From Burkholderiales bacterium (GTDB taxonomy: Bacteria > Pseudomonadota > Gammaproteobacteria > Burkholderiales > Burkholderiaceae_C), in assembly GCA_028864885.1 (NCBI GenBank), contig JAGWLR010000031.1, forward strand, positions 1-34,789: a stretch of 34,789 nt of DNA, read 5' to 3'. A program made the translations under genes and the position numbers. This document shows positions 1 through 34,789 of the stretch, one piece after another (positions within the stretch are counted from its first letter, which is position 1; each line of letters opens with the position of its first letter). The notes below the pieces were generated by a model that ran no database searches, was not told the DNA's origin, and worked only from the letters and a program-made list of their open reading frames with translations.

Positions 1-788
1 GGGCACACCACACTCAGGCCACCGACACGCTCGCCGTACAGCGAGAAGCTCTTGGAAAACGAGTTCGCCACGAAGAAGCTCACGCCGGCATCGGCCAAGG
101 CCCGCAAGGCAAATGCGTCTTCTTCGATGCCATCGCCAAAGCCTTGATAGGCGATGTCAAGATAGGGCAAAAGGTGGCGCGCCTTGATGACCTCGATCAG
201 CTGACGCCATTGATCCGGGGTCAGATCCACACCGGTTGGGTTGTGGCAGCACGCATGCAGCAGCACGATGCTCGTGGCCGGCAGGGCATCGATGGCCGAC
301 AGCATGGCGTCGAACTTCAGGCCGCCGGTGTTGGCGTCGTAGTAGGGATAAGTGTTGACCTGAAAGCCCGCCCCTTCAAACATGGCGCGGTGGTTGTCCC
401 AAGTCGGGTCGCTCACCCACACCTGCGAGTTTGGGAAGTAGCGCTTGAGAAAATCCCCGCCCACCTTGAGGCCGCCCGATCCACCCAAGGTCTGGATGGT
501 GGCGATGCGGCCGCTTTGCACCGCCTCGTGATCTTTGCCGAACAACAGGTGCTGCACAGCCTCTCGGTAGGCCGGGTTGCCCGTCATCGGCAGATAAGGC
601 TTGGGCCCGATCTGCGACAGCATGGCGGTTTCGGCCTTACGCACGGCGTCCATCACCGGCAAGCGGCCTTGCTCGTCGAAATAAATGCCGATGCTGAGGT
701 TGATCTTGTCGGCACGAGGGTCTTTCTGGAAGTCCTCGTTGAGGGTCAAAATCGGATCGCCTGGGTAGGGATCAACGTGCAAGAACAT
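1..788 (-). CDS. tyrB: Aromatic amino acid aminotransferase (TyrB type), 3' end cut by window edge
   Basis: Pyridoxal-phosphate class I aminotransferase that exchanges amino groups between aromatic or acidic amino acids and 2-oxoacids in the cytoplasm. About 262 residues are present out of about 400 usual for the family; the C-terminal third lies outside the window. The start [16 protein letters not shown] closely matches the N-terminus of E. coli TyrB. Visible active-site pieces are the HNPTG cofactor motif, the DIAYQGFG segment carrying the Asp and Tyr that hold the pyridine ring, and [12 protein letters not shown] with the Schiff-base lysine at K246. The ATG at 788 has a GGAG about 8 nt upstream. 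The gene is divergent from the lipoprotein gene at 939, with a 150-bp shared upstream region. TyrB fits better than AspC by the opening segment, but substrate range cannot be read from this fragment. Confidence 0.93.
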
Positions 789-938
789 GGGTCGCTCCGT
801 CGGGGAAATGACTGATTATCCCGTTGTCCAGCGGGGGCCGGAATTGCCGGGAAAAAGTCCCCTTGTGCCCCCGATCGCTTAAGGGCGGCAGGGCGCAATC
901 TAGCGGGTACGTGCGAGCGTTTGTTTCGAGGCCCAGCC

Positions 939-2573
939 ATGTCTCCATCTCTGCCCTTTTCTCTGACTTTGCCTTTGCCCACTCCCTCGTCCCGCTTGGG
1001 GTTGCGCAGCCGGTGGGCCACAGCCTGGACGATGCTGGCGGCGGCAACCACCCTGACCCTCGCTTCTTGCGGCGGTGGCGGGGGAGGCGGTGGCGGCTCG
1101 TCCACGGACAGCAGCACCTACACGCCCTCGGTCATTGGCCCGGGCGCAGGGTTTCCGCTGGGGGTGTCGGTCGATTCGCCCACCGCCACCGGGGGCAATA
1201 GCCTGGCGGTGTTGGGCAGCAGTTCCGTGCTTGCGGCGGTGACCACGGGTTCGCGCGGTCTGGATTCTTCCTTGGTGGACGCAAGCGCCCTGTTCAACCC
1301 CGCGTACCTGCAACACGCTGGCTGCTATGGGCCCGCTGTGGCCTACGCCAACCACGATGACGACATCAACGCGCTGAGCGGTACCTTGGCATCAGGCGAT
1401 GTGGCCATGTGGAACGACACCGACAGTGCCACCGGCAAGGCTTGCTCGGTTGCGGAACTCGACGCCCAGCTCAAACCCCTGACCGCACAAACACGGCAAG
1501 CCCTGCTGCTGTCTGCCGCCTTGCGCCGATTGGTGGATTCGACCGGCAGCGGTAATCTGCCCGACCCGGGCACCACACGCGATCTGACCGCGTCGCTGGC
1601 CTCTCAGCTCAGCAGTGTGCTGTCGGGCGTGACGGTGCAATCCGCCACCGTGTCGGCTGCCAGTGACGCCACCACGTACTCCTTCCGGATCGTGCTGAAA
1701 CGAGGCAGTGGCGCCAGCGCCGAGGCCCTGGAAATCGCCCTGCAACACACGCCCAACGACAGCAATGAGCGCTTTGCCGGTGTGCTGCAGTTGACGCATA
1801 CCCACCTCAGCAATGACGCCAGCTACGGCTGTGCCGACACCAAGGATACGAGCACCGGCTTGTACCGCGTCGCGCATGTGGCCTCGCTGGGCTACAACCG
1901 CTATGACAACGCCCTGACCACCCGACTGCGATCGGCGCAGTTTTGTGGGGCCCCGAGCAATGGCTCCCTGGGCTACTTTGGCGATTTGGCCACTGTGACC
2001 GAATCCGGCGAAATGGACCCCAGTGTGCACCTGAGCAGCTCCGGCTTGCGCAACGGCACCAAGGGCTGGAAGCGGGAACTGGTTCGCTACAGCGCCGATG
2101 TGAATTTGGGTTCAGCCCTGACCGATCACCTGCAGGCCTGGCAAAACACCCCGCAGGATGGGTATGCCCGAGTGTTCCTGGCTCACACCGAATCGGTGGG
2201 TGGCGTGCTGGCTGCCCAGGTGTTCCATGCCTATGGCGCGGACCTCAGCAGCTCGGATGGCAGCCTGATCGGCTTTTTCTGCAATTGGGCGGGCCCCGGC
2301 GCGTCGCACACCACGGCCACGCAAGCCTTCCAGGCGCAAAGCCTCAGCCTGAACGGCAACGCCTGGACGGCCACCTACTCCAAGATTCATTACGCCCCCA
2401 CCAACGCCTGCACGGCCAGCACCACGATGCGCTTTGATGCCAACGGCGACACTGTTCTCGGCGCGACAGAGGGCAGCAACGCCCTGAACCAACTCGACGC
2501 CCCTTCGGGCGGACGTCCGGACGCGCAATCGGAAGCCGAGGCAAGAGGCTATTGGCCTCCCACCCTCTTCTGA
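939..2573 (+). CDS. Poly-glycine-linker lipoprotein, function unknown
   Basis: A 544-residue predicted lipoprotein that I do not recognise beyond its export signal. The signal peptide ends in a lipobox L-A-S-C with the lipidated cysteine at C44, followed by nine glycines and a Ser/Thr-rich linker, a common Burkholderiales surface-lipoprotein layout. The rest is Ala/Ser/Thr-rich, has no membrane segment, and contains several scattered cysteines that could pair in the periplasm. I see no enzyme motif. The start ATG at 939 was chosen because GAGG at 928-931 sits 7 nt upstream; an in-frame TTG at 921 has no better site, and an ATG at 1032 would leave a very short signal peptide. An intrinsic terminator follows at 2639-2663, so it is probably a single-gene transcript. 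The long glycine tract (about 1072-1098) is a possible slippage site. Confidence 0.8.
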   Translation: MSPSLPFSLTLPLPTPSSRLGLRSRWATAWTMLAAATTLTLASCGGGGGGGGGSSTDSSTYTPSVIGPGAGFPLGVSVDSPTATGGNSLAVLGSSSVLAAVTTGSRGLDSSLVDASALFNPAYLQHAGCYGPAVAYANHDDDINALSGTLASGDVAMWNDTDSATGKACSVAELDAQLKPLTAQTRQALLLSAALRRLVDSTGSGNLPDPGTTRDLTASLASQLSSVLSGVTVQSATVSAASDATTYSFRIVLKRGSGASAEALEIALQHTPNDSNERFAGVLQLTHTHLSNDASYGCADTKDTSTGLYRVAHVASLGYNRYDNALTTRLRSAQFCGAPSNGSLGYFGDLATVTESGEMDPSVHLSSSGLRNGTKGWKRELVRYSADVNLGSALTDHLQAWQNTPQDGYARVFLAHTESVGGVLAAQVFHAYGADLSSSDGSLIGFFCNWAGPGASHTTATQAFQAQSLSLNGNAWTATYSKIHYAPTNACTASTTMRFDANGDTVLGATEGSNALNQLDAPSGGRPDAQSEAEARGYWPPTLF

Positions 2574-2638
2574 CCGGGGTGCATGAAGCTTCGTTGCCAA
2601 TTCGTAACAAAACGAAACTTTCTCCAGACCTTCCTCAG

Positions 2639-2663
2639 ACCGCTCGACAGAGCGGTTTTTTTT
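2639..2663 (+). terminator. Intrinsic terminator after the poly-glycine lipoprotein gene
   Basis: Perfect 7-bp stem ACCGCTC (2639-2645) and GAGCGGT (2650-2656) around a GACA loop, followed directly by a run of T up to 2663. It lies 65 nt after the stop codon of the gene at 939-2573. Confidence 0.92.
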
Positions 2664-2687
2664 CGTCAGAATCCGCTTCACCACTTC

Positions 2688-2708
2688 AAATGTGCAGTTC
2701 GCACATTT
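2688..2708. promoter_or_regulatory. Perfect 8-bp inverted repeat upstream of the DUF5666 lipoprotein
   Basis: AAATGTGC (2688-2695) and GCACATTT (2701-2708) form a perfect dyad around the 5-nt spacer AGTTC. It ends 29 nt before the start codon of the gene at 2738. The symmetry, AT-rich ends and position fit an operator for a dimeric regulator, but it could also be a hairpin in the 5' untranslated RNA. No regulator is identified. Confidence 0.45.
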
Positions 2709-2737
2709 ATCACAACCCTCACGAAACGAGGTAGATC

Positions 2738-4294
2738 ATGAACCTTCAATCCTTCCGTTCACGCTTGCCCGGCCTGTGGCTGGGTGGCCTGACTTCGCTG
2801 GTCGTGGCTTCGCTGGTCGCCTGCGGCGGTGGCGGCTCGTCCGCTGGCACCACCCCGACCACAGCCAGCGCACAAACCTACAGCGGCACGGTGTCTGGCC
2901 TGGGCTCCATCGTGGTCAACGGCGTGCGCTTCAGCACCGCTGACGCCACCGCCGCCGACGCCGATGACCCCACCCAACCCTTCTCCCAAGCCTTCAAGCT
3001 CGGCACCACCGTGGTCGTCAATGGCTCGGTGGACAGCGATGGCGTGAACGGTCAGGCCACCTCAATTCAGGTCGAAGGCGGCGTACGTGGTCAAATCGCC
3101 GCGGGTTCGTTTGCGTTTGACGCTGGATCCACCACCACGGGCTCCCTGACCGTGGCGGGTCAGTTGGTGAAGTTCGACGGCAACACCGTGTTCGACGGCG
3201 AGGGCGCCGCCAACTTCACCGCCGCCTGGCTGTCCACCAATGACTTCAGCACCAATCCCATCGCGGTCGAGGTGTACGGATCTGTGGATGCCACTGGCAC
3301 CATCGTGGCCACCCGCATCGAAAAGAAAGACCTGACCGGCCTGCTCTTTGCGATCAAGGGATATGTCGTGAATGGGTCGATCGACACCACGGCCCAGACC
3401 TTTGACATGCTGATCAAGCGCGGTCTGACACTGACGCAACAAACCGTGCACGTCAACTACTCCGGCGCCACTGTGCTCCCCACTGGCGCCACCTTGCATG
3501 ATGGGGTTGGCGTGCGCGTGTTGAGTTCAGTCGACTTGACTACCGTGAACCCTAGCGGCGCCGGCACCCCCACGCTGACCGCCAGCAAGCTGCTAATCAA
3601 GTCTGACCGCGGTGTCAACGGCTCGGCTGCCAAGCTGCACGGTGTGGTCAGCGCGGTCAATGGCACCACCTGGACCATTGGCGATGTCACCATCGACGTG
3701 TCCAAGAACCCGATCGTGCGTGGCTTCACCAGCCTCAACGATGTGGTGGTGGGCACCGAAGTGCGCGTGGCCGGCCTGTTCACGGACAACGTGCTGACAG
3801 CCAAGATTGTCGAGTCGGACGACTACGACCACGAGCACGATGGCGGCGGCGTGAAGCTGTTCGGCGTGGCCACGGGTGTGGATGCCACCGCTCGCACCTT
3901 CTCAGTGCAGGGCGTGACGGTGAAGCTCCCCAACCTGCCTTCGTTCAACCTGCCAGTTGAAGGCGCGTATGTCGAAGTGGTTGCCACCCAGGTCAACGGC
4001 GTCCTGACGGCCGTGCGGATCGGCAGCAGCGAGTCCCGTCCATTCGAAGTGTTCGGTACCACCGCCTGCACCAATGGCATCTCTGACCTGCAAGGCACCT
4101 TCGCGCTGACCCTGCCGGTGGGCTCCGTCTCGGTCGATGGCAGCACCGCTCGCATCGAGGCAGAAGATGGCGTCAATCTGAGCGCTTCGACCTCGCCCAA
4201 GAGCTGCCTGCTGGAAGTGAAGGGCACGATGACCTCGGTGAGTGGCACCAAGACCATCGCCGCCACGAAGATCGAGATCAAGCGTCTCTTCTGA
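2738..4294 (+). CDS. DUF5666 repeat lipoprotein
   Basis: A 518-residue exported lipoprotein. The signal peptide ends L-V-A-C with the lipidated cysteine at C29, then a short Gly-Ser linker. The mature part is about six related beta-rich repeats of 60-80 residues. Each opens with a G-x-(V/I)-x-x-(V/L) segment and carries a turn rich in Gly, Asn and Val; the first starts GTVSGLGSIVVNGVRF. This pattern is typical of DUF5666, whose function is unknown; by shape it suggests small OB-like binding modules at the cell surface. GAGG at 2728-2731 lies 6 nt before the ATG, supporting this start. It has its own terminator at 4325-4351 and a perfect inverted repeat just upstream (2688-2708). The same strand and export type as the gene at 939 suggest related roles, but the terminator between them argues for separate transcripts. 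Confidence 0.88.
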   Translation: MNLQSFRSRLPGLWLGGLTSLVVASLVACGGGGSSAGTTPTTASAQTYSGTVSGLGSIVVNGVRFSTADATAADADDPTQPFSQAFKLGTTVVVNGSVDSDGVNGQATSIQVEGGVRGQIAAGSFAFDAGSTTTGSLTVAGQLVKFDGNTVFDGEGAANFTAAWLSTNDFSTNPIAVEVYGSVDATGTIVATRIEKKDLTGLLFAIKGYVVNGSIDTTAQTFDMLIKRGLTLTQQTVHVNYSGATVLPTGATLHDGVGVRVLSSVDLTTVNPSGAGTPTLTASKLLIKSDRGVNGSAAKLHGVVSAVNGTTWTIGDVTIDVSKNPIVRGFTSLNDVVVGTEVRVAGLFTDNVLTAKIVESDDYDHEHDGGGVKLFGVATGVDATARTFSVQGVTVKLPNLPSFNLPVEGAYVEVVATQVNGVLTAVRIGSSESRPFEVFGTTACTNGISDLQGTFALTLPVGSVSVDGSTARIEAEDGVNLSASTSPKSCLLEVKGTMTSVSGTKTIAATKIEIKRLF

Positions 4295-4324
4295 GCGAAG
4301 CCGGTCTCTCACACTCCCCTTTTA

Positions 4325-4351
4325 GGCCACCCCTCGGGTGGCCTTTTTTTT
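4325..4351 (+). terminator. Intrinsic terminator after the DUF5666 lipoprotein gene
   Basis: Perfect 8-bp GC-rich stem GGCCACCC (4325-4332) and GGGTGGCC (4336-4343) with a 3-nt loop, followed by eight T (4344-4351). The T run stops 2 nt short of the end of the convergent gene at 4354. On the minus strand the hairpin has no following T run, so it works mainly for the plus-strand gene. Confidence 0.95.
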
Positions 4352-4353
4352 AT

Positions 4354-4548
4354 TTACGCGTAAGTGTTGATGTGCGTCCCAATCGAGCCTTCGGTGGCCA
4401 GCTTGGGCTGCTGGGGCAGGGCTTGCAGCATGGTTGCGGCGGTTTGCGCTTGGCTTTGCAGGGCTTTGCGCAGCAGCAAAAGCTGCACACCATCAGACGG
4501 CTGCGCCGACGAAACCGCACTGACTGCGGGGCTGTTTGCAATGTTCAT
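4354..4548 (-). CDS. YjfB-like putative motility protein
   Basis: A 64-residue protein with the look of the YjfB family (described as putative motility proteins): a short N-terminus starting MNIANSP, a central Gln/Leu/Ala amphipathic helix (about residues 22-46, LLLLRKALQSQAQTAA), then a tail ending GTHINTYA, where the family usually has G-x-x-I-N/D. Length is normal for the family. The ATG at 4548 is preceded by AAAGG about 6 nt upstream. No signal peptide or membrane segment is seen. The molecular role is not established; in other bacteria such genes occur near flagellar genes, but none are in this window. The assignment rests on pattern memory for a short protein. Confidence 0.72.
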   Translation of the reverse strand: MNIANSPAVSAVSSAQPSDGVQLLLLRKALQSQAQTAATMLQALPQQPKLATEGSIGTHINTYA

Positions 4549-4613
4549 AGCGACCTTTCTTGGGTGGAGTACGTCAGGTTTTCGTCACAAAACGATCCGA
4601 CGTTGAACCCGAT

Positions 4614-4635
4614 GTCTGCGCACGAATGCGCAGAC
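4614..4635 (-). terminator. Strong hairpin just downstream of a glutathione peroxidase gene
   Basis: Perfect 9-bp stem GTCTGCGCA (4614-4622) and TGCGCAGAC (4627-4635). Read on the minus strand the loop is TTCG, and the hairpin starts 11 nt after the stop codon of the gene at 4647-5132. No T run follows, so it is more likely a 3'-end-stabilising or Rho-linked structure than a classical terminator. Confidence 0.4.
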
Positions 4636-4646
4636 TCAGGCCAAGA

Positions 4647-5132
4647 TCACGCCGCCAAGGCCTTTTCGATGTCGGCCTTCAGGCCTGCAGGCTTGTCGGT
4701 CGGCGCATAGCGGCCCAGCACCTGGCCGTCCTTGCCGATCAGAAATTTGGTGAAGTTCCACTTGATCGCCTTCGTGCCCAGGATGCCGGGGGCCTCTTTG
4801 ACCAACCACTGATACAGCGGGTGGGCATTCGGCCCATTGACGTCCACCTTGGACATCATGGGAAAGCTCACGCCATAGTTGAGTTGGCAGAACGAGGCAA
4901 TCTCGCTGTCGCTGCCGGGATCCTGGCTGCCAAATTGATTGCAGGGGAAGCCCAGCACGGTAAGCCCTTGGCCCTGATACGACTTCCACAGGCCCTCCAG
5001 CCCCTCAAACTGAGGCGTGAACCCGCACTTGCTAGCCGTGTTGACGATCAACAGCACCTGGCCCTTGAACTGATCGAGCTTGACGCTCTGCCCGGTGATG
5101 GACTGCGCCTCGAAGTCATAAACAGTGGTCAT
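4647..5132 (-). CDS. Glutathione peroxidase family protein, cytoplasmic
   Basis: Thiol peroxidase of the GPx fold that reduces hydrogen peroxide or organic peroxides with thioredoxin or glutathione as electron donor. The 161 residues match the usual bacterial length. The catalytic set is complete: cysteine C36 in NTASKCGFTP (where some animal enzymes have selenocysteine), Q66 in GFPCNQFG, and W125-N126 in KWNFTKF. C64 and C82 are candidates for a resolving cysteine. No signal peptide, so it acts in the cytoplasm. An in-frame ATG 24 nt upstream exists, but the start at 5132 is preferred because AAGGA lies 8 nt before it and the protein then begins at the family's usual MTTVYDFEA. It is divergent from the hybrid kinase at 5272. 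A secreted relative is encoded at 21300-21914. Confidence 0.93.
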   Translation of the reverse strand: MTTVYDFEAQSITGQSVKLDQFKGQVLLIVNTASKCGFTPQFEGLEGLWKSYQGQGLTVLGFPCNQFGSQDPGSDSEIASFCQLNYGVSFPMMSKVDVNGPNAHPLYQWLVKEAPGILGTKAIKWNFTKFLIGKDGQVLGRYAPTDKPAGLKADIEKALAA

Positions 5133-5211
5133 CTCTGATTTCCTTGGATTGCACACAACACATCAGGGTAATCGAGCCAAGAAATCTCTGGTGCAAATGG
5201 GGTCAAGGCTC

Positions 5212-5218
5212 CTACACT
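5212..5218 (+). promoter_or_regulatory. Candidate -10 element (CTACACT) for the first hybrid kinase
   Basis: CTACACT lies 53 nt before the start codon at 5272. It fits the stationary-phase sigma-S extended -10 pattern (C-T-A-Y-R-C-T). The same heptamer occurs before the second hybrid kinase (7276-7282). No good -35 match is seen, which sigma-S promoters tolerate. Confidence 0.35.
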
Positions 5219-5271
5219 GAAAAGATTGTCCACGACACAGCTGGGCCACGGGGGCCCGAGGAGCCGCAGCC

Positions 5272-7209
5272 TTGAAACCCCACGACCCTGATCTGGGCCT
5301 GGAGCGATTGCAACCCAGCGGCAATGCTCCCACCTTTGCCCCCGGGGCAGACGGGCTCCATGACCGCTTATTGGCCGACTTGCCCGTTCCGCTATGCCGG
5401 GTGAACGCACGTGGCCAGATCCTGCATGCCAATTGGCCCGCAGCGCAATTGCTGGGTCACAACCCGGATGACCTGATCGGCCTGAACCTGCATGACTTCG
5501 GCGCGGATGAGGGCGTGCGCACCCTGCTGTCTCAAGCGATCTCGGCGGCCGGGGTCAGCCCATCCCCCCAAGAGGTCCGCCGCCAGCGCTTGCGCACCCC
5601 GCAGCGCATCCGCCACGTGGACCTGCATTACAGCGAAGTGCGGAGCGGCACTGGCTTGCACCCGCAATGGCTGGTGGCCCTCATCGACCAGACTCACCTG
5701 CAGCAGGAGCACGAGGCCCTGCGCCACACGATGATGGCCCTGCGGCAAGCCCACGACACCAACCAGGAACTGGCCCTGGTGGCGGATCGCTCGCCCAACA
5801 TGATCATGATCTGCGACGACGAGCGTCGCATCCGATGGGTCAACCCCAGCTTCACCCGGATCACCGGCTACAGCTTGGGCGAAGCCATCGGGCAGCGCCA
5901 AACCCGCCTGCTGCAAAGCCCTGACATTGACCCTGCACTCATCGACAGTGTCAACAACCGGCTCAACCGGGGCGAGGCCATCGAGCGCCTGGCCATTCAG
6001 CTGGCCCGCAAGGATGGCGGCCTGTACTGGGCTGAATTGACCGTACAGCCCGTCAAGAACGACGATGGTCGCGTGATGCGCTACATCACCATCGCTCAGG
6101 ACATCACCGATCAGCTGCAGGCGCAATCCGAACGCGAAGCCTTGGTGCGAGCCGAAACCAGCCACGCGATCAAATCCGAATTTCTTTCGCGCATGAGCCA
6201 CAACATGCGCACCCCTTTGAATGCCGTGCTCGGGTTCAGCCAATTGCTGAGCCTGTGCAATGACCCTGGGCTCAATGAGGGGCACAAGCAAAAGCTCGAC
6301 ATCATCCACAAAGCCGGCAAGCAATTGTTGTCGCTGGTGGAGCGGGCCAGCGCCCAGCACCTCCAGATCGCGCTGGAAGCCGTGCCCTGCGCCGCCTGGG
6401 CGGAGCCGCAGCGGGTGCGCGAGGTCGTGCTGAATCTGCTGAGCAACGCCATCAAATACAGCCAGCCCCATCGTCAGATCTGGCTGCGCTGCGGGCCCGA
6501 CCCAGACAATCCCGGTCAGGTCTTCATCGAAGTCCAGGATCAAGGTGTGGGCATCTCAGGCGATGCCCTGCCCCTGTTGTTCCAGCCCTTTACCCGGCTG
6601 GAATCGACCCGAGCCATGGCCAACGGCCACGGCCTGGGGCTGGCGATCTCGCGGCGACAAGCGCAACTGATGCAAGGCGACATCACGGTCAACAGCCAGG
6701 TCGGTCAGGGCAGCGTGTTCAGGCTGATCCTGCCGGCCGATCTCAACCCCGCCGAAGCCGCTGCCGCGCCCCTGCACGACGATGTAGGCACCGACCCTTA
6801 CACCACGGTTTTGCCCGCCATGCAGGTGGTCTATGTGGAAGACAACGCCATGAACCGCACCCTGGTCGAGTCGGTGCTCAGCGCCTACCCTCAGATCGAC
6901 GTGGCCTTGGCAGGCACCTTTGCCGAGGGCGTGCAGGTGATTGAAGACACCCGGCCCGATGTGGTGTTGCTCGACATCAACCTGCCCGACGGCAGTGGGC
7001 TGGACATCTGCCGCACCATCCGTGCGGATGCCGCGCGCGCCCAACCCCTGCTGGTGGCCCTGAGTGCCGATGCCCTGCCCCAGCACATTGCCTCAGCGAT
7101 GGAGGCGGGCTTCGACGAATACCTGGTCAAGCCCTTGCAAATCCATCGCTTGCTGGAGGTGCTCTCGACAGCGCGGCAGACCCGTCTCACAATGAGTTCA
7201 CAATATTGA
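5272..7209 (+). CDS. Hybrid sensor histidine kinase, PAS-PAS-HisKA-HATPase-REC, with shortened kinase core
   Basis: A 645-residue soluble hybrid kinase with no membrane segments. Order: PAS domain (about 30-145), second PAS (about 170-285, ending in a PAC-like YITIAQDITD), HisKA with phospho-acceptor H310, ATPase domain with N box (NLLSNAIKYS), G1 (DQGVGI) and G2 (GHGLGL), and a receiver with phospho-acceptor D568 and the ALSAD and LVKP motifs. The start is TTG: GAGGAG at 5258-5263 sits 8 nt upstream. Two oddities: the residue after H310 is Asn instead of the usual acidic residue, and about 35 residues between the HisKA second helix and the ATPase domain are missing compared with the tandem paralogue at 7321. 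The signal sensed and output partner are unknown; no transmitter-specific regulator lies beside it. Kinase activity is doubtful. Confidence 0.9.
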   Translation: MKPHDPDLGLERLQPSGNAPTFAPGADGLHDRLLADLPVPLCRVNARGQILHANWPAAQLLGHNPDDLIGLNLHDFGADEGVRTLLSQAISAAGVSPSPQEVRRQRLRTPQRIRHVDLHYSEVRSGTGLHPQWLVALIDQTHLQQEHEALRHTMMALRQAHDTNQELALVADRSPNMIMICDDERRIRWVNPSFTRITGYSLGEAIGQRQTRLLQSPDIDPALIDSVNNRLNRGEAIERLAIQLARKDGGLYWAELTVQPVKNDDGRVMRYITIAQDITDQLQAQSEREALVRAETSHAIKSEFLSRMSHNMRTPLNAVLGFSQLLSLCNDPGLNEGHKQKLDIIHKAGKQLLSLVERASAQHLQIALEAVPCAAWAEPQRVREVVLNLLSNAIKYSQPHRQIWLRCGPDPDNPGQVFIEVQDQGVGISGDALPLLFQPFTRLESTRAMANGHGLGLAISRRQAQLMQGDITVNSQVGQGSVFRLILPADLNPAEAAAAPLHDDVGTDPYTTVLPAMQVVYVEDNAMNRTLVESVLSAYPQIDVALAGTFAEGVQVIEDTRPDVVLLDINLPDGSGLDICRTIRADAARAQPLLVALSADALPQHIASAMEAGFDEYLVKPLQIHRLLEVLSTARQTRLTMSSQY

Positions 7210-7275
7210 TTTAACGGACCTCATCGCTCACGTTTCCCCCAAGTGTCCGCGCATGGCAACTGCTGTCTGAAAGGC

Positions 7276-7282
7276 CTACACT
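7276..7282 (+). promoter_or_regulatory. Candidate -10 element (CTACACT) for the second hybrid kinase
   Basis: CTACACT followed by AAG lies 38 nt before the ATG at 7321 and matches the sigma-S-type extended -10 pattern, repeating the heptamer seen upstream of the first kinase at 5212. Its presence in the 111-bp gap suggests the second kinase has its own promoter. Confidence 0.38.
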
Positions 7283-7320
7283 AAGGTCATCCGAGGCTCA
7301 AAAGCCAAAGGAGCTTTGCC

Positions 7321-9072
7321 ATGCCCGACTTCATCCCCGCGTCACCCACTGACCCGGCGCCCTGGCGAGGAAGTACATCCGCCCGACGCTCACCACTGCC
7401 TACCGGCGTATCTGACACCATGGCCGACGACGCTCAACGCTTGCTCGACGAACTTCACCTTCGACACGACGCCTTTGAACAACAAGGCCAAGTGCTCAAA
7501 CAGGTTCAGGTTGCCCTACAACGTGCCCAAAGCACCAATCAGGAACTGGCCCTGGTGGCCGATCGCGTCACCGATGCGATCTTGATCTGTGATGCACAAC
7601 GCTGCATCAAATGGGTCAACCCCAGCTTCACCAAACTGACCGGCTTCAGCTTGACCGAATGCCATGGTCAGCTGACCGAAGAATTGCTCAGTGGCCCACA
7701 CACCGACCCCGCCGTGATCACACGGGTCAACCAGACCCTGGCCCAAGGCCAATCGGTTGACAAGGTGCAGGTGTGCCACCATCGCAAGGATGGCGAGCCC
7801 TTCTGGGTCGAACGCTCGGTACAGCCCATCATGGGCTCAGATGGCCAGATCAACCGCTACATCGAAGTGCTGACCGACATCAGCGCCGAACGCCGAGCTG
7901 AAGCCGAACACGCCTTGCGCCTGCAAGCCGAAGTGGCGCTGGCCACCAAGGCCGAGTTCCTGTCGAGGATGAGCCACAGCATGCGTTCACCTTTGAACGC
8001 GATCCTGGGCTTCACGCAGTTGCTCGACATGCTGGACGACCAGAGTCTGCCCGAAGCTCAGCGCCGGCAGATCAGCCACATCCACACGGCCGGTCAGGAA
8101 TTGCTGTCGCTGCTGGATCAGGCTCTCGATTACGCCCGACTCGACGAGCGCTCAGTCGGCATCCGCCCGCAACGGGTGGATCTGTCGATCATGCTCAAGG
8201 AGATTCGCGCGGCTCTGGAAGACGAAGCCCAGGCGCAAGAGATCACCATCGTCGTCGAATCGCAATGCCCACCCGTGTGGGCCGATCCGCAGCACACCCG
8301 CTCGATCCTGTTCAACCTGTTGAGCAACGCGATCAAGTTCAGCCCGACCGGCTCCACCGTCTGGCTCAACGCCCATGTGTCGCAAGACGAGCGCATTGGC
8401 GTGGTCGAAGTCAAAGATCAGGGCTTCGGCATCGAGCAAAGCGATGTGCCACGGCTGTTCAAGCCGTTCACCCGACTCGACACCGGCGGCAACAAGACCC
8501 GCGGCCATGGCTTGGGTCTGGCGGTGTCGCAGCGCCTGGCCGAGCTGATGCACGGCAGCATCGAAGTCAGCAGCACCCTCGGTCGCGGCAGCGTGTTCTC
8601 GCTCAAACTGCCCCTGGCTGAAGGCCTGAGCCCCAACAAACCCGGCACCAGCCGCAGCAACGAACCCCCGGTGATGCTGCCGCCGCTGCGCGTGGTTCAC
8701 ATCGAAGACAACCCGCTCAATCGCAGCCTGGTGGAAGCCATGTTCAGCGCCTACCCGCAGGTGCGCCTGCACTCGGCCGAAACCGCTGCCGAGGGGCAAG
8801 CAGCCATCGAATCGATGAACCCAGACGTGGCCCTGGTCGACATCAATCTGCCGGATGGCAGCGGGTTGGATCTGTGCCGCCGTGTGCGTGCCCAGTCGCA
8901 GTTCCGTCACCTGCCCATGATCGCCTTGAGTGCCGACGCCCTGCCCGAGCACATCGCCAAGGCCTTGCAAACCGGCTTCAACCACTACCTGGTAAAGCCG
9001 CTGCAGATCACCCGTTTGCTGACGATTCTGTCAACCTTGCCCACCACACAAGCGGCCCCGCCGCACGCCTGA
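7321..9072 (+). CDS. Hybrid sensor histidine kinase, PAS-HisKA-HATPase-REC
   Basis: A 583-residue soluble hybrid kinase, tandem paralogue of the gene at 5272. Layout: N-terminal coil (about 30-70), one PAS domain (about 78-195), HisKA with H219, a full-length linker and ATPase domain (N box NLLSNAIKFS, G1 DQGFGI, G2 GHGLGL, about 275-430), and a receiver with D507, ALSAD and LVKP. AAGGAG at 7308-7313 is 7 nt before the ATG. The residue after H219 is Ser, not Glu or Asp, so the normal acidic catalytic partner is absent here too. Compared with the first copy it lacks one PAS domain but keeps the whole kinase core. It ends 15 nt before the convergent peptidase gene. The input signal and downstream partner cannot be told from the sequence. 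Confidence 0.9.
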   Translation: MPDFIPASPTDPAPWRGSTSARRSPLPTGVSDTMADDAQRLLDELHLRHDAFEQQGQVLKQVQVALQRAQSTNQELALVADRVTDAILICDAQRCIKWVNPSFTKLTGFSLTECHGQLTEELLSGPHTDPAVITRVNQTLAQGQSVDKVQVCHHRKDGEPFWVERSVQPIMGSDGQINRYIEVLTDISAERRAEAEHALRLQAEVALATKAEFLSRMSHSMRSPLNAILGFTQLLDMLDDQSLPEAQRRQISHIHTAGQELLSLLDQALDYARLDERSVGIRPQRVDLSIMLKEIRAALEDEAQAQEITIVVESQCPPVWADPQHTRSILFNLLSNAIKFSPTGSTVWLNAHVSQDERIGVVEVKDQGFGIEQSDVPRLFKPFTRLDTGGNKTRGHGLGLAVSQRLAELMHGSIEVSSTLGRGSVFSLKLPLAEGLSPNKPGTSRSNEPPVMLPPLRVVHIEDNPLNRSLVEAMFSAYPQVRLHSAETAAEGQAAIESMNPDVALVDINLPDGSGLDLCRRVRAQSQFRHLPMIALSADALPEHIAKALQTGFNHYLVKPLQITRLLTILSTLPTTQAAPPHA

Positions 9073-9087
9073 GGCCACGCTGGTCGG

Positions 9088-9942
9088 TCAGTCGGCCCCG
9101 AGCCGATCGGCCGTCCAGCGCAGCAAATCCAGCCACATCTGGCGGATTTCGGCGTCCGTCGGCGTACGCAGGGCGCTGGGCAACTCGATGGTCACCACCG
9201 GCAAGCGCTTGTGCACGCCGCCATAGTTGCCCAGACTGCCGGGGTAGATGCCCACCTGATCCAGGTAGAGCCGGCCCAGCCGCTCTGGCGGCACGGTCGG
9301 GCCATCGAAATCCAGCAAGCCGTAAGGCGCGTGCACGGACACGATCAGATCCGGCTTCCACTGGTCCATTTCGTTGTACACCCAGCGTGATTCCGGCTCC
9401 GACAGGGGTTTGGGCCCGGGATACCGTCGCGGGTCCTTGCGCGTGCGCTGGTTCCAGTAGATGGCCGCTTCCTTGTCCCAATTGGGAGTAGGAAAGTTGC
9501 GATTCAGGTCCACCCCGTGAGCGTTGGTACGCCGAGGGTGGTCCAGCAGCATCCCATCCGGGTTGACCAAGGGCACAAAGCGCCAATGCACGTTGGAGGG
9601 GATCTCCTGCGCCGAGGCGATCCAGTGCAAGACCACCGAGGTAGACGACAACTCGTCGCCGTGCATGCCGCCCAGCACCAGCACTTTCAGGTGGGCGTGG
9701 GGCGACACCACATCGCGCGTCAGAAACGGCCGCCCCTGAACCGACTGCCCCCGGCCCACCGACAGATCGGCGCGAGAACAGACGGCGTGGGTGACGTTGG
9801 GCAAGCGATGGCTGACCCAATCGCAGAAGCCTTGCGGATTGCTCCAGGCGCGCAGGGCCTTGTTCGGTGAGGCAGCCGCATGGCCATGGGCTGTGAACAG
9901 GGCCAGAATGGCCGCGATGCCCCCTGTCTGCCAGGATTTCAT
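9088..9942 (-). CDS. Secreted M14-family zinc carboxypeptidase (MpaA-like)
   Basis: A 284-residue metallopeptidase with a signal peptide (residues 1 to about 24, cleavage near HAAA). The M14 active site is complete: zinc ligands H94 and E97 in GGMHGDE and H204 in VSVHAPYG, substrate-binding R148 in DLNRNF, and general base E253 in VTIELPS. Such proteins trim C-terminal residues or, in the MpaA branch, cut the gamma-D-glutamyl-diaminopimelate bond of cell-wall peptides. The short length and the NPDG and DLNRNF motifs favour the MpaA-like branch, but substrate is inferred. The ATG at 9942 was chosen because the signal peptide begins there; upstream codons lie inside ruvA. It starts 13 nt after the ruvA stop and is likely co-transcribed with it. 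MpaA of E. coli is cytoplasmic, so a secreted form would act on periplasmic peptides. Confidence 0.88.
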   Translation of the reverse strand: MKSWQTGGIAAILALFTAHGHAAASPNKALRAWSNPQGFCDWVSHRLPNVTHAVCSRADLSVGRGQSVQGRPFLTRDVVSPHAHLKVLVLGGMHGDELSSTSVVLHWIASAQEIPSNVHWRFVPLVNPDGMLLDHPRRTNAHGVDLNRNFPTPNWDKEAAIYWNQRTRKDPRRYPGPKPLSEPESRWVYNEMDQWKPDLIVSVHAPYGLLDFDGPTVPPERLGRLYLDQVGIYPGSLGNYGGVHKRLPVVTIELPSALRTPTDAEIRQMWLDLLRWTADRLGAD

Positions 9943-9955
9943 CCAGCGGCCCGGC

Positions 9956-10531
9956 TCATCGCGCGAGCGCTTTGAGCGCCTGCTTGATGCCATCACTGAC
10001 CGACACGTCGGGCGGCAAGGACTTGAGCGCCGCCAGCGCCTCTTTGTCAGAGTAGCCCAGCGCCACCAGTGCCTGCAGAATATCGCCCTGGGTGTCGTTG
10101 GCCACGGCGGCCCCCGGTGTAGCCAGATCCGGCGCCAACTTGCCCTTGAGCTCAAGCAACAGGCGTTCGGCCGTTTTCTTGCCGATGCCAGGTACCTTGA
10201 CCAGGCGCGCAGCCTCTTGTGACGCCACCGCCTGTGCCAGCTCCTGGGTGCTCAAACCAGACAGAACGGACAACGCGGTACGCGCCCCCACCCCACTGAT
10301 CTTGATCAGCTCGCGAAACGACTCTCGCTCGACCGCAGTCAGGAAGCCAAACAGTTGCTGCGCGTCTTCACGCACGATGAACTGGGTCAGCAGGGTGACT
10401 TTGGCACCCAATTCGGGCAGGTTGTAGAAGGTGCTCATCGGCACCTGGACTTCGTAGCCGACGCCATTGACGTCAACCAGCACATGGGGCGGTGACTTTT
10501 CAGCCAGCACCCCCACCAGACGGGCAATCAT
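9956..10531 (-). CDS. ruvA: Holliday junction branch migration protein RuvA
   Basis: A 191-residue DNA-binding subunit of the RuvAB complex, which binds four-way junctions as a tetramer and loads the RuvB motor during recombination repair. The N-terminus [31 protein letters not shown] is the OB-fold domain; two helix-hairpin-helix motifs follow ([10 protein letters not shown] near 78 and [11 protein letters not shown] near 113), and the C-terminal RuvB-binding domain ends in [11 protein letters not shown]. Length is normal. It begins 14 nt after the stop of the response-regulator gene and is followed closely by the M14 peptidase gene. Neither ruvC nor ruvB is adjacent, so here ruvA sits inside a two-component signalling operon rather than the ruvCAB order found in many bacteria. 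Confidence 0.97.
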
Positions 10532-10545
10532 CGATCAGACAGCCC

Positions 10546-11208
10546 TCAGCGACGGAACAGACCCAAACGCTGGGCTTCAAGCGCCGCCTCGGCACGCGAG
10601 GACACGTTCAGCTTGCGGTAGATCTGCTTGACGTAGTCGGCAATGGTGTGACGCGACAGGTTCAACTGCTGCCCGATTTCAGGCAGGGTGAAGCCCTTGG
10701 CCACACGCAACAGCACCTCGTTTTCACGATCGGTCAGCTGCACGTGCGGGGTGACGGTATCGGGCTCCAGGGCGGGCTGCATGCGCGCCTGCGCGGTGAA
10801 ATACTGGATCACGCGGCGCGCGATGGACGGCGACAGCGGCGGCTCGCCCTGGCTGATGCGGTGCAGCTGCTCGGCCAGTTGCTCACGCGATTGCTCCTTG
10901 AGCAGGTAACCAAAGGCACCGGCCTGCAAGGCGGGGAACAAGTGGTCGTCGTCGTCGTGGATGGTGACCACCACCGACTGCACGTCGGGCTGTTTCTCAC
11001 GCAGGGCCTGCACCACCTCCACCCCCGAGCCGTCGGGCAGCCCCAGGTCGATCATCGCGGCGTCAAACCGCATGGCGCTCACCAGCTCGAGCGCGTCGTG
11101 AATCCGTGAGGCTTCGCTGATCTGCGCATCCGGAAACACCTGCAGGGCCAAAGTCTTGAGCCACGCACGGATTTCGGGCAGGTCTTCAAGTAACAGGATT
11201 TGCTTCAT
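10546..11208 (-). CDS. NarL/FixJ-type response regulator
   Basis: A 220-residue two-component regulator. Receiver domain at 1-125: acidic pocket E8-D9, phospho-acceptor D54 in MIDLGLPDG, and a conserved lysine in YLLKEQS. A LuxR-type helix-turn-helix follows at about 155-215 (TDRENEVLLRVAKGFTLPEIG). It is expected to bind DNA as a dimer when phosphorylated. GAGG lies 7 nt before the ATG. It is encoded 21 nt downstream of the histidine kinase at 11230-13401, which is its evident partner, and 14 nt upstream of ruvA. Three consecutive Asp after TIH (near residue 84) are unusual for the conserved Thr/Ser region. Target genes are unknown. Confidence 0.94.
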   Translation of the reverse strand: MKQILLLEDLPEIRAWLKTLALQVFPDAQISEASRIHDALELVSAMRFDAAMIDLGLPDGSGVEVVQALREKQPDVQSVVVTIHDDDDHLFPALQAGAFGYLLKEQSREQLAEQLHRISQGEPPLSPSIARRVIQYFTAQARMQPALEPDTVTPHVQLTDRENEVLLRVAKGFTLPEIGQQLNLSRHTIADYVKQIYRKLNVSSRAEAALEAQRLGLFRR

Positions 11209-11229
11209 GGATGGGCCTCACTTCAGATT

Positions 11230-13401
11230 TCAAAATTGGGAGCTGGCAGGAAAAATCGAGGAGTACCCCGACGCCACTGCCGCATCCCGCATGCTAGCAG
11301 CCACAGCGGCCGCTGCGGGGGATGTGGCGGGTTTGGGCGTTTGCATGGTCGCCACTTCCAGGGGCAAGGTCAGGCGAATCACGGTGCCGAAACCCGGCCC
11401 CGATTCAACCAGACACTGCCCGTTGAGCTGCTTGGCGCGGTGCTTCATGCTGGTCATGCCGTGGCCACGATCCAGCCGGCCGTCCAGCTCCAGCGGGATG
11501 CCCTTGCCGTTATCTTGAATCAGCAACACGAAATCATGCAAATCGAGATGCACCTCTGCCTGAATGATGACATGCGAGGCGCTGCTGTGTTTGATGATGT
11601 TGCTGACGGCCTCCCGCACGATCCGTGTCGTTTGCACGTAAGTGCGGGATGACAGGGGCTCTTCGATCGTGTCGTTGGGATTGCGCCACTCGCATTCGAT
11701 GCCAGCTTGGCCCAGGCGCGACACCACTTCCGAGCGCCAATCGGCCAAGGCATCTGACAGCACCATCGGGCGGCCGGTCAGCCCCCGCACCGACAGGCGC
11801 ATTTCTTCGAGCGCTTCGCGCGCCAGGGTCGAGATGCGGTCGTTGTCGCTGGTGTGCACGATGGTCAGCAGTTTGGCGCCCAAGTCGTCATGCAAATCGG
11901 CGGCGATCCGCTTGCGTTCCTTCTCGGCGATCTGCTCAACCCGAAGCTCGGCGATCTGATTGAAATTGCGCTCGATTTCGGCACTGATCTCTTGCACGCG
12001 CCGCTCCAGCTGCGCGCGGGCGCCCTCTGCGGTCTTGAGCGCCCGGGCGTAGACCTGAATCAGGCGCACCGCCACGGCAGCGTACAACAGGGGCATCACC
12101 AGGTAAGTGACATGCAAGCCCCACAAACGCACCAGTCCGTTCTGGTAGGACAGCTCGATGCCCATGACGGCCGCGACCGCGCCCAGCGCCCCGCTCATCA
12201 GCCAGAACTCAGGCCGGCGACCTTGCCGCCCGGTCACCCACAGGAAGCAGCCAATCGCTGCAAAAATTTCCAACGCGAACAGCACGTACCACAGGCGTGC
12301 CAGCAAGAACAGGTGATCAGGCCCGGCCAGCAAGCTGACGGGCAACAAGAAGCATTGCGCCCACAAAGCCCAGTTCAGTTGCCGCCGCCGCTTGCCGCGC
12401 GACAGGAAGCGCATCCCCTGCCCGGCGTAGCCCAGCAGAAACTTGATCGCGAAGGCGGTCATGGGCGCATACATCATCGCCAGCAGCACCTCCATCGCGG
12501 TGTTGGCCACCGGCGTGCTCTGCAAGCCGAACTGCCCTGAAATCAGCGACCAGCCCAGCGTCAGCAAGCCGAAATAGACCAAGTAGTCGAGCCGGCGCAC
12601 CCAGGCCAAGCCCAATGCAAACAGCCCCAGCACGGCCAGCACGCCCCCCAAGACCTGCGACACGGTGCTGGTCCAGAACGTGTAGCTGCTGTGCAGCACC
12701 CGGATGTCTTCCATCGGCCCCACCTGCACGGAGGCCAGACCGCCGGCCCGTTGCCGCGCGGTCACCCGCTTGATGGGATAGCCCACCACTTTGACATCCA
12801 GGGTATTGGCGCCATCCCGCAACAAGGACACGGGCAGATCCACCACATGCGACATCCCGCACTGGCGCGCATAAGGCAAGGCCATGCGCCCACCGCGATA
12901 CACCAGATGGCCGTTGAGGTGCACCTCGACGGTCGAACAGGCGCGCTCGATGTAGGCCCCGATCAGGCTGCCATCGGCCACCGCATGCGAAGGGTTCGCG
13001 TCGAAGTGAAACCGGTACCACACGCCGCCCTCGTAGCCTGGGTGAGTGGCCGACCAGTCATCCGGCAACTTCAAGTTCTGAGGCTCGCGCCCGGCTGGAA
13101 ACACGGGTGTGTCGGCCTCGACCGCCTGCGCATCCACCAGGGTTTGCACCGCCGAGTCGGACACGGCACCGGCGGCGCGCCCCAGTCGCGTGGTCTCGCT
13201 GTTGATGGCCACCATGGCCCAGCCGACCAGCAGCGAAAAGGCCAGGCCCATGATGAGGACCAGCCACAGGTGCTCCGAAACCTTCGGCGCTGCTTCGGAT
13301 TCGTCTGGCACATCGGTGTCGGCGCCGATCTCAGTTGATCGGAAGCGATGCACCAAGGACTGCCACCCACGCTGCAAAATGTTCAAAGAAGACTCCAACA
13401 T
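11230..13401 (-). CDS. Membrane histidine kinase with 7TM-type sensor and HisKA_3 core
   Basis: A 723-residue sensor kinase. A first membrane helix (about 45-66) leads into a periplasmic beta-rich domain (about 70-245) resembling the 7TMR-DISM extracellular sensors; its GGVWYRFHF and EVHLNGHLVYRGG segments recall carbohydrate-binding jelly rolls. Several membrane helices follow (about 255-475), then a coiled coil (about 475-500), the HisKA_3 dimerisation box with H504 in ADLHDDLGAKLL, and an ATPase domain (REAVSNIIKHS, DNGKGIP, GHGMTSM). The Ala/Pro-rich tail has no known domain. ATG at 13401 is chosen; an in-frame TTG at 13476 would add 25 residues with no supporting ribosome site. It pairs with the regulator directly downstream. 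It is divergent from ybeZ, with about 116 bp between starts. The ligand is unknown. Confidence 0.9.
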   Translation of the reverse strand: MLESSLNILQRGWQSLVHRFRSTEIGADTDVPDESEAAPKVSEHLWLVLIMGLAFSLLVGWAMVAINSETTRLGRAAGAVSDSAVQTLVDAQAVEADTPVFPAGREPQNLKLPDDWSATHPGYEGGVWYRFHFDANPSHAVADGSLIGAYIERACSTVEVHLNGHLVYRGGRMALPYARQCGMSHVVDLPVSLLRDGANTLDVKVVGYPIKRVTARQRAGGLASVQVGPMEDIRVLHSSYTFWTSTVSQVLGGVLAVLGLFALGLAWVRRLDYLVYFGLLTLGWSLISGQFGLQSTPVANTAMEVLLAMMYAPMTAFAIKFLLGYAGQGMRFLSRGKRRRQLNWALWAQCFLLPVSLLAGPDHLFLLARLWYVLFALEIFAAIGCFLWVTGRQGRRPEFWLMSGALGAVAAVMGIELSYQNGLVRLWGLHVTYLVMPLLYAAVAVRLIQVYARALKTAEGARAQLERRVQEISAEIERNFNQIAELRVEQIAEKERKRIAADLHDDLGAKLLTIVHTSDNDRISTLAREALEEMRLSVRGLTGRPMVLSDALADWRSEVVSRLGQAGIECEWRNPNDTIEEPLSSRTYVQTTRIVREAVSNIIKHSSASHVIIQAEVHLDLHDFVLLIQDNGKGIPLELDGRLDRGHGMTSMKHRAKQLNGQCLVESGPGFGTVIRLTLPLEVATMQTPKPATSPAAAAVAASMRDAAVASGYSSIFPASSQF

Positions 13402-13517
13402 CCGTGCGGCACCCCATGTGCCCGATGTGATCCGACTGATTCTGCAAGATATGTCACGCCTTGAAACCCGGGGCAAGCGACAATTTGCAGGCTTTCTTCC
13501 ATTTTGCGGGCCCCTGC

Positions 13518-14537
13518 ATGCAACTGCGCCACAGCTTTTCCCCTCCTGACAACGCCAGACTGGCCCATTTGTGCGGCCCGCTGGACGAACACCTGCGCAC
13601 CATCGAGGCTGCCTTCAACTGCACCCTGACCCGTCGGGGCGAACAATTCAGGGTGGAAGGGGCCAGGGGCATCCCACCCCAGGTGGTCGAGTTGCTGGAA
13701 GCGCTGTATGCCCAGGCCGCCCGCCCGATCAGCCCAGAGATGGTGCAACTGGCGATCACCTCGGCCCAGGCTGCGCATCGCCACAAAGGCACGCGCGAGG
13801 CCGACGCCCCGCGACCCGACGAAGAAGCCGACGGCCCCACCTTGCACACCCGCCGAGCCGACCTGCACGGCCGCACCCCCAACCAGGTGCAATACCTGCG
13901 CCACATCCTGGCCCACGACCTGACCTTTGGCATCGGCCCGGCCGGCACGGGCAAGACCTTTCTGGCCGTGGCCTGCGCGGTCGATGCGCTGGAGCGCAGC
14001 AGCGTGCAACGCATCATCCTGACCCGCCCCGCCGTAGAAGCCGGCGAACGCCTGGGCTTTTTGCCCGGCGACCTGACCCAGAAGATCGACCCCTATCTGC
14101 GCCCGCTATACGACGCGCTGTATGACCTGATGGGCTTTGACCGCGTCACCAAAGCCTTTGAGAAAGGCTTGATCGAGATCGCCCCCCTGGCCTTCATGCG
14201 GGGGCGCACCTTGAACCATTCTTTCATCATTCTGGACGAAGCCCAGAACACCACGCCCGAGCAGATGAAGATGTTCCTGACGCGCATTGGCTTTGGCTCC
14301 CGCGCCGTGGTGACGGGCGACGTCAGCCAGATCGACCTGCCCCGCGGCAGCAAGAGCGGCTTGATCGAGGCCGAACGCATCCTGAAAAAGGTCAATGGCG
14401 TGGCGATCAGCCGGTTTTCTTCGACCGATGTGGTGCGCCACCCGCTGGTGGCTCGCATCGTTGAAGCCTACGATCGCGCGCAAGCCTTTGAAGCCAAGGC
14501 CTCCGCCAAATCCTCTCCCGACAGCCCCACCCCATGA
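13518..14537 (+). CDS. ybeZ: PhoH-family ATPase YbeZ
   Basis: A 339-residue cytoplasmic P-loop ATPase of the PhoH family, thought to work with YbeY in rRNA maturation and RNA metabolism. Walker A is GPAGTGKT with K146, Walker B is FIILDEAQ with D240-E241, and the sensor-like GDVSQIDLP follows. The N-terminal 110 residues form the family's KH-like region. Length agrees with E. coli YbeZ. The start ATG at 13518 gives [15 protein letters not shown], the family's usual opening; an in-frame TTG at 13461 has no better ribosome site. The stop overlaps the ybeY start by 4 nt (ATGA), so the pair is translationally coupled. The linker around residues 92-110 is rich in Asp, Glu and Pro. Confidence 0.95.
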
Positions 14538-14974
14538 AGCCCGAACTCAGCCTGAGCCTGCAATTTGCCGACAAGCGCCACCGCGAGGTGTTGCCTCGCC
14601 ACAAAGTGATCCGCTGGATCAAGGCAGCCCTAGAGACGGATGCCGAAATCGCCGTTCGCCTCGTCGACGCTGAAGAGGGCCAGGCCCTGAACCGCGATTT
14701 CCGCCAGAAGGACTACGCGACCAATGTGCTGACCTTCGATTACGCGCAAGAGCCCGTGGTGATGGCCGATCTGGTCATCTGCAGCCCGGTGATCGAAAAA
14801 GAAGCTCAGGAGCAGAACAAGACCCTGGAGGCCCACTACGCCCACATGCTCGTGCACGGCACCTTGCACGCGCAAGGCTGGGATCACATCGAAGAAGACG
14901 AAGCCCAGGCCATGGAAGCCCGCGAACGCGAGATCCTGACCGCCCTGGGCTTTGCCGATCCTTACGCCTCTTGA
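14534..14974 (+). CDS. ybeY: rRNA maturation endoribonuclease YbeY
   Basis: A 146-residue zinc-dependent endoribonuclease needed for 16S rRNA 3'-end maturation and ribosome quality control. The metal site is intact: H108, H112 and H118 in the HGxLHxxGxDH motif ([11 protein letters not shown]). The upstream [16 protein letters not shown] segment is the family's second signature. Length is normal. The start overlaps the ybeZ stop (ATGA), a standard pairing. Its stop lies 1 nt from the stop of the convergent MetH module, leaving no space for a terminator between them. Confidence 0.96.
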
Positions 14975-14975
14975 G

Positions 14976-16073
14976 TCAAGCCGCCTGAAGGCCACTCAGA
15001 AAGCCGGTGGCGCCCCCGTGCAGGCAACGGGGCTTGTAAGCGCTGACCCGCTTGGCAATCTCGCCAATGTGCGCAGGCGTGGTGCCGCAGCAGCCCCCGG
15101 CGATGTTCAAGAAGCCAGACTTGGCGAACTCTTCCACCAGTCCGCCCGTGATCTCCGGCGTTTCGTCAAAACCCGTGTCGCTCATGGGGTTGGGCAAGCC
15201 GGCGTTGGGGTAACAGCTGATGAAGGTGTCGCCCGCGATTTTGGACAGCTCTTCCACATAGGGGCGCATCAAGCTTGCGCCCAGCGCGCAGTTCAGGCCG
15301 ATCGCCAGCGGGTGAGCATGGCGCACCGAGTGCCAGAAGGCGCCCACGGTCTGCCCCGACAGAATGCGGCCCGAGGCATCGGTCACCGTCCCCGAAATGA
15401 TGATGGGCAAGCGCTCGCCGGTGTCCTCAAACAGCTCATCGAGCGCGAAGATCGCGGCCTTGGCGTTGAGGGTGTCGAAAATGGTTTCAACCAGGAAAAC
15501 GTCGCAGCCGCCCTCCAGCAAGCCCTTGGCCTGTTCGTAGTAAGCCTGGCGCAGCGTTTCGAAGTCGATGTTGCGGGCGCCGGGGTCATTTACGTCGGGG
15601 CTGATGCTGGCCGTGCGAGGCGTCGGGCCAATTGCGCCGGCCACGAAACGGGGCTTGTCGGGGGTGCTGTACTTGTCGCAGCACTCGCGCGCCAGGCGGG
15701 CGCCGGCCACGTTCATTTCATAGGCCAGCTCTGGCAGGTCGTAGTCTTCCTGCGCCACCGTCGTCGCACCGAAGGTGTTGGTTTCGATCAGGTCGGCCCC
15801 TGCCGCCAGATACTGTTCGTGGATCTCGCGGATGACTTGGGGCTTGGTCAGCTGCAGCAACTCGTTGTTGCCCTTCAGATCCTTGGGGTGGTCGGCAAAC
15901 CGCGTGCCCCGGTAATCGGCCTCGGTCAGCTTGTAGCGCTGGATCATCGTGCCCATGGCGCCATCGAGCACCACAATGCGCTGGCGCATGATCTCGGGCA
16001 GCTGGGCTGCGCGGGTGTACGGGCGGCGCTCCACGGGCGGGAGGACAGAAGCGGGGGCGGCGGTGGTGTTCAT
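14976..16073 (-). CDS. metH: MetH N-terminal module: homocysteine S-methyltransferase domain only
   Basis: A 365-residue zinc-dependent homocysteine-binding domain equal to roughly the first 350 residues of cobalamin-dependent methionine synthase. It activates homocysteine thiolate for methyl transfer from methylcobalamin. The barrel opens with [14 protein letters not shown]; zinc ligands are C262 in GLNCALG and C328-C329 in GGCCGTTP. The folate-binding, cobalamin-binding and reactivation domains are absent: the protein stops right after the first module, and the next gene downstream is ybeY on the other strand. It is a natural stand-alone module rather than a broken gene, because it ends cleanly with an added 20-residue tail. 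A separate gene for the remaining MetH domains must be elsewhere if it acts in methionine synthesis. A sigma-70-like promoter is seen at 16117-16145. The ATG has only a weak ribosome site. Confidence 0.93.
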
Positions 16074-16116
16074 CCTGCCATTTTAGAGAGTTGGCCCTGA
16101 CCCGTCTTGTCTGGGC

Positions 16117-16145
16117 GTTATAAAACCCCCACGAGCCTACCTCAA
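16117..16145 (-). promoter_or_regulatory. Candidate sigma-70 promoter of the MetH module gene
   Basis: On the minus strand TTGAGG (16140-16145) and TATAAC (16117-16122) are 17 nt apart, matching 4 of 6 and 5 of 6 consensus bases. The -10 lies 43 nt before the start codon at 16073, in the short gap after the GGDEF-EAL gene. This suggests metH is transcribed on its own. No SAM or cobalamin riboswitch fits in the roughly 80-bp gap. Confidence 0.5.
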
Positions 16146-16152
16146 CACACCG

Positions 16153-18345
16153 TCAAGGCTGAGGCCTCGGGGGCTCGTCCGGCGTGAACAGCGAATCTCT
16201 GAAATCGGGTCGGATGGCGCCCCCCTCGCCCCCCCCGTCTGCGTCGACATCATGGGGTCGGGCATCGTCGTCGCCCAACGCCCACTGCTGAAGCGTATCG
16301 GCAGCCATGGGCTTGGCATACAAAAAGCCTTGCAGCTGATCGCAGCCCAATTCACGCAAGATGTCTTGCTGTGCCTGGGTTTCCACCCCTTCGGCCACCA
16401 CCTCCAGGCCCAAGGCATGCGCGAGCTTGATCACCGCCATCACGATCGAGCGGGCATCGTCTTCCCGATCCAGATCCTGCACAAAGCTGCGGTCGATCTT
16501 GAGCTGACGCGCTGGCAGCTTGCGCAAATAGCTCAGGCTGGAGTAGCCGGTGCCAAAGTCGTCAATCGACAAAGACACGTGGATCTGTGAGAGCCGATCA
16601 AAGATTCGCAAAGAGGCTTGCGGATCTTCCATGGCGGCAGATTCGGTCACCTCGAAGGTGATCAGCTCTGGCGGCACCTCATATCGCTGCAAGGCGGCTT
16701 GCACCTGATCGGGTAGATCGGCCTGCCGCAACTGGTGCACCGACAGGTTGATGGCCACACGCATGCGCAAGCCCATCTGCATCCATTGCTGGATCTGGCG
16801 GCAGCTCTCGTCGATCACCCACTGCCCCAATCGCCCGATCAAGCCGAAGCGTTCGGCAATGGGAATGAATTCGGTGGGGCTGATGCTGCCGCGCTCGGGA
16901 TGCTGCCATCGCAACAGCGCCTCAACGCCCATGACCTGCCCGGTTCGACCATCGATCTTGGGCTGGTAATGCAGGCTCAACCCGTCGCGATCCTCCATGG
17001 CACGTCGCAGGTCGCGCTGCAGTTCAACCGAGCGCTGCACATCGTGCTCCATGCGCTCTTCGTAGAAGCAGTGCATGTTGCCGCCGGAATGCTTGGCCGC
17101 CGTCATCGCGGCATCGGCGCGGGCAATCAACTTGCCCTTCGGGCCATGATCGGGATACAGCACCGCGCCGATCGAGCACGACAGCGTCACCTCACGCCCC
17201 TCAACCTCAAATGGGCGATGCAAGGCCTCTTTCACCCGGCTGGCCACCAGGGCGGCCGACGACGCATCAGGATTGCCATTGATCAGCACCACGAACTCGT
17301 CACCGCCAATGCGGGCCACCGTGTCGCCCTTGCGGCCCACCTCTTGCAGGCGTTGCGCCACCGAACGCAGCAGGTTGTCGCCAAAGTGATGGCCGAAGGA
17401 GTCGTTGATGGGTTTGAAGCCATCGAGGTCGATGTAGAGCAAGGCGATGCGTCGGTGGTGCTCTTCGGCGCGGTGAATGGCACGGGTCAGGTGGTCTTCC
17501 AGCACCAGACGGTTGGCCAGCCCGGTCAAGCCATCCACTTGCGCCACCCGTTGCAGTTGGGCGTCGGCACGTTGCAGGGATTGGCTCAGGTGAGCGGCAC
17601 GCTTTTGGTGGCGGGCATCCAGCCGCGAGGTCACCCAGGTGCTGGTCAACACCAAGACCGACGCCAGGGCAATCAGCACCGTCAGTGAGTGCCCCCCTAA
17701 ACCGTCCAGGGACAGGCACACCGTGCCGGCCGGATAGCTGATCGCCTTCATCCCCGCAAAGTGCATGGCAAACAGCACCAGCCCCAGCAAAACAGAGGCC
17801 CCTGCCTGGCGCCCTCCATACAAGGCGCGCCGTTCCCCCCTGAACCACGGCGTGACCAAAAAGGTCAACAAGCCCGTGGCGTACGCCAGGCCGACTGACG
17901 CCGCCACCCACGGCCACTGCCAGGTGATGCCGGGCGACACCTTGAGCGCCATCATCCCGGCGTAATGCATCGCCAGCAGGCCCGCAGCCATCCCGGGTGC
18001 CGGGATCAACCACGCGCGCCGCAACCACGCATCCTGCTTGGACACCCACAAGGCCCAACTGCCGGAGGCAATCGCCAACACAAAGGACAGGCCGGACCAC
18101 AACCCGTCATACGCGACGGCAAACGGCCATTCATGCGCCACCATGCCCTCGAAGTGCATGGACCAGATGCCCAGCCCCATGATGAAGCCGCCGCCCACCA
18201 TCCAGCCGCGCGCCAGCACCGAATCGGCCGAACGCACGCGTTTGGCCATGTCCAGGGCGACATAAGCCGTGTACACCGCCAGCACCACCGACAGCACAGT
18301 GGTCACAGGGTCATAAAGGGGCGACAGAAGCGGAGTGGCGGCCAT
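16153..18345 (-). CDS. MHYT-GGDEF-EAL membrane protein for cyclic-di-GMP turnover
   Basis: A 730-residue inner-membrane signalling protein. The N-terminal seven-helix MHYT sensor (about 15-235) has all three repeats with Met-His pairs at 63-64, 126-127 and 194-195 (MHFEGM, MHYAGM, MHFAGM), proposed to bind a metal and sense a diatomic gas or redox state. The GGDEF domain is canonical: [10 protein letters not shown], intact GGDEF at 347-351 and an inhibitory I-site RKGD at 338-341. The EAL domain is complete: E475-[22 protein letters not shown] and EGVET. It could both make and break cyclic-di-GMP. ATG at 18345 is 2 nt after the stop of the upstream paralogue, so translation is coupled; an in-frame upstream ATG at 18426 would overlap that gene by 79 nt. 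The C-terminal tail is acidic and Gly-rich. Confidence 0.93.
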
Positions 18346-18347
18346 GG

Positions 18348-20474
18348 TCAGGCCACCACCGAAGGCGAGGAGATGTCTTCCGCATTGGCCGCCACAGTGG
18401 GCAGTGAGGCCCGCTGCGCCAACCATCCTTGCAAGGCACTGTCAGGCATGGGTTTGGCATACAAGAAGCCTTGCAACTCGTCACAGGCAAAGCGGATCAG
18501 GATGTCGGCCTGCGGCTGCGTTTCCACCCCTTCGGCCACCACTTTCAGGCCCAAGGCGTGCGACAGACGCACGACGGCTTCGACGATGGCTTGGGCATCG
18601 GGGCTGCTATCCAGGTCCCGCACAAAGGCACGGTCGATCTTCAGCTGCTTGGCCGGCAGGCGCCTGAGGTAACTGAGGCTGGAATACCCGGTTCCAAAAT
18701 CGTCGATCGACAACTGCACGCCGATGTCGGCCAGCATGTCGAACACCCGAATCGAGGCGTCAATGTCGTCCATCGCGGTCGACTCGGTGATCTCCAGAAT
18801 CAGCATGCGCGGGGGCACGTTGTTGCGCACCAATGCGTCTCGCACCCGCTGCGGCAGATCGGGTTGACGCAATTGATGCGCCGAAATGTTCACCGCCACC
18901 GGGATATCCTGGCCAGCATCCATCCAGCCCCGCACATGACGGCAGGCTTCCTCCAGGACCCAAAGCCCCAGCTCGCCGATCAGGCCAAAGCGCTCGGCCA
19001 CCGGAATGAAAGCCGCCGGGCTCACTGAGCCACGCTGTGGATGCGTCCAACGCAGCAAGGCCTCCACGCCCGCCAGCTCGCCACTCGGTCGCAGCTTGGG
19101 CTGGAAATGCAGCATCAGCTCGCCACGCTCGATGGCATGGCGCAGGTCTCGCTGCATGTCGACCTGTTCTGCCCCCCGCCGATCCATGCCGCGCTCAAAG
19201 AAGCAATACACCGCGCCGCCTGCATTGCGGGCGGTTTGCATGGCGTCCATCGAATGCGCGAGCAGTTGGGCGGCATTCGTGCTTTCAGGGTACTGCGCGA
19301 TGCCGATTGAACACGTCAGGCTGATGTCCACCTCGTCGATCATGCAGGGCTCGCGCAAGGCCTCTGACAAACGCTGGGCCAGTTGCGAGGCCACATGCGG
19401 ATCCCCCAGGCCCACGCACAAGAGCAAGAACTCATCGTTGTCAGAACGAGCCAGTACATCGTGATCGCGCACCAGCCCAAGCAGCCGCGCAGACAGGTGC
19501 CGGATGGAGTTGTCGCCCAAGGTGTGGCCATAGGTGTCGACAAAAGCGCGAAACCCGTCCAGGCTGATGCGCAACACGGTGGCGCGTTCGGGAGCCGGCG
19601 CCGTTTGGTTGAGCACCCGTTTGAGCTGCTCTTCAAAACCCAGGCGGTTGAGTAACCCGGTGTGAGCATCGCGAAAGCTCGCTGCCACCAGATCGGTTTG
19701 GGCCTTTTTGAGCGACTGAACCAGTTGCTCCTGCCGGCTGCGCGAGCGAGCATCCAGCAGGGTGCCCATGTGAACCAGCACAAATAGCATCAACACCGTT
19801 GCCGACAAGATCCAGCCCAGCGCATCGCCCGACAATTGATCAACGCTCAGGCACACGGTCCCCGGCGCCAGGGTGACAGCAGCCACCAAGGCCGACTGGC
19901 CCAACCGTAACAACGTGCCCACCGACACGGCCAGCAACAGGGTTCGCACCTCGCTGACTTCGTTGCGCAGCAACTCGCGTCGAATCAAAATCGAGCCGGC
20001 GGCGCAGCCCGCCAGAATCAGGCTGAGGCCGGTGATGACCCTAGCGGTATCCCATGCAACATGCGGGCGCAGCACCATGGCAGCCACGTCGACCACCACC
20101 AGCAGGCCCAGGCCCAGGCCAAACACCCCGCCGCCTGTGACGCGTTGCAGCCACTTCAGGCCGGGTTGGCAAAACATCCAAATGACAGCCGCGCTGATGA
20201 CCACGGCAGGTAGCCACGACGCCAACACCACCTCGGGCACATAGCCCACCTTGATCGGCCAATGCACTGCTGCCAGCCCCAGAAAGGTCTGCGCCCAGAT
20301 CCCGGTGCCGATGCACAACGCGCCGCCCAACCACCAGCCCGACCCCACATCCCGTTCACTGACACGGATGCGACGGATCACCTGGACCAGCAGATAAATG
20401 CCGTAGATGGCCACCACCCAGGAAGCGGCCAAGGCCGTCCAGCGAAACTGGACTGGCAAGAATTCGTCCGTCAT
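18348..20474 (-). CDS. Degenerate MHYT / inactive GGDEF / EAL membrane protein
   Basis: A 708-residue paralogue of the downstream gene. The membrane domain (about 10-240) aligns along its length, including the shared PGTVCLS segment, but all three metal-site Met-His pairs are replaced (Gln-Thr near 62-63, Val-Asp near 129-130, Gly-Gln near 192-193). The GGDEF domain has lost catalysis: the signature is DNDEF at 345-349, DLDGFK is SLDGFR, and IND is FVD. The I-site RDHD (336-339) remains. The EAL domain is complete: E471-[22 protein letters not shown] and EGVET. It is predicted to be a phosphodiesterase regulated through a non-enzymatic GGDEF domain. The start at 20474 is preferred over the ATG at 20480 because GAGGAA then sits 6 nt upstream. 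It is first of a coupled two-gene unit. Confidence 0.9.
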
Positions 20475-20544
20475 GCGCATTTCCTCACACGCCCCGAGAC
20501 CAACTTCTCTCGTTCTTCGGGTTTCGGCGGGAACGGCGCCAGAT

Positions 20545-20566
20545 TGAGTGCGTCAGGATGCACTCA
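20545..20566 (-). repeat. Short hairpin downstream of the DUF3567 gene
   Basis: TGAGTGC (20545-20551) and GCACTCA (20560-20566) form a 7-bp stem with an 8-nt loop. It lies 11 nt after the DUF3567 stop on the minus strand. No T run follows, so it is at most a weak 3'-end structure. Confidence 0.3.
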
Positions 20567-20577
20567 TCGCAAAAACG

Positions 20578-20859
20578 TCAATGCATCACAACTGGTTGCA
20601 AAGCCATCCCCGCATAGCTCTCCAGATAGGCGTCGAATTCTTCAACGCTGGGTGAGGTTTCGATCAAGGCTTCGACGCCTTGCTTGAACGATTCGGCCAA
20701 CGCGCCTTCGATGAAAAACTCCTTGCGCGCGAATTTATCGACGATTTCATAGCCACCACGTGTCAATGGCGAGGGCGATGCATGTGACACGGCCGCCTGC
20801 ACGGGCGGCATCTCAATCTGAACGACCGCGAAGTTGTCAGAGTTGTAAAGCATGTGCAT
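20578..20859 (-). CDS. DUF3567 family protein
   Basis: A 93-residue cytoplasmic protein of a small family that I know only from Burkholderiales and relatives. The signature MxMLYNSDNFAVV at the start and TRGGYEIVDKFARKEFFIEG in the middle, followed by a helical SFKQGVEALIETSPSVEEFD segment, are typical. Function is unknown. The length is normal for the family. AGGAG lies 8 nt before the ATG at 20859, which supports this start over the Met at residue 3. It is preceded by a 440-bp gap and has no operon partner visible on either side. The gene is a useful taxonomic marker here. Confidence 0.88.
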   Translation of the reverse strand: MHMLYNSDNFAVVQIEMPPVQAAVSHASPSPLTRGGYEIVDKFARKEFFIEGALAESFKQGVEALIETSPSVEEFDAYLESYAGMALQPVVMH

Positions 20860-21096
20860 GGACAGTACTCCTGAGTCCCGGACTTGCGGCGACAGATGGG
20901 GGCATCCCCTCCGACGTCAAGTCCATCATGGCTTGTGCATCGGCCCCGTCACTCCCCGACTTGAGGGAACGCCCCATCAGCAAGATCGCCCGCGTGTTGA
21001 ATTGCACAGGCACCCCCCTCATTCACGTGCCGGAATCCCCCTGATTCGCCTCTTTCCCTGGGGCAAAGAAAACACTTTGTTGCACCCCGAGGTAAG

Positions 21097-21141
21097 CCCC
21101 CGCTAGAGGGGGATGCGTTGTGATGCGGATATCCCTACAGT
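21097..21141 (+). promoter_or_regulatory. Candidate activator site and -10 element
   Basis: CCCCC (21097-21101) and GGGGG (21108-21112) form a dyad around GCTAGA. TACAGT at 21136-21141 is a plausible -10 with no matching -35. If transcription starts near 21148, the dyad is centred near -43, the usual place for an activator that overlaps the -35 region. The activator is unknown. Confidence 0.3.
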
Positions 21142-21191
21142 CGCGGTCAGTGCTGTCACACGGACCCCAAATCAAGGGAGAGAAATGAGAA

Positions 21192-21216
21192 AGGCGCGCA
21201 CAAATGTGACGCGCCT
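21192..21216 (-). terminator. Hairpin after the secreted peroxidase gene, possible minus-strand terminator
   Basis: AGGCGCG (21192-21198) pairs perfectly with CGCGCCT (21210-21216); CAC and GTG extend it inside with one bulged A. On the minus strand it is followed by TTCTCATTTCTCT, a weak T-rich tract, so it may end the transcript of the gene at 21300-21914. On the plus strand it would be an internal hairpin of the candidate small RNA. Confidence 0.4.
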
Positions 21217-21241
21217 CATTCATAAATCGATAAGCTCAAGC

Positions 21242-21272
21242 GCCCGACTGAACCCCAGTCGGGCTTTTTTTT
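21242..21272 (+). terminator. Intrinsic terminator with no upstream protein gene
   Basis: Perfect 8-bp stem GCCCGACT (21242-21249) and AGTCGGGC (21257-21264), 7-nt loop, then eight T (21265-21272). The T run is on the plus strand only, whereas both flanking genes are on the minus strand. It therefore points to a plus-strand transcript arising within the gap. Confidence 0.88.
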
Positions 21273-21299
21273 GGCACCCGCCGGCTCAGCGCCTGAGCA

Positions 21300-21914
21300 T
21301 CACTTGGCTGGGCCCAGCGCCCGCTCTACCGCCGCAACGAACTCGGGCTCCTTGGGGTCGGTCGTGGTGGCAAACACCTGCACTGTCTTGCCATCGCGCC
21401 CGATCAGGTACTTGTAAAAGTTCCACTTGGGCTTGGTCCCAGTGATGCGGATCAGGTCGGCAAACAATGCATTGGGTTCATCCCCCGATACATGGCTCTT
21501 GGCGAACATCGGGAACTTGACCCCGTAGGTGTTCTGGCAGAAATCGGCAATCTGCTTGCTGGAGTCGAACTCCTGGCGCATGAAATCAGCCGAAGGGAAG
21601 CCGAGCACCACCAAGCCGCGGTCCTTGTATTTGGCATACAGGGCCTCCAGCCCGTCGAACTGGCCCACGAACCCGCACTTGCTGGCCGTGTTCACCACCA
21701 GGATCACCTTGCCGGCGTACTGGCACAGAGGCTGCGGCTTTTCGTCTTGCAGCCGCAAAAAGGTTTTGTTCAGCAAGGGAGAGCAGCTACCCGGGGCCGA
21801 CGCGACGGCCGGCGCTGCGGGCGGCTGCGCATGCGCCACGCCCAGCCCGCCGAGGCCGGCGCCCACGATCCCGAGCATCCACGCCATGACACGGCCGATA
21901 CGAAAAGAAACCAT
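21300..21914 (-). CDS. Secreted glutathione peroxidase-like protein
   Basis: A 204-residue GPx-fold protein with a signal peptide (residues 1 to about 29, cleavage after AHA) and an Ala/Pro-rich spacer, so it is periplasmic or envelope-bound. The peroxidatic cysteine is C80 in NTASKCGFVGQF, and W164-N165 in KWNFYKY are conserved. The usual Gln of the catalytic tetrad is replaced by D110 (GFPSADF where the cytoplasmic copy has GFPCNQF), and the Cys in that motif is Ser. Candidate resolving cysteines are C44, C64 and C126. The electron donor is unlikely to be cytoplasmic glutathione; a periplasmic thiol protein is more plausible. GAGG sits 7 nt before the ATG at 21914. It is divergent from the ferritin-like gene at 22037. 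Confidence 0.88.
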   Translation of the reverse strand: MVSFRIGRVMAWMLGIVGAGLGGLGVAHAQPPAAPAVASAPGSCSPLLNKTFLRLQDEKPQPLCQYAGKVILVVNTASKCGFVGQFDGLEALYAKYKDRGLVVLGFPSADFMRQEFDSSKQIADFCQNTYGVKFPMFAKSHVSGDEPNALFADLIRITGTKPKWNFYKYLIGRDGKTVQVFATTTDPKEPEFVAAVERALGPAK

Positions 21915-22036
21915 CTGCTTACCTCATCTATTTTGGGGTCTTGTGCTTGCGTGCATCATGACCGAATATCGAAATCCATCAAACCGTCATGGAGACGGGT
22001 TACCCTGCGGTATCCGCGCCTCTCTGGAGTCCCCCG

Positions 22037-22867
22037 ATGCTTTATCCCGAACTCTTCAAACAGCTCGAAGCCGTGCGCTGGAACATGGACACTGACATCC
22101 CCTGGAATCAGTTCGATCCGGCCCGGCTGTCTGACGAGCAAGCCCAGACCATCAAGATGAATGCCATCACGGAGTGGGCTGCCTTGCCCGCGACAGAGAT
22201 GTTCTTGCGCGACAACCGGGGCGACAGTGACTTTTCCGCCTTCATGAGCGTCTGGTTCTTTGAGGAACAGAAGCATTCGCTGGTGCTGATGGAATACCTG
22301 CGCCGCTTCCGTCCAGATCTGGTGCCCACTGAGCAGGAACTGCACGAGGTGCGCTTCGAGTTCGATCCCGCACCGGCACTGGAAACCTTGATGCTGCACT
22401 TCTGCGGCGAGATCCGGCTGAATCACTGGTATCGCCGCGCCTCTGAGTGGCACACCGAGCCCGTGATCAAGAAAATCTACGAAACCCTGGCCAAGGACGA
22501 AGCCCGCCATGGGGGCGCCTACCTGCGTTATATGAAACGTGCATTGCAGAACTTTGGGGACGATGCCCGTTCGGCTTTCGCCAAGGTGGGCGTGCTGATG
22601 GCCTCGGCTCGCCGCACCGCGCAGGCGCTGCACCCCACCAACCTGCATGTCAGCCAGAAGCTCTTTCCGCGTGACACGATCCAGTCGCGCCTACCCGACC
22701 CCAAATGGCTGGAAAACTGGCTGGACAAGCAGATCCAGTTCGACGCCGTCTGGGAAAACAAGGTGGTGGAGCGCATCCTGCACAACCTGGGCTTGCTGAT
22801 GGAGCGCAGTTTCAGCAGCGTGCAAGAGCTCAATCGTTTCCGCAAGGAACTGGCTACCGCGCGTTGA
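22037..22867 (+). CDS. Ferritin-like di-iron protein of the acyl-ACP desaturase type
   Basis: A 276-residue all-helical protein with a full di-iron ligand set: E47, E77 and H80 in FEEQKH, E125 in FCGEIRLNH, and E155 and H158 in KDEARH. The two ExxH motifs and their spacing match the ferritin-like superfamily close to soluble acyl-ACP desaturases. The likely reaction is oxygen-dependent oxidation of a lipid or acyl substrate, but the substrate is unknown. The ATG at 22037 is chosen because GGAG lies 7 nt upstream; an in-frame ATG at 21989 adds 16 residues without a ribosome site. No signal peptide. It ends 43 nt before bioF on the same strand, so it may be transcribed with the biotin genes, although no fixed functional link is known. 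Confidence 0.85.
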   Translation: MLYPELFKQLEAVRWNMDTDIPWNQFDPARLSDEQAQTIKMNAITEWAALPATEMFLRDNRGDSDFSAFMSVWFFEEQKHSLVLMEYLRRFRPDLVPTEQELHEVRFEFDPAPALETLMLHFCGEIRLNHWYRRASEWHTEPVIKKIYETLAKDEARHGGAYLRYMKRALQNFGDDARSAFAKVGVLMASARRTAQALHPTNLHVSQKLFPRDTIQSRLPDPKWLENWLDKQIQFDAVWENKVVERILHNLGLLMERSFSSVQELNRFRKELATAR

Positions 22868-22910
22868 GTGGCGGGCGCCCGATGCGCCCTTTAGAATGGC
22901 CGCTCGATCT

Positions 22911-24050
22911 ATGACGGCCTTTCTACATCTCTACGAGCACCATGTGGCCCGCCTTGCCGAACAAGGCTTGCGGCGCCAGCTCCCGCCCCCCTCCGATCGA
23001 TGGCTGGCCGATTTTTCCAGCAACGATTACCTGGGCCTGTCTCGGCACCCAGAGGTGCTGGCGGCGGCGCATCAGGCCATTGATGAGTACGGACTGGGGG
23101 CCACGGGCTCACGCCTACTGTCTGGCAATCTGGCGCTGTATGAGGCCTTTGAAGCCCGCATCGCGCAAGATAAACAGGCCGAGAGCGCCTTGATCCTGGG
23201 CTCGGGCTACCAGACCAACGCCACGGTGCTGGCCGCGCTGATGAACCCCAAGGTGCTGGGAGCCGAACCCCTGGTGTTCACGGATCGCCTCAACCACGCC
23301 AGCCTGCATCATGCGTTCAAGGTGGCGGGCATCCGGCAGATCCGCTTCCGACATGCCGACCTGGATCACCTGCGCGAGCTGCTCGACAAGCACGCGAATA
23401 GCCCTCAACCCAAATTCATCGTCGCCGAGACCGTGTTCGGCATGGACGGCGATGTCATGGATGTGGCGGCCCTGGTCAGTCTGGCCCGACAGCATGACGC
23501 CTTCGTCTACCTGGATGAGGCCCATGCCACAGGTGTCATGGGGCCACAGGGTTATGGCTTGACGGCCGCCCCAGGCTGCCATGCTGATCTGGCAATGGGC
23601 ACCTTCAGCAAAGCCCTGGGTGGGTCGGGCGCTTATGTGGCCTGCTCGTACGCGGTCAAAGACTACCTGCTCAACACCTGCACAGGGTTCATCTATTCGA
23701 CCGCCCTGTCTCCGGTGGTGGTGGCCGCGATGCTCAAGGCCTGGGAGTTGTTGCCCACGCTGGAGGCCGAACGCCAGCGCCTGATGCAAACGGCCGAGGG
23801 GCTGCGCCAACGGCTGCAGCAGATGGGGTTCGACACCGGCGCCTCGACCACCCACATCCTGCCCATCATCCTGGGGGACGAGACCCGGACCCTGCAGGCT
23901 CGCGACAAACTGCAACAAGCCGGGATCAACGTGTCAGCCGTGCGGCCACCCACCGTGCCAGCCCAGACCGCACGGCTGCGACTAGCCTTGAACAGCGGGC
24001 ACACGGCCGAACACATCGACGCCCTGCTGCAAGCCTTGGCAACCCTATGA
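22911..24050 (+). CDS. bioF: 8-amino-7-oxononanoate synthase BioF
   Basis: A 379-residue PLP enzyme that joins pimeloyl-ACP and L-alanine to give 8-amino-7-oxononanoate, the first ring-forming step of biotin synthesis. Motifs: FSSNDYLGLS, GSGYQTN, LNHASLHHAF, ETVFGMDGD, LDEAHATG, and the Schiff-base lysine K234 in GTFSKALGGSG. The C-terminal AVRPPTVPAQTARLRL is diagnostic. The ATG at 22911 places 24 residues before RRQL, as in E. coli BioF; an in-frame ATG at 22896 would add five residues. Neither start has a clear ribosome site. A TAGAAT at 22892-22897 could be a -10 giving a very short leader, but no -35 supports it. The stop overlaps the next start by 4 nt (ATGA). bioA, bioD and bioB are not in the window. 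Confidence 0.96.
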   Translation: MTAFLHLYEHHVARLAEQGLRRQLPPPSDRWLADFSSNDYLGLSRHPEVLAAAHQAIDEYGLGATGSRLLSGNLALYEAFEARIAQDKQAESALILGSGYQTNATVLAALMNPKVLGAEPLVFTDRLNHASLHHAFKVAGIRQIRFRHADLDHLRELLDKHANSPQPKFIVAETVFGMDGDVMDVAALVSLARQHDAFVYLDEAHATGVMGPQGYGLTAAPGCHADLAMGTFSKALGGSGAYVACSYAVKDYLLNTCTGFIYSTALSPVVVAAMLKAWELLPTLEAERQRLMQTAEGLRQRLQQMGFDTGASTTHILPIILGDETRTLQARDKLQQAGINVSAVRPPTVPAQTARLRLALNSGHTAEHIDALLQALATL

Positions 24051-24718
24051 GCATCGGGCTGGCATTCTTTCATGGCTGGGGCTTGGCGCCGAACTTCTGG
24101 CGACCCTTGCAAACGGCCTTGGCCGGCCATCCGCAGACCGAGATCCAGACTCTGTGGAATGCCGGCTATTTTTCGCCCCCTGAAGCACCCGATTTCAGCG
24201 CCGCCACGCAATGGGTCGCCATTGGCCACTCCTTGGGCTGGGCCACCGCTTGGGAGCATGCGCCAGATGCAGGCTGGCTCGGCACGGTCAGCCTGTGTGG
24301 CTTCACCCGCTTTTGCGCGCCAGCACCTGGCCTAGCGGGGCAAGCCACCCGCGTGGTCGAGCGCATGTTGCGGGCGTTCGAGCGCAACCCCCACCAAGTT
24401 CTTCATGATTTTTTGAGCCGGTGTGATCTGGCGGTATGCTTGCCTCCAGCCATCACCACGATGGATACCCAATCGTTGCATCAAGGCCTACAACGTTTGA
24501 TTGACATTCATGTCAATTCACCCACCACCGCTTGCCTGGCGCTGGCTTCGCGCGACGATCCCATCGTGTCGGCGGCCTTGACAGAGTCTTGTTTCGCGTC
24601 GCAGCCTGAAACTCAGCTGAAGTGGCAAGACCACGGCGGCCATGCATTGGGATACCGCCATGCCCCGTGGTGCGCCGAACAGATCACGGCGTTTGTGCAA
24701 GGGCTCCGTCATGGATAA
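24047..24718 (+). CDS. BioH-like alpha/beta hydrolase, short form
   Basis: A 223-residue alpha/beta hydrolase with the probable triad S62 (GHSLG), D170 or D171 (ASRDDPIV) and H199 (HGGHALG). The oxyanion segment FHGWGLAPNFW and the helical lid with FLSRCDLAV/LHQGLQRLIDI resemble E. coli BioH, the esterase that removes the methyl group from pimeloyl-ACP methyl ester. It is about 30 residues shorter than BioH. Placement between bioF and bioC, with ATGA overlap upstream and an 8-nt overlap downstream, supports a role as the demethylating esterase of this pathway. Whether it is a diverged BioH or an independent replacement cannot be settled by eye, so no symbol is given. Confidence 0.85.
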   Translation: MSIGLAFFHGWGLAPNFWRPLQTALAGHPQTEIQTLWNAGYFSPPEAPDFSAATQWVAIGHSLGWATAWEHAPDAGWLGTVSLCGFTRFCAPAPGLAGQATRVVERMLRAFERNPHQVLHDFLSRCDLAVCLPPAITTMDTQSLHQGLQRLIDIHVNSPTTACLALASRDDPIVSAALTESCFASQPETQLKWQDHGGHALGYRHAPWCAEQITAFVQGLRHG

Positions 24719-25433
24719 GCATCGCGTCGAGCAAAGCTTCGATGACGCCGCCTCGGCCTACGACCGCCATGCGGTGATCCAGCGCGTCGCGGCACGTCAT
24801 CTGGCGGATCGCATTCAAACCCGCTGGCCCCACTTGAACCGAATCGTTGAGATCGGCTGCGGCACAGGCAACCTGACCCAGTGGCTGGCGCCGGCCTACC
24901 CTGTGGCCGACTACCTGGCCACCGATCTGGCCCCAGGCATGTTGGAAGCGTGCGCCCGCCGCATGGGATCGCGGCTGCGCTATGCGCAAGTCGATGGCGA
25001 GCAAGCAGAATGTACAGGTCATGACCTGGTCGCCTCCAGCCTCGCGTTTCAGTGGTTTGACGACCCCGTCGGTGCCATCCGCAGGCTGCACGCCCAGCAC
25101 GTGCGACTCGGGATCGCGACCCTGGTCGAGGGCACCTTTGTCGAGTGGAAGGCCGCCCATGCACGCCTGGGCCTGGACGATGGCGTGCTGCCCTTCTCCA
25201 GTGAAGCCGACTTCCAAAAGCTGGCGCAGGATCTGGGCGCCACGGTCGACTTCGAAACCATCCAGGAGCCCTACCCTCAGGCCATGGACTTCGTGCGCGC
25301 CATCAAGGCCATTGGCGCCGGCACACCTCGACCAGGCCATCGACCCGCGCCTTTGGGCAAGGTGTTGCGCCAGTTTCCGGAAGGGATCACGGTGAGCTAC
25401 CGCGTGGCCTACCTCCTGGCGCCCGTCTCTTAA
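24711..25433 (+). CDS. bioC: Malonyl-ACP O-methyltransferase BioC
   Basis: A 240-residue SAM-dependent methyltransferase that methylates malonyl-ACP so it can enter fatty-acid synthesis and become pimeloyl-ACP methyl ester. The family opening VEQSFDDAASAYDRHAVIQ is clear, motif I is VEIGCGTGNLT (46-56), then ATDLAPGML, and the BioC-typical DLVASSLAFQWFDDP. AAGGG lies 7 nt before the ATG at 24711; a longer frame beginning at 24642 would lie wholly within the hydrolase gene. It overlaps the hydrolase by 8 nt. Its TAA stop shares bases with the TAA of the convergent glycosyltransferase gene. Confidence 0.95.
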   Translation: MDKHRVEQSFDDAASAYDRHAVIQRVAARHLADRIQTRWPHLNRIVEIGCGTGNLTQWLAPAYPVADYLATDLAPGMLEACARRMGSRLRYAQVDGEQAECTGHDLVASSLAFQWFDDPVGAIRRLHAQHVRLGIATLVEGTFVEWKAAHARLGLDDGVLPFSSEADFQKLAQDLGATVDFETIQEPYPQAMDFVRAIKAIGAGTPRPGHRPAPLGKVLRQFPEGITVSYRVAYLLAPVS

Positions 25434-28033
25434 GCCGAGGCGGGTTCGGTCACCTGCCACAACACCGACTCCAGAGCGCGAATCGGCTCTGAATCTCGGT
25501 AAAGCCGATCACGCCCCTTCGTGATTTGATCGACCATCTGGGTCCGCAATGCGGCGTCTTGAACCAGTTTCACGGCCAGGTCTACATACTGATCCACCGT
25601 GTGACACACCTGCTCACTCAAGCCCGTGCGGTGCAAAATCGCACTGCCAAAGCGTCCGCGCATGAATCGCCCCTCCAGCGTCACGATGGGCGTGGCGCAG
25701 TCAATGGCATGCATCACGGTATTGAAGCCCGAGAAGCCCATCGTATCGAGGAAGACATTGGCCTGTTTGAGCAAGCCGTAAAAGCCGGGGCGGGTCTGCC
25801 ACGGAATCAAGCGCAGATGCACCGCCGGATCCAATCCAGCCTGGTTGAAACCCTGCTTCAGACGCGTCATCAACAGATCCGTCAACGGTGCGAAGTGGCT
25901 GAATTTCAAGTACACAAACTGGGCACCTGGCACCCGCTTGGCGATCTGGATCAAGGCCTCGTCGTACTCGGGCATGTACTTGAACGGCGTACCCGGGCAC
26001 ACATAGATGGGCAACTGGGGATCGATCCCCCATGCATGAAGATCCAGCTGTTCGGGTTGGGCCACCATGCTCTCGAAGTAGCAACCGAGATTCGGCAAGC
26101 GCACCAGTTTTTCTGAGTAATGCTCTTGCGCCTGCGGCGACTCGAATAGTTCAGCCGACAGGTAGTGATCGATGGTCGGCAAGCCCGTGGTTTCGGGGTG
26201 CCCCCAGCTGGCCATTTGAACCGGCGCCAACCGCAGGGACGCCAGCTTGGCTGTCAGCGCATCCATCCCGAGTTCTGGATAGATCAACACATCCAGATTG
26301 GCTTCGCGAATGCAACGCACCCACTCTTCCACCGATTTCTCACCTTGCCAAAACTGGTCAACGCGCTCTTGCGCCAAGCGTGTTTGCTGATCGACTTGCG
26401 TGCCAGGATAGAAGATGCACAACTCAAACCGTTGCCGATCCAGCTCGCACACCCATCCGCGCACAATCGCTCGCCAGACCGACTGCTCATGGATGTGGGC
26501 CGAGAGGATCCCCACCCGCCTTTTGCCCGCCGGTTTCGGCAAAAGACGCCAATCGCTCGGTTGATCTTGTTTGCTCGACCACTGCTGCATCAGGTCAACA
26601 CAAAGCTGACCATACTGGCTGAGCAGGTCGCGGTTGTTGAGCTCTTGATAGGCCAGGTAAAACGGCTGGACCTCCCCCACCACGACCAACGGGTCGTCCA
26701 CGGGCTCGGCGTGAATCCGCTGGCTGAGTTCGCGCAATTCAGAAGCCAGGCGCGAACGCAGAAACTCCAGTGAATCGCCGTGCTGGCGCAGCCGTGGGAT
26801 CCCGGCAATGGCATGCCGAAACTGCACCGTCAGCAAGTTGCCCAGTTGCTGGTTGGCTTGGGCCAAGAGGTCTCGCGCACGCTCAGATTCCCCGAAAGCC
26901 ATGAGCAGCCGACCTTTCTCAGCCAAGGCCAGCACGTTCTGAGGATCACGCTCCAGGATGGTGTCGAGCCACTTCAGGGCCGAAACCGATTGCCCCTGGT
27001 CCATGCACACCAAGGCTGCCGACAGCATCGATTCCCAATGCTCAGGCTTGGCCTGCAGACAACGCTCGAAGGCGCTCAGCGCCTGCTCGGGTTGATGCAA
27101 GGCTTGGTGCGCCATCCCCTTCCAGTGCCAGGCCATGGCGAGATCGTCACCGCCTTGCACCGCTTTGTCGAGGTAAGCCAGCGCCGCACGATGGTCGTTC
27201 TGCGAACTCGCCCAGGCACCACAGAAATAGTTCAGATGCGGGTCGTCGGGAAAGTGTTGCAGGCCTTGCTGAGCCACCGTGGCGGCCTGTTCGAGATGAT
27301 CCAGCGCAAAGTGGGTCTTGGCCAACAGCCGCATCGCTTCAGGAAAATTCGGCTGCAGTGAAAGCGTCTGGGTGAAGTCTTCGACCGCTTGCGGCAACTG
27401 CCCCAAGCCCAGATGCGCACGCCCCTTGCCGTACCAGATCACGGCATTGGTAGGCGCCAACTGCGAGGCCTTTTCAAACAACGTCAGCGCCGCTGCATGG
27501 TCCTGCTCATCCAGCAAGGCATTCCCCAGGTTGCTCATGGCCGGGACGTGGTTCGGATCCAGCGCCAGGGCTTGCCTGATCTGAGCCACACCCCGTTCGG
27601 TGTCCCCACACTGCAGATACAACATGCCCAGATACTGCCGCACGTCCGCATTGGCGGGCTGCGATTCGATTAGCTTGAGATAGCCTGTCTCGGCTTCTGC
27701 CAGACGCCCCTGTTTATGCAGGTTGATCGTTTCAAGCAAAAGATCTTTTGGCGGCTTGGAGGGCGGCGTGGCCGGCGGTGCAGCAGGCGCTGGAGCCTGT
27801 CCACCCACGGTCATGGGCTTGAAGTTGAAGCTGTAGCTGACAGTCGGCTGCGCGGCAACCTTGATCGGGTTGGGTGTGGGCTGCTGCGCTGGCGGTGGCG
27901 ACGGCGGAGCAACAGGCTTGGCCGACGGAGGCACCGGGCTAGGCGCCGTGCTTGGCGGTGCGGCTTGTGTTTCGGGGGCTCGTTTGAAGAGCCTCGACAA
28001 CAGCCCCCCCTTTTTTTGATCTTGATCTCGCAT
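25430..28033 (-). CDS. TPR-repeat GT41-type glycosyltransferase
   Basis: An 867-residue protein with three parts: a basic start (DQDQKKGGLLSRLFKRA), a Pro/Ala-rich linker (about 20-95), a run of about nine TPR repeats (about 98-400, such as ADVRQYLGMLYLQCGDTERG), and a C-terminal GT-B domain (about 505-867) like O-GlcNAc transferase and SPINDLY. GT motifs are GKRRVGILSAHIHEQSV, APVQMASWGHPETTGLPTID, PGTPFKYMPEYD with the donor-site Lys, and LDTMGFSGFNT. The His-Thr-Thr of eukaryotic OGT is replaced by Phe-Asn-Thr. It probably glycosylates a protein or glycan, but the target is unknown. The basic N-terminus has no signal peptide. GAGG lies 9 nt before the ATG. It runs downstream of the beta-oxidation operon with a 90-bp gap. 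Confidence 0.85.
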   Translation of the reverse strand: MRDQDQKKGGLLSRLFKRAPETQAAPPSTAPSPVPPSAKPVAPPSPPPAQQPTPNPIKVAAQPTVSYSFNFKPMTVGGQAPAPAAPPATPPSKPPKDLLLETINLHKQGRLAEAETGYLKLIESQPANADVRQYLGMLYLQCGDTERGVAQIRQALALDPNHVPAMSNLGNALLDEQDHAAALTLFEKASQLAPTNAVIWYGKGRAHLGLGQLPQAVEDFTQTLSLQPNFPEAMRLLAKTHFALDHLEQAATVAQQGLQHFPDDPHLNYFCGAWASSQNDHRAALAYLDKAVQGGDDLAMAWHWKGMAHQALHQPEQALSAFERCLQAKPEHWESMLSAALVCMDQGQSVSALKWLDTILERDPQNVLALAEKGRLLMAFGESERARDLLAQANQQLGNLLTVQFRHAIAGIPRLRQHGDSLEFLRSRLASELRELSQRIHAEPVDDPLVVVGEVQPFYLAYQELNNRDLLSQYGQLCVDLMQQWSSKQDQPSDWRLLPKPAGKRRVGILSAHIHEQSVWRAIVRGWVCELDRQRFELCIFYPGTQVDQQTRLAQERVDQFWQGEKSVEEWVRCIREANLDVLIYPELGMDALTAKLASLRLAPVQMASWGHPETTGLPTIDHYLSAELFESPQAQEHYSEKLVRLPNLGCYFESMVAQPEQLDLHAWGIDPQLPIYVCPGTPFKYMPEYDEALIQIAKRVPGAQFVYLKFSHFAPLTDLLMTRLKQGFNQAGLDPAVHLRLIPWQTRPGFYGLLKQANVFLDTMGFSGFNTVMHAIDCATPIVTLEGRFMRGRFGSAILHRTGLSEQVCHTVDQYVDLAVKLVQDAALRTQMVDQITKGRDRLYRDSEPIRALESVLWQVTEPASA

Positions 28034-28060
28034 CAGCTATGTCCTCAACCCGGAGCCATC

Positions 28061-28078
28061 AATCCATTCAGATGGATT
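28061..28078. promoter_or_regulatory. Perfect 7-bp inverted repeat upstream of the glycosyltransferase
   Basis: AATCCAT (28061-28067) and ATGGATT (28072-28078) around TCAG, about 28 nt before the glycosyltransferase ATG and within the 90-bp gap after the racemase-like gene. It may be an operator or a leader hairpin; no T run follows it on the minus strand. Confidence 0.3.
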
Positions 28079-28123
28079 CCGAGTTTCGCACACAGCGCCA
28101 GCTTGCCCTCCCCCGGGGAACAC

Positions 28124-29164
28124 TCAGGTCATGGCCATCCAAGGCTGCCGCGCAAGCTCGGCGAACAAGGGGTGCGCCTTCGCCTCGGCGAATGTCAGCA
28201 CCGGGGTCACACAGCAATCTGACGGCTCGAATCGATCGGCCCACACCGAGAGCGGTTGAGAGGCCACCAACTTCGCCACTTCGCTCTTGAGCGCATCAGA
28301 TGGTGGGGTATGGGGCAGCACCCCACGTTGCCAGTGGATGTCGGCCCAGTCGGGGCGAGCGAACACCTCGCAGGCAGACCGCCAAAATTTGTGCTCCAGC
28401 GCGCCTACGGCCAGGGTTCGACCATCCAAGGTGGTGTAGAGGTTATAGCAAGGCAAAGCGCCATTGAGCATGTCTTCACCGGCCCCCGGCCACCGCCCCA
28501 GCATCGATTTCATCAAAGGCCCGGTCGCACGTGGCATCACCAAATGGGCAAACAAGCCGTGCGCCATGCTGACATCCAAGGCCCGCCCGTGGCCACTGCG
28601 CTGAGCCTCGAAGACCGCCGCCAGCGTGGCGATGCAGGCCATCGAACTGCCACCCGCAAGGTCACCCCATTGCACATTGGACAAGGCCATCTCGCCCGTG
28701 GGGGCCCGCACCTGATCCAACACCCCCGACAAGGCCATGAAGTTCAGATCGTGCCCGGCCTTGTTCGCCCAGGGGCCGTGCTGACCGTACCCAGTGATCG
28801 ATACCGACACCAGGCGGGCGTGCCCTTGTGACAAGGTGGCGTGATCCAGCCCTAGGGATGCCATCACGCCGGGCCGGAAAGAGTCGATCACGACATCGGA
28901 TTCCTTGGCCCACTCCCGCAACTGCCCCAAGGCTTCAGCGCTCTTGAAGTCGATCCGCCGACTCTCCTTGCCGTGATTCAGCGCCTCGAAGAGCCCGCCC
29001 AAGGGGCGAGCGGGATCTCCCTCAGGGGGTTCAACTTTGATGATGGTGGCGCCCAGATCTGCGAGCATGCGGGTCGCAAAGGGACCCGGCAGATTGCGGG
29101 TCAGGTCGAGCACTCGCAGGCCCGACAACATCGCGGGCAGTACGGCTTGGTTCATGGTTGTCAT
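28124..29164 (-). CDS. CaiB/BaiF family protein, alpha-methylacyl-CoA racemase-like
   Basis: A 346-residue family III CoA-transferase fold protein. The racemase catalytic set appears present: H138 and D139 in GHDLNFMALSG, D168 in WGDLAGGSS and E257 in VGALEHKFW. The 30-residue spacing of H138 to D168 equals that of the mycobacterial racemase MCR (H126, D156). This favours epimerising the 2-methyl centre of branched acyl-CoA over CoA transfer. GPFATRMLADLGATIIKVE is the family opening. It starts 6 nt after the stop of the acyl-CoA dehydrogenase gene; a Met at residue 4 is an alternative start. It is last in the beta-oxidation operon and would let enzymes specific for one stereoisomer use both forms of methyl-branched acyl chains. 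Confidence 0.88.
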   Translation of the reverse strand: MTTMNQAVLPAMLSGLRVLDLTRNLPGPFATRMLADLGATIIKVEPPEGDPARPLGGLFEALNHGKESRRIDFKSAEALGQLREWAKESDVVIDSFRPGVMASLGLDHATLSQGHARLVSVSITGYGQHGPWANKAGHDLNFMALSGVLDQVRAPTGEMALSNVQWGDLAGGSSMACIATLAAVFEAQRSGHGRALDVSMAHGLFAHLVMPRATGPLMKSMLGRWPGAGEDMLNGALPCYNLYTTLDGRTLAVGALEHKFWRSACEVFARPDWADIHWQRGVLPHTPPSDALKSEVAKLVASQPLSVWADRFEPSDCCVTPVLTFAEAKAHPLFAELARQPWMAMT

Positions 29165-29170
29165 CTCAGA

Positions 29171-30337
29171 TCAGAGATTCATCTGCTTGGCGATGATCTC
29201 ATTCATGATCTCATGCGTCCCGCCACCGATCGACAGGATGCGGTTATCGCGGTAAAGCCGCTCCACCAGGGATTCACGCATGAAGCCCATGCCACCAAAG
29301 ATCTGCACGGCCTCGTGCGTGACCTCATCGGCAACGGTGGTCGCGAAGTTCTTGGCCATCGACACTTCGGTGATGGCCTGCTTGCCTGCCGCCATGTGCG
29401 CCGCGACGCGATACGCGTACTCACGCGCTACATCCACCTTGGTAGCCATTTCCGCCAGCTTGTGGCGAATGACCTGATGCTTGGCCAGGGGCTTGCCAAA
29501 GGTGGTGCGCTCTTTCACATAGGTCAGGCATTGCTCTAAAGCCAGTTGGGCCGTCATGTAGGCCATGATGGCCAGACTCAAGCGTTCCGCCTGAAAGTTG
29601 GCCATGATGGTGAAGAATCCCGAGTTCTCCGGCCCCAGCAAATTGCCCACCGGCACGCGGCAGTCTTCAAAGAACAACTCGGCGGTATCCGATGCCCACC
29701 AACCCATCTTCTTGAGCGGCTTACCTTGGGTGAAGCCCGGTGTGCCTCGCTCGATCAGGAGCAAGGACACGCCTGCAAAACCGGGCTCGCCGGTGCGGAC
29801 GGCCACGGTGTAGTAGTCAGCCCGCGTGCCAGAGGTGATGAAGGTCTTCGACCCATTGACCACATAGTGGTCGCCATCACGCACGGCGCGGGTTTTCAGG
29901 TTGGCCACATCCGACCCACCACTGGGCTCGGTGATGGCCAAGGCAGCGATTTTTTCGCCTGACAAGACTAGGGGCACCACACGGTCTTTGAGCGCATCCG
30001 AGCCCATCCGCCACACGGGCGGCAGGCCGATGTCCAAAGACCCGAGGCTGGCCACAAAACCACCGGAGCCACTGCGCATCAGCTCTTCGCTGACGGCCAC
30101 CTTCAGGAACACATCGGCCTCGCCGGTGCCGCCAAAGGCGGTGGGATGGCCGATGCTCAGCAGGCCCAAATCCCCGGCGCGCTTGTACAACTCACGCGGG
30201 AAGGTGCCGGCCTCTTCCCATTCATCGATGTGAGGCTTGACCTCTTGCTCGATGAAACGGCGCGCGGTCTCACGCGCCATCTGGTGAGTCTCATTGAAGT
30301 AATCAACGAAACCAGTGGCTGAGGTGGTGTCACTCAT
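29171..30337 (-). CDS. Acyl-CoA dehydrogenase, LCAD/isovaleryl type
   Basis: A 388-residue FAD flavoprotein that introduces the 2,3-double bond in acyl-CoA. Motifs are LAITEPSGGSD (flavin-binding), NGSKTFITSG, and QIFGGMGFMRE near the C-terminus. The segment IGGGTHEIM has Gly where medium-chain enzymes have the catalytic Glu; instead E296 in HKLAEM sits on helix G, where long-chain and isovaleryl enzymes carry their base. Length is normal. The start overlaps the upstream hydratase/dehydrogenase stop by 8 nt, so translation is coupled. Electrons would go to ETF, which is not encoded here. Chain-length preference cannot be set from sequence. Confidence 0.93.
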   Translation of the reverse strand: MSDTTSATGFVDYFNETHQMARETARRFIEQEVKPHIDEWEEAGTFPRELYKRAGDLGLLSIGHPTAFGGTGEADVFLKVAVSEELMRSGSGGFVASLGSLDIGLPPVWRMGSDALKDRVVPLVLSGEKIAALAITEPSGGSDVANLKTRAVRDGDHYVVNGSKTFITSGTRADYYTVAVRTGEPGFAGVSLLLIERGTPGFTQGKPLKKMGWWASDTAELFFEDCRVPVGNLLGPENSGFFTIMANFQAERLSLAIMAYMTAQLALEQCLTYVKERTTFGKPLAKHQVIRHKLAEMATKVDVAREYAYRVAAHMAAGKQAITEVSMAKNFATTVADEVTHEAVQIFGGMGFMRESLVERLYRDNRILSIGGGTHEIMNEIIAKQMNL

Positions 30338-32465
30338 CTTTGAACGATCCGCCTTCTTGCGCTTGCTTCACCACGATCGCGGCAGGTGCAAAGCGATCGC
30401 CGTAGCGCAGGGCCAGTTCACGTGAACGTTCCACAAAGCGCTGGGCGCCCATGGCGTTGATGAACTGCAAAGCGCCGCCTTGGTGAGGCGCAAAACCCCA
30501 GCCGAAGATCGAGCCGATGTTCGTGTCGGCCACCGAGCGCACCACGTTTTCTTCGTAGCAACGGGCCGCTTCGTTGGCCTGAATGAACATCAAACGATCC
30601 ATGAGCTCTTGCTGGGAGGGCTGCTCAGCCTTGGGCGGGAACAATTTGGTCAACTCGGGCCACAAGGATTTCTCCTTGCCGTTGTAGTCATAGAAGCCCT
30701 TGCCAGCCTTTTTGCCGATGCGGCCTTGCTGCTCCCCCACCACCGTCAACACCGCGTTACCAGGGTGCTCGGGCATGGTCTTGCCTTCAGCTTCGAGGTC
30801 GCGCTTGGTTTGCGCGCCGATGTGCAGCGACAGGCTCAAGGACACTTCGTCTTGCAAGGCCAGGGGCGGCATGGGCATGCCTGCCTTCACGCCCGCCACT
30901 TCGATCGAACGAGGATGCACGCCCTCGCTCAACATGGCCAGACCTTCCATCACATAGGTGGCAAACACACGCGAGGTGTAGAAGCCGCGTTTGTCGTTGA
31001 CGACGATGGGCGTCTTGCCGATTTGCAGCACGTAGTCAAAGCCACGGGCCAGCGTCTCCTCGGAAGTCTTCTCACCGACAATGATCTCGACCAGTGGCAT
31101 CTTGTCCACGGGCGAAAAGAAGTGCAGCCCGATGAAGTTCGCCGGCCGCTCGCTGGCTTGCGCCAGCCCGGTGATGGGCAAGGTCGAGGTGTTCGAGGCA
31201 AACACCGCATCCTTGGCGATGACCGCCTCGGTGCTTTGCGTGCACTTGGCCTTGATCGCCCGGTCTTCAAACACCGCCTCGATCACGAGGTCGCAACCCT
31301 TGAGGTCGTCATACGAGGTCGTGGGCTGGATGCGGGCCAACAACTGGTCGCGCTTTTCGACCGTGCTGCGGCCACGGGCCACGGCCTTGTCCAGCAAGCC
31401 TTGCGAATAAGCCTTGCCCTTGTCGGCGTTCTCTTGCGTGGTGTCCAGCAAGACCACATCGATGCCAACCTTGGCCGACACATAGGCGATGCCTGCGCCC
31501 ATCATGCCGGCGCCCAGGATGCCCACCTTCTTGACCTTGCCTTGAGGCTGGTTCTTGGGCCGCGATTGGCCCTTCTTGATGGCGTTGAGCTGGTACCACA
31601 GGGTGTTGATGATGTTCTTGGACACTTGCGAAGTGACGCAAGCGGCGAAGAAACGTGACTCGACCTGGCAGGCCGCATCAAAGTCCAGCAGGCCGCCCTC
31701 AAAGATGGACGACATGATGTGGGTCAGCGCAGGGTAGTTGCCATGCGCCTTGGCATTGGCCATCGAAGGCGCAATGGCCAGCATCTGCACCACGCCAGGG
31801 CTCTTGCTGTCGCCACCGGGGAAGCGAAAGCCCTTCTTGTCCCAAGGCTGCTCGGCCTTGGGGTTGTCCAGACACCATTGGCGGGCCTTGGCCAGCAGCT
31901 CATCGCGCGTTTCAGCGATGTCGTTGACGATGCCCATTTCCTTGGCCTTGGCTGCGGTCAGCTCCTTGCCTTGGGTGATCAGCTCAAATGCCTTCTGGAT
32001 GCCGATCATGCGGGGCAAGCGTTGGGTGCCACCGCCGCCGGGCAGCAGGCCCAGCTTCACTTCGGGCAGCCCCAGCTTGAGCTTGGGATCATTCAAGGCG
32101 ATACGGGCATGGCAAGCCAAGGCCAACTCCAGGCCTCCACCCAAAGCGGTGCCGTTGATGGCCGCCACGACGGGCTTGCCGCTCTTTTCCAGACGGCGCA
32201 TCATGGCCTTGAGGTCTTCACACAGGCGGAACGTTTCTTCCGCCGTGGTGAGCTTGGCCAACTGATCGATATCGGCCCCGACGATGAAGGTGGGCTTGGC
32301 CGAGGTGATGATCAGGCCTTTGATCTCGGGCTCTTTTTCCAGGCGCGACACGATGGCCTCGAAAGGCTCGGTCAAGTCGGGGTTGAGCACATTCATAGCC
32401 CGGCCGGGCATGTCGATGGTGACCAGACCCAGACCGTTGTCGTCGATGTCAAATGTGATGGACAT
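30330..32465 (-). CDS. Bifunctional enoyl-CoA hydratase / 3-hydroxyacyl-CoA dehydrogenase (FadB/FadJ type)
   Basis: A 711-residue two-domain beta-oxidation enzyme. The hydratase domain (1 to about 190) has both catalytic glutamates, E113 in [11 protein letters not shown] and E135 in [11 protein letters not shown]. The NAD-binding domain starts at about 313 ([13 protein letters not shown]), and the dehydrogenase pair H448 and E460 lies in [16 protein letters not shown]-terminal helical domains follow. The length is close to E. coli FadJ (714) and FadB (729). The start at 32465 has GAGGAG 9 nt upstream; a longer frame starting at 32627 would overlap the thiolase gene. It lies 13 nt after the thiolase stop. 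Whether it is FadB or FadJ by descent is not decided here. Confidence 0.95.
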
Positions 32466-32478
32466 GTCTTGGGTCTCC

Positions 32479-33684
32479 TCAAACACGTTCGATGATGGTG
32501 GCGATGCCCATGCCGGCACCAATGCACAACGAGGCCAAGGCTGTGGCCTTGCCGGTGCGCTCCAGTTCATCCAAGGCGGTTCCCAGGATGATGGCGCCAG
32601 TGGCACCCAGCGGGTGGCCCAAAGCAATGGCGCCGCCGTTCACGTTCACGCGGTCCAGAGACACGCCCAAGTCACGGGCGGTTTTCATCGGCACAGTGGC
32701 AAACGCTTCGTTGATTTCCCACAGGTCGATGTCACCGGGGGTCATGCCCAGTTTGTTCAAAGCCTTCTGGCAAGCCGGTGTGGGGCCGGTCAGCATGATG
32801 GTGGGCTCAGAACCGATCACGGCGCACATGCGCACCTTGGCACGGGGCTTCAACCCGGCCTTGATCCCGGCTTCCTTGCTCCCAAGCAAAACCAGGGCAG
32901 CACCGTCGACGATGCCCGATGAGTTGCCGGCGTGATGGACGTGGTTCACCTTCTCGATGGTGGTGTACTTGTCCAGCGCCGTGGCATCGAAGCCCATGGT
33001 GCCCATCATCTCGAATGAGGGATTGAGCTTGGCCAGAGAATCCACCGACGTCCCAGGACGAACGGTTTCGTCTTGGCCCAGCATCAACAAGCCCGCGATG
33101 TCCTTGACTGCGATGACAGACTTGTTGAAACGCCCTTCAGCCTGGGCCTGAGCGGCACGGCGGTGCGATTCGGCGGCGAAGGCATCCAGATCCTGGCGGC
33201 TGAAGCCTTCCAGGGTGGCGATCAGGTCGGCGCTCACACCCTGCGGAATGAAGGCGAGGTCGTTGTTCACCCGTGGGTCCATGGCCCAGGCGCCGCCGTC
33301 GCTGCCCATGGCCCAGCGGCTCATGGATTCCACGCCGCCGGCCACCACCATGTCTTCCATGCCGGACATGATCTTGGCCGTCGCCAGATTGACGGCCTCC
33401 AGACCGGAAGCACAGAAGCGCGACAAGGTGACCCCCGCCACGGTCTCAGCCCAGCCGGCATCCAGCACGGCTGTGCGGGCGATGTCCGCTCCCTGTTCAC
33501 CCACAGGGGTCACGCAGCCCAGCACCACATCGTCAACCAGACGGGTGTCGAGATCATTGCGCTGTTGCATGGCCTGCAGCAGGGTGCGCAGCAGCCAAAC
33601 CGGCGTGGCCTGATGCAGGCTGCCGTCTTTCTTGCCCTTGCCGCGAGGGGTGCGAACGGCGTCGTAAATGTAGGCTTCGATCAT
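32479..33684 (-). CDS. Acetyl-CoA C-acyltransferase (3-ketoacyl-CoA thiolase)
   Basis: A 401-residue thiolase that splits 3-ketoacyl-CoA with CoA to release acetyl-CoA. The active site is complete: nucleophile C91 in [12 protein letters not shown]357 in [15 protein letters not shown]387 in CIGAGMG, and the NEAFA loop at 325-329. Length is standard. AAAGGAG sits 5 nt before the ATG. It lies between a dehydrogenase and the bifunctional enzyme, so the four enzymes of one oxidation cycle are encoded together. A biosynthetic (acetoacetyl-CoA) role is possible by sequence alone but the operon favours degradation. Confidence 0.95.
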
Positions 33685-33721
33685 GGAAGCTCCTTTGAAT
33701 GGGGTTGCAAGACAGGCCGGC

Positions 33722-34789
33722 TCACAGGAAGCGAGAGGCCAGTTCCTTCATGATTTCGTTGGTGCCACCGTAGATGCGCTGCACACGGGCATCGGCATAA
33801 AGGCGGGCAATCGGGTACTCCTTCATGTAGCCATAGCCGCCGAACAATTGCAGGCATTCGTCGATCAGCTTGCACTGGTTGTCGGTGATCCAGTACTTGA
33901 TCAGGGCCGCACGGTCCACGCCCAGTTCACCCTTCAGATGCGACACCATGGCGGCATCCACCAGCGCGCGCGAGGCCATCAACAAGGCCTGGCATTCCGC
34001 CAGCTTGAAGCGGGTGTTCTGGAACGAGAAGATGGGCTTGCCAAAGGCCTTGCGCTCTTTCACATAGGCCAGGGTTTCCTTCATCGCCAGCTCCATGGCG
34101 GCAATGCCGGCCACGGCCACGATCAAACGCTCCTGGGGCAACTCCTGCATCAACTGGAAGAAGCCCATGCCTTCTTGCTCACCCAACAGGTTGTGTTTGG
34201 ACACCACCACGTCGTCAAAGAACAGCTCAGAGGTGTCCTGCGCCTCCATGCCGATCTTGTCCAGATTGCGGCCCCGGCGGAAGCCAGGGGCCTCATCGGT
34301 CTCCACCACGAAGAGCGACATGCCCTGGGCGCCTTGATCCTTGTCGGTCTTGGCCACCACAATCACCAAGTTGGCCAACTGACCGTTGGTGATGAACGTC
34401 TTGCTACCGTTGATCTTGTAGGTTTCCCCATCGGCCGACTTCAAAGCCAAGGTGCGCACCCCCTGCAAATCTGACCCCGTGCCGGGCTCGGTCATCGCAA
34501 TGGCCCCAACCAACTCGCCGGTGGCCAGCTTGGGCAACCAGCGCCTCTTTTGTTCTTCGGTGCCGTAATGCAGGATGTAAGGCGCGACAATGCCCGAATG
34601 CAGCGACCCACCAAAACCGCTGATGGCTGCCTCACCTTGCGCCAGGATCAGAGCCGCTTCGTGACCAAAATCGCCACCCGCACCGCCATATTCTTCAGGC
34701 ATCGACGCGCACAAAAAGCCGTTGGCGCCGGCGTCTTGCCACGCCTGGCGGTCCATCATGCCGGCGGCGCGCCAGCCCTCATCCTTGGG
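33722..34789 (-). CDS. Acyl-CoA dehydrogenase, LCAD type, 5' end cut by window edge
   Basis: An acyl-CoA dehydrogenase whose N-terminus is outside the window; the frame stays open to base 34789 (PKDEGWRAAG precedes the first visible Met pair). About 355 residues are present, so roughly 30 are missing. Motifs: IAMTEPGTGSD, NGSKTFITNG, FGGYGYMKEYPIARLYADARVQ and YGGTNEIMKELASRFL. This C-terminus is very like mammalian long-chain acyl-CoA dehydrogenase, and the helix-G glutamate is in FKLAEC. It differs clearly from the second dehydrogenase at 29171, so the two probably handle different chains. It is the first visible gene of the operon; the promoter is beyond the edge. Confidence 0.95.
   Translation of the reverse strand, partial: PKDEGWRAAGMMDRQAWQDAGANGFLCASMPEEYGGAGGDFGHEAALILAQGEAAISGFGGSLHSGIVAPYILHYGTEEQKRRWLPKLATGELVGAIAMTEPGTGSDLQGVRTLALKSADGETYKINGSKTFITNGQLANLVIVVAKTDKDQGAQGMSLFVVETDEAPGFRRGRNLDKIGMEAQDTSELFFDDVVVSKHNLLGEQEGMGFFQLMQELPQERLIVAVAGIAAMELAMKETLAYVKERKAFGKPIFSFQNTRFKLAECQALLMASRALVDAAMVSHLKGELGVDRAALIKYWITDNQCKLIDECLQLFGGYGYMKEYPIARLYADARVQRIYGGTNEIMKELASRFL

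Follow-up and report, generated by a model that had tools for sequence, protein, structure and literature searches.

A degenerate MHYT-GGDEF-EAL protein encoded beside its intact paralogue in Aquabacterium

Adjacent cyclase and phosphodiesterase genes occur in the DosC-DosP operon, and LapD is a GGDEF-EAL protein in which a degenerate domain is kept for regulation; these systems use haem globin/PAS or periplasmic sensors and are not known to descend from a single duplicated MHYT gene. In Pseudomonas aeruginosa, MucR and NbdA have the domain order MHYT-GGDEF-EAL with intact motifs, like the protein designated P1 here, and homology gives this order for its neighbor, P2, as well. In contrast to both, P2 has no Met-His pair, a degenerate GGDEF domain and a paralogue beside it, and we know of no such paralogue pairs for MucR and NbdA. 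Copper is required for the CO response of CoxC of Afipia carboxidovorans (MHYT-LytTR; PMC11347149), which has the sensor domain in common with P1 and P2 but a DNA-binding rather than a GGDEF-EAL output. CdgB of Azospirillum baldaniorum (MHYT-PAS-GGDEF-EAL) likewise combines a membrane MHYT domain with GGDEF-EAL domains of dual function, but it carries a PAS domain, and the available part of the source describes no degenerate pair for it (PMC9683572). Neither a degenerate MHYT copy nor this gene pair was found among the literature titles and abstract openings listed.

The gene pair and its locus

The window, by which we mean the entire 34,789-nucleotide stretch of DNA analyzed here, comes from the genus Aquabacterium, and all features described below lie on its reverse strand. 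Two adjacent genes, delimited by their open reading frames, Pfam matches and residue alignment, encode P2, a protein of 710 amino acids with degenerate MHYT and GGDEF domains and an intact EAL domain (18348..20480), and P1, an intact MHYT-GGDEF-EAL protein of 730 amino acids (16153..18345). The P2 frame starts at 20480, the position 20474 given previously being its second ATG, and only 2 nt (18346..18347) separate its stop from the P1 start. A DUF3567 gene (20578..20859) upstream and a gene for the N-terminal part of MetH (homocysteine S-methyltransferase; 14976..16073) downstream serve as syntenic anchors, so that the gene order at the conserved locus reads DUF3567, pair, metH N-part. GGDEF and EAL Pfam domains are recognized in both proteins, which share 43% identity across 674 aligned columns, and the MHYT profile (PF03707, cut-off 21 bits) matches P1 in three stretches with 92.2 bits and P2 in one stretch with 36.0 bits.

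Metal-site and catalytic residues

P1 displays all three MHYT motifs, MHFEGM (residues 63-68; 18142..18159), MHYAGM (residues 126-131; 17953..17970) and MHFAGM (residues 194-199; 17749..17766), with Phe replacing Tyr at sites 1 and 3, which at site 1 is also the rule among relatives. Its GGDEF domain has the intact RIGGDEF (residues 345-351; 17293..17313), an I-site RKGD just upstream, and the metal Asp and guanine Asn of a diguanylate cyclase (PF00990), roles that we assign to these positions. The scored positions of the EAL phosphodiesterase domain (PF00563), which we take to be the catalytic residues, are all intact in both P1 and P2 of the window.

The membrane domain of P2 (residues 1-255, the last long helix extending to about 268; 19716..20480) is recognized by Pfam as a single MHYT stretch. 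In place of the Met-His pairs, alignment places Gln64-Thr65 at site 1 (20286..20291), Leu127-Val128 at site 2 (20097..20102; multiple alignment) and Gly194-Gln195 at site 3 (19896..19901). Pairwise alignment sets site 2 one residue further, giving Val-Val with Asp next, and neither register contains Met or His. AlphaFold2 models the first ~268 residues of P1 and of P2 as seven long helices in matching places (mean pLDDT 87.8 for P2 and 85.0 for P1; pTM 0.60 and 0.50), the two models not being independent because the P1 alignment contained seven P2 rows; on these models, each protein is predicted to be a seven-helix membrane protein. The initial annotation had described an intact copy adjacent to one devoid of all three Met-His pairs, and this description is confirmed, as are its Gln-Thr and Gly-Gln replacements, while its Val-Asp at site 2 depends on the register. 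Its claim that P2 keeps the fold and the PGTVCLS segment agrees with the modelled helices and, for the Cys of that segment, with 27 of 32 P2 sequences and all 69 intact relatives. A sequence search of the PDB with the P2 membrane profile returned only a ketothiolase, matched twice at chance level (E 0.75 and 0.81); with P1, the matches listed (60 of 90) all fell on the catalytic part, and the 50 matches listed from a PDB fold search were GGDEF/EAL proteins with no MHYT domain among them.

Of the 32 P2 orthologues whose membrane domain is visible (window included), none has a Met-His pair or the three MHYT motifs, whereas the three His are kept in 69/69 intact relatives in the same alignment, a comparison on which chance loss in one strain was rejected. 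Met is absent at each site in all 32, and His occurs at each in one only, the basal P2 of genome G012, which alone keeps three His without Met. Because no P2 has a Met-His pair, we regard it as MHYT-derived but, by motif, no MHYT sensor, even though 21/23 P2 membrane domains match the Pfam profile at E<=0.01. P2 could in principle bind metal through other residues, among them the Gln or Glu that occupies the site-1 Met position in 19/32 sequences and Cys210, retained in 27/32. We consider this very unlikely, as His is missing at each site in 31 of the 32, motifs 2 and 3 have lost their second Met (P1 positions 131 and 199) in every P2, and the membrane domain of the window P2 contains only three His, none of them at a site.

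In the catalytic part, P2 carries the degenerate motif RSDNDEF (residues 345-351; 19428..19448), which departs from that of a diguanylate cyclase (PF00990). Among the full-length P2 proteins (n = 31, window included) the metal Asp is lost in all and the guanine Asn in 30. All of them retain every EAL position scored (E, N, E, E, D, D, K, E, Q). With its GGDEF site lost and its EAL residues complete, a combination absent from the initial annotation, P2 looks like a pure phosphodiesterase, as predicted from these residues. RxxD is likewise retained in 31/31, though its retention may be structural because it is also present in every P1 and every outside homologue scored. The short partners, P1 proteins without the seven-helix domain, keep the metal Asp in 23/23 and the guanine Asn in 22/23 (a count made without the EAL-only protein of G024 and the proteins of G062-G065). 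Since the GGDEF motif is altered in 18 of these 23, P1 can be read as a cyclase with most confidence where it has an unaltered RxGGDEF, and window P1 is such a case.

P2 seems to be maintained despite its lost metal residues, judging from substitution patterns. Among the pairs listed, the 15 closest of P2 have a membrane-domain omega of 0.11-0.34, and the three closest of intact proteins one of 0.11-0.18. The catalytic part of P2 gives 0.04-0.25, and because the membrane value is the higher one in all 15 closest pairs, some relaxation of the membrane domain is likely. By the same method, divergent P2 pairs give membrane values from 0.4 to over 1 (1.27 for G023-G012), which we put down to saturated synonymous sites, although this is unproven. 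Three residues mark the P2 membrane domain: P91 (32/32 P2 versus 0/69 intact relatives), W21 (29/32 versus 0/69) and R113 (31/32, where 55/69 intact relatives have Leu); A63 was dropped as a signature because 22/69 intact relatives also have Ala. The possibility that P2 is a pseudogene or a sequencing error was rejected, because 31 P2 frames, that of the window among them, are open over their full length and omega between closely related P2 is low. Decay of the sensor, in which the membrane domain is a dead sensor retained solely as an anchor for the phosphodiesterase, would fit a domain that evolves faster than the catalytic part, keeps its fold while losing its ligands and shows high omega in divergent pairs. 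However, the low omega of the closest pairs, the P2-specific residues such as P91 and the polar Gln that replaces the site-3 His in 22/32 P2 argue against it, and we find decay rather unlikely.

Distribution and origin of the pair

P2 is present in 33 of the 42 genomes of the genus (one per species, several of them drafts), although some P2 sequences are near-copies and these counts are therefore not independent events. Its neighbor lacks the seven-helix domain at 25 of the 33 loci (verified by Pfam for 8 of the 25, and also for G036), is a TM-EAL (EAL-only) protein at one and an intact MHYT protein at one, that of the window, and is missing at six. The assemblies bear on these figures: the G014 pair is split over two contigs, contig ends cut P2 of G014 and P1 of G030, G027 has only the tail of P2, at the end of its contig, the G061 contig ends after DUF3567, and G020 has no anchor. 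The pair is separable, because six P2 lack such a neighbor and 7/42 genomes have a P1-type gene without P2; short P1 genes without P2 are found in G029 and G036. No MHYT match besides P2 itself was found in 15 of 28 P2 genomes, a search in which G027 (P2 tail only) was uncounted and P2 itself was missed in G018 and G022. Where spacing was measured (n = 22 pairs), a 4-nt overlap occurs in 10 pairs, and in 21 the overlap or gap is no more than 14 nt, values that depend on homologue start codons picked by eye.

These distributions bear directly on an obligate heteromeric sensor, in which an intact P1 would bind the metal, P2 would be the regulatory subunit and neither would work alone. Such a complex is consistent with the 2-nt spacing in the window and the close spacing in congeners, and a shared dimer interface is plausible because the proteins are 43% identical over nearly their whole length. 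Nevertheless, with an intact neighbor at 1/33 P2 loci, six P2 lacking such a neighbor and 15/28 P2 genomes lacking another MHYT match, a metal-binding subunit is no general requirement, and we judge obligate heteromerization improbable. At most of its loci the degenerate copy stands without an intact partner, an outcome that the initial annotation had itself named as refuting its reading. The annotation's metal-binding and regulatory subunits therefore do not hold as a general unit across the 42 genomes searched; its suggestion of coupled synthesis is borne out by the 21/22 closely spaced pairs, and that of a differently tuned partner by the low membrane omega and the residues conserved in P2 only.

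In the catalytic-part tree P2 forms one clade (99/99), P1 and P2 together form one genus clade (96/87), and the P1 side of the split is moderately supported (94/70); P2_G012 and P2_G024 sit on long branches. Same-locus outgroup genes from G130 and G082 attach beside the genus at only 93/70, and those of G142 and G246 are placed elsewhere. All trees were built without P1s_G024, and the catalytic and membrane trees also without P2_G014 and P1i_G059 and with 13 of the 63 outside sequences. That the pair stems from a tandem duplication at the DUF3567-metH locus, early in the history of the genus, is well supported, though reconstructed. On the catalytic part, a tree uniting window P1 with the remaining MHYT-bearing P1 of the genus, and not with short partners, was rejected (AU p 3.8e-7).

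Beyond the genus P2 was not found: 62 of the 63 aligned outside homologues keep the three His (60 regions having been picked by score and frame length out of a longer match list), as do all 28 loci aligned after searching 399 genomes across the order (several already among the other sets, one being the window P1). Most of the matches listed by a contig scan with two EAL-part peptides were other GGDEF-EAL proteins, and only L198 was used. The one exception, the same-locus protein of G082, has an intact GGDEF motif and carries Asp, His and Ile where the intact relatives have His. We read its metal-site loss as independent of P2, albeit unproven, because the catalytic tree joins it to G130 (98/91) and its grouping with P2 in the membrane tree (97/96) is flagged as long branches meeting.

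The frequent lack of a sensor domain in the partner raises the alternative that P2 is the only membrane sensor, docking a sensor-less P1 through GGDEF-EAL dimer surfaces and governing both enzymes, with window P1 keeping the old sensor. Besides the 25/33 loci and the close spacing, it would fit the rejection of the 23 short P1 in the tree as one clade (AU p 0.0026), and hence of a single loss; since they are not one clade, the domain was lost more than once or its loss was reversed. However, short P1 occur without P2 in G029 and G036, P2 of six genomes has no such neighbor, and the docking is purely hypothetical as to structure, leaving this a possibility that we hold only tentatively.

Proposed division of labor between the copies

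The reading that we favor, with a probability of roughly 70%, is duplication followed by division of labor, yielding a metal-blind phosphodiesterase, P2, and a partner that alone keeps the cyclase residues. One MHYT-GGDEF-EAL gene would have been duplicated in tandem and the copies would have split the work. The upstream copy, having kept the seven-helix fold and complete EAL residues but lost its Met-His ligands and cyclase site, would be a c-di-GMP phosphodiesterase held at the membrane. Its membrane domain would no longer sense through a Met/His metal center and may be an anchor, a dimerizer or a sensor of another cue, and its RxxD I-site may bind c-di-GMP. The downstream copy keeps the cyclase and EAL residues and, in the species of the window, the MHYT domain as well, and window P1 is expected to sense gas (O2/CO/NO) through copper and to set the balance between cyclase and phosphodiesterase; in most P2-bearing congeners the P1 sensor domain would have been lost. 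The two proteins are probably co-translated and may share a local c-di-GMP pool, and any physical contact between them is inferred.

A bolder extension, which we think doubtful, is that P2 represents a branch of the MHYT fold that works without metal, known so far from one genus and marked by W21, P91 and R113 and by polar substitutes where the ligands used to be (Gln/Glu at site 1, Gln at site 3). On this view P2 would respond to a cue distinct from copper-bound gas and would control both itself as a phosphodiesterase and its co-translated sensor-less partner, the species of the window being a surviving intermediate whose partner still senses the original cue.

Division of labor aside, one locus in one genus provides a natural series for the MHYT sensing residues, from intact (window P1) through His without Met (G012) and none (the other P2) to loss of the domain (short P1), and the related species represent stages in how a duplicated sensor-enzyme pair divides its jobs. 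A Pfam MHYT match alone should not be taken as evidence of a metal or gas sensor. Our findings suggest that the metal ligands can be lost while the seven-helix fold stays, so the MHYT fold may have a role beyond its metal site.

The gene pair and its locus

P2 (710 aa, 20480-18348) and P1 (730 aa, 18345-16153) lie in that order on the minus strand with 2 nt between them, and both comprise an N-terminal membrane domain, a GGDEF domain and an EAL domain; the two proteins align over 674 columns at 43% identity. All three MHxxGM motifs are intact in P1, and in their places P2 carries 12 residues not shown here and GQSALV. The whole genome assembly contains four MHYT matches, every one within P1 or P2. 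Models of the two proteins display a matching set of seven long helices, the underlying alignments sharing rows, and a PDB sequence search with the P2 membrane domain found no relative. The adjoining 365-aa gene (14976-16073) encodes the N-terminal homocysteine-methyltransferase part of MetH, matching only residues 8-339 of the 1234 in methionine synthase. On the other side, a terminator-like hairpin with a T run (21242-21264, plus strand) separates the DUF3567 gene from the glutathione peroxidase-like gene.

Distribution of the pair across Aquabacterium

Our survey covered 42 genomes of the genus, the window included, and located P2 in 33. The genus name comes from an 11,076-base segment in one congener that matches without a difference a record labelled Aquabacterium sp. 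The initial annotation proposed a heteromeric sensor with one metal-binding subunit and one regulatory or differently tuned partner; as a conserved arrangement this does not hold, as an intact-MHYT P1 adjoins P2 in only one of the 33 loci, that of the window, though such a heteromer may exist in the window's species. A short GGDEF-EAL protein without the membrane domain adjoins P2 in 25 genomes (G001-005, 007-009, 011, 013, 014, 016, 017, 019, 022, 023, 026, 028, 031, 033, 034 and 062-065, the domain's absence in G062-065 being based on homology searches and spacing). Pfam searches of nine short proteins, eight of these and that of G036, returned no MHYT match at E<=0.01. One P2 gene (G024) adjoins a TM-EAL protein of 350 aa (locus L088:8324-9376) that has a single hydrophobic stretch and whose EAL part shows changed motifs, e.g., SLDDGQSP; six have no neighbour of any of these kinds (G006, 012, 018, 027, 032, 035). 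P2 is absent from five genomes with an intact P1 (G010, 015, 021, 025, 030) and two with a short P1 (G029, G036); G020 and G061 were left unassigned. G025 has a second, broken copy of the locus (L094) that continues through N into sequence of no relation to it, apparently an artefact of assembly. Spacing measured for 22 adjacent pairs shows a 4-nt overlap in 10 and a gap or overlap of at most 14 nt in 21; the outlier has a 113-nt gap and a doubtful start codon.

Residue loss and constraint in P2

The initial annotation correctly described an intact copy beside one lacking its metal sites, and the losses in P2 recur genus-wide. The first-position Met is absent at every site in 32/32 P2 membrane domains, and the His residues are kept, at all three sites, only in that of G012 (L087:5958-8099, reading EH, TH and FH). 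The intact relatives compared number 69 and comprise 62 outside homologues, five other genus P1, the window P1 and G059; every one of them has the three His, and the first Met occurs in 63, 69 and 64; thus Met is sometimes replaced and His, in this set, never. The G012 P2, which sits on the basal P2 branch, looks like a Met-first intermediate of ligand loss. P2 also shows a conserved signature that sets it apart from intact relatives, with P91 in 32/32 versus 0/69 intact relatives, W21 in 29/32 versus 0/69, and Arg at position 113 in 31/32, where 55/69 intact relatives have Leu.

A feature absent from the initial annotation is that the P2 GGDEF motif reads RSDNDEF, without the metal Asp, and its scored EAL residues are complete; P1 retains RIGGDEF, the I-site RKGD and an intact EAL. 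Across 31 full-length P2 proteins, window included, the metal Asp is lost in all and the guanine Asn in 30, and RxxD and the EAL residues are retained in all. RxxD is likewise present in all P1 and outside rows counted; P2 may therefore keep it for structural reasons. Among the 15 P2 pairs closest to each other, omega is 0.11-0.34 for the membrane domain and 0.04-0.25 for the catalytic part, the former being higher in every pair; the three closest intact pairs give membrane values of 0.11-0.18. Membrane values in divergent pairs range from 0.4 to >1 by the same simple method, probably owing to saturated synonymous sites.

Origin and predicted function

In the catalytic tree P2 forms one clade (99/99), P1 and P2 of the genus group together (96/87), and the outside same-locus genes of G130 and G082 adjoin them (93/70), those of G142 and G246 being placed elsewhere. 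The order in these four outside genomes is DUF3567, a long ORF, a single MHYT-type gene and metH; the only long ORF tested, that of G130, encodes AAA ATPase domains. Inside the genus, G010 likewise carries a long ORF at the locus. The tree and the single outside gene support duplication in tandem close to the root of the genus, with the P2 metal site apparently lost afterwards. Window P1 pairs with that of G030 (100/100) as sister (88/70) to 18 short partners, together one clade (99/99). A single clade of all short P1 was rejected (AU p 0.0026), which supports either repeated loss of the P1 sensor domain or loss with a regain in the window's lineage. In another genus, the degenerate MHYT-GGDEF-EAL gene of G082 at the DUF3567-metH locus (L195, frame +5100) has D/H/I at the His positions and an intact GGDEF; its ligand loss is possibly independent of that in P2. 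Other genera also have tandem MHYT-GGDEF-EAL genes in which neither member of the pair has degenerated (L143 of G098, L184 of G133, L188 of G238).

P2 is most likely a dedicated membrane phosphodiesterase. Copper and gas sensing by MHYT domains is described for CoxC and MucR in PMC11347149, and by this analogy P1 would most likely be a gas- and copper-responsive cyclase/phosphodiesterase. Most likely, the two proteins would be co-translated and both act on a single pool.
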